Source of the DNA: Myxococcus xanthus
GTDB lineage: Bacteria; Myxococcota; Myxococcia; Myxococcales; Myxococcaceae
Reading direction: 5' to 3'
DNA: 64,000 nucleotides
Assembly: GCF_900106535.1 (NCBI RefSeq)
Contig: NZ_FNOH01000018.1
Span: forward strand, 62,001 to 126,000
This document shows, in pieces, positions 1-64,000 of this stretch (its first letter is position 1; each line of letters starts with the position of its first letter). A model generated the notes under the pieces. The model was given only the letters and a program-made list of their open reading frames with translations. It searched no databases and had not been told where the DNA came from. Position numbers and translations under genes: made by a program.

Positions 1-1748
1 GGGTCGCTGAGTTCCTCGACGATGAGCTTGTCCAGCTCCACCTCACCGCCGCTGATGGCGAGCTCGATTTCCTTGCCCGCCTCGCGGGTGATGCGTCGCA
101 CCAGCCGTGCCAGCTTGTCGAACACCTGGCCGACGGGGACCATCCGCGCTTCCAGGAGGCCTTCCTGAAGGGCTTCCAGCTTGCGCTCCAGGCCTCGCGT
201 TTCGCGCGCCAGCTCCTGGCCGAATAGCTTGGAGAGCGCCACCGCGCCGTCCTGCCTCGCGGACTCCGCGAGCCGCTGGAGATTGGCCTTGATGAGCAGC
301 AGCTCGCCCACCATGTTGATGAGGCCATCCAGGCGACCGATGTCCACCCGCACGGTCTGCGTCAGGGAGCGCAGCGACGTGTCCGCCGTCAGCGCCGCAG
401 GGGTGCTCACGGGGGCGCCGGCCGGTGCCGCTGGGGCTACCGAGAGGCCCTTGGGTGATGCCTTGGCGGCGCCCTGGAGGTAGGCGACGACGGGCACGCT
501 GGAGGGTCCGGGCACGGGAGTCAGTGAAGGCGAGCCGCTGGCATTGGCAGGCACGTCGGCGTCCGACGTGGGCCATTCCAGGGGCCCGGGCTCCGTGTCT
601 TCCGGTACGTGCGAAAGGAGCGGCTGCTGCGCCTCGGGAGACATCGCGGCGGGCGTCGCGCGCACACCCTTCTTCTTTCCGCCGCCCTTGGGCGACGTCG
701 AATGCCCTGCCGCGGGCGCATCCTTGGCGTCCGCGGACGTGCCTCGGCTTGCGGCGCCTCGGGAGCCGCGCGAGGGCGTTGCTCCCTTCCGCGACGCCTC
801 TGGGGCCGTATCCGTCACGCGGACGGGTGCATCAGGTGCCGCGAGGCCCCCTGCCACTGCGTCCTGAGCAGTGCTTGCGTCCCCATCGTGCGTCGCCGCG
901 TCTCCAGTCCGCGTCTCGGACTTCGCGCCCCCGGACGCGCGAATCGTCGCGGCGGGTTGCGCGGCCTGAAGCAGCGCGCTCGTCGCAGCCGCCGCGGCCG
1001 GGCGCACCGTCAACGCGGACAGCTCCGCGGGCGTTCCCTCCAGTCCCGTCTCCAGGGACACACGGTCGACCTGCGCACCGAAAATCAGGTCGAACGCGAT
1101 GCCATGCGCGCCACCCGGCTGCGCGGACGGCAACGTGCTGATGACCTCGCCCAGCGGCTTGAGCCTCGCGTTGAGCTCCGCCAGTCCCTTGTCGAAGTCG
1201 GACAAATCAAAGGCGGCCCGCACGCGCCACAGCGACACACCCCGCCGCACGTTCTCCCGCAGCCGGTGTTCCTCATACTCCGTGAAGACGGAGCGGACCT
1301 GCGCCTCCAGCTCCAACCGGTCCAGCGGGTCGTCCGCGGCAACCTCCGCCGGAGCGCCCATCGACGCCATCCGCGCGGCCATCGCCTCCACGCGGGCGGA
1401 CAGGCTTTCGCTCTCCGCGCCGCGAGCGGCCTCGCCCAGCAGCGCCTGGAACGCATCCAGCGCTTCAATCAGCGCATCCAGGACCGCGCCGTCCAGCAGC
1501 AGCTTCCCCAGCCGAAGCCTGTCGAGCAGGTCCTCCGTCCCATGCGCCAGCCGGGAGATGCGCTCCTGGCCGAACAGCCCGGACAGCCCCTTGAGCGAAT
1601 GCGCCGCGCGGAAGATGCCATTGACCAGGTCCGGGTCCGCCTCGGAGCCCCGGCGCTCGTCGAGCACGAGCAGGTCCCTGGCCAGGGCGTCGAGAATCTC
1701 CGTCGCCTCGGCCACGAACTCGGCCAGCGCCTTGCTTCCCGGACTCAC
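1..1748 (-). CDS. cheA: CheA-type chemosensory histidine kinase (3' end outside window)
   Basis: Autophosphorylating kinase of a chemosensory array that passes phosphate to CheY/CheB partners. The 582 residues visible begin with an Hpt (P1) domain containing AAHSLKG, with the phosphoacceptor His at about residue 50. A P2-like segment (around 170-210) is followed by a long Ala/Pro/Ser-rich linker (about 215-430). The P3 dimerisation helix (VDIGRLDGLINMVGELLL) and the start of the P4 ATPase domain come next, and the window edge cuts at EELSDP, just before the expected N-box. The GTG start overlaps the stop of the upstream receiver gene (GTGA), so translation is probably coupled. The low-complexity linker between P2 and P3 resembles that of FrzE. 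It is probably one of the accessory Che clusters of Myxococcus; which one cannot be decided from this fragment. Confidence 0.93.
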   Translation of the reverse strand, partial: MSPGSKALAEFVAEATEILDALARDLLVLDERRGSEADPDLVNGIFRAAHSLKGLSGLFGQERISRLAHGTEDLLDRLRLGKLLLDGAVLDALIEALDAFQALLGEAARGAESESLSARVEAMAARMASMGAPAEVAADDPLDRLELEAQVRSVFTEYEEHRLRENVRRGVSLWRVRAAFDLSDFDKGLAELNARLKPLGEVISTLPSAQPGGAHGIAFDLIFGAQVDRVSLETGLEGTPAELSALTVRPAAAAATSALLQAAQPAATIRASGGAKSETRTGDAATHDGDASTAQDAVAGGLAAPDAPVRVTDTAPEASRKGATPSRGSRGAASRGTSADAKDAPAAGHSTSPKGGGKKKGVRATPAAMSPEAQQPLLSHVPEDTEPGPLEWPTSDADVPANASGSPSLTPVPGPSSVPVVAYLQGAAKASPKGLSVAPAAPAGAPVSTPAALTADTSLRSLTQTVRVDIGRLDGLINMVGELLLIKANLQRLAESARQDGAVALSKLFGQELARETRGLERKLEALQEGLLEARMVPVGQVFDKLARLVRRITREAGKEIELAISGGEVELDKLIVEELSD

Positions 1749-2119
1749 GGCAGCTTCAGGTAGCGCCGCAGGAGCGCTTCCAGGCTCCCGGGGAGGAAGG
1801 GCTTGACCAGATACTCCGCGGCGCCCAGCGCGAGCCCGCGCTCGCGGTCCTGATCGCGCCCCTCCGTGGTGATGATGAAGAGCGGCACTTCGCGGTAGTT
1901 GGGGTTCTTCTTGACGAAGTTGATGAGCTCCAGCCCGTTGATGTCAGGCATGTTGATGTCGGTGATGATGAGCTCGAAGCGGTGACGCGGCAGCAGCTTC
2001 AGGGCCTCGAAGCCGCTCGAGGTCACCACCACCTCGACCCCCTCCACGGCCTCGACCATCGCGGCGATGTACTCGCGCGATGCTTTCGAGTCCTCGACAA
2101 TCAACACCTTGACACGCAT
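1745..2119 (-). CDS. CheY-like single-domain response regulator
   Basis: Stand-alone receiver of 124 residues with no output domain. The acidic pocket (VED near residues 8-10), phosphoacceptor Asp54 in IITDINMPD, conserved Thr in ITTEG and Lys in YLVKPF are all present, so it should be phosphorylatable. It precedes cheA with a 4-base GTGA overlap and is its most likely partner, acting as phosphate sink or as output to a motor or regulator. I chose the ATG at 2119 because the fold starts immediately there (MRVKVLIVED); the open frame continues upstream to 2305 but gives only low-complexity Arg-rich sequence overlapping the next gene. Confidence 0.92.
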   Translation of the reverse strand: MRVKVLIVEDSKASREYIAAMVEAVEGVEVVVTSSGFEALKLLPRHRFELIITDINMPDINGLELINFVKKNPNYREVPLFIITTEGRDQDRERGLALGAAEYLVKPFLPGSLEALLRRYLKLP

Positions 2120-2174
2120 GTGCGCTCGCCCCGGGCGAGACATGCTAGCAGAAGGCCCGCCCGCCCGCCGAGCG

Positions 2175-2666
2175 TCAGCCCTTGCGTGCAGGCAGCGACT
2201 TGACGAGTCCCTTGTCCGCCAGGACGGCCACCCGTTCGCCCTTGAACGCGGGCAGAAAGCCCTTCTGGAAAGCCGCGGCCCGCGCGGCGTCCTCCACCTG
2301 GCCACCGGCGGGCACTTCCAGCGCCACGGACTCCACCCGGGCCTTGGACAGCACCCTTCCCGCTTCAGCCATCGCGTCGTTCAACGTAACCGCGTCCAGT
2401 CGCTGACGCGCGCCCAGCCCCACGACGAAGATGCGGGGCACCGCCAGCTTCCCGTCCGAGGGCAGCAACAGCCAGTCATCCTTCGCGCCCGTGAAGAAGC
2501 CGGCCTTGAGCACCCGCGAGAGCGAGCCACACAGCCGCCAGTCCACGAAGCCCGCGGAGGACGGCAGGGGCCGGTCATCCTCGGCGATGAAGAGGCAGAG
2601 CGCGTCCACCCCGCCGAGCGTGTCCAGGCCCTCCAATCCGATGTCGTGCGTCGTCGTCTGGCTCAC
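2175..2666 (-). CDS. Stand-alone leucyl aminopeptidase N-terminal (M17_N-like) domain protein
   Basis: 163 residues from a GTG start, 30 bases after nusB. The sequence resembles the macro-like N-terminal domain of M17 leucyl aminopeptidases: an early GGVDALCLFIAEDDRPLP segment, then WLLLPSDGKL, PRIFVVGLGARQRLD and a C-terminal AFQKGF region. The catalytic C-terminal peptidase domain with its metal ligands is absent and does not follow in another frame. The protein is therefore unlikely to be a peptidase; a nucleic-acid or ligand-binding role is possible but unproven. Position suggests co-transcription with nusB and the rib genes. Confidence 0.8.
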   Translation of the reverse strand: MSQTTTHDIGLEGLDTLGGVDALCLFIAEDDRPLPSSAGFVDWRLCGSLSRVLKAGFFTGAKDDWLLLPSDGKLAVPRIFVVGLGARQRLDAVTLNDAMAEAGRVLSKARVESVALEVPAGGQVEDAARAAAFQKGFLPAFKGERVAVLADKGLVKSLPARKG

Positions 2667-2696
2667 GGCGCGTCCCTCGCGGCTGGCGTCAGCGGC

Positions 2697-3119
2697 TCAC
2701 GGCTTGTTCAAGGCGACCGCGACGCGGTCCAGGAGCCCGTTGACGAACGCGCTCGATTCTTCATTGCCGAAGTTCTTGCCCAGCTCCACCGCCTCGTTGA
2801 TGGACACCTTGCGGGGGATGTCCGGGCGGTACTTCAGCTCGAAAATGCCCAGTCGCAGCACGTTCCGGTCGATGCGCGACATGCGGTCCAGGCGCCAGTT
2901 GTGGCTGTGCCGCTCAATGAGCTGGTCGATTTCGTCCCGGTGGGACTGCACACCTTCCACCAGTTCCCGGGCGAACTTCACCGCGTCCGGGTCCCGCTTG
3001 TTGCTCTCCTCGGCGGCCGACCAGGCTGACTCCAGCGCCTCCGCCGTCGTCGCGGTGGCCATCTCCAACTGGTAGAGCGCCTGCAGCGCACGCTCACGTC
3101 CCGTTCTTCGCGCGCCCAT
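2697..3119 (-). CDS. nusB: Transcription antitermination factor NusB
   Basis: All-helical RNA-binding factor that joins NusE (S10) on boxA RNA to allow antitermination in rRNA operons. The 140 residues match the family's usual size. Typical features include the N-terminal GRERALQALYQLE helix, RIDRNVLRLGIFEL, KVSINEAVELGKNF and the C-terminal FVNGLLDRVA motif. It starts 3 bases after the ribH stop, giving the common ribH-nusB pairing, and is probably translated from the same mRNA as the riboflavin genes. Confidence 0.97.
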   Translation of the reverse strand: MGARRTGRERALQALYQLEMATATTAEALESAWSAAEESNKRDPDAVKFARELVEGVQSHRDEIDQLIERHSHNWRLDRMSRIDRNVLRLGIFELKYRPDIPRKVSINEAVELGKNFGNEESSAFVNGLLDRVAVALNKP

Positions 3120-3122
3120 GGC

Positions 3123-3626
3123 CTACGCCTTCCTTCCGTCCGTCGCTGACATCTTCGCGTACAGATTGACCATCTCGATGCAGGCCAGTGTGGCCTCCGC
3201 TCCCTTGTTCCCAGCCTTCACGCCCGCCCGGTCGATGGCCTGTTCCACCGTGTCCGTCGTCAGCACGCCAAAAGTCACCGTCGTGGCGGGGGTGGCGGCC
3301 GCGGCCTCGAAGGCCACCGCGCCAATGCCCTTGGCGCACTCGCCGGCCACATAGTCGAAGTGCGGCGTGCCGCCCCGGATGACGGCGCCCAGGGTGATGA
3401 CGCCCACGTACTGCCGCGTCTCGGTCACGCGCCGAACCAGACCGGGCAGCTCATAGGTTCCGGGGCAGCGGTACACGTCGATGTCCGCGTCGGCCACGCC
3501 GTGGCGCACCAGCGTGTCCACGGCGCCCTTGGCCAGCTCCTCGGTGATGAAGCCGTTGAAGCGGGCCACGCAGATGGCGAAGCGGCCCTTGGGGGGTAGA
3601 AAGTCACCGTCGAAGTAGCGAGGCAT
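3123..3626 (-). CDS. ribH: 6,7-dimethyl-8-ribityllumazine synthase
   Basis: Penultimate step of riboflavin synthesis: condenses 5-amino-6-ribitylaminouracil with 3,4-dihydroxy-2-butanone 4-phosphate. The 167-residue chain has the family landmarks: ICVARFNGFI near the N terminus, the PGTYELP loop, GAVIRGGTPHFDYVAGEC, and PVxFGVLTTDT-like sequence (VTFGVLTTDTVEQA). I place the start at the ATG at 3626 (MPRYFDGDF); the frame is open to 3680, but the additional residues are Arg-rich and unlike the family. It lies 40 bases after ribE, with no ribBA gene between them. Confidence 0.96.
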   Translation of the reverse strand: MPRYFDGDFLPPKGRFAICVARFNGFITEELAKGAVDTLVRHGVADADIDVYRCPGTYELPGLVRRVTETRQYVGVITLGAVIRGGTPHFDYVAGECAKGIGAVAFEAAAATPATTVTFGVLTTDTVEQAIDRAGVKAGNKGAEATLACIEMVNLYAKMSATDGRKA

Positions 3627-3666
3627 GCCGCGCTTCCTACACCACCCCGGGGCCCGGCGTCGCCTG

Positions 3667-4329
3667 CTACGGCGTGCCAAACCCCGCAGCCGCGATGGCC
3701 GCCGCCGTCAGCCCGCCACGTCCCCCGGGGGCCCCCTGGCCCCGCTGGAGCGCGAACAGCCGCGCCACGTACTTCCCTATCTGGTCCGCCTCCAGGTTCA
3801 CCTTCGACCCCACGCCCCGCGCCTTCAAGGTGGTGCGCTCCTGCGTCTCCGGGATGAGCTGCACCCGGAACCGGTCCGCCTCCACGGTGTTGACGGTGAG
3901 GCTGATGCCGTCGATGGCCACCGAGCCCTTCTCGATGAAGTACGGCGCCAGTTCCTCCGGCAGCCGGAACCCCATCACCCAGGAGCCACCCTCCGGGTAC
4001 GTCTCCAGCACCTCACTGACGGCGTCCACGTGGCCAGAGACCAGGTGCCCGCCCAGCCGGTCACCCAGCGCCAGGGCCCGCTCCAGGTTCACCTGGTCTC
4101 CGGGCTTCACGGAGCCCAGCGTCGTCCGGCGCAGCGTCTCCGGCGCGGCCTGCACGCGGAAGCTGTCACCGGTGCGCTCCACCACCGTGAGGCAGGCGCC
4201 GTTGACGGCAATCGACTCGCCCAGCTCGAAGGCCGCCGCGCCCAGCGAGGTGTGAATCCACAGGTCGGTCATCCCGCCGGGAATGACGCGCTCCACCCTG
4301 CCAAGGTCCTGAATGAGGCCGGTAAACAT
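3667..4329 (-). CDS. ribE: Riboflavin synthase alpha chain
   Basis: Dismutates two lumazine molecules to riboflavin and the RibD product. The protein has 220 residues and starts with the diagnostic MFTGLIQ. It consists of two tandem lumazine-binding barrels, roughly 1-95 and 96-200; GHLVSGHVD in the first and IDGISLTVN in the second are recognisable. The last 20-odd residues are Gly/Ala-rich and not conserved. It lies between ribD (51 bases upstream) and ribH. Some organisms call this gene ribC. Confidence 0.96.
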   Translation of the reverse strand: MFTGLIQDLGRVERVIPGGMTDLWIHTSLGAAAFELGESIAVNGACLTVVERTGDSFRVQAAPETLRRTTLGSVKPGDQVNLERALALGDRLGGHLVSGHVDAVSEVLETYPEGGSWVMGFRLPEELAPYFIEKGSVAIDGISLTVNTVEADRFRVQLIPETQERTTLKARGVGSKVNLEADQIGKYVARLFALQRGQGAPGGRGGLTAAAIAAAGFGTP

Positions 4330-4380
4330 GGGGCCGCTTATAACGGACCGGCCCCGCCTGCGCCCACGGCCGCTCGTGTC

Positions 4381-5544
4381 CTACAACAGCGCCTGGAGCA
4401 GGATGTCGTCGCCATGGCGTTCGAAGGCGAGGTCCTTCACCGCCAGGGCCTGGGCCATCTCCTTCACCCCCAGGTCGCCGGCCCACGACAGGCCCGGGCT
4501 GCCAATCAGCTTGGGCGCCAGGAACAGCGCCAGCGAATCCGCCAGGCGCCCACGCAGGAAGGAGCCGTACATCTCCGCGCCGCCCTCCACCATGACGTGG
4601 TTGTGGCCGCCCTTCGCCAGCCGCCGCAGCAGGGCCTTGAGGTCCACCTGTCCCGCCTTCTCGCGGAGCTGCCAGACGTCCACACCCTGGGCCAGGAAGC
4701 GCCGCGCCTTGCGGCCCTCCGGATCCTCCAGCGTGGCCACCACGGTGCGCGCGGCGCTGCGCTGCGTGAAGATGGTGTAGCCCGGGGAAAGGCGCAGGTG
4801 GCTGTCCACCACCACGCGCAGCGGGTCCTTCCCGCCGCCTCCGGGCAGCCGCGTGGTCAGCTTCGGGTCGTCCTTCCGGACAGTGTTGGCGCCCACCAGG
4901 ATGACGTCCACCGAGTCCCGCAGCCGGTGGACCCAGGCGCGCGCCGGCGCCCCCGTCACCCAGCGCGAGTCACCAGTCGCGGTGGCCAGCTTCCCGTCCA
5001 GCGTCACCGCCGCCTTGAGCGTCACCCAGGGCAGGCCCGTGCGGATCATCTTGAAGAAGGGCCGGTTGAGGCGGTCCGCATCCTCCGCGAGCACGCCCGT
5101 GAGGACCTTGAGGCCGGCGCGCCGCATCCGCGACACGCCCTTGCCGCTCACCTTCGGGTTGGGGTCCGCCGACGCGCAGATGACGCGCCGGACGCCCGCC
5201 TCGATGATGGCCATGCTGCACGGCGGGGTACGCCCGTAGTGGTCGCACGGCTCCAGCGTGGTGTAGAGGTCCGCGCCCTTGGCGCGCGCACCGGCGGCCT
5301 CCAGCGCGACGACCTCCGCGTGCGCGCTGCCCGCCTTCTTGTGGTAGCCGCGGGCGATGATGCGCCCGCCCTTCACCAGCACCGCGCCCACGACGGGGTT
5401 GGGGCTGGTGCGGCCCAGGCCCTTGGCGGCTTCCTCCAGCGCGATGCGCATGAAGAACTCAGCCACCGCCCGGTCGAAGTCCGCCGCTCGCTTCGCCCGG
5501 GGCGCCCGTGTCGCTTCCAACCTTGCCCGTGTCAACAGCCGCAT
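4381..5544 (-). CDS. ribD: Bifunctional pyrimidine deaminase/reductase RibD
   Basis: Second and third steps of the riboflavin pathway. The deaminase half has the zinc site HAE (SAHAEVVAL) and PCDHYGRTPPC. The reductase half, from about residue 165, includes LKAAVTLDGKLAT, SRWVTG, VGANTVRKDDPKLTTR and VEGGAEMYGSFL. At 387 residues it is slightly longer than usual because of an N-terminal extension of about 30 residues; FFMRIALEEAAKG at residue 31 is where family similarity begins, so a start at that Met (near 5451) is possible. It begins 9 bases after nrdR, which leaves no room for an FMN riboswitch. Confidence 0.95.
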   Translation of the reverse strand: MRLLTRARLEATRAPRAKRAADFDRAVAEFFMRIALEEAAKGLGRTSPNPVVGAVLVKGGRIIARGYHKKAGSAHAEVVALEAAGARAKGADLYTTLEPCDHYGRTPPCSMAIIEAGVRRVICASADPNPKVSGKGVSRMRRAGLKVLTGVLAEDADRLNRPFFKMIRTGLPWVTLKAAVTLDGKLATATGDSRWVTGAPARAWVHRLRDSVDVILVGANTVRKDDPKLTTRLPGGGGKDPLRVVVDSHLRLSPGYTIFTQRSAARTVVATLEDPEGRKARRFLAQGVDVWQLREKAGQVDLKALLRRLAKGGHNHVMVEGGAEMYGSFLRGRLADSLALFLAPKLIGSPGLSWAGDLGVKEMAQALAVKDLAFERHGDDILLQALL

Positions 5545-5553
5545 GTGCTTTCT

Positions 5554-6060
5554 CTAACCGCCCTTGTCCACCGGTGCCGAGGGAGGCGCCTGGCGCTGCT
5601 CGCGCGCCTCCGCCTCGCGCAGGGCCTTCAGCTCGTCCATGAACTCCGCGATGTCGCGGAAGCTGCGGTACACGGACGCGAAGCGGACATAGGCCACCTC
5701 GTCCAGCTGCCGCAGCCGGCGCATGATCTCCTCGCCGATGACGGACGAGGGCACTTCCTTCTCGCCCATGCCCTGCAGCTGCCGCTCGATGGCGACCACC
5801 GTCTCCTCGAGCTGATCCGCGGACACGGGCCGCTTCTCACACGCCTTCTTCAGCCCGTTGACGATCTTCTCCCGGTCGAACGCCTCGCGCCGCCCGTCCT
5901 TCTTCACGATGAGCGGGTAGAGCTCCTCCACCCGCTCATACGTGGTGAAGCGGCGCTTGCAGGTCAGGCACTCGCGGCGCCGCCGGATGACGGAGCCCTC
6001 GTGTGACTCACGGGAGTCGATGACCTTGTTCTCGGCGTCCTGACAGAAGGGGCAGCGCAT
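5554..6060 (-). CDS. nrdR: Transcriptional repressor NrdR
   Basis: ATP/dATP-sensing repressor of ribonucleotide reductase genes. The N-terminal zinc ribbon has its four cysteines in CPFC and CLTCKRRF, followed by an ATP-cone domain ([15 protein letters not shown] onward) and [12 protein letters not shown] near the end. The 168 residues include a short Pro/Gln-rich tail beyond the conserved core. Its place between glyA and ribD is the usual one in proteobacteria. Confidence 0.97.
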
Positions 6061-6081
6061 GGAAGGGTACGGCTCGCCAAT

Positions 6082-7338
6082 CTACTTCAACCGCGAGGCG
6101 TAGAGCGGGAACCCCTGCGAAAGCTCCTTCACCTGCCCCTTGATGCGGGCCAGCGCGGCGTCGTCCTGCGCGGCGTCCAGCGCCTCGCCGATGAGCCGCC
6201 CCACCACCGCCATCTCCGCCTCGCGCATGCCGCGCGTGGTGATGGCCGGCGTGCCCACCCGGACACCGGACGTGGTCATCGGCTTCTCCGGGTCAAACGG
6301 AATCATGTTCTTGTTCACGGTGATTCCGGCCTTGTCCAGCACCTCTTCGGCCACCTTGCCCGTGAGCTTCTTGGGGCGCAGGTCCACCAGCATCAGGTGG
6401 TTGTCCGTGCCGCCGGACGTCAGCCGCAGGCCCGCGCGCTGGAGCGCCTCCGCCAGCGCCTTCGCGTTGGCGACAATCTGCCGCTGGTACGCCTTGAACT
6501 CCGGCGACAGCGCCTCCTTGAAGGCCACCGCCTTGCCGGCGATGACGTGCATCAGCGGGCCGCCCTGGATGCCGGGGAAGATCTGACTGTTGATGGCCTT
6601 GGCGTAGGGCTCGCGGCTCAGCACCAGGCCGCCACGCGGACCGCGCAGCGTCTTGTGCGTGGTGCTGGTGACGATGTCCGCCACCGGCACCGGCGAAGGG
6701 TGCACGCCCGCCGCCACCAGGCCGGCGATGTGCGCCATGTCCACCAGCATCGCCGCGCCCACCGCGTCGGCGATCTCGCGGAACTTCGCGAAGTCCAGCG
6801 TGCGCGGGTACGCACTGGCGCCCACGACGATGACCTTCGGCTTGTGCTCCTTGGCCAGCGACTCCACCTGCGCGAAGTCGATGGTCTCCGTGTCACGCGT
6901 CAGGCCGTAGTGGACGACCTTGTAGAGCTTGCCGGAGAAGTTGAACGTGGCGCCGTGGGTGAGGTGGCCGCCGGAGTTGAGGTCCAGCGACAGCATGGTG
7001 TCGCCCGGCTTCATCAGCGCCATGAAGGCGCCCATGTTGGCCTGGCTGCCGGAGTGCGCCTGCACGTTGACCGCGTCCGCGCCGAACAGGTCCTTGGCGC
7101 GGGCGATGGCCAGGTTCTCCGCGACGTCCACCACCTCGCAGCCGCCGTAGTAGCGCTTGCCGGGGTAGCCTTCCGCGTACTTGTTGGTGAGCACCGAGCC
7201 CACCGCCTCCATCACCGCCGGAGAGACGAAGTTCTCCGAAGCGATGAGCTCCAGCCCTTCCTCCTGGCGCTGGGTCTCCTCGCGGAGGACGCGGGCAATC
7301 TCCGGGTCCACTTCGGCCAGCGTACGGATGTTCTCCAT
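6082..7338 (-). CDS. glyA: Serine hydroxymethyltransferase
   Basis: PLP enzyme that converts serine plus tetrahydrofolate to glycine and methylene-tetrahydrofolate, the main source of one-carbon units. The 418 residues cover the full family length. Visible landmarks are [18 protein letters not shown], the YPGKRYYGG loop, the [11 protein letters not shown] segment, and the PLP-binding Lys in [12 protein letters not shown]. It lies between rpiB (36 bases upstream) and nrdR (21 bases downstream), in one minus-strand run. Confidence 0.98.
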
Positions 7339-7374
7339 GGCGGACTCCCTCGAACGACGGGTACGGCGGGGCCG

Positions 7375-7818
7375 TTAGCCCTGGGACTCGGCCTCGCGAA
7401 TCATCTGGACGCGCCGCTCGTGGCGGCCGCCTTCGAAAGCAGTGCTGAGGAACGCCTCCAGGATGGCGCGGCCCACGCCGGCCCCCACCACGCGCTGGCC
7501 CAGGCACAGCACGTTGGCGTCATTGTGGGCCCGAGCCATCCGGGCCTCGAACTCCGTGGTGCACAGGGCCGCCCGGATGCCCTTGTGCTTGTTGGCGACG
7601 ATGCTCATGCCAATGCCGGTGCCACACACCAGCACGCCCAGGGTGGCCTCCCCGGACGTCACGGCGCGGGACACCCGCGCGGCGAAGTCCGGGTAGTCCA
7701 CCGAGTCCCGCGTGACGGGACCCACGTCTTCGTGGGCCACGCCCCGCGCGGTGAGCGCGGCCACCAGCTCCTGCCGGAGCTCCAGTCCCGCGTGGTCTGA
7801 AGCGAGGATGACTTTCAC
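7375..7818 (-). CDS. rpiB: Ribose-5-phosphate isomerase B
   Basis: Interconverts ribose 5-phosphate and ribulose 5-phosphate in the pentose phosphate pathway. The protein has 147 residues from a GTG start. ASDHAGLELR near the N terminus, the active-site Cys in LVCGTGIGMSI and the MARAHNDANVLCLG segment identify the RpiB/LacAB family. It starts 20 bases after fabF and ends 36 bases before glyA. The rpiB-glyA-nrdR order is common in Gram-negative bacteria. Confidence 0.96.
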   Translation of the reverse strand: MKVILASDHAGLELRQELVAALTARGVAHEDVGPVTRDSVDYPDFAARVSRAVTSGEATLGVLVCGTGIGMSIVANKHKGIRAALCTTEFEARMARAHNDANVLCLGQRVVGAGVGRAILEAFLSTAFEGGRHERRVQMIREAESQG

Positions 7819-7838
7819 GCGGGTTTCTCCTGAGACAG

Positions 7839-9092
7839 CTAGAAGCGCTTGAACACCAGCACGGCGTTGGTGCCGCCGAAGCCAAACGAGTTGCTCATCA
7901 CCGCGTCCACCCGGGCCTCACGCGCCTGGTTGGGCACGTAGTCCAGGTCGCAGTCCGGATCAGGCGTCGTCTGGTTGATGGTGGGCGGCAGGATGTTGCG
8001 CGCCAGCGCCAGCGCGCTGACCACGCCCTCGAAGCCGCCCGCCGCGCCGAGCATGTGGCCCGTCATCGACTTGGTCGACGACACGGCGATCTTCCGCGCG
8101 TGGTCGCCGAACACCGTCTTGATGGCCTTCGTCTCATTCGCGTCGTTGAACGGCGTCGAGGTGCCGTGAGCGTTGATGTAGCCCACGTCCTCCGGGTTCA
8201 TCCCCGCGGACTGGAGCGCCAGCCGCATGCAGCGCGCCGCGCCCTCGCCTTCCGGCGCCGGCTGGGTGACGTGGTACGCGTCCGAGTTGGCACCGTACCC
8301 CACCACCTCCGCGAGGATGTTGGCGCCGCGCTTCTTCGCGGCCTCCATCTCCTCCAGCACCAGGATGCCCGCGCCCTCGCCCATGACGAAGCCGTCACGG
8401 TCCTTGTCGAAGGGACGGCTGGCCCCGGCCGGATCATCATTGCGTGTGGACAGCGCCTTCATCACCGAGAAGCCACCCAGCCCCAACGGGGTGATGGCCG
8501 CCTCGGCGCCGCCGGCGATGACCGCGTCCGTCTCACCCAGGCGGATGGACTTCCAGGCCTCGCCAATGGCGTGGGCACTGGTGGCACACGCGGACACCGG
8601 CGCCCAGTTCGGCCCCTTGCAGTTGTACCGCATGGAGATGAGGCCCGGCGCCATGTTGATGATCATCTGGATGATGAAGAAGGGCGACAACCGGTCGAAC
8701 CCCTTCTCCAACCCCTTGCGGTGCTGCTCTTCCAGCGAAGAGATACCGCCGATGCCCGAGCCGACGATGACGCCGACCTTCTCCGGGATGTAGCCGTGCG
8801 GAGCATCCGGGCCAATGGGAATGCCCGACTCCGTCACGGCCATCTGCGCGGCGGCCAACGCGAACTGCGCATACAGGTCCATCCGGCGCACTTCGCGCTT
8901 TTCGATGAACGCCTCGGGCTCGAAGTCCTTCACCTCGCCCGCGATGCGCGTGTCGATTTTGCCAACGTCAAAGCGCGTGACCTGGGCAATACCCGACTTG
9001 CCGGCGATCAACGCCTGCCAGTTCTTCTCGGTTCCGGTTCCCAGAGCCGAAACAAGCCCGGTTCCGGTGACGACGACTCGACGTTGTGACAC
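7839..9092 (-). CDS. fabF: Beta-ketoacyl-ACP synthase II
   Basis: Elongating condensing enzyme of type II fatty-acid synthesis. The nucleophile lies in [14 protein letters not shown]; the catalytic His residues are in [11 protein letters not shown] and [16 protein letters not shown] use the GTG at 9092 (first residues [10 protein letters not shown]) because GGAGAG lies six bases upstream and the length (417) fits the family. Another GTG at 9119 would add nine residues and lacks a clear ribosome site. It follows acpP by 84 bases. Confidence 0.97.
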
Positions 9093-9176
9093 GGTCCTCT
9101 CCGGTGGCGCCTGGGACACCGGGGACGCCGCGCATCACGCGGCGCCGCCCCGCACCCCGGCACGCCGTGGTGCTAC

Positions 9177-9419
9177 CTACTTCTTGTGGGTGTTGATGTA
9201 GCTGACGGCGTCGTTGACGGTCTTGATGTTCTCCGCCTCTTCGTCGGGAATCTCGACCTCGAACTCCTCTTCCATCGCCATGACGAGCTCCACGATGTCG
9301 AGGCTGTCCGCGCCGAGGTCCTCGATGAAGGAGGACTCCGGCTTGATCTCATCCTCTCCGACACCGAGCTGGTCGGCGATGATGGACTTGACCTTGGCCT
9401 CAATGGTTGACGTCGACAT
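9177..9419 (-). CDS. acpP: Acyl carrier protein
   Basis: Small acidic carrier that holds growing acyl chains on phosphopantetheine. It has 80 residues; the attachment serine is Ser39 in [15 protein letters not shown], the canonical DSL motif. It lies between fabG and fabF, as in most bacteria. A good promoter-like sequence (see 9488-9516) lies in the 104-base gap after fabG, which would let acpP be expressed more strongly than the genes upstream. Confidence 0.98.
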
Positions 9420-9487
9420 AAGTGTAGAACCCTCCAGGAACCAGATGTGGCCCGGCTGGCTTCCCGGACCATGTCGAAAGCGGGCGC

Positions 9488-9516
9488 GGTATATCCCACG
9501 CCCGGCGGCAATCCAA
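9488..9516 (-). promoter_or_regulatory. acpP: Candidate sigma-70-type promoter for acpP
   Basis: On the minus strand, TTGGAT (9516-9511) and TATACC (9493-9488) are separated by exactly 17 bases. Transcription would begin near 9481, giving a leader of about 60 bases before the acpP ATG. The element lies directly after the fabG stop. Assigned by consensus only. Confidence 0.55.
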
Positions 9517-9523
9517 CCGTGGG

Positions 9524-10273
9524 TTACATGTACATTCCGCCGTTGACCTTCAGGACCTCGCCGGTGATGTAGGACGCGGCGTCCCCCGCCAGGAAGAGCA
9601 CGGCGCCGGCGACCTCCTCCGGATTGCCCAACCGACCCAGGGGGATGCCCTCCAGCATCTTCTGGCGCATCTCGTCATTGATCTGATGCGTCATGTCCGT
9701 CCCGATGAAGCCGGGGGACACGGCGTTGACGCGGATGTTCCGGCTGGACAGCTCGCGCGCCACGGACTTGGTCAGGCCGATGAGCCCCGCCTTGGACGCC
9801 GAGTAGGCCGCCTGACCGCCGTTGCCCATCTCCCCCACCACGGAGGTGATGTTGATGATGGCGCCGCCCTTCTGCTTCATCATGGGCCGGCTGACGGCGC
9901 GGATGAGCGAGAAGGCGCCCTTGAGGTTGGTGTCCAACTGCTTGTCCCAGTCCTCGTCCTTCACCCGCATCACCAGGCCGTCCACCGCGACGCCCGCGTT
10001 GTTGACGAGCACGTCCAGCCGGCCGTGGCCCTTGACGATGCCGTCCACGGCGCTGGCGCAGGCGGCGCTGTCGGACACGTCGAAGCGGATGGCCTCCGCC
10101 TTGGCGCCCTCCGCCTGGAGCAGGGCCACCGTCTCCTGGGCCGCCGCCTCGTTGCCCGCATAGCTGATGACCACGGTGGAGGCCCCCGCCTTGGCGAAGG
10201 CCACCGCGCACGCCCGGCCGATGCCGCGCGAGCCACCCGTCACGAGCACGACCTTGTCCTTGAAGCCGCTCAT
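9524..10273 (-). CDS. fabG: 3-oxoacyl-ACP reductase FabG
   Basis: NADPH-dependent reductase of fatty-acid elongation, a classical short-chain dehydrogenase. The TGGSRGIG nucleotide-binding loop, LVNNAGV, catalytic Ser ([10 protein letters not shown]) and YSASK are all present, and the C terminus [11 protein letters not shown] is typical of FabG. It has 249 residues from the ATG at 10273, which overlaps the fabD stop (ATGA). Upstream in-frame sequence belongs to fabD in another frame and is not used. Confidence 0.97.
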
Positions 10274-11211
10274 GCTGCCACCCCCAGTGCCGCGAGCGCC
10301 TTGTCCAGGCTCGCGGAGTCCTCGACGTTGAACAGCTCGATGTCCTTGGTGATGCGCTTGACCAGGCCCACCAGCACCTTGCCCGGCCCCAGCTCGATGA
10401 TGCGGGTGACGCCTTCGGCCTTCAGCGCCTCCACGCACTCAATCCAGCGCACCGGCGAGCTCACCTGCTCCAGGAGCAGCGGCACCACCCGCGACGCGTC
10501 CGCGTTGGGACGGGCCTCCACGTTGGTCACCACCGGCACGGACGGCGCGGACACCTGGATGCCGCCCAGCACCTCCGCCAGCCGGGGCTGCACCGGCGCC
10601 ATCAGCGCGCAGTGGAAGGGGGCGGATACCGGCAGGGGCATCACGCGCTTGGCGCCGGCCTCCTTGCACTTCACCCCGGCGCGCTCCACGGCCGCCGCGT
10701 CACCGGCGATGACCGTCTGCTCGGGCGAGTTGTAGTTCGCCGGCGACACCACCTGCCCCTCGGCCGCCGCGTCACAGGCCGCCTTCACCTTCTCCGGAAC
10801 CAGGCCCAGCACCGCGGCCATGGCGCCCACGCCCGCGGGCACCGCCTCCTGCATGAAGGTGCCGCGCGCGCGCACCACCCGGACCGCGTCGCCCAGGTCC
10901 ATGGCGCCCGCCGCCACCAGCGCCGAGTACTCGCCCAGCGAGTGCCCCGCCACGAAGGACGGCGCCGGTCCCCGCTTCGCGAACACCGCGTGCGCCGCCA
11001 GCGACACCGTGAGGATGGCCGGCTGGGTGTTGGCCGTGAGCTTCAGCGCCTCGTCCGGGCCCTCGAAACAGAGGGTGGAGAGCTTCTCCCCCAGGGCGGC
11101 ATCAACCGCGTCGAACACGGCCCGGGCCTCGGGGAACTTCTCATACAGGTCCTTGCCCATCCCCACGGCCTGGCTGCCTTGCCCGGGGAACACGAACGCG
11201 ACCTTCGACAT
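10270..11211 (-). CDS. fabD: Malonyl-CoA:ACP transacylase FabD
   Basis: Loads malonyl units on ACP. FPGQGSQAVGMG opens the 313-residue protein; the nucleophile is Ser91 in GHSLGEYSAL, and the catalytic His is in PVSAPFHCALM. It lies 138 bases after plsX and is coupled to fabG by an ATGA overlap. The fabH gene usually found between plsX and fabD is not here. Confidence 0.97.
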   Translation of the reverse strand: MSKVAFVFPGQGSQAVGMGKDLYEKFPEARAVFDAVDAALGEKLSTLCFEGPDEALKLTANTQPAILTVSLAAHAVFAKRGPAPSFVAGHSLGEYSALVAAGAMDLGDAVRVVRARGTFMQEAVPAGVGAMAAVLGLVPEKVKAACDAAAEGQVVSPANYNSPEQTVIAGDAAAVERAGVKCKEAGAKRVMPLPVSAPFHCALMAPVQPRLAEVLGGIQVSAPSVPVVTNVEARPNADASRVVPLLLEQVSSPVRWIECVEALKAEGVTRIIELGPGKVLVGLVKRITKDIELFNVEDSASLDKALAALGVAA

Positions 11212-11349
11212 GCGGACTCTGCCTCCTCTTCAGCGGCCGGGGCCGCAGGCTGGACGCCCTGTTGCCGTACCTGACCAGGTTGAGCCAGCAATTTCCGCGA
11301 GGCGCCCCGCCACCAGCCCGAGGCGGCCTGCACGCTCCGGGCGAAGGCT

Positions 11350-12411
11350 CTAATCGGAAACGCCCGCGTCTGTCGCTCTTTTTCCCTTCGGATGGGTCGG
11401 AAGCCACGCCGCCGCGCGCCCAATGCAACGCGTCAACTCCGCCTGCACGCCCCCCTCCGCCATGGCCAGCGCCGCGCCCAGCGCGTTGAAGAGGGCCCGG
11501 GGCGTGGAGCGCCCATGCGCGACGATGCCCACCCCCTGGATGCCCAGCAGGGGCGCCCCGCCGTACTCGGCGTAGTCCACCACCCGGCGAAGCCCGGCCA
11601 GCGCGGGCTGGAGCAGCATCGCCCCCACCTTCTCCGCCAGCCCGCCGCGCCGTTCGATGGCCTGACGCAGCATGCCAATGACGCCCATGCCCACGCCCTC
11701 GGATGTCTTCAGGACGACGTTTCCGGTGAACCCGTCCGTCACCACCACCTGCACCTCGCCGGAGAAGAGGTCCTTGCCCTCCACGTAACCCACGAAGTCC
11801 AGATCCGAGCGCCGCAGCAGCCCACTGGCCTCCCGGGTGAGCGGCGTCCCCTTGGAGGACTCCTCTCCATTGGAGAGCACGGCCACCCGGGGCCGGGCCA
11901 CGCCCATGCGCGCGCGCACGTAGGCCTCCCCCATGACGGCGAACTGGGCCAGGTGCGTCGGCTTGCAGTCCACGTTGGCGCCCGCATCCAGGAGCAGGCA
12001 CCGGCCGCCGCCCTTCAGCGCGGGAAAGAGCGCGGCGATGGCGGGACGCTCCACGCCCGGCAGCCGTCCCAGCGTGAGCAGGCCCCCGGCCATGACGGCG
12101 CCAGAGTTGCCCGCTGAGACGAGCGCCTCCGCCCGGCCGTCCCGCACCAGTTCGAAGCCCACCCGGAGGGAGGAGTCCCGCTTGCGGCGGAAGGCGGTCG
12201 AGGCGTGCTCGTCCATCTCCACGACTTCAGAGGCGTGGTGGACCTGGAGGTTGGACGGAGGCCGCAGCTTGCCCAGCAGGGGCGCCACCTTCGCCTCGTC
12301 CCCCACCAGGAGCACCTCATGGCCGGGGTGGGCCCGCGCGAAGAGCACCCCACCCTCCACGGGGGCGGCGGGCGCGTGATCGCCGCCCATGGCATCCAGC
12401 ACCAGCCTCAT
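11350..12411 (-). CDS. plsX: Phosphate acyltransferase PlsX
   Basis: Makes acyl-phosphate from acyl-ACP as the first step of phospholipid synthesis. The 353-residue chain starts MRLVLDAMGGDHAP, the family signature. SAGNSGAVMAG, LDAGANVDCKP and VTDGFTGNVVLKTSEG follow. The ATG at 12411 has a GGAG-containing leader; upstream in-frame sequence to 12777 is non-conserved. This is the first gene of the minus-strand fatty-acid run. Confidence 0.96.
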   Translation of the reverse strand: MRLVLDAMGGDHAPAAPVEGGVLFARAHPGHEVLLVGDEAKVAPLLGKLRPPSNLQVHHASEVVEMDEHASTAFRRKRDSSLRVGFELVRDGRAEALVSAGNSGAVMAGGLLTLGRLPGVERPAIAALFPALKGGGRCLLLDAGANVDCKPTHLAQFAVMGEAYVRARMGVARPRVAVLSNGEESSKGTPLTREASGLLRRSDLDFVGYVEGKDLFSGEVQVVVTDGFTGNVVLKTSEGVGMGVIGMLRQAIERRGGLAEKVGAMLLQPALAGLRRVVDYAEYGGAPLLGIQGVGIVAHGRSTPRALFNALGAALAMAEGGVQAELTRCIGRAAAWLPTHPKGKRATDAGVSD

Positions 12412-12583
12412 CCCCACCCTCTCCTTGCCCGCCCGGCGTCCGGCCGGCTGTCGGTGTCCGTATCCCACCCGCCGGGGGGCGGGCGGCGCGCAGCACAGCA
12501 GGAACCCTGCAGGGGGGCAACGACTGGCTGATACGCCCTGGAGCACGGCCGGAAGAATGGCGACCGCGCCATGGGCGTTGTCA

Positions 12584-12614
12584 CCGGGCACCGTCCGAGA
12601 TAGACGGTGCCCGG
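12584..12614. repeat. Perfect 12-bp inverted repeat (hairpin or operator)
   Basis: Arms CCGGGCACCGTC (12584-12595) and GACGGTGCCCGG (12603-12614) match at every base around a 7-base loop. No T-run follows on either strand, so a simple intrinsic terminator is unlikely. It lies 170 bases upstream of plsX and 30 bases upstream of the rpmF -35 element, where a repressor site or mRNA leader structure could act. Confidence 0.6.
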
Positions 12615-12643
12615 GAGATAACGGGCCCTCCCGCGTTGCCGCA

Positions 12644-12672
12644 TTGACTCGGGGGCTTCGAGCCGCTAGGGT
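12644..12672 (+). promoter_or_regulatory. rpmF: Candidate rpmF promoter
   Basis: TTGACT (12644-12649) and TAGGGT (12667-12672) are separated by 17 bases, a good match to the myxobacterial housekeeping promoter pattern. Transcription would start near 12679, giving a leader of about 175 bases before the GTG start of rpmF. Confidence 0.6.
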
Positions 12673-12854
12673 CCGCCGCCTTCCGAAGCCGGACATGGAG
12701 TACGGGAGCCTTCGTGCGACCGCCCCAGACCGGTTTCGAGCAGAGAGTGTTGCGCAGGGAGCCGGGGACCCCGGCACAGCGCGAAAGACATTGGACTCAA
12801 CCGGTCCGGACCGGCGCGAACGCTCCGGGTCGGGGTCGAATATAGAGGTGAGCC

Positions 12855-13043
12855 GTGGGTGTCCCCAAGAAGCGTACTTCGAAGATGCGTCGCGACCGCC
12901 GCCGTGCGGCCAACAACAACCTGCGGAGCGCCGTGCAGGTGACCAAGTGCCCGAACTGCAAGGAGCCGGTGATGCCTCACCGCGCCTGCACGTCCTGTGG
13001 CCAGTACAAGGGCCGTGAAGTGGTCGCTCAGGCCGAGGCCTGA
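12855..13043 (+). CDS. rpmF: Large-subunit ribosomal protein bL32
   Basis: Small zinc-ribbon protein of the 50S subunit, 62 residues from a GTG start with AGAGGTGA just upstream. The start GVPKKRTSKMRRDRRRA is characteristic, and the four-cysteine ribbon is intact (CPNC and CTSC). It is on the plus strand, while yceD (13176-13778) and plsX on either side are on the minus strand; normally all three run in one direction. It therefore needs its own promoter, which is visible upstream. Confidence 0.97.
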   Translation: MGVPKKRTSKMRRDRRRAANNNLRSAVQVTKCPNCKEPVMPHRACTSCGQYKGREVVAQAEA

Positions 13044-13057
13044 CACACAGTCACATA

Positions 13058-13123
13058 CAGCGCCCTTCCCGGGCGCTGCGAAACACGACGGGCCGCGTCT
13101 CCATCCAGTGGAGGCCGCGGCCC
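13058..13123 (+). terminator. Tandem hairpins in the rpmF/yceD convergent gap
   Basis: Two strong stems lie between the convergent genes. The first pairs CAGCGCCC (13058-13065) with GGGCGCTG (13071-13078). The second pairs GGGCCGCG (13090-13097) with CGCGGCCC (13116-13123) and has an inner CTCC/GGAG stem. A weak T-rich tail (TTGTCGTTT) follows on the plus strand. They probably end rpmF transcription and may also work on the yceD side. Confidence 0.6.
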
Positions 13124-13175
13124 TTGTCGTTTCAGGGCCCCCTCTCACGAGGTGGCCCTGCACTCCAGGCTCACT

Positions 13176-13778
13176 TCAGTTGTTGAGCTTGATGTTCTTC
13201 AGCGGCGCCAGCCGCGGGTCCACGGGCCGGGTCTCACAGGTGCAGGCGACCTCGTTGCGGTTCGCGCCGCACTGCGAGCACAGGCCCTTGCAGTCGTCCC
13301 GGCACACGGCGTTCATCGGCAGGGCCAGCAGGAGCTGCTCCCGGACGATGGGGTCCAGGTTGATGGTCTTCCCGTCGAAGAGCTCCTGATCCACGTCGTC
13401 CAGTTCGAAGGAGCCGCCAGACTCACCCTGGCTGCGCTCCTTCTTCTCCATGGCCTTCTCGTCGTCATCCTTGAAGTCGTCGCCCCGAGCCAGGGACTCC
13501 GGCACCAGGTTGAGCGTGAACTCCACGGGGACCTTCATGGCCACGTCGGCGAGGCAGCGCTTACAGGGGCTGGTGACGTCCACCGTGAAGCGCCCCTCCA
13601 GCAGCACGCCGCCGCTCAGCTTGCGCAGCGACGCCTTCAACGTCGCCGGGGCCGTGGCCCGGAATCCGGTATCCTCGCCGGAGGCAGCGCCTCCCAGCGT
13701 CTCACCGAGCAGCTCGAGATTGACGGGCTCCTCGAGCTTCAGCCCTGCGTCCTTGATTTGATCAACCTTTACGAGCAT
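13176..13778 (-). CDS. YceD/DUF177 family protein
   Basis: Member of the DUF177 family linked to 23S rRNA and bL32 accumulation. The 200-residue protein has CKRCL in the middle and a C-terminal cysteine cluster (CRDDCKGLCSQCGANRN) with a typical closing DPRLAPLKNIK. Family members almost always precede rpmF on the same strand; here rpmF is next to it but convergent. A promoter-like sequence lies immediately upstream (13810-13838). Confidence 0.93.
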   Translation of the reverse strand: MLVKVDQIKDAGLKLEEPVNLELLGETLGGAASGEDTGFRATAPATLKASLRKLSGGVLLEGRFTVDVTSPCKRCLADVAMKVPVEFTLNLVPESLARGDDFKDDDEKAMEKKERSQGESGGSFELDDVDQELFDGKTINLDPIVREQLLLALPMNAVCRDDCKGLCSQCGANRNEVACTCETRPVDPRLAPLKNIKLNN

Positions 13779-13809
13779 TTACGCTACTTCCAGGCCAAAA
13801 GGGGCGCGC

Positions 13810-13838
13810 AACATAGAGGGTGGCCCCTCCAGCGTCAA
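13810..13838 (-). promoter_or_regulatory. Candidate promoter for the YceD/DUF177 gene
   Basis: Minus-strand TTGACG (13838-13833) and TATGTT (13815-13810) have a 17-base spacer. The predicted start is near 13803, about 25 bases before the ATG at 13778. Confidence 0.6.
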
Positions 13839-13941
13839 CACGCCCTCGTGCAACACCGCCACGAAGATGTCACCGCTCCGTCACCCCCGATGGGCCGGCC
13901 TTCGTGGATTCTCTCGATAACGTTTTGATAGGTTCGAATCG

Positions 13942-14877
13942 ATGCACGCACATGGCTGGCGGTTGCGCGGGTGGGCCCTCATCCTGGTGCTGGGCCTGGG
14001 TGCCCGACCGGGCTGGAGCCGGCCCCTCTTCCCTGAGCCTGTTCTCTCGCAGCTCGGCCCGGCCAGCCCGGCCATCACCGAGGCCCGCGAGCAGTTCGAC
14101 CAGGGCGAATTCGAAGACGCACGTCGCACCATCCTGGAAGGCCTGGATGCGCCGGACCTGACGGATGATCAGTTGGTGGAGATGTACCGCCTGCTGGGCC
14201 TCACGGCCCTCTACCTGGGGGACGAGCCCCAGGCGCGCGACGCCTACGAGAAGCTGCTCCAGGCCCGGCCGGACTACGAGCTCCCCCGCAGCTCCCCGCC
14301 CAAGCTGCGCGCCCTCTACGCGCGCATCCGCGAGGACATCAAGAGCCGGCGCGTCCGCCCCGTCACCCTGGACGTGGACCCCATCCCTGATCCGCCGGGT
14401 GGCGAGCCCGTCGTCGTGGAGGCCGCCATCCAGGACCTGGCGCTGGGCGCCCGCGCGCGCCTCTTCTACCGGCGCGCCGGTGACGAGGCCTACAGCTCGG
14501 TGGACTTCGCACGTGAGCGAGGCCCCGACGGCCGCCCCCGCGAGCGCTACCGCGCGGTGCTGCCGGCCTATGAAGTGCCCACCGAGGCCGAGGCCTACGA
14601 GATGGAGTACTACTTCGAGGTCGCGGACGCGGCGCAGCGCCGGCTCGCGGGCCGGGGAGACTCCTTCCAGCCGCTCATCTTCCAGGTGGCGCCCCGGGCC
14701 GTGCGCGCCGGCGCCGCCGCCGACCCGTCCTCCCGTCCCTGGTACAAGAGCCCCTGGCTCTGGGTGGGCGTGGGCGCGGTGGCCATTGGCGCCACCGCCG
14801 GCATCGTGGCGCTGACCTCCGGCGAAGAGCGGGGCCGCGTTCCCATCACCATCCGCGTGGAGCCCCCCGCCCCATGA
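13942..14877 (+). CDS. TPR-containing envelope protein with C-terminal membrane segment
   Basis: Not recognised as a named protein. The 311-residue chain starts with an Arg-flanked hydrophobic stretch that looks like a signal peptide (ILVLGLGARPGWS). A helical region with TPR-like character (about 45-140) includes EAREQFDQGEFEDARRTI. A beta-rich middle follows, and one transmembrane helix lies close to the C terminus (WLWVGVGAVAIGATAGIVAL). It overlaps the next lipoprotein gene by 4 bases (ATGA), so the two probably form an envelope pair. Similar TPR plus tail proteins are frequent in myxobacteria; function unknown. Confidence 0.75.
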   Translation: MHAHGWRLRGWALILVLGLGARPGWSRPLFPEPVLSQLGPASPAITEAREQFDQGEFEDARRTILEGLDAPDLTDDQLVEMYRLLGLTALYLGDEPQARDAYEKLLQARPDYELPRSSPPKLRALYARIREDIKSRRVRPVTLDVDPIPDPPGGEPVVVEAAIQDLALGARARLFYRRAGDEAYSSVDFARERGPDGRPRERYRAVLPAYEVPTEAEAYEMEYYFEVADAAQRRLAGRGDSFQPLIFQVAPRAVRAGAAADPSSRPWYKSPWLWVGVGAVAIGATAGIVALTSGEERGRVPITIRVEPPAP

Positions 14878-15377
14878 GCCTGCGCCTCCTGTCCCCACTG
14901 TTGCTGCTCGGCCTTGGCGCGTGCGGCCCTGACGCCGAGCCCGCGGGTCGCTTTCCGCTCGCCCTGACGATGGAGCGCGCGGTGGCCAACGACGTCCAGG
15001 CGCTACAGGTGGCCGTGGTGTCACGGGGCTCCAGCCGCAGTTGCACCGAGATTCAGCGCACGTGCCTGGGCACCCAGGTGCGGCGTGACGACCTGGTGGT
15101 GCTGAAGGACGCCCAGGGGCGCGAGGGCAGGGCCCTCCGCTTCCCAGTGGACCTGGCGACCCTCCAGTCGGGAGGAAGCCTGGAGCTGGCGGTGGACGTG
15201 CCGGTGGGCCGAGATTACGCGCTCGTCATCGAGGCGATCACCACGGGGACCCCGCCCGGCTTCCTGGGGAGTTCGTGCAACTACCTCCGTGAGGTCAACG
15301 CGGGCGACAACGCCCCGGTGATTGCCGCGCCCCTGACGCTGACCGGTGGAGATTGCAATCCGTCCATCGCGCCCTGA
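14874..15377 (+). CDS. Putative lipoprotein
   Basis: 167 residues with a signal peptide ending in a lipobox (LLLGLGAC, Cys at residue 17), so it is probably acylated and envelope-anchored. Further cysteines (CTEIQRTC and near the end, SSCNY and GDCNP) suggest disulphides outside the cytoplasm. No domain is recognised. It is translationally coupled to the TPR protein before it and ends 25 bases before the response regulator gene. Confidence 0.75.
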   Translation: MSLRLLSPLLLLGLGACGPDAEPAGRFPLALTMERAVANDVQALQVAVVSRGSSRSCTEIQRTCLGTQVRRDDLVVLKDAQGREGRALRFPVDLATLQSGGSLELAVDVPVGRDYALVIEAITTGTPPGFLGSSCNYLREVNAGDNAPVIAAPLTLTGGDCNPSIAP

Positions 15378-15402
15378 GCGCGGAGGGACTCGAGAGGGCT
15401 TC

Positions 15403-16083
15403 ATGTCGCGCATCCTGATTATCGAGGACGAGCAGGACCTGGCAGGTCTCGTCGACTACAACCTGCGGGCCGCGGGCTTCGAGACGGAGACGGCCAGCAC
15501 CGGCGCGAGCGGGCTCGCCAAGGCGCGCGCGCATCCGCCAGACCTGGTGCTGCTGGACCTGATGCTGCCGGACGTGGCGGGCAGCGAGGTGCTGCGCATG
15601 CTCAAGGCGGACACCGAGCTGCGCAAGGCGTCCGTCATCATCGTCAGCGCGAAGGGCCAGGAGTCCGACCGGGTGCAGGGCCTGGAGCTGGGCGCGGACG
15701 ACTACGTGGTGAAGCCCTTCTCCGTCCGCGAGCTCCTTCTGCGCGTCAAGGCCGTGCTGCGCCGCGCGGACGCGGAGGACGGCCCCTCCGCGGTGCTCGC
15801 CTCCGGCGACATCAGCCTGGACACCACCCGCCACCAGGTGCGTGTGAAGGGCGAGGAAGTGCTCCTCACCGCGCTGGAGTTCCGCCTGCTGCGCACGCTG
15901 CTGGAGCGCTCGGACCGGGTGCAGACGCGCGAGGTGCTGCTGTCGGACGTCTGGGGCATCCAGGCGGAGATCCACACCCGCACCGTGGACACGCACATCA
16001 AGCGGCTGCGCGAGAAGCTGGGCCCCGCCGGGGACATCATCGAGACGGTGCGCGGCGTGGGCTACAAGCTCAGCCCTCCGTGA
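15403..16083 (+). CDS. PhoB/OmpR-family response regulator
   Basis: Receiver plus winged-helix DNA-binding domain, 226 residues. The receiver has acidic pocket EDE, phosphoacceptor Asp52 (LVLLDLMLPD) and Lys in DYVVKPFSVREL. The effector domain carries LTALEFRLLRTLLE, RVQTREVLL, RTVDTHIKRLREKLG and a final TVRGVGYKL, all diagnostic of PhoB-type regulators. The ATG at 15403 is chosen because the fold starts there; the open frame reaches 15346. It is followed after 13 bases by its likely cognate kinase. The second PhoB-like regulator at 26042 is a close paralogue. Confidence 0.95.
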   Translation: MSRILIIEDEQDLAGLVDYNLRAAGFETETASTGASGLAKARAHPPDLVLLDLMLPDVAGSEVLRMLKADTELRKASVIIVSAKGQESDRVQGLELGADDYVVKPFSVRELLLRVKAVLRRADAEDGPSAVLASGDISLDTTRHQVRVKGEEVLLTALEFRLLRTLLERSDRVQTREVLLSDVWGIQAEIHTRTVDTHIKRLREKLGPAGDIIETVRGVGYKLSPP

Positions 16084-16096
16084 GGCCGCCCCGCCC

Positions 16097-17461
<1,365 letters not shown>

Positions 17462-17473
17462 GATGGAGTGACC

Positions 17474-18418
17474 ATGCGGGTCGCCATCCTCGCGGACATC
17501 CACGGCAATCTTCCCGCCTGCGAGGCCGTCCTCGAGGACATCGCCCGCTCTGTATCGCCCGACTACATCGTCGCGGCCGGAGACCTGGCGCTGCGTGGCG
17601 CCCATCCCCGGGAGACGGTGGACCTGCTCTTCGACCGGTGTGACTCCGTCCTGATGGGCAACACCGACTGCTACCTGGCGGGCAACTACCTGGGCGGCGC
17701 CTACCGGGAGAAGGACCACTGGAAGACGGAGCTGCTGCGCTGGACGCGGGACCAGTTGGGCGGCGCGCTGCTGGAGAAGCTGGGCGCCCTGCCCTTCTCC
17801 GTGCGCTACACGCCGCGCAAGGGACAGGACCTCTTCGTCTGCCACGCCAACCCGCGCAACCTCGAGGAGTCGCTGGACCCCACGCTGGATGACGTCGCGG
17901 TGCGCCGCTTCTTCAGCCACCTGGACGCGGCGGCCTGCGCCTTCGGGCACCTGCACTTCCCCTACCGCCGCCGCGTGGGCCGCATGCTCATCGCGGACGT
18001 GGCCAGCGCGGGCATCCCCCGGGACGGAGACCTGCGCCCCGCCTACGGCGTCTTCACCTTCACGCCCAAGGGTTGGCGGGTGCAGATTCGCCGGGTGCGC
18101 TACCCGGTGCGCAAGGCCACCCAGGCCCTCACCGCGCGCCGCGTCCCCGGCGGACCGCTCCTGGTCCACAAGCTGGTGGAGGCGCGCTACCGCCACCACA
18201 ACGCGCTGATGGAGGCCGCGCGGCGCCACTCCGGCCTGCCACCGCCGGGCCCGGTGCTCCGCCCGCCGCCAGGGGCCGCCTCGCGCGCCGCGGCCACGCC
18301 CATGGACAGTCGTCCCTCCCCGGAGGTCGACCCCGCCTCGTTGCCCACGGACCTGGACGGAACCGTGACGGGCGCGGCGCCGCTGCCCCTGGACGCGCTC
18401 AACGATTTCGAAGGGTAG
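17474..18418 (+). CDS. Calcineurin-like metallophosphoesterase
   Basis: Predicted binuclear-metal phosphoesterase of 314 residues. Metal-site motifs are visible: ILADIHGN (D-x-H), AAGDLALRG (GD), MGNTDCY (GN-D), CHANPRN and FGHLHFPY (GHxH). The substrate is unknown. The last 80 or so residues are Pro/Ala-rich and probably disordered. I chose the ATG at 17474 (GGAG six bases upstream) over the GTG at 17468. It follows the PhoR-like kinase by 12 bases and may belong to the same transcript. Confidence 0.88.
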   Translation: MRVAILADIHGNLPACEAVLEDIARSVSPDYIVAAGDLALRGAHPRETVDLLFDRCDSVLMGNTDCYLAGNYLGGAYREKDHWKTELLRWTRDQLGGALLEKLGALPFSVRYTPRKGQDLFVCHANPRNLEESLDPTLDDVAVRRFFSHLDAAACAFGHLHFPYRRRVGRMLIADVASAGIPRDGDLRPAYGVFTFTPKGWRVQIRRVRYPVRKATQALTARRVPGGPLLVHKLVEARYRHHNALMEAARRHSGLPPPGPVLRPPPGAASRAAATPMDSRPSPEVDPASLPTDLDGTVTGAAPLPLDALNDFEG

Positions 18419-18477
18419 ACGTTGTCGCCAGTCCGTTGCTTGCGCGGGAACGCCCGGGGTGATTCACGGCGCTCACC

Positions 18478-18972
18478 ATGTCTGCACGCGAGCTGCCGCT
18501 GCTGTTCATCCGCCACGCCGTCGCGGAGGACTCTCACGTCCTGGGCGATGAGGCGCGCGCCCTCACCCCGGAAGGCCGCGCCGCCTTCCGCCACCATGCA
18601 CGCAAGCTGGCACGCCTCACGCCACTGCGCGGCATCATCACCAGTCCGCTGGTGCGTGCCGTCCAGACGGCGGAGCTGCTCGCCGAGGCCTTCGGCGTGT
18701 CCGGCGTGGAGGTCCACCCCGCCCTGCTGCCCCAGCGCGGCGCGCACAAGCGCATCGTCGACCTGGGCCGCGAGCGCGGAGCGGGCTGGGCCCTGGTGGG
18801 CCACAACCCCTCGCTGGAGCGCGCGGCCATTCGCGCCCTGGAGCATGAGCTGCCGGACAAGCTGCGCAAGGGCGCGGCGCTGGCGCTCCATCCCCTGAAG
18901 AACGGCGGCTTCACGCTCGCGTGGTGGGCCACGCCGGGCAAGCCCGTGAAGCGCCCCGGCGACCTGCGCTGA
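18478..18972 (+). CDS. SixA-type phosphohistidine phosphatase (histidine phosphatase family)
   Basis: Short histidine-phosphatase-superfamily protein, 164 residues. The catalytic RH motif is at residues 12-13 (FIRHAVAED), followed by the Arg/Ser region TSPLVRAVQTAELL and the second catalytic His in VGHNPSLE. SixA enzymes remove phosphate from histidine in Hpt or PTS proteins. Placement after a sensor kinase and a phosphoesterase suggests, but does not prove, a role in signal turn-off. It converges with the DUF1634 gene, leaving a 6-base gap. Confidence 0.88.
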   Translation: MSARELPLLFIRHAVAEDSHVLGDEARALTPEGRAAFRHHARKLARLTPLRGIITSPLVRAVQTAELLAEAFGVSGVEVHPALLPQRGAHKRIVDLGRERGAGWALVGHNPSLERAAIRALEHELPDKLRKGAALALHPLKNGGFTLAWWATPGKPVKRPGDLR

Positions 18973-18978
18973 CGCGCC

Positions 18979-19431
18979 TCAGTGCGCCGCGCCCAGCAGG
19001 AAGGACAGGACGAGCATGGCCAGCACCGTGGCGGTGATTCCCACGTAGAGCCGGTCCTTCTGCTGGCGGAAGATGAGCAGCGACAGGGCCACCCGCATCA
19101 CCGGTACGGCCATCATCACCAGCAGTCCCGCCATGACGAACGCCTGGCCCCGGGCGGCCAGCGCCCCCGCCACGACGTCCCCCAGGGTGTGCGGCACCGG
19201 GTGCGGCGAGGTGAGGCGCAGCAACGCCTCGGATGAAACGAGGTAGTCCGGGTGGCGGAAGAAGGTCACCACGGTGCCCAGCGTCACCAACGCCAGGCTG
19301 GCGGCCACGCCGTACCGCAGCAAGTCGCTGATGAGCAGCTCCGGATGGAGCAGCGAAGCGTCCTCGCCGTCCTGCACCGCCGCGGTGACGGCCTCAAGGC
19401 TTCGCGGCTCTAGCTTCGGTGCCTCGCTCAT
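18979..19431 (-). CDS. DUF1634 family membrane protein
   Basis: 150 residues with three predicted transmembrane helices (about 38-58, 98-118 and 127-147), matching the DUF1634 family. Such proteins are usually encoded beside a TauE/SafE transporter, as here, where the ATG overlaps the transporter stop (ATGA). A partner or accessory role for the transporter is the natural guess; no biochemical function is established to my knowledge. Confidence 0.88.
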   Translation of the reverse strand: MSEAPKLEPRSLEAVTAAVQDGEDASLLHPELLISDLLRYGVAASLALVTLGTVVTFFRHPDYLVSSEALLRLTSPHPVPHTLGDVVAGALAARGQAFVMAGLLVMMAVPVMRVALSLLIFRQQKDRLYVGITATVLAMLVLSFLLGAAH

Positions 19432-20270
19432 GACGCCCACCCCTTGCGCAGCATCTCGAAGGCCACCCACAGCAGCACGCCCACGAAGAGCGCGCGCAGC
19501 CATGTGCTGTTCACCCGGGCCATCAGGTGGCGCGAGCCCAGCCACGCGCCCAGCGTGACGCCCACGCACACCGGCCCCGCGATGAACGGGTCGATGTTGC
19601 CGCGCGCGAAGTAGACGCCCGCGCTGGCCGCCGCCGTCACGCCAATCATGAAGTTGCTGGTGGCCGTGGACACCTTCAGCGGCAGCCGCATGGCCAGGTC
19701 CATGGCCGGCACCTTGAGCGCGCCCGAGCCGATGCCCAGCATGCCGCTCACCGTGCCCGCCACGTACATCAGCCCCAGTCCCGTCAGCGGCCGCGTGACG
19801 CGGTAGGACACCTCACGGCCCTGCGACTCATCCCAGTAGCTGCCGTGCAGCGCCAGCCGGTCCGCCAGCGCGTCCGCGGGCACTGGCGTCTCGGCGCTCG
19901 CCCGCATCCGCCGCAGCATCACCAGCGCCGACCACGCCATGACGCCGCCAAAGACGAGGTACACGCCGCGCCCACCCACCAGCCCGGACATGAATGCGCC
20001 GCTGAGCGCGCCCGCGGTGGTCGCCAGCTCCAGGAACATGGCCACGCGGGTGTTGGCCATCCGGTCGCGCACGTAGGCCGCCGCCGCGCCGCTGGACGTG
20101 GCGATGACGGAGACGATGGACGCCCCCACCGCGTACTGGATGTCCACTTTCAGGAGCAACGTGAGCACGGGAATCAGGATGAGCCCGCCGCCGATACCCA
20201 GCAGCGAGCCCAGCAGTCCCGCACCCACGGAAAACCCCAGGACGACGAGCATGAAGAGGAAGGGAGTCAT
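19428..20270 (-). CDS. TauE/SafE-family anion permease
   Basis: Integral membrane protein of 280 residues with about eight hydrophobic helices and the duplicated TauE signature: GLLGSLLGIGGGLILIPVL near the N terminus and SGMLGIGSGALKVPAMD in the second half. Members export or import sulphite, sulphoacetate or other small organosulphur anions, but the substrate cannot be read from sequence. A cytoplasmic loop (about 125-160) is hydrophilic. I use the ATG at 20270; a GTG at 20300 would add ten residues. It follows carbonic anhydrase by 96 bases. Confidence 0.9.
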   Translation of the reverse strand: MTPFLFMLVVLGFSVGAGLLGSLLGIGGGLILIPVLTLLLKVDIQYAVGASIVSVIATSSGAAAAYVRDRMANTRVAMFLELATTAGALSGAFMSGLVGGRGVYLVFGGVMAWSALVMLRRMRASAETPVPADALADRLALHGSYWDESQGREVSYRVTRPLTGLGLMYVAGTVSGMLGIGSGALKVPAMDLAMRLPLKVSTATSNFMIGVTAAASAGVYFARGNIDPFIAGPVCVGVTLGAWLGSRHLMARVNSTWLRALFVGVLLWVAFEMLRKGWAS

Positions 20271-20366
20271 CGAAGCTGCGCCCCATCCTCTCCCCCTCAC
20301 CGGCCTTTGGCCACCAGGAGAATGGCTCGATTCGAGCCGCTCCCCTGGTTGCCTGCTTCCACCGGG

Positions 20367-21107
20367 CTACTGAGCTCTGGCCACCACCGACATGCGCTGA
20401 GCGCCGTTGCCGTTGGCGAGCGCGCCGGGGGCGTGCGTGTCCGTGCCCAGCTCGCGCAGCAGTGCCTCGCCCACCAGTTCGTCCATGGGGATGAAGCGGC
20501 CCAGCAACGGGCGCCAGGCGTGGACCTGCGCGGTGGCGATGTCGAACCACCAGCCGTGCAGCCGCAGGGTGCCCGCGTCGAGACGCTCCTTCACCAACGG
20601 ATAGGTGGAGATGTGCTCCAACTGCAGCAGCACGTTGTTCTGGGACAGGCGATCGTAATCCGACCGGCCCTCCCCCAGCGTCGGGTTCGCATCCATCCGC
20701 TGGAGCGCGGCCTTGCCGTGCTCGAGCCAGCTCTTGAGGTTCGGGTTCTCAGGCCCCACGCCGCCAGCGAGGACGGCCTTCATCGCGCCGCAGTTCGAGT
20801 GGCCGCACACGACGATGTCCTCCACCGGCAGGCTGCGGAGCGAGAACTCCAGCGCGGCCGCCTCGGACTGGTCGCCCGTCGACTGCCCCTTCGAATCCGA
20901 CGGCGCCACCATGTTGCCGACGTTGCGGACCACGAACAGGTCGCCCGGGTCCATGGACACGAGCAGGTTGGGCACCACGCGGCTGTCCGCGCAGGCGATG
21001 AAGAGGCAATCCGGCTTCTGCTCCTGCGCCAGCAACGCGAACTTCTCCCGGTAGCTGGAACGGGCGTTGAGTTGAAAGTCCAACAGACCGCGAATGAGCT
21101 TCCTCAC
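20367..21107 (-). CDS. Beta-class carbonic anhydrase
   Basis: Interconverts CO2 and bicarbonate. The zinc site is intact: Cys and the Asp-Arg dyad in CADSRVVPNLL, and His and Cys in GHSNCGAMKA. It has 246 residues, beginning with KLIRGLLDFQ, typical for the family, and no signal peptide, so it is cytoplasmic. The GTG start overlaps the stop of the SulP transporter gene (GTGA), which makes the two proteins translationally coupled and supports a joint role in bicarbonate uptake or use. Confidence 0.96.
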   Translation of the reverse strand: MRKLIRGLLDFQLNARSSYREKFALLAQEQKPDCLFIACADSRVVPNLLVSMDPGDLFVVRNVGNMVAPSDSKGQSTGDQSEAAALEFSLRSLPVEDIVVCGHSNCGAMKAVLAGGVGPENPNLKSWLEHGKAALQRMDANPTLGEGRSDYDRLSQNNVLLQLEHISTYPLVKERLDAGTLRLHGWWFDIATAQVHAWRPLLGRFIPMDELVGEALLRELGTDTHAPGALANGNGAQRMSVVARAQ

Positions 21108-22651
21108 TGCGCACCTCCAGAGACAAGCGAGTTGTGATTGGGACCGTCAACGACCACGGGGCTGCTCGGCTTCACCGTGCCCTTGCGGCTCCAGACATCT
21201 TCGAGCGACTCGGCGAACACCGAGCCGCCCGTCTTGCAATGTGTGTCGCACCAGCTCTCCAGGGCTTCGTGCCCGGAGTGGTCCAGCGTCTGCACCGCCA
21301 GGTCCAGTTCCACCTTGGAGCCCGTCGGAACCTGCGCCAGCGCGGTGGACAGCTTGGGGACGCCGACGAACGTCAGCGCACCCGAGATTCGCACCTGATA
21401 GGACGCATGCGCCTGCTGGTGCACGTCCACCTTGACGCTGCCCAGGTGCCACAGCAGGCGCAGCGCCGCGAACGCCAGGCCCATGCCGATACCGGCCAGC
21501 AGGTTGACGCCCACCACGCCGGCCACCGTCACCAGGTACACGGCCAGCTCCCCACGCTTCTGGAGCTCACGGATGTGGTGCACGTTCACCAGCTTGGCGC
21601 CGACGAAGACGAGCAGACCCGCCAGCACGGTGAGGGGAACGAGCCCCGCCACCGAGCCGAGCAACGTGATGAACAGGAGCAGCCATACGCCGTGCAGCGT
21701 GCCCGACAGCCGCGTCTTCGCGCCGGCGGTGATGTTGGTGGCGCTGCGAACGATGACGCCGGTGATGGGCAGGCCGCCCGCCAGACCCGAAATCGTGTTC
21801 GCCAGGCCCTGACCGAAGAGCTCGCGGTCCAGGTTCGCGCGGGGGCCCGTGTGCATCTTGTCCGTGGCCACCGCGCTCAAGAGCGACTCCGCGCTCGCGA
21901 CCAACGCCAGCGACAGCACCGCCGTGCCGAAGGCGACCCAGTCGCCCTTGGGGAAGGTGGGCAGTTGGATGCTGGAGAAGATGTTCTCCGGCAGGTCCAC
22001 CCGGGCCACGTCGGCGCCCATGAAGGTCGCCGCCGCGGTGGCGCTCACCACGGCCACGAGCGGACCGGGGACTTTCTTCAACTTTCCGGGAACGAACTGC
22101 CACGCCACCATCAAGCCGATGGTCAGCAGGCCCAGCAGCGTCGCGGAGCCATGAAGGTCCGCAATCTGCCCCGGCAGCTCCTTCACGTTCTGCCACGCGC
22201 TCGACTGCGGCGCGCCGCCCATCACGATGTGGACCTGCCCCAGGACGATGAGGATGCCGATGCCGGCCATCATCCCGTGGATGACGGCGGGAGAGATGGC
22301 CAGCGCGCCGCGCGCCACCTTCAACCCACCGAGAATCATCTGCACCACGCCCGCGACGGCCACGGCCGCGCACGTCATCGCCAGGCCCATCTGCTGGATG
22401 AAGCCAAACACCATGACCGCGAGGCCGGCCGCGGGACCGCTCACCTGGAGGGGCACGCCTCCAAAGAGCCCCACCACGATGCCGCCAATCACACCCGCAA
22501 TGAGCCCGCTGACGATGGGCGCGCCTGAAGCCAGCGCGATACCCATACACAACGGCAACGCCACCAGGAACACCACCAGGGAAGCAGGCAGGTCCGTGGC
22601 CAGCGCCTTCCAGGGGGAAGCAACGCCCTCAGGACTCTTCGAAGTCGACAT
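21104..22651 (-). CDS. SulP-family anion transporter (bicarbonate candidate) with STAS domain
   Basis: 515-residue permease with ten or more hydrophobic helices and SulP motifs (VVFLVALPLCMGIALASGAP, then GLFGGVPLQVSGPAAGL, later NTISGLAGGLPITGVIVRS). A C-terminal STAS-like domain (about 410-490) includes ISGALTFVGVPKL. SulP proteins move sulphate, bicarbonate, dicarboxylates and other anions. Coupling to carbonic anhydrase by a 4-base overlap makes bicarbonate the most plausible substrate. The ATG at 22651 has GGAGG upstream. A sigma-54-type promoter lies about 60 bases before it. Confidence 0.93.
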   Translation of the reverse strand: MSTSKSPEGVASPWKALATDLPASLVVFLVALPLCMGIALASGAPIVSGLIAGVIGGIVVGLFGGVPLQVSGPAAGLAVMVFGFIQQMGLAMTCAAVAVAGVVQMILGGLKVARGALAISPAVIHGMMAGIGILIVLGQVHIVMGGAPQSSAWQNVKELPGQIADLHGSATLLGLLTIGLMVAWQFVPGKLKKVPGPLVAVVSATAAATFMGADVARVDLPENIFSSIQLPTFPKGDWVAFGTAVLSLALVASAESLLSAVATDKMHTGPRANLDRELFGQGLANTISGLAGGLPITGVIVRSATNITAGAKTRLSGTLHGVWLLLFITLLGSVAGLVPLTVLAGLLVFVGAKLVNVHHIRELQKRGELAVYLVTVAGVVGVNLLAGIGMGLAFAALRLLWHLGSVKVDVHQQAHASYQVRISGALTFVGVPKLSTALAQVPTGSKVELDLAVQTLDHSGHEALESWCDTHCKTGGSVFAESLEDVWSRKGTVKPSSPVVVDGPNHNSLVSGGAQ

Positions 22652-22710
22652 CACACCTCCACACAAGTCGCCGCGACTGCCGCGTGCGCTGGTTCACGTG
22701 GAGGCCCTCC

Positions 22711-22724
22711 GCAAAGAGCGTGCC
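22711..22724 (-). promoter_or_regulatory. Candidate sigma-54 (-24/-12) promoter of the sulP-carbonic anhydrase operon
   Basis: Read on the minus strand, GGCACG (22724-22719), four bases, then TTGC (22714-22711) match the sigma-54 core exactly at the invariant GG and GC, with correct spacing. Transcription would begin near 22699, leaving about 48 bases before the sulP ATG. The gene next upstream encodes a sigma-54-dependent activator, which strengthens the call. Confidence 0.75.
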
Positions 22725-22786
22725 GTCCGCCTTCCGACAGGCGCAGAGGGAACGCAAGGTGATTGCGGTCGGGAATATGAAAACGA

Positions 22787-22813
22787 TTTTAAGTCCCGAA
22801 TCCAGACTTAAAA
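22787..22813. promoter_or_regulatory. 9-bp palindrome, candidate enhancer site for the sigma-54 activator
   Basis: TTTTAAGTC (22787-22795) and GACTTAAAA (22805-22813) are perfect inverted arms with a 9-base spacer. It is an AT-rich island in GC-rich DNA. Its centre is about 100 bases upstream of the predicted sigma-54 start at 22699, the usual distance for an enhancer bound by an NtrC-type dimer. It does not overlap coding sequence. Confidence 0.6.
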
Positions 22814-22837
22814 ATCCTTGAGGCCGCCAGCCTCAAG
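22808..22837 (-). terminator. Intrinsic terminator of the sigma-54 two-component operon
   Basis: On the minus strand, CTTGAGGC (22837-22830) and GCCTCAAG (22824-22817) form a perfect 8-bp stem with a 5-base loop. A GATTTTTAAG tail follows directly. It lies 20 bases after the activator's stop codon and separates that operon from sulP. Confidence 0.85.
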
Positions 22838-22856
22838 AATCTTGAAGCGCGCTCGC

Positions 22857-24196
<1,340 letters not shown>

Positions 24197-24200
<4 letters not shown>

Positions 24201-25846
24201 CGGGCCACCTCCAACGGAAGGCGCAGCGTGAAGCGGCTTCCCAGCGGACTCCGGACATAGTTCAGACTGCCACCATGGGCCTCCACGGAGGCACGCGCCA
24301 TGGGCAGTCCCAGCCCCACGCCCTTCGCCCGCCCGGTGGCGAAAGGTTCCCACAACCTGGGCTCGAGACGCGGATCCACGCCGCCCGCATTGTCCTCCAC
24401 CACGAGCACGGCGTCATGTTCGTCCCGCGTCAGACTCACGCTGACCCACGGTGCCAACTGCATCCCTGTGTCCTTCGCCACCGCGCCTGCCTCCACCGCG
24501 TTGCGCAACACGTTGTCGATGGCGGACACCAGCAGCGCCGCATCCCCCTGGACCCACAGGGACTCCTCCAGGGACGTAGTCAGTGCCACGGCCTCTGACT
24601 CCGGCAGCAGCTTCACGCCCTGGAGCGCGTCCTTCACCAGCAGGTGCACCTCGCAGCGGCGGCGCAGCGCGGCACGAGGCGCCCCGAAGGACAGCAGCGA
24701 GCGCGCCAGATGGCTCAAGCGCTCCACCTGCGAGCGCAGCGCGCCCACGGGCAGCTCGCTGCCCGCGGGGGTATGCCGGAGCACGGACAGCGCGGCCTGG
24801 ATGCCGTTGAGGGCGTTCTTCACCTCATGCGCGATGAGCGAGGCCGCGGTCCCCAGCGCCGCCATGGTCTCCTGGCGTCGCAGCCGCTCCTCGGCCGCCA
24901 GCAGCGAACGGTAGGAGTGCCGCAGCAGGAGGATGAAGATGATGAGCGTGCTGCTCAGCAGGGCGATGTGGAACGCCAGCTGCCGCAGGAAGCGCGCCCG
25001 GAGGCCCGCGGTGGCCGTCTCCTCCTCCAGGACGACCAACAGCAGGTCGCTCTTCCCCACCCACGCGCCCGCGCCCATCATGTGCTTGTCATCCAGCGTC
25101 AGCGGCCCCGGCATGTTCGCCAGCGCGCGCAGCCCCCCCGTGATGTCCCCGGCGCCCAGATTGAACCCCACTGGCATCAGGATCTGACCCTGGTCATCCA
25201 TCAGCACCAGTGACGTCTGCGCGGTGGGCCGCGTGGGCAGCGCGCTGGCGCGGAGCTCTCCCAGCAGCACACCCTTGAAGCGGCCCTCCTGGAACATGGG
25301 GACGGCGACCACGATGGGCCCCCCCTCCCCTTCCAGCAGGTCGATTTCCGGCTGGCGGCCCTCCACCATCCGGCGGAACCAGGGCCGCAGCGTCAGCGGC
25401 GAGCGCCCCAGCGGCATGTCCGGAGGGTCGCTCCAGACGCGCTCGCCCGCGGGCGTCAGCAGGGCCACGCCCTCCGAGAAGAGGGACGAATGGTAGAAGG
25501 CGCTCTCCAGCAGGGCCAGCTCCGCCGGGGAGGCGCCGTCCTCAGGAGACAGCGCGGGGTGCCCGGCCACGCGGGCCAGCTCCGCCTCCAACAGCCCCAG
25601 GTGGACGCCCAGCGCCTCCGACTGCACCTGCGCCTGGTTGAGCAGCCGGCTCAGCAGCTCCTCGCGCGCGTTGCGCACGTCCTCCACGTAGCCCAGCACG
25701 GGGCTCGTCAGCGCCACCAGCCCCACCAGCCCCAGACCGACGAGCGCGGAGCGCCCCCCGCGCCGCTGCGCGTGGGCCAGCTCACCCGGCGTGGGGGTCA
25801 GCGTCGGCAGTGGCGGTGGTGTTGGCGGCAGGTGGGCGGAAGTCAT
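24197..25846 (-). CDS. Membrane sensor histidine kinase with extracytoplasmic Cache-like domain
   Basis: 549 residues. A Pro/Thr-rich cytoplasmic start (about 1-30) precedes a first transmembrane helix (VGLGLVGLVALTSPVLGYV) and an extracytoplasmic domain of about 230 residues resembling Cache sensors. A second helix follows (LLSSTLIIFILLL). The kinase core has LIAHEVKNALNGIQAAL with the phospho-His, then DNVLRNAVEAG, VEDNAGGVDP and GVGLGLPMARASVEAHGG. NtrB-like catalytic motifs fit its pairing with the sigma-54 activator, to which it is coupled by a 4-base overlap. The Cache-like domain suggests sensing of a small extracellular molecule. Confidence 0.93.
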
Positions 25847-26041
25847 GACAGAGCTCCCTGGGGTTTACCTCGGCGCGGAAGCACCTTCACGCGCAATCAG
25901 GCCACCTGGCCAGGGGCCCGCCCGCTGGAGGGCCGGCCATCGCCCCGGGTCGCCCGCTCCCGCGCGTGTTCACGCCATGACGAAGTTGTTGCACATGCGT
26001 CACACGTTCGGAAAAGGGGGCGCGCAGAGTGACGGCCCGCC

Positions 26042-26731
26042 ATGCCCCATGTCCTCATCATCGACGACGAACGCGACCTCGCGGAGCTCATTGATTTCAA
26101 CCTGCGGGGTTCCGGCCTCACCACGCACGTGTCCCACACTGGCGAAGAAGCGCTGGTGGCAGCGCGGGAGCAGAACCCCGACCTCGTGCTGCTGGACCTG
26201 ATGCTGCCGGACATGTCCGGCATCGATGTCTGCCGGCAGCTGCGGGCCAGCCCCCAGTCCCGGGGCGTCCTCATCGTCATGCTCACCGCCAAGGGCGAGG
26301 AGTCCGACCGCATCCGCGGCTTCGAGGTGGGCGCGGACGACTACGTGGTGAAGCCCTTCAGCGTGCGGGAGCTGGTGCTGCGGCTGAAGGCCATCCTCCG
26401 CCGCGGCGCGCCCACGGCTGGGGGCACGGCGCCGCTGGCGCTGGGGCCCCTGCGCCTGGACGTGGCGTCCCACCGCTTCTTCGTGGAGGACCGCGAGGTG
26501 GCCCTCACCGCGCTGGAGTTCCGGCTCCTGGAGCACCTGCTCGCCCGCCTGGGCCGGGTGCAGACACGTGAGCAGTTGCTGGAAGAGGTGTGGGGCCTGT
26601 CATCCTCCCTGGAGACGCGCACCATCGACACCCACGTCATGCGCCTGCGCGACAAGCTGGGCCCGGCGCGCGCGCTGCTGGAGACGGTCCGCGGTGTCGG
26701 CTACCGGATGCTGGACCCAGCCGCGGGCTGA
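26042..26731 (+). CDS. Orphan PhoB/OmpR-family response regulator upstream of pst
   Basis: 229 residues, receiver plus winged helix. Asp52 in LVLLDLMLPD, GADDYVVKPFSVRELVLRLKAILRR and the DNA-binding part (LTALEFRLLEHLL, RTIDTHVMRLRDKLG, TVRGVGYRML) are complete. No kinase gene adjoins it; the divergent neighbour is the sigma-54 kinase, which has its own partner. It is a close paralogue of the regulator at 15403. It lies directly upstream of pstS and is the best candidate to control it. The orphan regulator PhoP4 of M. xanthus fits this description, but I cannot confirm identity. Confidence 0.93.
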   Translation: MPHVLIIDDERDLAELIDFNLRGSGLTTHVSHTGEEALVAAREQNPDLVLLDLMLPDMSGIDVCRQLRASPQSRGVLIVMLTAKGEESDRIRGFEVGADDYVVKPFSVRELVLRLKAILRRGAPTAGGTAPLALGPLRLDVASHRFFVEDREVALTALEFRLLEHLLARLGRVQTREQLLEEVWGLSSSLETRTIDTHVMRLRDKLGPARALLETVRGVGYRMLDPAAG

Positions 26732-26735
26732 ACGT

Positions 26736-26752
26736 CGTGACGGCGATGTCAC
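26736..26752 (+). promoter_or_regulatory. pstS: Candidate Pho box upstream of pstS
   Basis: CGTGAC (26736-26741) and TGTCAC (26747-26752) are direct half-sites with the 11-base period typical of PhoB sites. A further CGTCAC lies at 26778-26783. All are in the 132-base gap between the PhoB-like regulator and pstS. Confidence 0.5.
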
Positions 26753-26863
26753 GTGGCGGACGCGAAACGGACACCCACGTCACGTAGAAGCGCGGCGTCT
26801 TCGCGCAAGCCTCGCGCAGCCTCCAGATTCCGATTCACATCCTCCAGCCAGGAGAAGTCCCCC

Positions 26864-27685
26864 ATGAAATCGCTCCTCAAGCCCCTGCTCGCGGTGTTCC
26901 TCCTGGCGCTCCCCGCCGTTGCCCAGGCGGGCACCGTGACCATCAAGGGCTCCGACACCATGGTCATCCTCGGCCAGCGCTGGGCCGAGGCGTTCATGAA
27001 GAAGAACCCCAACATCAAGGTCCAGGTCACCGGCGGCGGCTCCGGCGTGGGCCTGGCGGCGCTCCAGAACGGCACCACGGACATCGCCATGTCCAGCCGG
27101 GAGATGAAGAAGGCGGAGGCCGACAAGCTCCGCGCGCGCTACAAGGCGCCGCCCGCGCAGCGCTCGGTGGCCAAGGACGGCGTCACCTTCTACGTCCACC
27201 AGGGCAACCCCGTGAGCGCGCTCACCACCGAGCAGCTGATGAAGATCTACGTGGGCGACATCACCTCCTGGAAGCAGGTGGGCGGCGCGGACGCGCCCAT
27301 CGTCGCGTACTCCCGGGAGAACTCCTCCGGCACCTACGTCTTCGTGAAGGACATGGTGCTGGACGGCGAGGACTTCGCGCCCGCCATCCAGACACTGCCC
27401 GGCACCGCCGCGGTGGTGAACGCGGTCTCCAAGGAGAAGAACAGCCTGGGCTACGGCGGCGCCGCGTACGCAGAGGGCATCAAGGAGCTGAAGGTGAAGA
27501 AGGGCAACGAGGAGATCGCCCCCAGCGCGGACAACATCAAGAGCGGCAAGTACCCGCTGGCGCGCGACCTCTTCTTCTACCTGCGCGCCGAGCCGACCGG
27601 CGACATCAAGGCCTTCATCGACTTCGCGCTCTCCCCCGAAGGTCAGGCGATCGTCACCCAGGTCGGCTACTTCCCCGTGAAGTAG
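26864..27685 (+). CDS. pstS: Phosphate ABC transporter substrate-binding protein PstS
   Basis: Periplasmic phosphate receptor, 273 residues. A type I signal peptide (KSLLKPLLAVFLLALPAVAQA) is followed by GTVTIKGSDTM, TGGGSGVGLAAL, DIAMSSREMKK and SRENSSGTYVF, the phosphate-binding loops of the shorter PstS class. There is no lipobox, so it is free in the periplasm. The ATG at 26864 has GGAG upstream; the open frame to 26753 is rejected because it would put the signal peptide inside the protein. It leads the pstSCAB-phoU cluster. Confidence 0.96.
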   Translation: MKSLLKPLLAVFLLALPAVAQAGTVTIKGSDTMVILGQRWAEAFMKKNPNIKVQVTGGGSGVGLAALQNGTTDIAMSSREMKKAEADKLRARYKAPPAQRSVAKDGVTFYVHQGNPVSALTTEQLMKIYVGDITSWKQVGGADAPIVAYSRENSSGTYVFVKDMVLDGEDFAPAIQTLPGTAAVVNAVSKEKNSLGYGGAAYAEGIKELKVKKGNEEIAPSADNIKSGKYPLARDLFFYLRAEPTGDIKAFIDFALSPEGQAIVTQVGYFPVK

Positions 27686-27693
27686 CCGCGGAG

Positions 27694-27711
27694 CGTCACA
27701 CGAATGTCACA
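27694..27711 (+). promoter_or_regulatory. pstC: Candidate Pho box between pstS and pstC
   Basis: GTCAC at 27695-27699 and again at 27706-27710 are direct repeats exactly 11 bases apart, as in PhoB-bound sites. The gap between pstS and pstC is only 43 bases, so this could drive an internal promoter for the permease genes. Confidence 0.5.
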
Positions 27712-27728
27712 AGAGGCGCTGAATCCCT

Positions 27729-28727
27729 ATGGATAGACAGGCGACCATGGAGCAAGGTCTCACGCGGGTCGTGGCCGCGCCGCGCCTGTCCGCGGCGGCG
27801 CGGAAGCGTCAACTGCGGGAGAAGGCCGTCGCGGGCTTCATCACCCTGATGGCGTTCACGGGCATCGCCGCGCTCATCCTCATCATCGTCTTCGTGGCCA
27901 AGGAGGCGCTGACGCTCTTCACCGACGCGGACGCCCGCCACGAAGCCAGCCTGGCCAAGATGTTCCTGCCGCAGGAGGGCCGCTACCCGTTCCGGTGGCA
28001 GCCCGTGTCGGACACGCCCAAGGTCAGCATGATTCCGCTGTTCGTGGGCACGCTGAAAATCACCCTGGTCTCCATGCTGGTGGCGGTGCCCATGGGCGTC
28101 TTCAGCGCGCTCTTCGTCGCGGAGTTCGCCCCGCGCCGCCTGCGCGAGTTGCTCAAGCCCATCATCGAACTGCTGGCCGGCATCCCCTCGGTGGTGCTGG
28201 GCTTCTTCGCGCTGATGGTGCTGTCCCCGGTGGTGAAGGACCTGTTCCACCTGGACCGGCCGCTCAACGGCACGCTGGCGGGGCTGGCGCTGGCGCTGGC
28301 CATCGTCCCGGTCATCTTCACCGTATCCGAGGACGCGCTCACCGCGGTGCCCCGCAGCTACCGCGAGGCCTCGCTGGCGCTGGGCGCCACGCTCTGGGAG
28401 ACGGCGTGGAAGGTGGTGCTGCCCGCGGCGGCCCCCGGCATCCTCGCCGCGTGCGTGCTGGGCTTCGGCCGGGCCATTGGCGAGACGATGATTGTCCTCA
28501 TGGCGTCAGGCAACGCGGACATCGTGTCCTGGAACCTGGGGGACTCGGCGCGCTCGCTGTCGGCCACCATCGCGGCGGAGATGGGTGAAGTGGTGGTGGG
28601 CAGCCCGCACTACTCCCTGCTCTTCTTCATCGGCGTGGAGCTGTTCATCTTCACCTTCGTCCTCAACATGGTCGCCTCCACGTGGACGAAGAAGGTCCTC
28701 CAGCGGCTGACCGGGAGCGCCTCGTGA
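27729..28727 (+). CDS. pstC: Phosphate ABC transporter permease PstC
   Basis: Inner-membrane half of the phosphate channel, 332 residues with six predicted helices. The permease signature with the EAA loop is visible ([25 protein letters not shown]), as is LLAGIPSVVLGFFALMVL. An extracytoplasmic loop (about 60-95) is longer than in E. coli. The ATG at 27729 is used; another in-frame ATG at 27747 is possible. It overlaps pstA by GTGA. Confidence 0.96.
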   Translation: MDRQATMEQGLTRVVAAPRLSAAARKRQLREKAVAGFITLMAFTGIAALILIIVFVAKEALTLFTDADARHEASLAKMFLPQEGRYPFRWQPVSDTPKVSMIPLFVGTLKITLVSMLVAVPMGVFSALFVAEFAPRRLRELLKPIIELLAGIPSVVLGFFALMVLSPVVKDLFHLDRPLNGTLAGLALALAIVPVIFTVSEDALTAVPRSYREASLALGATLWETAWKVVLPAAAPGILAACVLGFGRAIGETMIVLMASGNADIVSWNLGDSARSLSATIAAEMGEVVVGSPHYSLLFFIGVELFIFTFVLNMVASTWTKKVLQRLTGSAS

Positions 28728-29635
28728 AGTACACCACGCGCCGGGCGGTGGGGCTGGGCCTCACCGGACTGACGGCCCTCGCGGCCTTCTTCATCGTGGG
28801 CATGTTGGCCCTCATCCTGCTGAACATCGCGCGCAACGGCGCCCGTCACCTCTCCTGGACCTTCCTCACCCAGCCCCCCAGCGACGGCATGATGGGCGGC
28901 GGCATCTTCCCCGCCATCTTCGGCACCGCCGCGCTCACGCTCCTGATGACGCTGGCGGTGATGCCGGTAGGTGTGCTCACCGCCGTGTACCTCCACGAGT
29001 ACGCGCCGCCGGAGTCACGCTTCGCCCGCTGGGTGCGCGTGGCGGTGGTCAACCTCGCGGGCGTGCCCTCCATCGTCTTCGGCCTCTTCGGGCTCGGCTT
29101 CTTCATCCTCTTCGTCGGCGGCAACCTGGACCGGATGCTGGGCTATGAGGAGATGCACTGGGCCCAGCCGGGCATCCTCTGGGCCTCGCTGACGCTGGCG
29201 GTGCTGACGCTGCCGGTGGTCATCGTCTCCACGGAGGAGGCGCTGCGCGCGGTGCCGCTGGAGCAGCGCACCGCCAGCCTGGCACTGGGCGCCACCCAGT
29301 CGCAGACGCTGGCGCGGGTGGTGCTGCCCGGCGCCCTGCCCGGCATCCTCACCGGCGCGGTGCTGGCCATCTCCCGCGGCGCGGGCGAAGTCGCCCCCAT
29401 CCTCTTCACCGGCGCCGCCTACTTCCTGCCGGACCTGCCCACGCACCTGGACTCCCAGTTCATGCACCTGGGCTACCACACGTATGTCATGGCCACCCAG
29501 TCACCGAACGTGACGGAGGCCAGTGGTCCGCTGTATGCGACGGTGCTGGTGCTGCTGGCGCTCACCTTCGCCCTCAACCTCGTCGCGGTCATCATCCGGA
29601 CGCGCACGCGCCGCAAGGCCGCCAGCGCCCACTGA
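28724..29635 (+). CDS. pstA: Phosphate ABC transporter permease PstA
   Basis: Second permease subunit, 303 residues with six hydrophobic helices. [19 protein letters not shown] and the EAA-type loop ([27 protein letters not shown], split here only for length) identify it. The GTG at 28724 overlaps the pstC stop, which is why I prefer it to the open frame extending to 28682. It is followed by pstB after 13 bases. Confidence 0.96.
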
Positions 29636-29648
29636 CGGTACGCCTGCC

Positions 29649-30425
29649 ATGTCCCTCCAACCCCAGAATCCCCGAGCGAAGATGGAAGCGCGGGAGCTCT
29701 CCCTTCGCTACGGCCCCAAGACGGCCATCCACAAGGTGTCCCTGGCCATCCTCGACCGGCGGGTGACGGCGCTCATCGGCCCCTCCGGCTGTGGGAAGTC
29801 CACCTTCCTGCGCTCCCTCAACCGGATGAACGACCTCATCTCCGGCACCACGCATTCGGGCACCATCCTGCTGGACGGCACGGACATCCATGACCGCGGC
29901 GTGGACGTGGTGGACCTGCGCCGGCGCGTGGGCATGGTCTTCCAGAAGTCCAACCCCTTCCCCAAGAGCATCTTCGAGAACGTGGCCTACGGCCTGCGCG
30001 TGGGCGGGATGAAGGACAAGGCGGAGCTGGCCACGCGCGTGGAGAAGTCACTGCGCGGCGCCGCGCTCTGGGACGAGGTGAAGGACCGGCTGGACGAAAG
30101 CGCCCTGGGCCTGTCCGGCGGCCAGCAGCAGCGCCTGTGCATCGCCCGCGCGATGGCGGTGGAGCCGGAGGTGCTGCTGATGGACGAGCCCGCCAGCGCG
30201 TTGGACCCCATCGCCACCGCGAAAATCGAGGAGCTCATCCACGAGCTCAAGTCGACGTACACCATCGCCATCGTCACCCACAACATGCAGCAGGCCGCGC
30301 GCGTCAGCGACCGCACCGCTTTCTTCTACATGGGCGAGCTGGTGGAATGCGGCCCCACCGAGCAGATCTTCACCAACCCGCGAGAGAAGCGCACCGAGGA
30401 CTACGTCACCGGCAAGTTCGGGTGA
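29649..30425 (+). CDS. pstB: Phosphate ABC transporter ATP-binding protein PstB
   Basis: ATPase subunit, 258 residues. Walker [10 protein letters not shown], signature LSGGQQQR, Walker [13 protein letters not shown] and the switch His in IVTHNMQQA are complete. SLNRMNDLI after Walker A is a specific PstB feature. Start ATG at 29649; the upstream open frame overlaps pstA. It is followed by phoU after 25 bases. Confidence 0.97.
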
Positions 30426-30450
30426 GCGGAAGAAAAAGGGGACCGGACAC

Positions 30451-31137
30451 ATGCCGTCGATGCATACGGACAAGGCCTTCGAGGCGGACCTGAGGGATTT
30501 GCGGGAGAAGCTGCTCGCCATGGGCGCGAAGGTGGAGACCCTCATCGTCCAGAGCATGAAGGCGCTCACAGACCGCGACAGCGCCCTGGCCGAGAAGGTC
30601 GTCGCCGCCGACAAGGACGTCAACCGCCTGGAGGTGGACATCGACGAGCTGTGCCGGAAGATTCTGGCGCTGCGCCAGCCCGCCGCCAGCGACTTGCGCC
30701 TCATCACCACGGCGCTGAAGATCGTCACCGACCTGGAGCGCATCGGCGACCTGGCGGTGAACATCGCCGAGCGCTCCATGGACCTGAACCAGGCCCCCCC
30801 GCTGGCGCCCTACGTGGACACGCCCCGGCTGGCGGAGCTGGCCCAGCGGCAGGTCCGCATGTCGCTGGACGCCTTCGTCTCCGGCGACGTCGCCAAGGCG
30901 GAGGAGGTGCTCCGGGGCGACGACTTGCTGGATGCCCTCTTCCTCAAAATCTTCAACGAGCTCCTCGCCTACATGATGGAGGACTCGCGCAACATCCGCC
31001 GCGCCACGGCGCTGATGTTCATCGCGAAGCACCTGGAGCGCATTGGCGACCACGCGCTGAACGTGGCGGAGATGGTCGTCTACATGGTGCGCGGCAAGGA
31101 CATCCGCCACCCGCAGAGCCGCAACCTGGCGGAGTAG
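30451..31137 (+). CDS. phoU: Phosphate signalling protein PhoU
   Basis: Helical repressor of the Pho response that links Pst to the PhoR kinase. The 228 residues contain the two PhoU repeats, with DLERIGDLAVNIAERS (about 93-108) and LERIGDHALNVAEMVVY (about 190-206), the metal-binding E/DxxxD motifs. It closes the pst cluster, as in most bacteria. Confidence 0.97.
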   Translation: MPSMHTDKAFEADLRDLREKLLAMGAKVETLIVQSMKALTDRDSALAEKVVAADKDVNRLEVDIDELCRKILALRQPAASDLRLITTALKIVTDLERIGDLAVNIAERSMDLNQAPPLAPYVDTPRLAELAQRQVRMSLDAFVSGDVAKAEEVLRGDDLLDALFLKIFNELLAYMMEDSRNIRRATALMFIAKHLERIGDHALNVAEMVVYMVRGKDIRHPQSRNLAE

Positions 31138-31151
31138 CCCGCGGGCGCGGG

Positions 31152-31169
31152 ATTCACCGCCCTGTCACC
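31152..31169 (+). promoter_or_regulatory. Candidate Pho box upstream of the glycosyltransferase
   Basis: ATTCAC (TTCAC at 31153-31157) and TGTCAC (GTCAC at 31164-31168) repeat with an 11-base period, like the sites before pstS and pstC. It lies in the 143-base gap between phoU and the glycosyltransferase gene, about 110 bases before the ATG. Confidence 0.45.
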
Positions 31170-31280
31170 GCGAATTGCCCGGCCCGCCCCGGGCGCTTCG
31201 CGGGGCTGACGTGGAAGGCCTCTAGCGTGGCAACCGTGGTCGCGCCATGACGGCGCACCGGCCCCGGGGATTGCCCGCGA

Positions 31281-32489
31281 ATGTTGCTCGCCTCCACCGT
31301 CCTGCTGCTTGCCGCCTGCCTCGGACTGTTCGTTCTCACCGTCCAGTTCGCGCTCGTGCTGCGTCACCGGCGTGAGCCGTCCCCCACCGCGCAACCGGGC
31401 ACGCCCCGCCCGGGCATCTCCATCCTCAAGCCGCTGTGCGGCGTGGATGACGACCTGGAAGCCAACCTGGCGCAGTTCGCGGCGCTGGACTACGCGGGCG
31501 CGTACGAGGTGGTGCTCGGCGTCAAGGATGCCAGGGACCCGGCCTTCGCCGTGGCCCGCGCGGCCGTGGCCCGCTGGCCCCACGTCATGCGCCTGGAAGT
31601 CCAGGACGGCGAGCCGGGCCGCAACCCGAAGGTGAACCAGCTCATCACCCTGGCGGACCGGGCGCGCTACGACGTGCTGGTCATCAGCGACAGCAACACG
31701 CGGGTGGCGCCGGGATACCTGGAGGAGATTGCCCAGGCCTTCGAGGACCCGGCGGTGGGCTGTGTCACCCACCCGGTGGCGGGCATGGGCGAGCGCTCCT
31801 TCGGCTCGCTCCTGGACAACCTGCACCTGGGCGCCAGCGCGGCGGCGGGGATGATTGCCGCCAAGCGGCTGGCGGGCCAGGACATCGTGGTGGGCAAGTC
31901 CATGGCGCTGCGCCGCGAGGACGTGGACGCGCTGGGGGGCTTCTTCTCCGTGAAGGATGTACTGGCGGAGGACTACGTCATCGGCCAGTGGGTGACGCGG
32001 AAACTGGGCCGGCGCGTGGTGATGGCGCACACGCCCGTGTTCAACGTGTCGCTGCGCAAGAGCGTCCTGTCCTTCTTCCAGCGCTATGTGCGCTGGAGCG
32101 TGATTCACCGGACCGCGGTGTCTCCGGGGACGTACCTGGCCCAGGCCCTGCTGAACCCCACGCCGCTGGCCCTGTTGGGCGCGATGCTGGCCCCCTCCTC
32201 CGACACCGCGGCGCTCTGCCTGGTGGTGGCCCTGGGCAAGGTCGCGGTAGACCTCTCCACCGTGCGCGCCCTGCGGCCGCAGGCCCTGTCGTGGGACGCG
32301 GTGCCCGCCGTCTTCGCCAAGGACGCCCTGCTCTTCGCGGCCTGGAGCTACGCGCTCTTCTCCCGCACTGTGAACTGGCGCGGCACCCGGCTGCGCGTGG
32401 GCCGGGGCACCCGGCTGATGCCGGTGCGCACGGCAGGCCTGACGTCCGAGCCCGCGCTGCCCCAGGGCGACCGCATCCTCGCGGGCTGA
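31281..32489 (+). CDS. Ceramide glucosyltransferase-like family 2/21 glycosyltransferase
   Basis: Membrane glycosyltransferase of 402 residues. An N-terminal transmembrane helix is followed by a GT-A domain: ISILKPLCGVDDDLEANL, GRNPKVNQL, LVISDSN (metal-binding Asp), LAEDYVIG (catalytic Asp) and the QRYVRW (Q/R-x-x-R-W) motif of processive GT2 and ceramide glucosyltransferase families. C-terminal hydrophobic helices follow. Such enzymes transfer glucose from UDP-glucose to ceramide or diacylglycerol-like lipids. Position after phoU with a Pho-box-like site suggests synthesis of phosphate-free glycolipid during phosphate limitation. The exact acceptor is inferred. Confidence 0.87.
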   Translation: MLLASTVLLLAACLGLFVLTVQFALVLRHRREPSPTAQPGTPRPGISILKPLCGVDDDLEANLAQFAALDYAGAYEVVLGVKDARDPAFAVARAAVARWPHVMRLEVQDGEPGRNPKVNQLITLADRARYDVLVISDSNTRVAPGYLEEIAQAFEDPAVGCVTHPVAGMGERSFGSLLDNLHLGASAAAGMIAAKRLAGQDIVVGKSMALRREDVDALGGFFSVKDVLAEDYVIGQWVTRKLGRRVVMAHTPVFNVSLRKSVLSFFQRYVRWSVIHRTAVSPGTYLAQALLNPTPLALLGAMLAPSSDTAALCLVVALGKVAVDLSTVRALRPQALSWDAVPAVFAKDALLFAAWSYALFSRTVNWRGTRLRVGRGTRLMPVRTAGLTSEPALPQGDRILAG

Positions 32490-32542
32490 CCCGGCGACGC
32501 GCCCTACCAGGGCCTGCCTGCCCGCATGCTGCGGCGAGCACC

Positions 32543-32989
32543 ATGTCGCCGCTCGCGGAGAATGATGGCGCCCTTCAGCGGCGTTCATCTCAGGTCGGGG
32601 GAGGACGATTGGCGCGACTGGCAACGGATAACGGCGCAAGAAGGGTATTGGTCGTCGATGACGACGCGGACTGGAGGGAATTCCTCCGGCTCAGCCTGGA
32701 GGACCTTGGCTACGAGACGACCGAGGCCTCGGATGGGCAGGAGGCCCTGGAGACGCTGAGGCGTGGCGGACGCTACGGGGTGATGCTGCTGGACCTCAAC
32801 ATGCCGGGCATGTCCGGGCTGGACGTCGTGGAGCATCTGCCGCGCGGGCCGCATCCCCGCATCGTCTTCCTGACGTCCGCGGCGGCGCAGGATGTAGGCA
32901 GTGCCCTGCTCTCAGGGCCACACTACTACCTCCCAAAAGGTGCGAGCCGCGACCAATTGTCACTCCTTTTGCAGTCACTTGGTGAGTGA
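32543..32989 (+). CDS. Stand-alone response-regulator receiver protein
   Basis: Receiver-only protein of 148 residues from the ATG at 32543. The acidic pocket is VVDDDAD, the phosphoacceptor Asp84 is in MLLDLNMPGMSGLDV, and Thr/Ser (VFLTSAAA) and Lys (YYLPKGAS) are present. A TTG at 32609 with GGGGAGG four bases upstream is a serious alternative start and would remove the 22 non-conserved N-terminal residues. No kinase adjoins it, so it is an orphan output or phosphate sink. Confidence 0.85.
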   Translation: MSPLAENDGALQRRSSQVGGGRLARLATDNGARRVLVVDDDADWREFLRLSLEDLGYETTEASDGQEALETLRRGGRYGVMLLDLNMPGMSGLDVVEHLPRGPHPRIVFLTSAAAQDVGSALLSGPHYYLPKGASRDQLSLLLQSLGE

Positions 32990-33037
32990 GCAGCCCGCCT
33001 CTGGCGTATAGGGTAGAGGGCCCCTGAGAGGAGGGCC

Positions 33038-34351
33038 ATTATCGTCACCGAGCTTCTCATCATCCTGTTGCTGGTCCTGGCCAACGGCGTCTTCGCCGGT
33101 GCGGAGCTGGCCATCATCTCTGTCCGCCGGACACGGCTGCGGGAACTGATTGAAGAAGGCAGCACCTCCGCTAAAGCGGTGGAGGCCCTGCGCGGCAACC
33201 CTGAGCGCTTCCTGGCCACGGTGCAGATTGGCATCACCGTCATCGGCGCCACGGCGGCCGCGTTCGGTGGCGCGAGCATCGCCACGCGTCTGGGTGACTT
33301 CCTCACGAGACTGGGAGTGCCCGAGCAGCAAGCGGACGAAGTCGCCCTGGCGGGCGTAGTGGCCTTCGTTTCCTACCTCTCGCTGGTGCTGGGCGAGCTG
33401 GTGCCCAAGTCGCTCGCGCTGCGTGCCGGCGAACGCTATGCGCTGCTCATCGGCCGGCCTCTGCGCGGCCTGGCGTGGCTGATGCAACCGGTGGTGTGGT
33501 TCCTCACCGCCAGCTCCAACGTGGTGCTGCGCCTGTTCGGCGACCGGACGAACTTCACCGAAGGCCGCCTGTCCGCGGAGGAGCTCCAGCAGTTGGTGGA
33601 GGAGGCGGCGAAGCAGGGCACGTTGGATCCGCACGCCGGCGAAATTGCATCACGCGCCTTCGAGATGGGCGACGTGACGGTGGGCGAGCTGTCAGTGGCC
33701 CGGGATGAGATGGTGGCCCTGCGGCGGCACTCCAGTCCGGAGGAGATTCGCCGCGTCCTGCTGGAGGGCGGCCACTCACGCATGCCGGTGTACGAGGGCA
33801 CGCTGGACAACATCGTCGGCTACGTCATCGCCAAGGACCTGCTGGGGGTGGCCTGGGAGGGCAACCTCATCATCCTGGAGGACGTGATGCGTCCGCCCTT
33901 CTTCGTCGTGGAGACGATGCGGGCCATGGACGCGCTCAAGGAACTGCAGAAGCGGCGCATGCAGCTGGCGGTGGTGGTGGACGAGCGCGGCGGTGTGGTG
34001 GGGCTCGTCACCGTGGAAGACCTCGTGGAGGAGCTGGTGGGCGACATCCTCAGCGAGTCCGAGGTGCCGGAGGAGTACGTCAAGCGCGAGGGGCCGAACA
34101 CCGCCCTGGTGCTCGGCACCGCGAACATCCGAGACGTCAACCGGGAGCTGTCCCTGGACCTGGACGAGGATCAGGACTACGCCACCGTGGCCGGCCTGTG
34201 CATCGCCCTGTCCGGCGGCGCCATCCCCGAGCCGGGCACGAAGGTCCAGACGGAGGGAGGACTCGTGCTGGAGGTCGTCGCATCCTCGCCCCGCCGTGTG
34301 GACACCGTGCGCTTCCACCTGCCGCAGCGCGAGGAGCCCGTGGAAGCGTGA
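33038..34351 (+). CDS. CorC/HlyC-family membrane protein (CNNM and CBS domains)
   Basis: 437 residues: an N-terminal DUF21/CNNM membrane part with four helices (LLIILLLVLANGVFAGAEL first), two CBS repeats (about 205-330; SRMPVYEGTLDNIVGYVIAKDLL and LAVVVDERGGVVGLVT) and a C-terminal CorC_HlyC domain. The family is linked to Mg2+/Co2+ efflux or resistance. No ATG or GTG fits the conserved N terminus; ATT at 33038, preceded by AGGAGG, is my choice. A TTG at 33068 would delete half of the first helix. Confidence 0.9.
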   Translation: MIVTELLIILLLVLANGVFAGAELAIISVRRTRLRELIEEGSTSAKAVEALRGNPERFLATVQIGITVIGATAAAFGGASIATRLGDFLTRLGVPEQQADEVALAGVVAFVSYLSLVLGELVPKSLALRAGERYALLIGRPLRGLAWLMQPVVWFLTASSNVVLRLFGDRTNFTEGRLSAEELQQLVEEAAKQGTLDPHAGEIASRAFEMGDVTVGELSVARDEMVALRRHSSPEEIRRVLLEGGHSRMPVYEGTLDNIVGYVIAKDLLGVAWEGNLIILEDVMRPPFFVVETMRAMDALKELQKRRMQLAVVVDERGGVVGLVTVEDLVEELVGDILSESEVPEEYVKREGPNTALVLGTANIRDVNRELSLDLDEDQDYATVAGLCIALSGGAIPEPGTKVQTEGGLVLEVVASSPRRVDTVRFHLPQREEPVEA

Positions 34352-34373
34352 CGGCGGCACAGCGCCCGCTGTC

Positions 34374-35594
34374 CTATGGACGCGCGGGCTGGGTGAAGCA
34401 AGTGAGGTCGGCGGACGACCCGAACCCGACGGCACTCCGCGCGGAGATGAAGAAGTAGAGGACCCTGCCGTCGTTGGGAATGTCCGTGAGGTGGTAGCTC
34501 AAGTCAGTGGTGTACCAGTCCGTGCTGTTCCCATTGACGACAGCGTTGATGCGGTACTCCGTCACGGGGTTGCCGTAATCGAACTCCGGTGGCTCCCACG
34601 AAAAGGAGATCCATCCGTCGCCCCCCTGGCACATCGCATTGAGCGGCATGGAGGGGGCTCGCGTGGGCATGGCGGCGATGCGCTCCGAGACCCCGCCCCA
34701 GCCCGCCGCGTTCTCCGCCTCAACGGTGAAATGGTAGGTCGTGGCGTTCTCCAGTTCTTCCACGAGCGTGCCCGTCGCGGCGGTATCCACGGTGCGAATC
34801 ACCTCGTCCCCCAGGTACACCGTCACCCGGTAGGAGGTGATGGGGCTGCCGCCCGTGTCCTCGACGCTCCAGGCCAAGCGCACCCGCTGACCACTGGGGA
34901 AGACCGTGACGACAGGCACGCCGGGCGTCGTATAGGGCGTCGCCTCGATGGAGGCCTCGGGCCCCCGTGAATGCCCGTTGGAGGCAACGACGACGAATCT
35001 CACCGCCATCCCGTTGGTCAGCGGGTGAAAGGTCTTCCCCAACTCGGTCGCGGGCACCCTCACCATCTCGCCTTCCTGCGCGCCGAAGTAGGGCGTGATG
35101 AAGTAACTGTCCAGCGGCATGCCCTTGTCATCCGCGGCATCCCAGCTCAGCGTCACACGTTGGTCGCTCTCGACGGCCACCAGGTTCCGCACCGCACCGG
35201 GCGTCACATGGGGGACCACTCGGTCGGAGCGCCCCGAAGCGGCACTGTTGCCACGGGCATTCCTGGCGACGACGCTGAAAGCGTAGGCGGTTCCATTCGT
35301 CAGGTCCGTGATGACGGCCCGGGACTCGGACGCGGGCGCCGTCACCACGCGGACCTCCGCAGCGTCCGAGTGCACATGCACCGCATAATCGAGGAGCGCG
35401 CTCCCTCCGTCCGAAGGGACATCCCACGTCACGGTGACCTGGCCGTCGCCTGGCACCGCGATCACCAACGAGGGAGCCTGCGGCACTGTCGCCTGGGGCT
35501 CCTGCGAGGGCGGCCGCTCATCGAAGCCACCACATCCCAGTCCCATCATCACGCCCCAACACAGCGCAGCCACCAGTCGGATTCGTCCGTTCAT
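34374..35594 (-). CDS. Lipoprotein with four fibronectin type III domains
   Basis: 406 residues with signal peptide and lipobox (MMGLGC, Cys near residue 19), so it is lipid-anchored at the cell surface or periplasm. Four FN3 modules follow from about residue 38, each with W and Y/F core residues (VTVTWDVPSDGG, VTLSWDAADDKG, VRLAWSVEDTGG, ISFSWEPPEFDYG). No enzymatic domain is present. An adhesive or scaffold role is likely. The ATG at 35594 has GGAGG upstream. It converges with the CorC-type gene. Confidence 0.85.
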   Translation of the reverse strand: MNGRIRLVAALCWGVMMGLGCGGFDERPPSQEPQATVPQAPSLVIAVPGDGQVTVTWDVPSDGGSALLDYAVHVHSDAAEVRVVTAPASESRAVITDLTNGTAYAFSVVARNARGNSAASGRSDRVVPHVTPGAVRNLVAVESDQRVTLSWDAADDKGMPLDSYFITPYFGAQEGEMVRVPATELGKTFHPLTNGMAVRFVVVASNGHSRGPEASIEATPYTTPGVPVVTVFPSGQRVRLAWSVEDTGGSPITSYRVTVYLGDEVIRTVDTAATGTLVEELENATTYHFTVEAENAAGWGGVSERIAAMPTRAPSMPLNAMCQGGDGWISFSWEPPEFDYGNPVTEYRINAVVNGNSTDWYTTDLSYHLTDIPNDGRVLYFFISARSAVGFGSSADLTCFTQPARP

Positions 35595-35748
35595 CTTGAC
35601 ACTCCTCCCCCCGGAAACCGGGAAATCGCTGCGTACCGCAGGAGGACCGCCACCGGGAAGAGTCCGTGACGACCCAGCCTCTTGGAAGGACGGAACCCTA
35701 CTTCCAAGGTGGGCAATCGATGGGCGGAGATTCCGAAGAGGGGTCAGC

Positions 35749-35787
35749 GCCCGGGATTGATGAGGAACAATCTCAAGAATCCCGGGC
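35749..35787 (-). terminator. Strong hairpin downstream of tRNA-Arg (probable terminator)
   Basis: Arms GCCCGGGATT (35749-35758) and AATCCCGGGC (35778-35787) pair perfectly, with an additional inner TGAG/CTCA stem. It begins 12 bases after the tRNA 3' end on the minus strand. No U-run follows, so it may be a processing or Rho-assisted stop. Confidence 0.5.
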
Positions 35788-35798
35788 ACTTCCACCAG

Positions 35799-35872
<74 letters not shown>

Positions 35873-35899
35873 AACCGACATCCGGATGAAGCGGGGCGA

Positions 35900-35928
35900 C
35901 AAGTAGCCGAAGTCCCCCGCCGAAGCAA
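35900..35928 (-). promoter_or_regulatory. Weak candidate promoter for tRNA-Arg
   Basis: Minus-strand TTGCTT (35928-35923) and TACTTG (35905-35900) with a 17-base spacer would start transcription about 20 bases before the tRNA. The -10 match is poor. Confidence 0.3.
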
Positions 35929-35995
35929 GCACGCAATCCTACAACGGACGCCAGATGACGTGCCATCCCTCCAGGGCGGAATGCGCCCCGTCCGC

Positions 35996-38900
35996 TCACA
36001 CGCGGCGCCTCCGGGCAGCCATCAGCACCAGTACGCCCCACCCCAGGAGCAGAAGGGGCGCACTCCCCCGCCCTCCCGCGGCACAGCTCAATCCGCCACC
36101 GCGGGAACTGACCGCCCGGATGATGTTGATGGAGGGATCCACCTTGAAGGCGCTCTCTGCCGAGCGCTCGCTTTCGTTCCCCGCGGCATCCCGGGCCAAG
36201 GCACTGAATCGGTGGTCTCCCTCGCTGATGGCCCGGGTCAACGTCAGGCGCCACTGCCCGGTGGGTTCGACACGCGCACTGCCAAAGTCGAGCCCGTCAA
36301 CGAAGAGCAGAACCTCACTCCCAGGCTCGGCGCTTCCCTGGAACGTCGGCGTGAGCGAGCCCACGACCGCCTCGGGCGCGGGCGAACTCACCACCGGCAC
36401 CAGGGGAGGCGTCGTGTCCAAACGCCAGACATGCACCGCAGGCGTTGCATCCACGTTGCCAGCCTCATCGCGAGCACGAACCTCGATGCGGTGCTCGCCT
36501 TCCGGCACGCCATCCCACGTGTACGCAGGGGGACAGTTGTCGAACGCAGCACCGTCGATGCTGCACTCGAAATTCACGAACGACTCGTCGGACTCGAAAC
36601 GGAAGACCGCCCGCGCCACGTTCGTATCCGCGACAGGCATTTCAATGATGTTGGTCGTCGGTGCCACCGAGTCCACGCGCCACTCGTGCGCGCCCTGCAC
36701 ATCCGCGACGTTGCCGGCGCGGTCGACGGCACGCACCGCGAACGTGTGAAGTGCATCCCCCACCGTGACTTCATGAGAGTTGGGGCCAGTACACGACGCG
36801 AAGGCACCGCCATCCAGGCTGCACTCGAACGTCGTGCCTACCTCATTCGATTCGAACTGGAAGACCGCGCGCGGCTGATTCGTCAGGTGTGGCGGGGCCG
36901 CGGTGAGTCGAGTTTCCGGCTTCGTCGCGTCGACAGTAAACGTTCGAAAGGCTTCCGCACCGTCGTTGCCTACGGCATCGGTCAGCGAGACGGCCAGCAC
37001 ATGGGGCCCATCCGCCAGTTGCACCGGGCTTTCGAAGCTCCACGACAACGACTGCTCCGAGACCTGGAACGTGCCTACGATGTCGCCATCCATCTTGATG
37101 ATGAAGGTTCCGCGTTCGGAAACGCGTCCACTGAATTGAGGCCACTGGACGTTGAAGTAGACATCGTTCTGAGCAGGAACGTTGATGACCGGCGCCACCG
37201 GCCCCGTCAGGTCGACGGTCCAGTTATAAACCGAGGGCGACGAGGCCTCTCGCCCCCCTCCTCGGGCCCACACTCTCAAGGTGTGTCCCCCTTCGGCAAG
37301 TCCCGTATACGGCTTGGTCGGCGACTCCGAGGTCGCGCAGTCTTCCTCACGCGGCTCGTCGTCCAACTGGCACGCATAGATCACGGTGGTCAGATTGGAG
37401 GTGAAGCTGAACGACGCGCTGGTTTGCCGAGTCACCGTCGGGGGCGCCGTCTGAAAATAGGTCACCGGGTCCCCCACCACCAACCTCCAGATGTGGTTGG
37501 CCGGGGTCTCATCCCGGTTCCCAGCCGCATCGACAGCCCGGATGAGCATGCTGTGATCACCCTCCGCATAGACCGGGATGCCTGGAGGATTCGGGAGGGC
37601 AAAGGGACTCTCGCATGGCAAGAAGTCTCGTCCGTCATAGCTACACTCGAAGCCCACGACGTCCGTATCGTTATCCCCTCCGCGGAACGCGAAGGCCGTC
37701 GTCGGCTCGCCCGTCAACGCGTCCGGCTTGGACGTGATCACCGTGTCCGGAGGATCTCGGTCCACCGTCCATGTCGCACCAGCGGGCGTGGCATCTACAT
37801 TGCCCGCGGCATCCACGGCTCTTGCCCAGAGTGTGTACGTGCTGGTGATCAACTCGGACGTCAGGTGTGAGGCCCCGCAGGCCTCCCAGTCCTCATCATC
37901 TTCTTCAGGCATCGTGGTCGACGAAGGTCGAACCAGGATGCACTGGAAGCCCACCACGTCTGTGTCGGGAGACGACAGGTTGAACCGGGCACGCAGTGCA
38001 TTGCTCGGTGAATCCACCAAGGCCACCACTTGTGTGTCCGGACGAACCTTGTCCGTCCGCCACGAGTAGGCGGCCGGCGTCGGGTCCACGTTGCCCGCCG
38101 TATCTCTCGCCCGAACCAGGAACCGGAACGGCGCATCCGCACCCGGTGTCTGAACGATGATTCCACTCGTGCACGTGGCGAAGGGCGCCCCATTCAGGCT
38201 GCACTCGAAGGTGGCCTGCGGGTCGTTCGAGCTGAACGTGAAGGGCACCGAAGTCTGGTTGTTCACCGGCGCGGGCAGTGGCGCCGTGAGCTCCGTATCC
38301 GGAGGCTCCAGGTCCACCCGCCACTCATGGCTGGCAGGCATGCCATCCACGTTCCCCGCCGCATCCACCGCCCGAACCCACAGCCGGTAGGTGGTGTTGT
38401 GCGTCAACTCGGGCGTCAGGTACGAGGCAGCACAGCCCGCCCAACGCGCGTCCTCTTCGTCCGGCATCGGCGCTGTCGACGGCGACGCCAGAATGCACTC
38501 AAAGCCCACCACGTCCGCGTCAGGAGAGTTGAAGTCGAAGCCCGCCTGCAGCGCGTTGCTCAAGCTGCCCATCGTGGTGTGCAACACCGTGTCCGGACGA
38601 ACCTTGTCCGTCCGCCACGAGTAGGCGGCTGGCGTCGGGTCCACGTTGCCCGCCGTATCCCTCGCCCGAACCAGGAACCGGAACGGCGCATCCGCACCCG
38701 GTGTCTGAACGATGATTCCACTCGTGCACGTGGCGAAGGGCGCCCCATTCAGGCTGCACTCGAAGGTGGCCTGCGGGTCGTTCGAGCTGAACGTGAAGGG
38801 CACCGAAGTCTGGTTGTTCACCGGCGCGGGCAGTGGCGCCGTGAGTTCCGTATCCGGAGGCTCCAGGTCCACCCGCCACTCATGGCTGGCAGGCATGCCA

Positions 38901-41746
38901 TCCACGTTCCCCGCCGCATCCACCGCCCGAACCCACAGCCGGTAGGTGGTGTTGTGCGTCAACTCGGGCGTCAGGTACGAGGCAGCACAGCCCGCCCAAC
39001 GCGCGTCCTCTTCGTCCGGCATCGGCGCTGTCGACGGCGACGCCAGAATGCACTCAAAGCCCACCACGTCCGCGTCAGGAGAGTTGAAGTCGAAGCCCGC
39101 CTGCAGCGCGTTGCTCAAGCTGCCCATCGTGGTGTGCAACACCGTGTCCGGACGAACCTTGTCCGTCCGCCAATCGTACCTGGCGGGCGTCTTGTCCACA
39201 TTGTTCGCCGGGTCCTTCGCCCGAACCAGCAGCGTGAACGAAGCCTCCAGTTCCGTCGTCGCGATGCTGCTTCCACTCGTGCATGGAGAAAAGCCCGCAC
39301 CGTTCAAGCTGCACTCGAAGATGACATTCGACTCGTTCGAGCTGAAGGTGAAGGTCACCGATTCAAGGTTGTTCACCGGCTCGGGCAGCGTCCCCGTGAA
39401 CTCCGTGTCGGGGTCGCGCAGGTCCACCGTCCACGAATAAGTGGCAGGAGTGTCATCCACGTTCCCCGCCGCATCCACCGCCCGAACCCACAGTGTGTTC
39501 GCAGTGTTGTCTGACCGAGTAGGCGCGACATAGGGATTCGTGCACGCGGCCCATCGGCTGTCGGTCTCCAGGGGAGCCGTCGTTGCTCCAGGAGGGACCA
39601 GGATGCACTCAAAGGTGGCGTTCGCCTCCGTCGTGAATCGGAACACCGGGTTGACCACGTTGGAAGCCCCCCCCGGGGTGCCGTTAGCGGCGAATTCGGT
39701 TTCGGGGCGCGTCCAATCCACGAGCCAGGAATATCGAGCGGGTGTTGGATCCCGGTTCCCCGCCGCGTCATGAGCACGGACCCACATCGTGTACGTCAAT
39801 CCATCCGTGAGCGTCGTCGTCGTGGTGTAAGGACTGTCGCAAGGCTCCCAACCCGTGGAGGGAGCCGTCGTGCCAATCCCTGACACCACCTGGCACTGGT
39901 AAGTGATACCCGTCAGCTCGTTCGATGCGAAGGTGAAGCTCACCGAGGACAGCCTGGAGGGAGAAGCCGGAACTCCGTTCTCGGCGAAGTACGTATCGGG
40001 GGCTTCTGTGTCGACCGTGAAGGCACGCGAGGCGCTCGGCGCGCCTTGCAGCCCCTGGGCTTCCGTCACGGCCACGAGGTGCGTAATTTCTCCCGTTTGC
40101 AATGGCCGGGAGAGCGTCAGGGAGAAACTCCCGTTGCTCCCAACAACGCCGCGTCCGTACTCCACCCCGGACACAACGCCCCCCTCGAGCGCGTAGATGA
40201 CCACTTCCGAGTTCGCCGTGCTGATGCCACTGAGCGTGGGGAGGGGGTTATTCGTCACGATGGAGCCAGCGGGGACCGTGATGGTCGGTTGAGCCGGGGC
40301 AACGAACTCCGTACCCATGAGGGTCGCGGTGCCCGCATAGGGAAACGAGCTGTTGCCCGGCACCGCGTCATGATGGTTTCCCGCCACAGCGAGGCCAGCA
40401 ACACCACTCGCGACGTTGACCGCGCATGTCGCCGTGTTTCGGGACTGGAAGAGCACCCGGCCTCCGCCTCCGCCTCCGCCTGGTCCTCGCAACCCCTCTC
40501 CACCATGCGTCGTGGCCCCGCCAGCGCCGCCTCGGACGTCGAGGAAGTTGCTGGCACCACATGGCGTTGCGTGCAGGAAGCGGGCGTGAATGGTGCCACC
40601 GGCACCACCACCTCCCGCTCCGTCCTCGTTGCTCGCGACGCCCGCATCACCGGAGGCGTCCAACATTCCCCCTGACAAGGATTGCGCCCGGACGAAGATG
40701 ATTCCGCCGCCGTGACCACCCCGAGGCGTCGGCGACGCGCTCCGACCATGGCCCGCGCCTCCGCCGCCACCCATGAGGAGCTGCATCAAGGGTGAAGCGT
40801 TGAGCGCAGCGCCCCCTTGCCCCGCGGCTGCTCCCCGTCCCTCATCGGATGCACTGTCCGAACTCCCCCCGCGCCCTCCCGCGCCTGCATTGCCACCGCC
40901 GCCGCCACCCGCGCGAAGACAGACGCCGCCGCCGCCGCCGTTGGCGACATTGTCCACACCCCGGGGTGAATTCGCGGCGGCGTTCAGGCCTTCGCCGCTG
41001 AACGCTCGCGTCGAATCGGGCCGCCCGCTCGCGGGACATCCCTTGATGGGTTGGTCATTCCCGTCGACCGCGATGTCCGCCACGTACGTGCCACCGTGAA
41101 AGCCCGCGCCCTTCGCACTGAGCTTGCTCCCGGTACCCAGCGTGACAGCGCCCGTCGCCAGGAAGGCAAGCACACCGCCGGTGTACGTTTCGGGGTCCCA
41201 GTTCCCGGCGCGAACGACCGCGTTGTTGGTGAGCGTCAGCGCCGTGTACTCCGGCACCCGGACCACCTGGGTCACGTCCGCAGCGTAGGAGTACTTCAGC
41301 GGCCGGTCCAACGTCAGCGTGAGCTCATCCTCCACGCTGCGGTTGACGTTGGTGATTCGTGCCAGTTCCCACCGCCCCACCGCGCTTCCCTCGAGACTGA
41401 TGGGCGCGGCGCTCCCAACGGCCGCTGCGGGAACCAAGCCAGTCGTCTGGATGATCATCACCAGGTCGCCGTCGGTGCCTCCCCCAGGCCCATTGAAGTC
41501 GGGGACGTTGGACCCCGACTGGGAGGTGATGGTCGCAAGTGACGTCTTGAGGGTCGTGTCCCCTGGCGCCAGCGGCTCCAGGACCTGGGCGTAGTTGTTG
41601 ATGACCGTGCCACCCGACCCGCCGCCGATATTCCGGGCGCCATCCTGGCCATTCCCCACCAGATAGGTATCCGGGCCCGGCAGGGCCGGCAGGGCCCAGA
41701 GCCCCACAGCCACCATCAGCACCTTCGTCAGAGCATTCGTTCTCAT
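35996..41746 (-). CDS. Large Ig-like-repeat surface protein with MYXO-CTERM-like tail (AgmC-like)
   Basis: 1916 residues. A signal peptide (first 23 or so) leads to a domain with a strongly Gly-rich stretch (about 260-435). From about 500 to 1870 come roughly fifteen Ig-like modules, each with the pattern PDT...FTFSSN...FECSLNG...C...VRA.DAAGNVD.TPA..W.VD and often a Cys pair. The C terminus has a Cys (GGGLSCAAGG), a hydrophobic helix and ARRRRV, like MYXO-CTERM surface-anchoring signals. Proteins of this type in Myxococcus are annotated as AgmC (gliding motility); I consider that likely but not proven. It lies 27 bases after the OmpA-type gene. Confidence 0.88.
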   Translation of the reverse strand: MRTNALTKVLMVAVGLWALPALPGPDTYLVGNGQDGARNIGGGSGGTVINNYAQVLEPLAPGDTTLKTSLATITSQSGSNVPDFNGPGGGTDGDLVMIIQTTGLVPAAAVGSAAPISLEGSAVGRWELARITNVNRSVEDELTLTLDRPLKYSYAADVTQVVRVPEYTALTLTNNAVVRAGNWDPETYTGGVLAFLATGAVTLGTGSKLSAKGAGFHGGTYVADIAVDGNDQPIKGCPASGRPDSTRAFSGEGLNAAANSPRGVDNVANGGGGGVCLRAGGGGGGNAGAGGRGGSSDSASDEGRGAAAGQGGAALNASPLMQLLMGGGGGAGHGRSASPTPRGGHGGGIIFVRAQSLSGGMLDASGDAGVASNEDGAGGGGAGGTIHARFLHATPCGASNFLDVRGGAGGATTHGGEGLRGPGGGGGGGRVLFQSRNTATCAVNVASGVAGLAVAGNHHDAVPGNSSFPYAGTATLMGTEFVAPAQPTITVPAGSIVTNNPLPTLSGISTANSEVVIYALEGGVVSGVEYGRGVVGSNGSFSLTLSRPLQTGEITHLVAVTEAQGLQGAPSASRAFTVDTEAPDTYFAENGVPASPSRLSSVSFTFASNELTGITYQCQVVSGIGTTAPSTGWEPCDSPYTTTTTLTDGLTYTMWVRAHDAAGNRDPTPARYSWLVDWTRPETEFAANGTPGGASNVVNPVFRFTTEANATFECILVPPGATTAPLETDSRWAACTNPYVAPTRSDNTANTLWVRAVDAAGNVDDTPATYSWTVDLRDPDTEFTGTLPEPVNNLESVTFTFSSNESNVIFECSLNGAGFSPCTSGSSIATTELEASFTLLVRAKDPANNVDKTPARYDWRTDKVRPDTVLHTTMGSLSNALQAGFDFNSPDADVVGFECILASPSTAPMPDEEDARWAGCAASYLTPELTHNTTYRLWVRAVDAAGNVDGMPASHEWRVDLEPPDTELTAPLPAPVNNQTSVPFTFSSNDPQATFECSLNGAPFATCTSGIIVQTPGADAPFRFLVRARDTAGNVDPTPAAYSWRTDKVRPDTVLHTTMGSLSNALQAGFDFNSPDADVVGFECILASPSTAPMPDEEDARWAGCAASYLTPELTHNTTYRLWVRAVDAAGNVDGMPASHEWRVDLEPPDTELTAPLPAPVNNQTSVPFTFSSNDPQATFECSLNGAPFATCTSGIIVQTPGADAPFRFLVRARDTAGNVDPTPAAYSWRTDKVRPDTQVVALVDSPSNALRARFNLSSPDTDVVGFQCILVRPSSTTMPEEDDEDWEACGASHLTSELITSTYTLWARAVDAAGNVDATPAGATWTVDRDPPDTVITSKPDALTGEPTTAFAFRGGDNDTDVVGFECSYDGRDFLPCESPFALPNPPGIPVYAEGDHSMLIRAVDAAGNRDETPANHIWRLVVGDPVTYFQTAPPTVTRQTSASFSFTSNLTTVIYACQLDDEPREEDCATSESPTKPYTGLAEGGHTLRVWARGGGREASSPSVYNWTVDLTGPVAPVINVPAQNDVYFNVQWPQFSGRVSERGTFIIKMDGDIVGTFQVSEQSLSWSFESPVQLADGPHVLAVSLTDAVGNDGAEAFRTFTVDATKPETRLTAAPPHLTNQPRAVFQFESNEVGTTFECSLDGGAFASCTGPNSHEVTVGDALHTFAVRAVDRAGNVADVQGAHEWRVDSVAPTTNIIEMPVADTNVARAVFRFESDESFVNFECSIDGAAFDNCPPAYTWDGVPEGEHRIEVRARDEAGNVDATPAVHVWRLDTTPPLVPVVSSPAPEAVVGSLTPTFQGSAEPGSEVLLFVDGLDFGSARVEPTGQWRLTLTRAISEGDHRFSALARDAAGNESERSAESAFKVDPSINIIRAVSSRGGGLSCAAGGRGSAPLLLLGWGVLVLMAARRRRV
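38034..39172 (-). repeat. 555-bp tandem duplication inside the Ig-like-repeat gene
   Basis: Copy one is 38034-38588 and copy two is 38589-39143, with a further 29 bases of a third copy to 39172. I find three single-base differences between the copies (near 38074/38629, 38104/38659 and 38291/38846), all silent. Each unit encodes 185 residues, two Ig-like modules. Neighbouring modules are far more divergent. Confidence 0.93.
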
Positions 41747-41773
41747 CGAGATGGTTCTCCGCGGAGGCGCACG

Positions 41774-43621
41774 TCAGCGCTGACCGCGCTCGGACTTGTC
41801 TTGCTGTGGGTCCGCCAGCAGGAACTCCACGCGGCGGTTGTTCTCACGGCCGTTCGACGTCGCGTTGCTGTCGATGGGGCGCTCCTGACCGTAGCCCAGG
41901 GCCTTCAGCCGCTCGGGCGCGATATCCCGGCCGATGAGGTACTGGCGCACGGCCTCCGCACGCCCCTGCGACAGGCGGCGGTTGTCGTCCGGGAAGCCCC
42001 GGTCGTCCGTGTGCGCGCCCACCACGACGAGCGGAATCTCCGGGTGCTCTCGGATGACGCGCGCCACCCAATCCAGCAATTCATAGGAGCGCTTCTGGAT
42101 GCGTGCCTGCGTCGGCTCGAAGAAGACCTTGCCCATCACCACCAGGCGGTCCGGACGAATCTCCACCAGCGGCAGGATGTGCAGCGGGCAGCCCAGGTTC
42201 TTGGCGTCCCCCGGCTCATTCACACAGCTGTCCGCGCGGTTGGGCACGCCATCCTTGTCCGTGTCCGACTCCGGGCAGCCATTGCGCTCGATGGGACCGG
42301 CCTCGTTCGGGCACTCGTCCTTGTCGTTGTCGATGCCGTCGCCGTCGGTGTCCCGCACCGGGCAGCCCCGGTTGTCCGCGGGCCCCGGGTCCGACGGGCA
42401 ACTGTCGATTTCGTCGGGGACCTCGTCACCGTCCTGGTCCGGAATCGGGCAGCCCTGGCGCGCGGCGGGACCGTGCTCCAGCGGGCAGCCGTCCAACATG
42501 TCTTCGATTCCGTCGCCGTCCGTGTCCTGAGCCGAGCACCCCTGGCGCGCCACGTCTCCCGGCACCAGCGGGCACTTGTCGTCGGCGTTACGCACGCCGT
42601 CGCCGTCCTCGTCCATGTCCGGGCACTCTTGAATCTTCGCCTCGGGCGGCAGCCCCATCTCACACCGGACCGAGGACTCACCCGGGCCCCGCGGCGGCGT
42701 CACGTTGCCGAAAGCCCCGCCCACCATCAGCCGGAACAGCGGCGTGCCGGGCGCCGCGCCCACGCCCACGCCCGCCAGCGCGAACATCTCCAGCGACGAG
42801 CCCACCAGGTAGCGAGCGCCAGGAAGCAACTCCACCGAGGTCGGCTGATCCGTCAGCGGCAGCATGCCCCGGACGTTGAGCTCCCAGCGCAACCGCTTGC
42901 CCGTCGTGGCCAACGCCACGCCCAGGCGCAGCTCCTGGCCCACCTCATCCTCGGTTTCGCCCGTGCGGTCCGTCAGCAGCACGCGCGGGCGCTGCAGATA
43001 GCCAACCTCCAGGCCCGCGCGGATGAAGCCGAAGTGCCGTCCCACCATCACCCGCGGCGACAAGCGGAGCCCGCTATCATCGCGGGCAAAGGCCCCCTCG
43101 CTGCCCAGCGGCAGCCCCGCCGCCACATCCAGGGCCAGGTCCACCCCACCCGCTTCCGTCTGCCTCAGCAAGCCGAAGCGCGCGCTCACCACCGGCGTGG
43201 ACAGCGCCTGACTGGCGGGCACGGCAATCCCATAACGCGCCATGCCAACGTCATCGCCGCCCTGGAACGCCACCATGGGAACCTGCAGGCCCACCTGGAG
43301 CCAGTCCAACGGGGCATACGCGGCAGCCAGATGCGCCGTGGTGCGTCCAGAGACGATGGCCACCTCGGGCTGCTCGCGAATGAGGTTGTCCATGTAGACG
43401 AGCGGCTGATGTGCGTAGTGCATCATCACCGTCGCGCGGAACGCCCCCACGGGAAGCAGTTCGCCCATGCCGACGAGGAGCGAACCCTCCGCGCCGGGAT
43501 TCAGCTCCAGGCGCTCCAGGTCGAAGCCTCGCAACACGGGTGCTTCCTGCGCCCCGGCGGACAGCGACGTCAGCGCGAGTGCCAGCGCGAGCCCGCGGTG
43601 CAGGAGCTCTTTTCTTCTCAT
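41774..43621 (-). CDS. OmpA-family outer-membrane protein with thrombospondin type 3 repeats
   Basis: 615 residues. A signal peptide (ending near SLSAGAQ) precedes a region of about 280 residues that looks like an outer-membrane beta-barrel. Five calcium-binding thrombospondin type 3 repeats follow (about 330-460, pattern DxDGDGxxDxxDxCP). The C-terminal OmpA domain (about 480-605) has the peptidoglycan-binding pattern HTDDRGFPDDNRRLSQGRAE and NRRVEFLL. It would anchor the outer membrane to the cell wall. It heads an operon with the large surface protein and is divergent from vgrG across 230 bases. Confidence 0.93.
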   Translation of the reverse strand: MRRKELLHRGLALALALTSLSAGAQEAPVLRGFDLERLELNPGAEGSLLVGMGELLPVGAFRATVMMHYAHQPLVYMDNLIREQPEVAIVSGRTTAHLAAAYAPLDWLQVGLQVPMVAFQGGDDVGMARYGIAVPASQALSTPVVSARFGLLRQTEAGGVDLALDVAAGLPLGSEGAFARDDSGLRLSPRVMVGRHFGFIRAGLEVGYLQRPRVLLTDRTGETEDEVGQELRLGVALATTGKRLRWELNVRGMLPLTDQPTSVELLPGARYLVGSSLEMFALAGVGVGAAPGTPLFRLMVGGAFGNVTPPRGPGESSVRCEMGLPPEAKIQECPDMDEDGDGVRNADDKCPLVPGDVARQGCSAQDTDGDGIEDMLDGCPLEHGPAARQGCPIPDQDGDEVPDEIDSCPSDPGPADNRGCPVRDTDGDGIDNDKDECPNEAGPIERNGCPESDTDKDGVPNRADSCVNEPGDAKNLGCPLHILPLVEIRPDRLVVMGKVFFEPTQARIQKRSYELLDWVARVIREHPEIPLVVVGAHTDDRGFPDDNRRLSQGRAEAVRQYLIGRDIAPERLKALGYGQERPIDSNATSNGRENNRRVEFLLADPQQDKSERGQR

Positions 43622-43851
43622 GGTTCTCCCCGAAGCCGTCTGGGTACCCCGGGAAGACCCGCAGTTTCAAGCCAGCCCCCCTTTTCCACTCTACACCGAA
43701 GTCCGACCTGGAATGGGGTCGCTCCAGTGCCAGCGCACGTCCGCAATGAAAATTTCGTGTCAGGCCCCCCTGGTACGCCAATTCGTGGCATGCTGCCGCA
43801 CCACAATCGGGCCCAATCCCATGGACGAGGCCCCGCGCTGGGGGACTGTGG

Positions 43852-46116
43852 ATGATCGCGAACGCCGCCTTGAAAGCCAACCAGGCTGAGTTCGAGTTCC
43901 AGGCAGGGCCCTTCACCGCCGGAGAGCTGGCCGTCCTTGGCTTTGAAGCCGAGGAGACGCTGTCCCAGCCCTACGCGGTGGAGGTCGCACTGGCCGCCCG
44001 GCCGGACGTGGACGTGGATGAGAAGGCGCTGCTGGGCCAGGACGCGCGGCTCACCGTCATGCTCGGAGACGGCACCGCGCGCTTCTTCCACGGCATCGTG
44101 TCGCGCATGTCACGGTGGGATGAAGGCAATGGCCCGGAGCGCCGCCGCTACCGCGCCACCGTGGTGCCGCGGCTGTGGACGCTGCGCCACCGCCGCAAGA
44201 GCCGCATCTACCAGGAGATGACCGTCCCGGACATCGTCCACAAGGTGCTGGATGAAGCCAAGGTGGAGCACCGGCTGGCGCTCACCGGCGAGTACCCCAA
44301 GCGCGACTACTGCGTGCAGTACCGCGAGTCCGACCTCGACTTCGTGTCCCGCCTCTTGGAGGAAGAAGGCATCTTCTACTTTTTCGAGCACGGCGAGGAC
44401 GCCCACATGATGGTGATTGGCGACGGCGCCTCCGCCAATCCCGAGATGCAGGGCGAGTCCAAGCTTGTCTTCCGCGAGCGCAGCCAGATGGTCGCCTCGC
44501 AGGAGTACGTCCACGAGCTGGTCTCCCGCATGGAGGTGCAGCCCGGCGCGGTGGCCCTGCGCGACTACAACTTCCTGCGTCCCGCCCAGGACCTGGGTGC
44601 CAGCTCCGAGGCAGAGGACGGCGAGGCCGCGCTCGAAATCTACGACTACCCCGGCCGCTATGAAGAGCCCGCGCCCGGCCGCAGCCTGGCGAAGGTGCGC
44701 CTGGAGGAGCTGCGCGCGCGGGCGGAGACGGTGACGGGCGCCAGCTACAGCCGCCGCATCTGCGTGGGCCACTCCTTCGAACTGGCGGAGCACCCGGACG
44801 AGTCCGCCAACCGCAAGTACCTGCCCGTCTCCGTGCGGCACCTGGGCCACCAGTCGGAGGCGCTGAGCATCGAGCAGGGCTCGCTGCGCAGCCGGGAGGA
44901 CTACCGCAACGAATTCCTCTGCCAGCCCGCGGAGGTGCCCTTCCGCCCGCCGCGCGTGACGCCGCGGCCGGTGATTCCGGGCGCGCAGACGGCCATCGTG
45001 GTGGGCCCCAGCGGTGAGGAGATCCACACCGACGAGCACGGCCGCATCAAGGTCCAGTTCCACTGGGACCGCGAGGGCAAGAACAACGACAAGAGCTCGT
45101 GCTGGATCCGCGTCAGCCAGGCCTGGGCGGGCCCGGGCTGGGGCGCCCTGTACCTGCCGCGCATCGGCCATGAGGTCGTCGTCGAGTTCCTCGAGGGCGA
45201 CCCGGACCGGCCCATCGTCACCGGCAGCGTCTACAACGGGGCGAATCCGACGCCCATCGACCTGCCCGGCAGCAAGACGCAGAGCACGCTGCGCTCCAGC
45301 TCCAGCCCCGGCGGCGCGGGCTCCAACGAGCTGCGCTTCGAGGACGCGGCCGGCAGCGAGCTCGTCTATCTGCACGCGCAGAAGGACTTCAACATCGTCG
45401 TGGAGAACGACAAGACGCAGGAGGTCCGCGGCAACGAGACGTTGCTGGTGCGCAAGGACCGCTCCCGCGTCATCGAGGGCAACCAGGCCCTGCTGGTGAA
45501 GAAGAACGACGACAGCACCGTCACCGGCAACCAGACGCTGGCCGTCACGCAGAATCGCTCCACCACCGTGGGCGGCAACCACACCGAAGCGGTGGCCGGG
45601 GACCAGTCCATCAGCGTCAGCGGCAACCAGGCCCTCACGGTGGCCATGGCCTCCGCGGAGACGGTGGCCCTGGGGAAGATGCTCAACGTGGGCGGCGCGC
45701 TCGCCGTCACCGTGGGCGCCGCCTTCAACGAACTGGTGGGCGGCCTCAAGTCCGAACAGGTGGGCGGCGCCAAGGTGGAGGTCGTCGGCGCCAAGAAGTC
45801 CGAGACGGTCAAGGGCGCCCGCACGCTCCAGGTCGGCGGGGACCTCTCCGAAGAGGTGGGTAAGTCCCGCACGCTCAAGGTGGACAAGGACATGCTGGTC
45901 AGCGTGGCCGGCAAGGTGAACCACGCCGCCAAGGACGCCTACACACTGTCCGCAAAGGAAATCTCACTGGTTGCCCAGGAGCAGTTCACCCTCAAGGTTG
46001 GCTCCGCCACGCTCCAGGTGAAGAAGAACGGGGACGTGGTCATCAAGGGCGCCAAGATTGAGGTCACCGCGACGGGCGACGTCGTCATCAAGGGCTCCAA
46101 GATTTCCGAGAACTAG
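43852..46116 (+). CDS. vgrG: Type VI secretion spike protein VgrG (TssI)
   Basis: Trimeric spike at the tip of the Hcp tube. The 754 residues have the gp27-like part ([22 protein letters not shown] to about 370), the gp5 OB fold ([19 protein letters not shown], then [15 protein letters not shown] and [19 protein letters not shown]), and a C-terminal beta-helix of short V-x-G-N-x-x-L repeats (about 510-740). No additional toxin domain follows the helix, so effectors probably load by PAAR or adaptor proteins. First gene of the cluster. It starts at the ATG at 43852. Confidence 0.97.
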
Positions 46117-46231
46117 GAGCAGACAGGGAACCGCCATCTGGGGTGGCTTGAATCCTGTCCGTCCTGTCTGGCAGTTTACGCTTCGCACGGAAGTTGTAAG
46201 GACCCGTGCGTTCTTTCAAGGAATACGAATC

Positions 46232-46879
46232 TTGGCGCTAGGACACACAGGCGCCGGTCGGGTGTGGAGTGCCGGCCGGAACCTCCGGTGGGGTGTGGTC
46301 ATCGCGCTCGCGGCCGCCTTGAGCGGGAGCGCGGGCTGCGTGAAGCGTGTGCCCCAGGCGTGTGAGACGCCGCCGCCGTTCCAGGTGGTGGTGGATGCGT
46401 CGGAGCAGCTCAATCCCGACGCGCGCGGGCGCTCGCTGCCCACCGTGGTGCAGATCGTCCAGCTCAAGGACAGCGTCCGGCTGGAGCGCGCGGGCTTCAA
46501 GGACCTGTGGGGCAAGCCGGAGGAGTTCCTCAAGGAGGACCTGCTCCAGGTGGCCGAGCTGGTGATTCCGCCCGGCCGCCAGGTGAAGCGCTGGGTGCAG
46601 CGTGATCCGAAGGCCCGCTTCGTCCTGGCCATGGGGCACTTCCGGCAGCCGCTGGGCTATTCGTGGCGAACGGTGGCGGCGCTCCCCGTGGTGGAGGAAG
46701 CGCGCTGCGTGGAGCGCCCCGCGGGTGACCAGGGCGACCCGAAGCCGGGGGACGAGGTCTTCCGCTACCGGCTGCAAGGCTATCAGATTGACCTGATGTT
46801 CCGGCCCATGACGCAGGCGCCGGAGCCTCGACTCCAACCCCAAGCAGGCGACGGCGTGTCGCCGCGGAGAGGTGTATGA
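46232..46879 (+). CDS. tssJ: Type VI secretion lipoprotein TssJ
   Basis: Outer-membrane lipoprotein of the membrane complex that binds TssM. A hydrophobic signal is followed by the lipobox GSAGC and a SciN/VasD-type domain (DASEQLNPDARGRSLPTVV, VQIVQLKD, LVIPPGRQ, LAMGHFRQP). I choose the TTG at 46232, with AAGGA nine bases upstream; a GTG at 46262 is possible. The frame is open back to 46058 inside vgrG, but that would bury the signal peptide. The stop overlaps the tssK start (ATGA). Confidence 0.9.
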   Translation: MALGHTGAGRVWSAGRNLRWGVVIALAAALSGSAGCVKRVPQACETPPPFQVVVDASEQLNPDARGRSLPTVVQIVQLKDSVRLERAGFKDLWGKPEEFLKEDLLQVAELVIPPGRQVKRWVQRDPKARFVLAMGHFRQPLGYSWRTVAALPVVEEARCVERPAGDQGDPKPGDEVFRYRLQGYQIDLMFRPMTQAPEPRLQPQAGDGVSPRRGV

Positions 46880-48243
46880 AGTCCGTGCAGCGAGTCGTCT
46901 GGTCGGAGGGCATGTTCATGAGCCCCCACCACCTCCAGCAGCAGGACCTCTACCACGAGCAACTGCTGGATCAGCGGCTGGCCTCGCTCGAACCGTATCC
47001 CTGGGGCGTCGTGGCCCTGGAGTTCGACATGGAGGCGCTGCGCGCCGGCCAGGTGCAGCTGACCCACTTCACCGGCATCCTCCCCGACGGGCTGCCGGTC
47101 TCCTTCGAGTCCGGAGACGCGGAGGCGCCGCCCGCTCGGCCCGCGGATGGCTACTTCCCGCCCGCCCAGCGCACCCTGGACGTGTACCTGGGCGTGCCGC
47201 GCGAACGCAGCGGCGTGGAGAGCTTCGGCAGCGGGGAGCGGCTGGGCAGCAGCCCGCGCTACACCCCCGCCTCCCGCCCCGTCAGTGATTTGACGGCCTC
47301 CACCTCCATCTCGCAGGTGGCCTTCGGTCAGCGCAACGTGCGCCTGCTGTTCGGCACCGAGCCGCGCGACGACTTCGAGTCCATCAAGCTGTGCGAGCTG
47401 TCCCGCGACCGCTCCGGCAACCTGATGCTGGTGGAGTCCTTCATCCCGCCGTGCCTGCGCATCGACGCGTCCCCGTTCGTCATGAACGAGCTGCGGACGA
47501 TGTTGCGGCTGATGGTGTCCAAGCAGCGGCAGTTGTCCTCGCGGCGGCGGCACCGGGACGCCTCGGCGCTGGAGTTCACCGCGGGCGACGTGACGCTCTT
47601 CCTGGAGCTCAACGCGCTCAACGGCACCATCCCCTTCATCCAGCACGCGCTGGACGCGGGCAACCTGCGGCCCAGGGACTTGTACCTGGCGCTGGCGCAG
47701 TGCGCGGGGCAATTGTGCACCTTCTCCGTCAGCGCGGACCCGTCCACGCTGCCCACCTTCCAGTTCACCAACCTGCGCGCCACCTTCGAGGAGCTGTTCC
47801 GCCGCCTCTCCGAGCTGATGCGCGCGGTGGCGCTGGAGCAGTGCCTGTCGGTGGACCTGACGGCGGGCGCAGACGGCATGTTCCGCGGCCGGCTGGAGGA
47901 CGACCGGCTGGAGCGCTGCGGCCACTTCATCCTCGCGGTGCGCAGCGAGCTGCCGGAGCGGGTGGTGGCCGAGCAGCTCCCCAAGCTGTCGAAGGTGGCC
48001 GCCTGGGAGGACATCCGCGCGCTGGTGCAGGCCGCCGCGCCCGGCGTGCCGCTGGCGGTGACGTACCGGCCACCGCCCGAAGTCCCCGTGCAGCCAGGCA
48101 CCGTCTACTTCAGCCTCTCCATGAATGACGGCTACTGGAGGAACGTGATGCGGGACCGCAACCTCGCCATCTACCTCCCGCAGCCGTTCGACGCGAACCG
48201 AACGACCGTGGAACTGCTCGCGGTTCCCACCGCCAATCGCTGA
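46876..48243 (+). CDS. tssK: Type VI secretion baseplate protein TssK
   Basis: Baseplate component that connects the phage-like sheath to the membrane complex. The 455 residues start with the family hallmark VVWSEGMFMSPHHLQQQDLY; later SFIPPCLRIDASPF and YFSLSMNDGYW are typical. It overlaps tssJ by 4 bases and ends 15 bases before tssL. Confidence 0.97.
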   Translation: MKSVQRVVWSEGMFMSPHHLQQQDLYHEQLLDQRLASLEPYPWGVVALEFDMEALRAGQVQLTHFTGILPDGLPVSFESGDAEAPPARPADGYFPPAQRTLDVYLGVPRERSGVESFGSGERLGSSPRYTPASRPVSDLTASTSISQVAFGQRNVRLLFGTEPRDDFESIKLCELSRDRSGNLMLVESFIPPCLRIDASPFVMNELRTMLRLMVSKQRQLSSRRRHRDASALEFTAGDVTLFLELNALNGTIPFIQHALDAGNLRPRDLYLALAQCAGQLCTFSVSADPSTLPTFQFTNLRATFEELFRRLSELMRAVALEQCLSVDLTAGADGMFRGRLEDDRLERCGHFILAVRSELPERVVAEQLPKLSKVAAWEDIRALVQAAAPGVPLAVTYRPPPEVPVQPGTVYFSLSMNDGYWRNVMRDRNLAIYLPQPFDANRTTVELLAVPTANR

Positions 48244-48258
48244 CGCCCCGAGCCGCCC

Positions 48259-48975
48259 ATGGACCGAGTCACCGAAGCCACGAAGGATTGTTTCGACGCC
48301 GCCATCCAACTGCGCGGCTCCGAAGCCTCGGCGGTGCCCCCGCCCGAGACGCTGCACCACCGCCTTCGCGGCGTGGTGGACGAGACGCTGCGCCGCGCCG
48401 CCGTGCTGGGCTTCAGCCATCAGGATGCCCAGGACATGGCCTACGCGCTCGTGGCGCTCATCGACGAGGTCGTCCTGGGCCGCCCGGAGGAGTACCGACA
48501 GCTCTGGATGCCCCTCCAGCTCCACTACTTCAACGAGAACGTCGCTGGCGACGGCTTCTTCGCGCGCCTCAACACCGTGCGAAAGGACCCGCACCGGCAC
48601 GAGGTGCTGCAGGTCTACTATCTGTGCATGCTCTTCGGCTTCCAGGGCCGCTACCGCATCCGCGGCGGCGAGCTGGAGCTGATGACGCTCATCGACACGG
48701 TGCAGAAGGACCTGGAGCGCGCGCGGCCCTTCGACTTCGACGTGCTGTCGCCGCACGGGGACCGGCCCACCGAATCGCTGCTCTCCAAGCGCAAGAAGGC
48801 GTCAATGGTGAGCATCTCCGCCGGGGCGCTCGCGGTGGCCGTCCTGTTCTACGGCGTGCTGCAGTTCTTCCTCAACGACAAGGTCGGTGAGCTGAGAAGC
48901 CGCATCGAGGTCCACGCGGCCCGCAACACGGCGACGAGCGCCAGCCAGACGCAGGCAACGGGGGGGGCGCAGTGA
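48259..48975 (+). CDS. tssL: Type VI secretion inner-membrane protein TssL (DotU family)
   Basis: 238 residues. A cytoplasmic helical DotU domain (DMAYALVALIDEVVLGR, LQLHYFNEN, GDGFFARLN, QVYYLCMLFGFQGRYRI) is followed by one transmembrane helix near residue 190-210 and a short periplasmic tail. There is no fused OmpA-like peptidoglycan-binding domain. The stop codon overlaps the tssM start by one base. Confidence 0.96.
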   Translation: MDRVTEATKDCFDAAIQLRGSEASAVPPPETLHHRLRGVVDETLRRAAVLGFSHQDAQDMAYALVALIDEVVLGRPEEYRQLWMPLQLHYFNENVAGDGFFARLNTVRKDPHRHEVLQVYYLCMLFGFQGRYRIRGGELELMTLIDTVQKDLERARPFDFDVLSPHGDRPTESLLSKRKKASMVSISAGALAVAVLFYGVLQFFLNDKVGELRSRIEVHAARNTATSASQTQATGGAQ

Positions 48976-51900
48976 TGGCGTACCTGTTACCGCTGTTGGG
49001 CATCGGCGCGCCGATGTTCGCCCTGATGACCTACCTGGGCCTCACCATGCAGCAGGCGGCCATCGTCGCCGCGCTCGCGGGCCTGCTGGCCGCCGGCGTG
49101 GTGTGGCTGGTCAAGCGCATCCGCGCGCGCGCCGCCGCCAAGAAGCTGGAGGGCGCGCTGGCGGCCCAGGCGGATGAGCAGGCCACCACCGTGCGGCCGG
49201 ACCTGCAGCCTGAAATCAAGGCCATGCAGTCGGAGTTCACCAAGGCGGTGGAGGCGCTCAAGGCCTCCAAGCTGGCGCGCGGTGGCAAGGACGCGCTGGC
49301 GGTGCTGCCCTGGTACCTCATCGTCGGTCCACCGGGCGCCGGCAAGAGCACCGCGCTGCGCAACTCCGGGCTGAAGTTCCCGTATCTCTCCGCGCGCGGC
49401 GGCGTGCGCGGCGTGGGCGGCACGCGCAACTGTGACTGGTGGCTGACCAACGAGGCCGTGCTGCTGGACACAGCCGGCCGCTACACCAGCGCGGAAGAGG
49501 ACCGGCCGGAGTGGCTGGCCTTCCTGGACACGGTGGCGAAGCACCGCCCCAGCCGTCCCATCAACGGCCTCATCGTGGCCATCAGCGTCAGCGAGCTGCT
49601 GAACGCGGACCCGCAGGCCGTGGGGGAGATGGGGCAGACCATCCGCGAGCGCCTGGATGAAATCACGACCCGGCTGAAGATGCTGGTGCCGGTGTACGTG
49701 ATGATCACCAAGTGCGACCTGCTGCCCGGCTTCGTGGAGATGTTCTCCGACCTGTCGCGCGTGGAGCGCGGGCAGATCTGGGGCTTCACCGTGCCGCTGG
49801 AGCAGCAGCGCGAGGCGAGCACGGACCTGTTCCGCGAGCGCTTCGACCAGATGCTCTCCGTGCTGGAGCAGCGCTCGCTGCGCCGGCTGGGCCAGGAGCG
49901 CCGGCTGGAGACGCGCGAGAAGATCTACGGCTTCCCGCAGAAGTTCGACGCGCTCCGGAAGAACCTGGCGGAGTTCCTCCAGCCGCTCTTCCTGGAGAAC
50001 GTGTTCCAGGACACGCCCGTCTTCCGCGGCCTCTACTTCAACAGCGGCACGCAGGAGCTGCGCCCGGTGGACAAGGTGTCCCCGTCCGCGGCGGAGATCT
50101 TCGGCAGCACCAACGGCCGGGCGCAGACGGATGGCGCCACGGACGGCCGCAGCTACTTCCTCTGGGACGTCTTCACCAAGGTGATGTTCCAGGACCAGCA
50201 GGTGGCCGTGCGCAGCTCGCTGGAGGAAGCGAGGGTGCGCCGCCAGCGGATGATGTTGGCCAGCGCGGCCTCCGCCGCCACGGTGCTGCTGCTGTCGCTA
50301 CCCACGGTGTCCTTCTTCAAGAACCGCAACATGGCGGAGGCCGTCACCGAGGCCATCACCAGTGTGAATCTGGACCCGCGTGACGACATCCGCCGCGTCG
50401 AGGACCTGATTCCGCTGCGCAACCGGCTCCAGGAGCTGACGGAGTACGAGGAAGGCAGCGCCCCGGTGTTCATGCGCTTCGGCCTCTACCAGGGCCAGAA
50501 GCTGCTGCCGCAGGCGCGGCAGTTCTACAACGCGGCGCTGCGCAGGGTGCTGCTCGGCAAGCAGTTCGAGCTCATCCAGCAGCGCCTGGACACGTTCGGG
50601 AAGAACCCGGACCTGCTGACGGTGCGCAGCGACGAGGACTACAGCAAGCACTTCGACGCGTACCGCCAGTACTTCGACGACTTGAAGATGTACCTGCTGG
50701 TGACCACGCCCCGCGACCCGCGCGAGCCGGAGCTGGACGAACTGCAGCGCAAGTGGCTCCAGGACGAAATCGTCAAGCACTGGAAGCGCGTGCGGGGCGA
50801 CGCGGTGGACGAGCGGGCCGTGGCGAACCACGCGGAGACGTTCCTGCTGATGCTCGCCAACGAGCAGATGCTCCCCGAGGAGCGGAAGCCGGCGCGCGAG
50901 CAGCGCATCGCCTTCGGCCGCGTCACCGGCGTGGTGCAGTCGGCGCGCCGCTCGCTCAACAACGTGCCCCTGGTGCGGTTGGAGCTGGCGCAGTTGGTGG
51001 CCAACATGAGCGGCGCGTACCCGGACGTGACGCTGGAGCAGCTCGTGGGCTCGGTGCCGCAGATGAGCGCCACCTCGCGCGTGCGGGGCGCCTTCACGCG
51101 CAAGGCCTACGACGACGTCATCCGCGAGCGGCTGGACCTGGCCTTCCAGGACCAGCAGTCGTGGGTGCTGGACCGCGATGAGAAGGTGGACACGGTGAGC
51201 TCGCGGCGCGAGCTGCGCACCCGCTACTTCGAGGCCTACACCCAGGAGTGGAAGGACTTCCTCGGCGCCATCCGTGTGCAGGCACCGGAGAACCTGACGC
51301 AGATGGAGAGCCTGCTGACGAACCTGACGCGTGGCAAGCCCAAGCCCTACGGGCGGCTGTTCCGCGCGCTCACGTACAACGTGGTGCTCGACAAGCGCGA
51401 CGCCAAGGCGGCGGAGGCCGACACGGGCTTCCTGGCCAAGGCGGGGAAGCTGTTCGGCTCGGAGCCCGGGAAGGACGTGCCGCAGAAGCGCGAGCTGCTG
51501 AACGCCAACTCACCTTCCGGCGCCCAGGAAGTCACGGCCCGTGACCTGGAGCGCGAGTTCGCCTCGCTCATCCGCTTCGCCACGGAGACCTCCAAGACGG
51601 AGGACGGTGAGGAGTCCCTGACGGCGCTGGATTCGTATGAAGACCAGCTGGCCACCGTCCAGACGACGCTGCTGGCGGTGAAGGACAAGCCGGCCGAGTC
51701 CGGCCTGCTGTTGGACAAGATTGAGTCCACCCGCAACAACGTGGAGATGATGGTCCGCAAGCAGACGGACAACGTCGCCATCTTCGAGCGGCTGCTGCTG
51801 CCGCCGTTCCAGGAGATGCGCTCGGTGGTGTTCGTGGGCGTGGCCTGCAACAAGAGCAAGCTGTGGCAGGACCAGGTGGTGATGGCGTGGAGCAGCGCCT

Positions 51901-52667
51901 TCAAGGGCAAGTACCCGTTTGACCGCGCGTCGCAGGCAGACGCGCCGCTGCCCGAGGTCGCGGAGTTCCTGCGCCCCGAAGGCGGCCTGGTGCGCAAGTT
52001 CGTCAAGGAGCAGCTCCTGGAGGACGTGGTGGCCACCGGACGCCGGTGGGAGTTCACCTCGTCAGGCGGGGTCATGTACCGGCCTGACCTGCTCGGCTTC
52101 CTGGAGAAGACGGGCGCGCTCTCCACCACGCTCTTCCCCGGCGGCGACACGGTGGACCCGCTGGTCCGCTTCCAGGTGCGCCTGCGCCCGGGCGTCTCCG
52201 CGGACGGCATGGCTTCGCAGATTTCATCCATCACCCTGACGCTCGACGGGACGGACGAGACGTACCGCAACGGCCCGGACACGGTGTGGAAGCCGATGAT
52301 CTGGCCCGGTCAGGCAGGCAAGCTCGGCGCCCGCATCACCGTGCAGAGCGCGGATGGCTCCACGGAGACGACGCTGGAGGCCGAGGGTGACTGGGGCCTG
52401 TTCCGCCTGCTGGAGCGCGTCAAGCGCATCGAGCCCAGCGCGGACGGCCGCTACTTCACCGCGACGTGGGAAATCGAGGAGATGAACGGCGCGCTGGTCT
52501 CCATCGACTTCCGTCCGGAGCGCACCGCCAACCCGTTCTTCGGGATGTCGGGCAACACGTCCAAGCTGCTGGCCATCTTCCGGGACCCGGGGTTGCAGCC
52601 GCCGACGACCATCGCTCGCAAAGGCGAGTGCGCGCCGCAGGCCATCGCGGCGGATAGGGTTCATTGA
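48975..52667 (+). CDS. tssM: Type VI secretion membrane protein TssM (IcmF)
   Basis: Main strut of the membrane complex, 1230 residues. Two N-terminal transmembrane helices, a cytoplasmic domain with Walker A GPPGAGKSTAL and IcmF features (GGTRNCDWWLTNEAVLLDTAGRY), a third helix near residue 430, and a long periplasmic domain that should bind TssJ. The ATG at 48975 is used; a GTG three bases earlier is also in frame. It is followed by tagF after one base. Confidence 0.97.
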   Translation: MAYLLPLLGIGAPMFALMTYLGLTMQQAAIVAALAGLLAAGVVWLVKRIRARAAAKKLEGALAAQADEQATTVRPDLQPEIKAMQSEFTKAVEALKASKLARGGKDALAVLPWYLIVGPPGAGKSTALRNSGLKFPYLSARGGVRGVGGTRNCDWWLTNEAVLLDTAGRYTSAEEDRPEWLAFLDTVAKHRPSRPINGLIVAISVSELLNADPQAVGEMGQTIRERLDEITTRLKMLVPVYVMITKCDLLPGFVEMFSDLSRVERGQIWGFTVPLEQQREASTDLFRERFDQMLSVLEQRSLRRLGQERRLETREKIYGFPQKFDALRKNLAEFLQPLFLENVFQDTPVFRGLYFNSGTQELRPVDKVSPSAAEIFGSTNGRAQTDGATDGRSYFLWDVFTKVMFQDQQVAVRSSLEEARVRRQRMMLASAASAATVLLLSLPTVSFFKNRNMAEAVTEAITSVNLDPRDDIRRVEDLIPLRNRLQELTEYEEGSAPVFMRFGLYQGQKLLPQARQFYNAALRRVLLGKQFELIQQRLDTFGKNPDLLTVRSDEDYSKHFDAYRQYFDDLKMYLLVTTPRDPREPELDELQRKWLQDEIVKHWKRVRGDAVDERAVANHAETFLLMLANEQMLPEERKPAREQRIAFGRVTGVVQSARRSLNNVPLVRLELAQLVANMSGAYPDVTLEQLVGSVPQMSATSRVRGAFTRKAYDDVIRERLDLAFQDQQSWVLDRDEKVDTVSSRRELRTRYFEAYTQEWKDFLGAIRVQAPENLTQMESLLTNLTRGKPKPYGRLFRALTYNVVLDKRDAKAAEADTGFLAKAGKLFGSEPGKDVPQKRELLNANSPSGAQEVTARDLEREFASLIRFATETSKTEDGEESLTALDSYEDQLATVQTTLLAVKDKPAESGLLLDKIESTRNNVEMMVRKQTDNVAIFERLLLPPFQEMRSVVFVGVACNKSKLWQDQVVMAWSSAFKGKYPFDRASQADAPLPEVAEFLRPEGGLVRKFVKEQLLEDVVATGRRWEFTSSGGVMYRPDLLGFLEKTGALSTTLFPGGDTVDPLVRFQVRLRPGVSADGMASQISSITLTLDGTDETYRNGPDTVWKPMIWPGQAGKLGARITVQSADGSTETTLEAEGDWGLFRLLERVKRIEPSADGRYFTATWEIEEMNGALVSIDFRPERTANPFFGMSGNTSKLLAIFRDPGLQPPTTIARKGECAPQAIAADRVH

Positions 52668-52668
52668 C

Positions 52669-53601
52669 ATGGCAGTGCAGTCTCCGCGCATCGGCCTGCT
52701 GGGCAAGACGCCCCGACAGGCCGAATTCATCCGCCACAACGCGGCCACCCCGCTGGCCCTCCAGCTCTACGGCTGGATGGAAGCGGGCGTGGAGCGTTCG
52801 CGAAGAGCCCGGGTGGACCTGCCCGCCGAGCCCGTCTGTTTCGTCTTCACCGCGCCCGGCCAGAAGCAAGCACTGGTGGGGCTGATGGCGCCCAGCCAGG
52901 ACAGCGTGGGCCGGGCGTTCCCCCTGGCCGTCTTCACCGAGGTGTCCTCCGCGGAGACGGCCTCGCGGCTCGCGTTGACGCCCGAGGCGTACCAGCCCTT
53001 CCTGCGCGCCGCCGGTGCGCTGGCGCAGTCCGCCGCGGAGCTGGAGGTGCCACAGCTGCTGGAGCGCGTGGCGGCGCTGCCCCTGCCGGGGCCGGGGGAC
53101 TACAGCCTCGCGAAGCGGCTGCTCAACGCCGTGCTGGCGGACCACCACACCGTGGACCTGCTGGGCCCGGTGGTGGAGGGCACGCCGGAAGGTGGGCGTT
53201 ACTACGCGCTGCACACCTTCCTCACCGCGTGCGCGGGCGAGCGCGGCAAGGAGCAGTCACCGGCTGGCGTCACCCTGGACTGTCCGCTGACCACGCGCGT
53301 GGGACCCGTGGCCTGGCTGGAGCTGTCCTCGCGGCTGCTCAAGTGGACGCACCAGCCGCCGGCCTTCTTCTGGTCCGAGGGCGAGAAGCCCCGGCTGCTC
53401 ATCAGCCTGGGAGCGGCCTCCCCGGCCCTCTTCCTCGCGCTGGCCCAGCCCAGCCGTCCGGGCGCCCAGGTGTGGCCGCTGCGCACCGAGCGCCCCGCCG
53501 CCATCGACAACGCGCGCAAGGGCCTCACGGCCTCGGCGCGACAGGTCATCGACGCGCCGTCCACCACCCTGGAACAGCTGTTGCAGACGCTTTCGCGCTG
53601 A
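52669..53601 (+). CDS. tagF: Type VI secretion-associated protein TagF
   Basis: 310 residues. It starts with IGLLGKTPRQAEFIRHN, the GK-P...F-R motif of the TagF/ImpM family; GRAFPLAVF and GLTASARQ further on also fit. TagF proteins act as post-translational brakes on secretion, usually through the Fha/TssM interaction and in company with a PpkA/PppA kinase-phosphatase pair. No kinase, phosphatase or FHA gene is found in this window. It is directly between tssM and tssA. Confidence 0.88.
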   Translation: MAVQSPRIGLLGKTPRQAEFIRHNAATPLALQLYGWMEAGVERSRRARVDLPAEPVCFVFTAPGQKQALVGLMAPSQDSVGRAFPLAVFTEVSSAETASRLALTPEAYQPFLRAAGALAQSAAELEVPQLLERVAALPLPGPGDYSLAKRLLNAVLADHHTVDLLGPVVEGTPEGGRYYALHTFLTACAGERGKEQSPAGVTLDCPLTTRVGPVAWLELSSRLLKWTHQPPAFFWSEGEKPRLLISLGAASPALFLALAQPSRPGAQVWPLRTERPAAIDNARKGLTASARQVIDAPSTTLEQLLQTLSR

Positions 53602-53616
53602 AGCCCCACCACGCCT

Positions 53617-55641
53617 ATGCCTCCCTCCCTGGAACAGCTTCGTGAACGTGCCCTCCCCTGGGCCGAGCCCGTGCCGGGGGCGTCCCCGGCCGGCGTGCAG
53701 GCGAAGCACGAGCCCGCATACGAGGCCGTCGCGCTGGAAGTCGCGAAGTTGGAGTCTCCGGCCAGCAACGCCGTGCGCTGGGATGACGTCGTCGAGGGCG
53801 CCAGCGAGCTGCTGAAGCACACCACCAAGGACCTCTGGCTCGCCTCGTACATGGCCTATGGCCTGTATGCCACGCGAGGCCTGGACGGCGCGGCCACCGG
53901 CACGGCCGTGCTCGCCGAGGTGACGGAGCGCTACTGGCAGGACCTCTTCCCGGAGGCGAAGCGGCTGCGCGGCCGAGCCAACGCCGTGGCCTGGTTCGTG
54001 GACCGGCTGGGCCGCATCCTGCCCACCGTAGACCAGGCCTCCGTGAGCGCGGAGCCCCTGGATGCGCTGGCGGTCGCGGTGAAGCGCCTGGCCCAGCTCT
54101 CACGCGAGCGGTTCTCCGACATGGCCCCCGCGTTCGGGCCGCTCCAGGATGCCATCGCCCGGCTCCGCGCCGGACTCCCCGAGCCCGAACCCGAGAGCGT
54201 ACCGGATGGACGCACCGCGTCCTCGGAGGACGCAGACGCCTCGCAGCCGCCGGTGGATGGGACTGCGTCGTCCCAGGACGAGGACACCCCGTCCGGCGAG
54301 GATGGAGAGACCGTTGTGCGCGCGGCGGACTCCGCGAATGGCACGCGGCCAGGAGCGCCTTCGGACAGCGCTGAAACGCCCACGAACGGCAATGGCAACC
54401 GCTCCGCTCGGGAGGCGGGCAATGCCAGCGCCAACGGCAAACCTGCTCAAGCCAACGGTGCTGGAAACAGCGCCGCCCCGGGTAAAGGCAACACCGCCCC
54501 GGGCAATCCCACGGCGAAGAACGCCCCCGCCCCGGCCAAAATCAGCACCGCTCAGGGCACCGCCAAAGCCAGCGCAGCCAGCCAGGGCGGCGCCTCCGCC
54601 AACGGCACACCCGCACCACCGCGCGCCGCCATCGAAGTCCCGCCCCTCCCCGAGCTTCCCGCCGCCCCGGATCTGTCCAGCGTGGAGGCGATCACCGACT
54701 TCCTGCGCACCGTGGGCGGCGCGCTGCTGGGAGCCGCGGGCGCGCTGCGCCGGGCCAGCCCCGAGGATCCGCTCTCCTACCGCCTCAACCGCATGGGCCT
54801 GTGGTTGCACCTGACCCAGCCGCCCGCCACGGATGGCAATGGCCGCACCCAGATTCACCCACTGCCGGACCTGCTGGGAACCAAGCTGGAGACCCTGGAG
54901 CAGAACCAGCGCTGGGGCGAGCTGCTGGACGAGTCCGAGTCGGCCCTGGCCCGCCACCGCTTCACGCTGACGCTCCACCGGTACAGCGCCACCGCCCTGG
55001 AGGGGCTGGGTGCCGCGTACGCCGGGGCTCGCACCGCGCTGGTACAGGAATTGGCCATCCAGCTCCGCCGCATGACCGGCGTGGAGACGCTCATCTCCAC
55101 CTTGGGAAGCCCGCTCACGGACGACGCCACCCAGGACTGGCTGCGCGACCACGTCCTCCGCGCGAGCGCGCCCCCACCCGCCCCTTCCGCCGCCGTGGCG
55201 TCGGTGTCCACGACCCTGGCGCTGGGGCCCCTGTCGCTGGGCCCGTCTGTCCATGCCGACAGCGCGGCGCTGGAAGCCGAAGCCCGCACGTTGCTGGAGG
55301 AAGGCCGTGTCCACGAAGCTGTCACCCGGTTGCAGGCCGCCGTCGCCGCCGCCAGCACCGGCCGCGCCCGCTTCATCTCCCGGCTGGAGCTGGCGCGGTT
55401 GTGTGCCAATGCGGGCCAGTTGCCGCTCGCGCGCGCCGTCTATGACGCGCTGGACGAAGAGGTCTCCGCCCACGCGCTCGACACCTGGGAGCCAGCGCTC
55501 GCCGCCGCGTGTCTGGAGGGGTGGCTGCAAACCCGCACCGAAGCCGAAAAGGAGTCTGGACCGGTGGCAGTGAAATTTCGAAACCGGTATCGTCGTCTAG
55601 CGTTGCTGGACTCTTCCGCCACGCTGCGCGTCGGCGCTTGA
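53617..55641 (+). CDS. tssA: Type VI secretion protein TssA with a low-complexity central linker
   Basis: 674 residues. The ImpA N-terminal domain (about 10-150: EYEAV-like AYEAVALEVAKLE, WDDVVEGASELLKHTTKDLWLASY split here) primes or caps sheath assembly. A linker rich in Ala, Asn, Gly and Pro occupies about 185-345. A VasJ-type C-terminal domain follows from about 355. The linker is much longer than in most TssA proteins. Confidence 0.93.
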   Translation: MPPSLEQLRERALPWAEPVPGASPAGVQAKHEPAYEAVALEVAKLESPASNAVRWDDVVEGASELLKHTTKDLWLASYMAYGLYATRGLDGAATGTAVLAEVTERYWQDLFPEAKRLRGRANAVAWFVDRLGRILPTVDQASVSAEPLDALAVAVKRLAQLSRERFSDMAPAFGPLQDAIARLRAGLPEPEPESVPDGRTASSEDADASQPPVDGTASSQDEDTPSGEDGETVVRAADSANGTRPGAPSDSAETPTNGNGNRSAREAGNASANGKPAQANGAGNSAAPGKGNTAPGNPTAKNAPAPAKISTAQGTAKASAASQGGASANGTPAPPRAAIEVPPLPELPAAPDLSSVEAITDFLRTVGGALLGAAGALRRASPEDPLSYRLNRMGLWLHLTQPPATDGNGRTQIHPLPDLLGTKLETLEQNQRWGELLDESESALARHRFTLTLHRYSATALEGLGAAYAGARTALVQELAIQLRRMTGVETLISTLGSPLTDDATQDWLRDHVLRASAPPPAPSAAVASVSTTLALGPLSLGPSVHADSAALEAEARTLLEEGRVHEAVTRLQAAVAAASTGRARFISRLELARLCANAGQLPLARAVYDALDEEVSAHALDTWEPALAAACLEGWLQTRTEAEKESGPVAVKFRNRYRRLALLDSSATLRVGA

Positions 55642-55723
55642 AAGACACCCGTCGTACCGCGGCGAAGCTCTCCCTCATGCGACGCCCGCGTCTTCTACGC
55701 AGTTCTCAAGGAGAAAGCCGCAG

Positions 55724-56218
55724 ATGAGCAAAGAGAGTTCCGTCGCCCCTACCGAGCGCGTCAACATCGTCTACAAGCCCGCCACCGGCAACGCGCAGGA
55801 GCAGGTGGAGCTGCCGCTGAAGGTGCTGATGCTGGGGGACTTCACGGGTCAGGAAGACGCCCGTCCGCTGGAGCAGCGCGCGCCCATCAACGTGGACAAG
55901 GCCAACTTCAACGAAGTCATGGCCCAGCAGAACCTCAAGGTCACCCTGACCGCCGCCGACAAGCTTTCGGCGGACCCGAACGCCACGATGAACGTGTCGC
56001 TCCAGTTCAAGAACCTGAATGACTTTTCGCCCGAGAGCGTCGTCAATCAGGTGCCGGAGCTGAAGAAGCTGCTCGAGCTGCGCAGCGCGCTCAACGCCCT
56101 CAAGGGCCCCCTGGGCAACCTGCCGGCGTTCCGCAAGAAGCTCCAGGCTCTGCTCGCCGACGAGGACGGACGCAAGGCGCTCATCAAGGAACTGGGTCTG
56201 ACCGAAGAGACCAAGTAG
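55724..56218 (+). CDS. tssB: Type VI contractile sheath small subunit TssB (VipA)
   Basis: 164 residues, family length. VNIVYKPATGNAQEQVELPLKVLMLGDFTG (abbreviated landmarks: VNIVYKPATG and LPLKVLMLGDF), and LQFKNLNDFSPESV are diagnostic. It forms the contractile sheath with TssC, whose gene starts 25 bases downstream. AAGGAG lies 9 bases before the ATG. Confidence 0.98.
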   Translation: MSKESSVAPTERVNIVYKPATGNAQEQVELPLKVLMLGDFTGQEDARPLEQRAPINVDKANFNEVMAQQNLKVTLTAADKLSADPNATMNVSLQFKNLNDFSPESVVNQVPELKKLLELRSALNALKGPLGNLPAFRKKLQALLADEDGRKALIKELGLTEETK

Positions 56219-56243
56219 CCCTTTCCGGGGGAACCGAATCACC

Positions 56244-57728
56244 ATGGCCAACGAGACCCAGACCCAGAAGTCCACGGGCGTCGCCAATGACGCCTCGCTG
56301 TCCCTGCTCGACGAAATCCTGTCCGAGGCCAAGCTGAAGCCGAAGGACGAGGGTTACGACGTCGCCAAGCGCGGCGTGCAGGCCTTCATCACCGAGATGC
56401 TGGCGCCCAACCGCTCCGAGGAGCGCGTGGACAAGGCGCTCGTCGACGCGATGATTGCCGAAATCGACAAGCGCCTGTCCTCCCAGGTCAACGAAATCCT
56501 CCACGCGAAGGAGTTCCAGAAGCTGGAGTCCTCGTGGCGCTCGCTGAAGTTCATGGTGGACCGCACCGACTTCCGCGAGAACACCCGCGTGGAGATGCTG
56601 AACGCCTCCAAGGAAGACCTGCAGAAGGACTTCGAGGACGCGCCCGAGGTCACCAAGAGCGGCCTGTACAAGCTCGTGTACTCCAACGAGTACGGCGTCT
56701 TCGGTGGCAAGCCCTACGGCATCATCTCCGCCAACTACGACTTCAACGTGGGCCCGCAGGACATGGAGCTGCTCCGCAAGTGCGCCTCCGTGGCCGCCAT
56801 GGCGCACGCGCCCTTCATCGGCAATGCCGCGCCGGAAGTGTTCGGCGAGGAGAGCTTCCTCAAGCTGCCCGACCTGAAGGACCTCAAGTCGCTCTTCGAG
56901 GGTCCGCAGTACGCCCGGTGGCACTCGTTCCGTGAGAGCGAGGACGCGCGCTACGTGGGCCTGGCGCTGCCGCGCTTCCTGCTGCGCCTGCCCTACGGTG
57001 AGAAGACGGTGCCGGTGAAGGCCTTCAACTTCACCGAAGACGTCGTGGGCCACCACGAGCGCTACCTGTGGGGTCACGCCTCCGTGGCGCTCACCAGCCG
57101 CGTGGCGGACTCGTTCGCCAAGTTCCGCTGGAGCCCGAACATCATCGGTCCCCAGTCCGGCGGCGCGGTGGAGAACCTGCCGCTGCACCAGTACGAGGCC
57201 ATGGGGGAGATCCAGACCAAGATTCCCACCGAGGTCATGCTCACCGAGCGGCGCGAGTTCGAGCTCTCCGAGGAGGGCTTCATCGGCCTGGTGTTCCGCA
57301 AGGACTCCGACAACGCGGCCTTCTTCAGCGCCAACTCCACGCAGAAGCCCCGGTTCTTCGGCAACACCCCGGAGGGCAAGGCGGCGGAGACCAACTATCG
57401 CCTGGGCACGCAGCTCCCTTACATGTTCATCATGACCCGCCTGGCGCACTACATCAAAGTGCTCCAGCGCGAGCAGATTGGTAGCTGGAAGGAGAAGTCG
57501 GACCTGGAGCGCGAGCTCAATCACTGGCTCAGCCAGTACATCTCCGACATGGACGACCCTGCTCCCGCCGTGCGCTCGCGCCGCCCCCTGCGCGCCGCGC
57601 GCGTGGTGGTGGAGGACGTGGAGGGTCAGCCGGGCTGGTACCGCTGCAGCCTGCAGGTGCGCCCCCACTTCAAGTACATGGGTGCATCGTTCACCTTGTC
57701 CCTCGTGGGCAAGCTGGACAAGGAGTAG
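56244..57728 (+). CDS. tssC: Type VI contractile sheath large subunit TssC (VipB)
   Basis: 494 residues, full length. Typical VipB segments include ILHAKEFQKLESSWRSLKF, LVYSNEYGVFGGKPYG, RWHSFRESEDARYVGLALPR and YMFIMTRLAHYIKVLQREQIG. It forms the sheath with TssB and is the substrate taken apart by ClpV after firing. The next gene, hcp, follows after a 119-base gap with a hairpin. Confidence 0.98.
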   Translation: MANETQTQKSTGVANDASLSLLDEILSEAKLKPKDEGYDVAKRGVQAFITEMLAPNRSEERVDKALVDAMIAEIDKRLSSQVNEILHAKEFQKLESSWRSLKFMVDRTDFRENTRVEMLNASKEDLQKDFEDAPEVTKSGLYKLVYSNEYGVFGGKPYGIISANYDFNVGPQDMELLRKCASVAAMAHAPFIGNAAPEVFGEESFLKLPDLKDLKSLFEGPQYARWHSFRESEDARYVGLALPRFLLRLPYGEKTVPVKAFNFTEDVVGHHERYLWGHASVALTSRVADSFAKFRWSPNIIGPQSGGAVENLPLHQYEAMGEIQTKIPTEVMLTERREFELSEEGFIGLVFRKDSDNAAFFSANSTQKPRFFGNTPEGKAAETNYRLGTQLPYMFIMTRLAHYIKVLQREQIGSWKEKSDLERELNHWLSQYISDMDDPAPAVRSRRPLRAARVVVEDVEGQPGWYRCSLQVRPHFKYMGASFTLSLVGKLDKE

Positions 57729-57781
57729 AGCCCGTTTCACCCAGCGTCGGTCATTTCAGCTAGTTTAGGGGCTCCAACAAG

Positions 57782-57804
57782 CCCAGGCTCAGGGTGAGCC
57801 TGGG
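57782..57804 (+). promoter_or_regulatory. Hairpin in the tssC-hcp gap
   Basis: CCCAGGCTC (57782-57790) and GAGCCTGGG (57796-57804) form a perfect 9-bp stem with a 5-base loop. No U-run follows. It lies 43 bases before the hcp ATG and could stabilise a processed hcp mRNA or partly stop transcription from tssC. Confidence 0.6.
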
Positions 57805-57847
57805 TCCACCAGCGCGCGGACGCGCGCAAAGCGACGAGGTTGAAGTC

Positions 57848-58339
57848 ATGGCTGAATCAGTACACCTGTACCTGAAGGCGAACGGCAGCGACATCAAGGG
57901 CGACAGCACGCAGACCAGCCTGGGCCGCGCGGACTCCATCGAGTGCGTCGCGTACAGCCAGAAGGTCTTCACCGCTCGCGAGGCCGGTTCGGGTCTGGCG
58001 ACGGGCCGCCGCCAGTACGAGGGCATCGAAATCACCAAGCGCATCGACAAGTCGTCGCCGCTGCTGATGAAGGCCCTCTGCGAGAACCAGGTCATCGACG
58101 CGACCTTCAAGTTCTTCCGTCCGAACCCGACGGGCGACGGCACCACCGAGCAGTTCTACACGGTGTCCATCAAGAAGGCCCGCATCAACGCCATCCAACA
58201 GACGGTGCCGAACTCCTTCGTGCCGGCGAGCACCAACCTGCCCCCGATGGAGACCCTCCAGCTGGTGTTCCACACCATCAACTGGACCATCACCCAGGGC
58301 GGCGTTACGCACGAGGACACCTGGGACACCCAGCGTTGA
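57848..58339 (+). CDS. hcp: Type VI secretion tube protein Hcp (TssD)
   Basis: Hexameric ring protein that stacks into the inner tube; 163 residues from the ATG at 57848. Family patterns include SVHLYLKANGSDIKGD, RRQYEGIEITKRIDKSSPLL, VTFKFFRP-like sequence (ATFKFFRPNPTGDG) and the C-terminal WTITQGGVTHEDTW. The open frame reaches 57794, but those residues are not conserved. The gap before it suggests expression separate from the rest. Confidence 0.97.
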   Translation: MAESVHLYLKANGSDIKGDSTQTSLGRADSIECVAYSQKVFTAREAGSGLATGRRQYEGIEITKRIDKSSPLLMKALCENQVIDATFKFFRPNPTGDGTTEQFYTVSIKKARINAIQQTVPNSFVPASTNLPPMETLQLVFHTINWTITQGGVTHEDTWDTQR

Positions 58340-58422
58340 TGTCAGTCCCTCCACCGGCCGTCCGTGCAAGTGGGCTCCGCGGGCGGCCGGGGGTTGGGGT
58401 ACTCCGTTGTTGAAGGAAATCC

Positions 58423-58818
58423 ATGGGCTCCCGAGGCTTGTTGTCGCGCATCGCTGAAGGCAACGGCACGCTCGCCCCGCCTGGCGACGTCGTTGAATCC
58501 ATCGCCGAGCACCTGCGCAACCTCCTCAACACGCGCAAGGGAGAGTCCGTGGCCTCACCCGGCTACGGCATCCTGGACCTGAACGACATCGTCCACTCCT
58601 ACCCGTCGGCGATACCGCGGATGACGCAGTCCATCCGGCAGGCCATCCAGGAGTTCGAACCGCGCCTGAAGAGCGTGGTGGTGCACTACAACGCGGACCC
58701 GGTGGACCCGACGGCGCTGCGCTTCGACATCACCGCCCAGTTGGCCACGCGGGATCGACGAGGCATGGTGCGTTTCCATACCCAGGTGCACCCGGGCGGA
58801 CGCGTGGACCTGTGGTGA
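58423..58818 (+). CDS. tssE: Type VI baseplate protein TssE
   Basis: 131 residues, similar to phage gp25 lysozyme-like baseplate protein. IAEHLRNLLNTRKGE, SPGYGILDLNDIVHSYP and a GPW/gp25-type end are seen. AAGGAA lies ahead of the ATG. It is followed by tssF after 37 bases. Confidence 0.95.
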   Translation: MGSRGLLSRIAEGNGTLAPPGDVVESIAEHLRNLLNTRKGESVASPGYGILDLNDIVHSYPSAIPRMTQSIRQAIQEFEPRLKSVVVHYNADPVDPTALRFDITAQLATRDRRGMVRFHTQVHPGGRVDLW

Positions 58819-58855
58819 GCCGGGTGAATCCAGGGGTGCGTGGCGGAGGGCGAGG

Positions 58856-60607
58856 ATGTTCAGCAAGTATTACCTGAGCGAGCTGTCGTACCTGCGGGAG
58901 ATGGGACGGGCCTTCGGGCTGGCCAACCCCTCTGTCGCGGGCCTGTTGGTGGAGCGCGGCGCGGACCCGGACGTGGAGCGGCTGCTGGAGGGCTTCGCGT
59001 TCCTCGCGGCCCGCATCCGCGAGCGCGTGGACGACGACGTGCCGGAGCTGGTGCACGGGCTCACCGAGCTGCTGCTACCGCACTACCTGCGCCCGCTGCC
59101 GGCCTCCACCATCGTCGAGTTCACCCCGCACCTGCGCGCGCTGCGCGGCCGCTCGCGGCTGGCCGCCGGGGCGGAGGTGGCGTCGCAGCCGATTGACGGC
59201 ACCAGTTGCGTCTTCCGCACCACCACGGACGTGGACCTGCTGCCGGTGCAGCTCACCGACGCACTCCTGGACCGGTCGTCCATCACCGCGCCGGTGCTGC
59301 GCCTCTATTTCCAGACGACGGAGCAGGGCCGCGCGGAGGTGTTGCGCGAGCAAGGCCTGCGCCTGTTCATCCACGCCGACCTGTCCGCTGCGTCGGTGGT
59401 GCTGCTGTGGTTGCTCCGCTACTGCCGCCAGGTGCGCGTGCGCGGCGCGTCTGGCCAGGGAGACGGCATCAAGCTGCCGGTGAATGCCATCCAACCGGTG
59501 GGCTTCCACCGGGACTTCAAGCTGCTGCCCTGGCCGCGCGCCAGCGAGGGCTACCGGCACCTCCAGGAGTACCTGACGCTGCCGGAGAAGTTCCTGTTCT
59601 TCGAGGTGCGCGGGCTGGACGCCGCCGCCGGGCTGAAAGAGGACCGCTTCGAGATTGCCTTCCACCTGGAGCGGCCGCCGCCCCTGGATGCGCGCATCCA
59701 CCGGGAGATGTTCCGGCTACATTGCGCCCCCGTGGTGAACCTCTTCAGCGTGCCGGCGGACCCCATCCTCCACCGCACGCTGGACCGGGAGCACCTGCTG
59801 CGCGCGTCCGACCTGCCCCCCAACCACGCGGAGATTTACTCGGTGGACTCGGTGACGGGCCTGAAGGCCGGACGCAACGAGCGGCGCGTCTACCGGCCCT
59901 TCTACGAGTTCACCCACACCGCGGGCGGGGACGCCGAGCAGTCCTTCTATCGGCTGCGCCGGGCGCCTTCGCCGCTGGACGAAGGAATCGACACGTACAT
60001 TACGCTGGAGACGCCGCGGAACATCGCGCCGGAGGTCAACGCCGAGGAAGCGCTGTCCATGGACCTGACGTGCACCAACCGCTCGCTGCCCTCGCGGCTG
60101 CAGGTGGGTGACTTGACGGCATCCACCTCCGCCAGCCCCACGCAGGCGAAGTTCAAGAACATCTCCCCGGTGAGCCGGCCCGCGCGCGCGCCGCTGGGCA
60201 CCGAACTGCACTGGCGGCTCCTGTCGCACCTGGCCATCAACCAGCACTCGCTGGCGGACGCGGCCGCACTGCGGCGGCTGATGGACCTGTACAACTTCCA
60301 TTCGCTCACCGACAACCTGGCGGCGCGCGCCAGCCGCCTGCGCATCAACGCCATCCGCGCGGTGGAGACGAAGCCGGTGACGCGCTTCCTGGAGGGCGCG
60401 CCGCTGCGGGGTCACCGCACCCGCGTGGACCTGGACGAAGAGAACTTCATGGGCGTGGGCGATTCGTTCCTCTTCGGCTCCGTGCTGGAGGAACTGCTCG
60501 CCTCCCACGTCACCATCAACTCCTTCAACGAGCTGAGCATCCGGCTTCACCCCTCGCAGACGGAGTTCGCGTGGCTTCCGAGGAACGGCTCCCAGACGCT
60601 TTTGTAG
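58856..60607 (+). CDS. tssF: Type VI baseplate protein TssF
   Basis: 583 residues. It begins FSKYYLSELSYLREMGRAFGLANPSVAGLL, of which YYLSELSYLRE and RGADPDVERLLEGFAFLAARI are family hallmarks (VasA/ImpG). The C terminus FNELSIRLHPS is also typical. It forms the baseplate wedge with TssG, whose gene overlaps by 37 bases. Confidence 0.97.
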   Translation: MFSKYYLSELSYLREMGRAFGLANPSVAGLLVERGADPDVERLLEGFAFLAARIRERVDDDVPELVHGLTELLLPHYLRPLPASTIVEFTPHLRALRGRSRLAAGAEVASQPIDGTSCVFRTTTDVDLLPVQLTDALLDRSSITAPVLRLYFQTTEQGRAEVLREQGLRLFIHADLSAASVVLLWLLRYCRQVRVRGASGQGDGIKLPVNAIQPVGFHRDFKLLPWPRASEGYRHLQEYLTLPEKFLFFEVRGLDAAAGLKEDRFEIAFHLERPPPLDARIHREMFRLHCAPVVNLFSVPADPILHRTLDREHLLRASDLPPNHAEIYSVDSVTGLKAGRNERRVYRPFYEFTHTAGGDAEQSFYRLRRAPSPLDEGIDTYITLETPRNIAPEVNAEEALSMDLTCTNRSLPSRLQVGDLTASTSASPTQAKFKNISPVSRPARAPLGTELHWRLLSHLAINQHSLADAAALRRLMDLYNFHSLTDNLAARASRLRINAIRAVETKPVTRFLEGAPLRGHRTRVDLDEENFMGVGDSFLFGSVLEELLASHVTINSFNELSIRLHPSQTEFAWLPRNGSQTLL

Positions 60608-61614
60608 AGACGGCCCAGAAGCTGGCCGAGCTGGCGCCCCGGGTGGGCTTCTTTCCCCTGGTGGCGTTCTTGGAGCGGCTGACGTCGCAGGCCACGCGCG
60701 TGGGCGGCGCGGGGCCCGTCAACGAGGAGATGATTCGCTTCCGGCACGACCCGTCCCTGGGGTTCCCCTCGGGCGACGTGTCGTCCGTGACGCTCCACCA
60801 GGTGCCGGTGCGGGCGGAGGACCCGTATTCGAAGCGGCCGCTCTTCGAGGTGGTGACACGCTTCCTGGGCCTGACGGGCGCGGTGAGTCCCCTGCCCCAC
60901 TACCTGGCCGAGGAGGTCGCGCAGGAGGACCCGGACCACCCGGTGCGGCGCGAGTTCCTGGACCTGTTCCACCACCGGCTGCTGTCGCTGCTGTACCGCA
61001 TCGAGTCGAAGTACCGCGTCACGAGCGAGACGGACACATCCTTCTCGGACCAGTGGTCCCGGCGCCTGCTGGCGCTGGGCGGGTTCGACACCTACGAGAA
61101 GGCCCTGGAGGGTACGCTGCCGACCTGGCGCCTGCTGCGGATTGCCCCGCTGCTGGCCAGCCGGGCGAGGACGTCCGAGCAGTTGGAGGTCGCGCTCGAG
61201 GACGTGCTGGGCGACGACCTGGAGGGCGCGCGGGTGTCGGTGCGCCAGTTCGTGGGCCGCTGGGTGGACATCGACGCCCGGGCGCGGCTGGGCCACTCCA
61301 ACCACCAACTGGGGCGCAACATGCTGCTGGGCGGCAAGGCCTTCGACCGGACGGGGAAGATTCAAATCCACATCCGGCCGCTGCCGCCGCGCGCCTACAA
61401 GCGGCTGATGCAGGAAGGGGACTTGCTGCCACTGGTGAGAGAAGTGGTAGCCCTCTTCGTGAGGGACCCCCTGGAGTACGATTTGGAGCTGGGGCTCACC
61501 GAAGGCGTGCAGCACCAGTTCCGGCTCTCCAGCCGGGAGCCGAGTCAGCTCGGGCGGGACACGTGGCTGGGCCTGAGTCAGCAGACGCAGATGAGTGTCC
61601 CCGTGGTGAAATGA
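60571..61614 (+). CDS. tssG: Type VI baseplate protein TssG
   Basis: 347 residues from a GTG start within the end of tssF, with GGAG about six bases upstream. RFRHDPSLGFPSGDV, TRFLGLTGAVSPLPHYLAEEV and FLDLFHHRLLSLLYR are characteristic (VasB/ImpH). It forms the wedge with TssF. Downstream lies an 83-base gap before clpV. Confidence 0.96.
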   Translation: MASEERLPDAFVETAQKLAELAPRVGFFPLVAFLERLTSQATRVGGAGPVNEEMIRFRHDPSLGFPSGDVSSVTLHQVPVRAEDPYSKRPLFEVVTRFLGLTGAVSPLPHYLAEEVAQEDPDHPVRREFLDLFHHRLLSLLYRIESKYRVTSETDTSFSDQWSRRLLALGGFDTYEKALEGTLPTWRLLRIAPLLASRARTSEQLEVALEDVLGDDLEGARVSVRQFVGRWVDIDARARLGHSNHQLGRNMLLGGKAFDRTGKIQIHIRPLPPRAYKRLMQEGDLLPLVREVVALFVRDPLEYDLELGLTEGVQHQFRLSSREPSQLGRDTWLGLSQQTQMSVPVVK

Positions 61615-61697
61615 GTTGTTAGAGCAGGCGGGCGCGGCGCGCGGGGATTTACGCCGCCACGGCGCGCCCGATATACCGTCCATCACCGCTTTCCTTT

Positions 61698-64000
61698 TTG
61701 GGGGCTCCCATTCGCGTCGATCCGAAAGCGCTCGTCCGTCGCCTGACGCCCACCTCTACCCGTCTGCTCGAGGCCGCCGTGGCCCGGGCCAGCGCGGGAC
61801 GGTTCTATGAAATCGTCCCGGAGCACATGCTGGTGCAGATGCTGGAGCCGGAGGACTCGGACGTCGCGCGCATCCTCCAGCAGTTCGGCGTGGACCGCCG
61901 CCACCTGCTGGCCAGCATGGAGCGCGCCCTCCAGGGCCTGCGCGCGGGCAGCTCCGGCCGGCCCGTCTTCTCCGAGACGCTGTTCCAGTGGTTCGAGGAA
62001 GCGTGGCTCCTGGCTTCCGTGGAGCAGGGCGCCACGCGGCTGCGCTCGGGCCTGCTGTTCGCCCAGTTCGTCAGCCGGCGCGCGCGCTACACCGCGGAGC
62101 TGTTCCCCGAGCTGGACGCCATCAGCCGCGACGAGCTGATGAGCTCGCTGGACGTGGTGCTGCGGCCCTCGCCCGAGAATGTCGAGGTCGCCTCCGCGGA
62201 TGCCGCCGCCAGTGGCGCCGCGGGAGGCGCGGCCAGTGGCGCGGGCGGCCGTGGGGATGAAGCCCTCAAGCGCTTCGCCACGTCCTTCACCGGCCGGGTG
62301 CGCGAGGGGAAGATCGACCCCATCTTCGGCCGGCACCGCGAAATCCGGCAGATGGTGGACATCCTCTCCCGCCGCCGGAAGAACAACCCCATCCTGGTGG
62401 GCGAGCCCGGCGTGGGCAAGACGGCGCTGGTGGAGGGCCTGGCCTGGGCCATCGTCCGGGGCGAGGTGCCCGACGCGCTGAAGAACGTGGAGCTGCTGGG
62501 GCTGGACCTGGGCCTGCTCCAGGCGGGCGCGGGCGTGCGCGGCGAGTTCGAGAACCGCCTCAAGGCCGTCATCTCCGAGGTGAAGGCCTCCCCCACCCCC
62601 ATCATCCTGTTCATCGACGAGGCGCACACCATCATCGGCGCGGGCGGCTCGCAGGGCGGCACGGACGCGTCCAACCTGCTCAAGCCGGCGCTGGCGCGCG
62701 GTGAGCTGCGCACGCTCGCGGCCACCACCTGGGCCGAGTACAAGAAGTACTTCGAGAAGGACGCCGCGCTGGAGCGGCGCTTCCAGCCGGTCAAGGTGGA
62801 GGAGCCCAGCGAGGAGGACGCGGAGCTGATGCTGCGCGGCCTGCGCCCCACGTACGAAGCGGCCCACGGCGTCATCATCCGCGACGAAGCCGTCACCGCC
62901 GCGGTGCGCCTGTCCAGCCGGTACATCTCCGGCCGGCAGCTCCCGGACAAGGCGGTGGACCTGCTGGACACGTCCGCGGCCCGCGTGAAGATTGAGCTGT
63001 CCACCCGGCCCGAGGAGCTGGTGCAACTGGACCAGGAGATTTCGGCGCTGGAGCGCGAGCGCGACACGCGCAAGCGCGACCTCGCCGAGGGCACGGGCGG
63101 CCCGGACGAACAGACGTCCCTGGAGGCCGCCGAGGCGAAGCTGAGCGCCACGGTGGATGCACGAGCCACGCTGCATGCGCGCTGGGAGACGGAGCGTACG
63201 GCCGTCGCGGCGCTGATGGAGGCCCGCAAGGCCCTGCGCGAGGCCGCTCCGGACACGGACTCCGCGCCACTGAAGGCGGCCGTGGACGAAGCTGCGGCGA
63301 AGCTGGCGGCCACGCGCGGCGAGGTGCCGCTGGTACACGCGGACGTGGACGCGGACATCGTCGCGCGGGTGGTGGCGGGCTGGACGGGCGTGCCCGTGGG
63401 GAAGATGCGCAGCGACCTGCTGGAGTCGGTGCTCAACCTGGAGGACAAGCTCCGGGGCCGGGTGCGGGGCCAGGAGGCGGCGCTGAAGAAGGTTGCGGAA
63501 ATCATCCGCATCTCCCAGGCCGGCATCCGCAACCCGGACACGCCCATTGGCGTGATGCTCTTCGTGGGCCCCAGCGGCGTGGGCAAGACGGAGACGGCGC
63601 TGGCGCTGGCGGACGCGCTCTATGGCGGCGAGCGCTTCATGACGACGCTCAACATGAGCGAGTTCCAGGAGAAGCACACGGTGAGCCGGCTCATCGGCTC
63701 GCCGCCGGGCTACGTGGGATACGGCGAGGGCGGCCTGCTGACGGAAGCCGTGCGTCAGCGGCCCTACTCCGTCGTGCTGCTGGACGAGTGCGAGAAGGCC
63801 GACCTGGAGGTGATGAACCTCTTCTACCAGGTGTTCGACAAGGGCTCGCTGACGGACGGCGAGGGCCGCGCGGTGGACTTCAAGAACACCGTGCTCATCC
63901 TCACCAGCAACCTGGCCTCGGACCTGGTGATGCGGATGTTCGAGGACGGCGCGCAGCCCACCTCCGATGAGGTGCTGTCGGTGATTCGCCCCGCGCTCAG
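61698..64000 (+). CDS. clpV: Type VI AAA+ disassemblase ClpV (TssH), 3' end outside window
   Basis: Hexameric unfoldase that recycles contracted TssB/TssC sheath. About 768 residues are visible: an N domain (DPKALVRRLTPTSTRLLEAA), a Gly/Ala linker (about 170-185), first AAA+ module (Walker A GEPGVGKTA, Walker B ILFIDEAHT), the ClpB/V middle region (about 430-550), and second module (Walker A GPSGVGKTE, Walker B VVLLDECEKAD). No ATG or GTG fits the conserved N terminus. A TTG at 61698 is given here; ATT at 61710, five bases after GGGGG, is equally possible. Confidence 0.95.
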   Translation, partial: MGAPIRVDPKALVRRLTPTSTRLLEAAVARASAGRFYEIVPEHMLVQMLEPEDSDVARILQQFGVDRRHLLASMERALQGLRAGSSGRPVFSETLFQWFEEAWLLASVEQGATRLRSGLLFAQFVSRRARYTAELFPELDAISRDELMSSLDVVLRPSPENVEVASADAAASGAAGGAASGAGGRGDEALKRFATSFTGRVREGKIDPIFGRHREIRQMVDILSRRRKNNPILVGEPGVGKTALVEGLAWAIVRGEVPDALKNVELLGLDLGLLQAGAGVRGEFENRLKAVISEVKASPTPIILFIDEAHTIIGAGGSQGGTDASNLLKPALARGELRTLAATTWAEYKKYFEKDAALERRFQPVKVEEPSEEDAELMLRGLRPTYEAAHGVIIRDEAVTAAVRLSSRYISGRQLPDKAVDLLDTSAARVKIELSTRPEELVQLDQEISALERERDTRKRDLAEGTGGPDEQTSLEAAEAKLSATVDARATLHARWETERTAVAALMEARKALREAAPDTDSAPLKAAVDEAAAKLAATRGEVPLVHADVDADIVARVVAGWTGVPVGKMRSDLLESVLNLEDKLRGRVRGQEAALKKVAEIIRISQAGIRNPDTPIGVMLFVGPSGVGKTETALALADALYGGERFMTTLNMSEFQEKHTVSRLIGSPPGYVGYGEGGLLTEAVRQRPYSVVLLDECEKADLEVMNLFYQVFDKGSLTDGEGRAVDFKNTVLILTSNLASDLVMRMFEDGAQPTSDEVLSVIRPAL

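Follow-up and report, generated by a model that had tools for sequence, protein, structure and literature searches.

Why should a gene for a membrane glycosyltransferase lie directly behind pstSCAB-phoU in a myxobacterium? The question is posed by a 64,000-nucleotide stretch, here called the window, of a 9.26 Mb Myxococcus xanthus genome. A sequence-only reading of this DNA had placed the gene in the Pho regulon and proposed that its enzyme, a member of the GT21 family, makes a phosphate-free glycosphingolipid or glycolipid. The family is best known for eukaryotic glucosylceramide. Two questions can be separated: whether phosphate controls the gene, and which lipid, if any, receives the sugar.

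The pst-phoU locus and its gene order

The features of the locus are collected in Table 1. The GT21 gene follows phoU directly, and the family score of the latter bears out the neighbour named earlier. As the pstB profile covers residues 54–300, the true start of that gene probably lies further downstream than 29523.

Table 1. Features of the window around the GT21 gene, with profile scores and cut-offs
Feature	Position	Strand	Basis
Divergent sensor kinase	24197..25846	-	PhoR model 54.1 bits, cut-off 334.2; unrecognisable as PhoR
PhoB-like response regulator	26042..26731	+	TIGR02154 best family, 250.5 bits, under cut-off 296.2
pstS	26864..27685	+	TIGR02136 239.3 bits, cut-off 206.6
Pho-box-like repeat upstream of pstC	27695..27710	+	motif count; conserved in relatives
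pstC	27729..28727	+	TIGR02138 253.8 bits, cut-off 196.45
pstA	28682..29635	+	TIGR00974 249.3 bits, cut-off 193.45
pstB	29523..30425	+	TIGR00972 408.7 bits, cut-off 343.2
phoU	30451..31137	+	phoU_full TIGR02135 224.8 bits, cut-off 130.25
Pho-box-like direct repeat TTCAC-N6-GTCAC, 11-nt period	31153..31168	+	conservation, motif counts
Possible third, degenerate half-site TTGCC, same 11-nt register	31175..31179	+	conservation at +11 offset
-10-like hexamer TAGCGT, 54 nt downstream of box	31223..31228	+	fixed spacing in relatives
GT21-type membrane glycosyltransferase, 402 aa	31281..32489	+	PF13506 (Pfam Glyco_transf_21) 154.3 bits, cut-off 21.7; model pLDDT 92.5
Single-domain response regulator, downstream of GT21	32612..32989	+	PF00072 79.4 bits

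The order PstB-PhoU-GT21 recurs in all 26 congeners and in five loci from other genera or families. A wider context set of named loci takes in the best 80 of the 244 that were confirmed; some of them are close relatives and non-independent. Among these 80, phoU stands directly upstream of the GT21 gene in 30 and some pst or phoU gene is within reach in 34; a PhoB-like regulator is within reach in seven and a phosphoesterase in 39, and in 30 loci none of these is within reach.

Several smaller features of these loci are worth recording. A single-domain response regulator follows the GT21 gene, or the GT21 gene and a phosphoesterase gene, in the 26 congener loci; it also follows the GT21 gene in L067 and L185, though no pst gene was matched there. 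A Porin_O_P-like gene lies between phoB and pstS in two relatives (L046:9021-10268 and L062:3321-4610); the corresponding gap in the window is 132 nt, so this gene is missing there. One record, Comamonas sp. KCTC 72670 (L163), is Myxococcus-like in gene order and tree position, and its label is probably wrong. A distant GT21 relative carries a polyphosphate kinase gene directly downstream (L089:738-2915).

A conserved Pho-box-like repeat and its promoter-like layout

The two half-sites described earlier, ATTCAC (31152-31157) and TGTCAC (31163-31168) with a period of 11 bases, were both found at those positions, the phoU stop lying 15 nt upstream. The 64 kb window contains three copies of the pattern KTCAC-N6-GTCAC (at 13869, 27695 and 31153) against 0.23 expected, and at least three occurrences were seen in none of 100 shuffles. 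In the 26 congeners the box is exact in 24 and has one mismatch in two, and it is absent from none; among the first 32 phoU-GT21 regions examined the figures are 27 exact, three with one mismatch and two without a box. An alignment of 30 regions gives a mean identity of 0.987 for the ten defined box columns versus 0.758 for the other intergenic columns, and none of 20000 random sets of ten columns from the same alignment matched the box in conservation; the inner six (N6) columns reach a mean identity of just 0.64. The second-best conserved window of the box shape (0.93) is found at the +11 offset, where TTGCC may act as a third half-site.

Among the best 80 of 244 loci, the 30 with phoU directly upstream have a perfect box in 22 cases, one mismatch in three and a poorer match in five. 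The 48 regions without a directly upstream phoU include five perfect boxes; a shuffle p of ≤0.05 is reached in 12 of them and the box is not significant in the other 36. L175 and L239, with upstream regions that are too short, were left out of this comparison.

A second element accompanies the repeat. A hexamer of the form TAnnnT stands at exactly +54 from the box in 41 of 43 distinct box-bearing phoU-GT21 regions, four regions with a box score below 9/10 having been dropped, and at other offsets this occurs in 0 of 2709 cases; the inner letters of the hexamer vary between regions. Given the conservation of the box and the fixed 54-nt distance, the region resembles a retained promoter, and comparison across relatives shows the GT21 gene to be preceded, after phoU, by a conserved promoter-like region of its own that consists of a Pho-box repeat and a -10-like hexamer. 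Classically, a Pho box overlaps the -35 element. The wide spacing seen here suggests activation from an upstream site instead of that overlap.

The sequence criterion applied for the Pho regulon, an upstream tandem Pho-box repeat of 11-nt period kept across species, describes the GT21 gene, and Pho control of it is, on the combined pattern of box, spacing and gene order, very probable. The regulon membership proposed in the sequence-only reading is therefore the part of that reading that is strongly supported.

The repeat elsewhere in the locus and the genome

Of 29 related loci, 28 have the strict repeat upstream of pstC; pstS has it in one of 27 and phoB in none of 28. The layout earlier said to be shared with both pstS and pstC thus stands for pstC and is weaker than described for pstS, which in the window has only more widely spaced GTCAC half-sites upstream.

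Across the genome KTCAC-N6-GTCAC has 48 matches, and the reversed pattern 18. A GC3-based ORF caller puts 26 of the 48 within coding sequence and 22 between genes. Ten proteins downstream of other matches were scanned: one is an inositol monophosphatase, one a FAD-binding protein and one a 2OG-Fe(II) oxygenase, and seven gave no family match at 1e-5; six of these seven, rescanned at 0.01, gave weak matches to repeats in two cases and nothing in the other four. With 48 matches and one of ten downstream proteins linked to phosphate by family, a genome-wide Pho regulon is not established from the strict motif.

These figures bear on the possibility that the repeat arose by chance and that phosphate does not control the gene. 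The 26 coding matches, the single phosphate-linked protein in ten and the window site at 13869, which precedes a TPR-like gene, speak for chance; the excess over the reversed pattern, the conservation of the box and the fixed 54-nt spacing speak against it. On conservation and spacing the chance reading was rejected, and it is regarded as very improbable.

Two individual matches deserve mention. An inositol monophosphatase-family gene of the same genome (L125:661-1440) has TTCAC-N6-GTCAC 76 nt upstream and is a possible further Pho-regulon member. The first window site, GTCAC-N6-GTCAC at 13869-13884, lies 58 nt upstream of the start of the TPR-like gene (13942-14877), for which no phosphate link was seen.

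The GT21 enzyme and its relatives

GT21-like enzymes are defined by conserved Asp motifs and a (Q/R)xxRW motif. The window protein carries QRYVRW, its SDS and AED motifs are invariant, and D137, E230-D231, R268, R271 and W272 do not vary across 31 aligned GT21 proteins; together with a PF13506 score far above the cut-off, this upholds the earlier assignment to a GT21/GT2-like enzyme. The protein is 98% identical to one of Myxococcus xanthus AM003, and dN/dS within the M. xanthus-like clade is 0.20–0.26. Comparison shows the gene to encode a GT21-type membrane glycosyltransferase under purifying selection.

The predicted model, of high mean confidence (Table 1), places a mixed core between an N-terminal helix and C-terminal helices; membrane GT2-type synthases and a mannosyltransferase are the solved structures closest to it in fold. 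Sequence comparison finds strong relatives of solved structure only in the ceramide glucosyltransferases (26qf and others), which align over residues 27–376 of 402 at 119 bits with the Asp and RxxRW motifs in register; by BLAST, in contrast, the query is about equally close to HpnI and to more distant Pgt-like proteins. A fold common to polymerising GT2-type synthases, and an acceptor that sequence does not fix, leave some room for a Pho-controlled enzyme that glycosylates something else, for instance a polyprenyl or envelope polymer precursor. In sequence, however, its nearest families are lipid glycosyltransferases, and this alternative is judged improbable.

In the midpoint-rooted tree the query's branch holds 84 rows (98/95), apart from the HpnI group, which has long branches, and from five Pgt-like alphaproteobacterial sequences that form their own branch (100/100); the label "Pgt-like" is assigned here and none of the five is characterised. 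No characterised member of the query's branch is apparent in the open-licence literature searched, and nothing was found on this gene in the open-licence literature on M. xanthus lipids and Pho genes.

HpnI, the bacteriohopanetetrol glucosamine glycosyltransferase, is the best NCBIfam profile for the window protein, and a role in hopanoid synthesis has accordingly to be considered. The score of 257 bits stays under the equivalog cut-off of 310, however, the two branches are separate, and no hopene cyclase match was found in the window's genome by a search in which control genomes gave only below-cut-off matches (2/14). An HpnI-type role was rejected on score, tree and the absent cyclase match, and is the least credible of the readings considered.

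A metallophosphoesterase partner and its absence from one clade

Of 45 genomes, 28 have a gene for a PF00149 metallophosphoesterase of ~270 aa beside the GT21 gene, on the same strand and no more than 600 nt away, downstream of it in 24 and upstream in four; the gene is near the GT21 gene in one more genome and not near it in 16. The count takes one GT21 match per genome at E ≤3.8e-99, 11 genomes with only weaker matches being omitted; in G044 it is the second-best GT21 copy that adjoins the phosphoesterase gene, and the downstream neighbour counted in G031 is a fragment of 60 residues where the contig ends. Counted from the other partner, 31 genomes have a strong phosphoesterase match (E ≤1.3e-40), of which 27 lie beside the GT21 gene, one is a nearby copy and three are unlinked.

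The 16 genomes without a nearby phosphoesterase include all nine examined genomes of the window's M. xanthus-like clade, and in all nine the best match is weak (6e-6 in the window's own genome). Since this group is nested in the tree among phosphoesterase carriers, loss is the simplest reading. The clade lacks the phosphoesterase, yet it has kept both the box and the GT21 enzyme.

The metal-binding motifs of the phosphoesterase are invariant in 20 aligned proteins. For the Pyxidicoccus protein, modelled at pLDDT 83.1, the nearest folds are Rv0805 and GpdQ, LpxH coming further down the list. BLAST against three phosphoesterases encoded beside GT21 genes on alphaproteobacterial plasmids gave nothing significant (best E 0.002), and an alphaproteobacterial phosphoesterase (L106) had no match in the window's genome in a search run without a positive control; among plasmids the myxobacterial phosphoesterase was matched in one weak place only. 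Measured against these three alphaproteobacterial GT21 neighbours, the myxobacterial protein does not appear recognisable as PlcP.

A proposed phosphate-dependent exchange of membrane lipids

In Proteobacteria at low phosphate, PlcP is described as releasing diacylglycerol from phospholipid, and glycosyltransferases, often encoded adjacent, as making glycolipid (PMC4796936, PMC8231724). The operons that join plcP to glycosyltransferase genes (agt and others) resemble the myxobacterial loci in that a metallophosphoesterase gene adjoins a glycosyltransferase gene and Pho boxes are present (PMC4796936). The parts differ: PMC8231724 places Agt in GT4 and the Pgts in GT21, the family of the myxobacterial enzyme, and the myxobacterial phosphoesterase, with its Rv0805/GpdQ-like fold, is absent from the window's clade. 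Another counterpart is found in Agrobacterium tumefaciens and Mesorhizobium loti, whose processive enzyme Pgt is likewise a GT21 lipid glycosyltransferase and linked to phosphate deprivation; a Pho box is predicted at the A. tumefaciens gene too (PMC3972451, PMC8231724). Agrobacterium Pgt is reported to accept diacylglycerol or ceramide and to prefer the former (PMC3972451). Unlike pgt, the myxobacterial gene adjoins phoU, and its product falls outside the Pgt-like branch.

On this comparison, a fall in phosphate would lead a PhoB/PhoP-type regulator, several PhoP regulators being reported for M. xanthus (PMC4415409), to bind the box and turn the GT21 gene on. With a UDP-sugar as donor, the enzyme would then glycosylate a lipid of the membrane, most probably diacylglycerol, and the resulting phosphate-free glycolipid would replace phospholipid. 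In most relatives the neighbouring metallophosphoesterase would free the diacylglycerol from phospholipid, a breakdown suggested by its recurrence as a neighbour. In the window's clade, where the phosphoesterase gene is missing, the acceptor would have to come from another route; it may be ceramide, or diacylglycerol supplied otherwise. A Pho-induced GT21 enzyme that glycosylates a membrane lipid, most likely diacylglycerol, in place of phospholipid is the reading that we hold to be rather likely. A phosphate-free glycolipid, as proposed earlier, is a plausible product.

The choice of acceptor is the weaker half of the earlier proposal, which named a glycosphingolipid and cited Caulobacter as precedent. 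The precedent holds for physiology: Caulobacter makes glycosphingolipid at low phosphate, through PhoB-regulated lipid glycosylation by Sgt1 and Sgt2, much as Pho-controlled lipid glycosylation is proposed here. It does not extend to the enzymes, for Sgt1 and Sgt2 act on ceramide but belong to GT4, and homology of the GT21 window enzyme to them was rejected on that ground (PMC6445935). The same Pho control with ceramide as acceptor and a glycosphingolipid as product would also accord with the alignment to solved ceramide glucosyltransferases, with the listing of M. xanthus among organisms with serine palmitoyltransferase (PMC9386255) and with the want, in the window's clade, of the phosphoesterase that would supply diacylglycerol. 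Against it stand the GT4 membership of the Caulobacter enzymes, the preference of Pgt for diacylglycerol and the recurrent pairing of GT21 and phosphoesterase genes, and we regard it as unlikely. Diacylglycerol is favoured, with ceramide second, since the loci appear to follow the logic of the PlcP systems with different parts.

A broader proposition can be put forward tentatively, at somewhat less than even confidence: that myxobacteria have a phosphate-triggered switch from phospholipid to glycolipid, consisting of a GT21 clade in the pst-phoU locus and a GpdQ/Rv0805-type phosphoesterase in place of PlcP, and that the M. xanthus clade has lost the phosphoesterase and draws on another lipid source, perhaps ceramide. 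If so, phosphate-dependent membrane remodelling, described for groups that include Proteobacteria and marine bacteria, would extend to predatory soil myxobacteria, and a bacterial branch of GT21 would gain a clear physiological setting. The gene pair also offers a natural experiment, one clade having dropped one of the two genes.

A DUF6938 gene immediately follows the GT21 gene in two relatives (L072:2053-3357 and L074:1763-3058). That of L072 has a weak match to diglucosyl diacylglycerol synthase (32 bits against a cut-off of 500) and is a possible second glycolipid enzyme.
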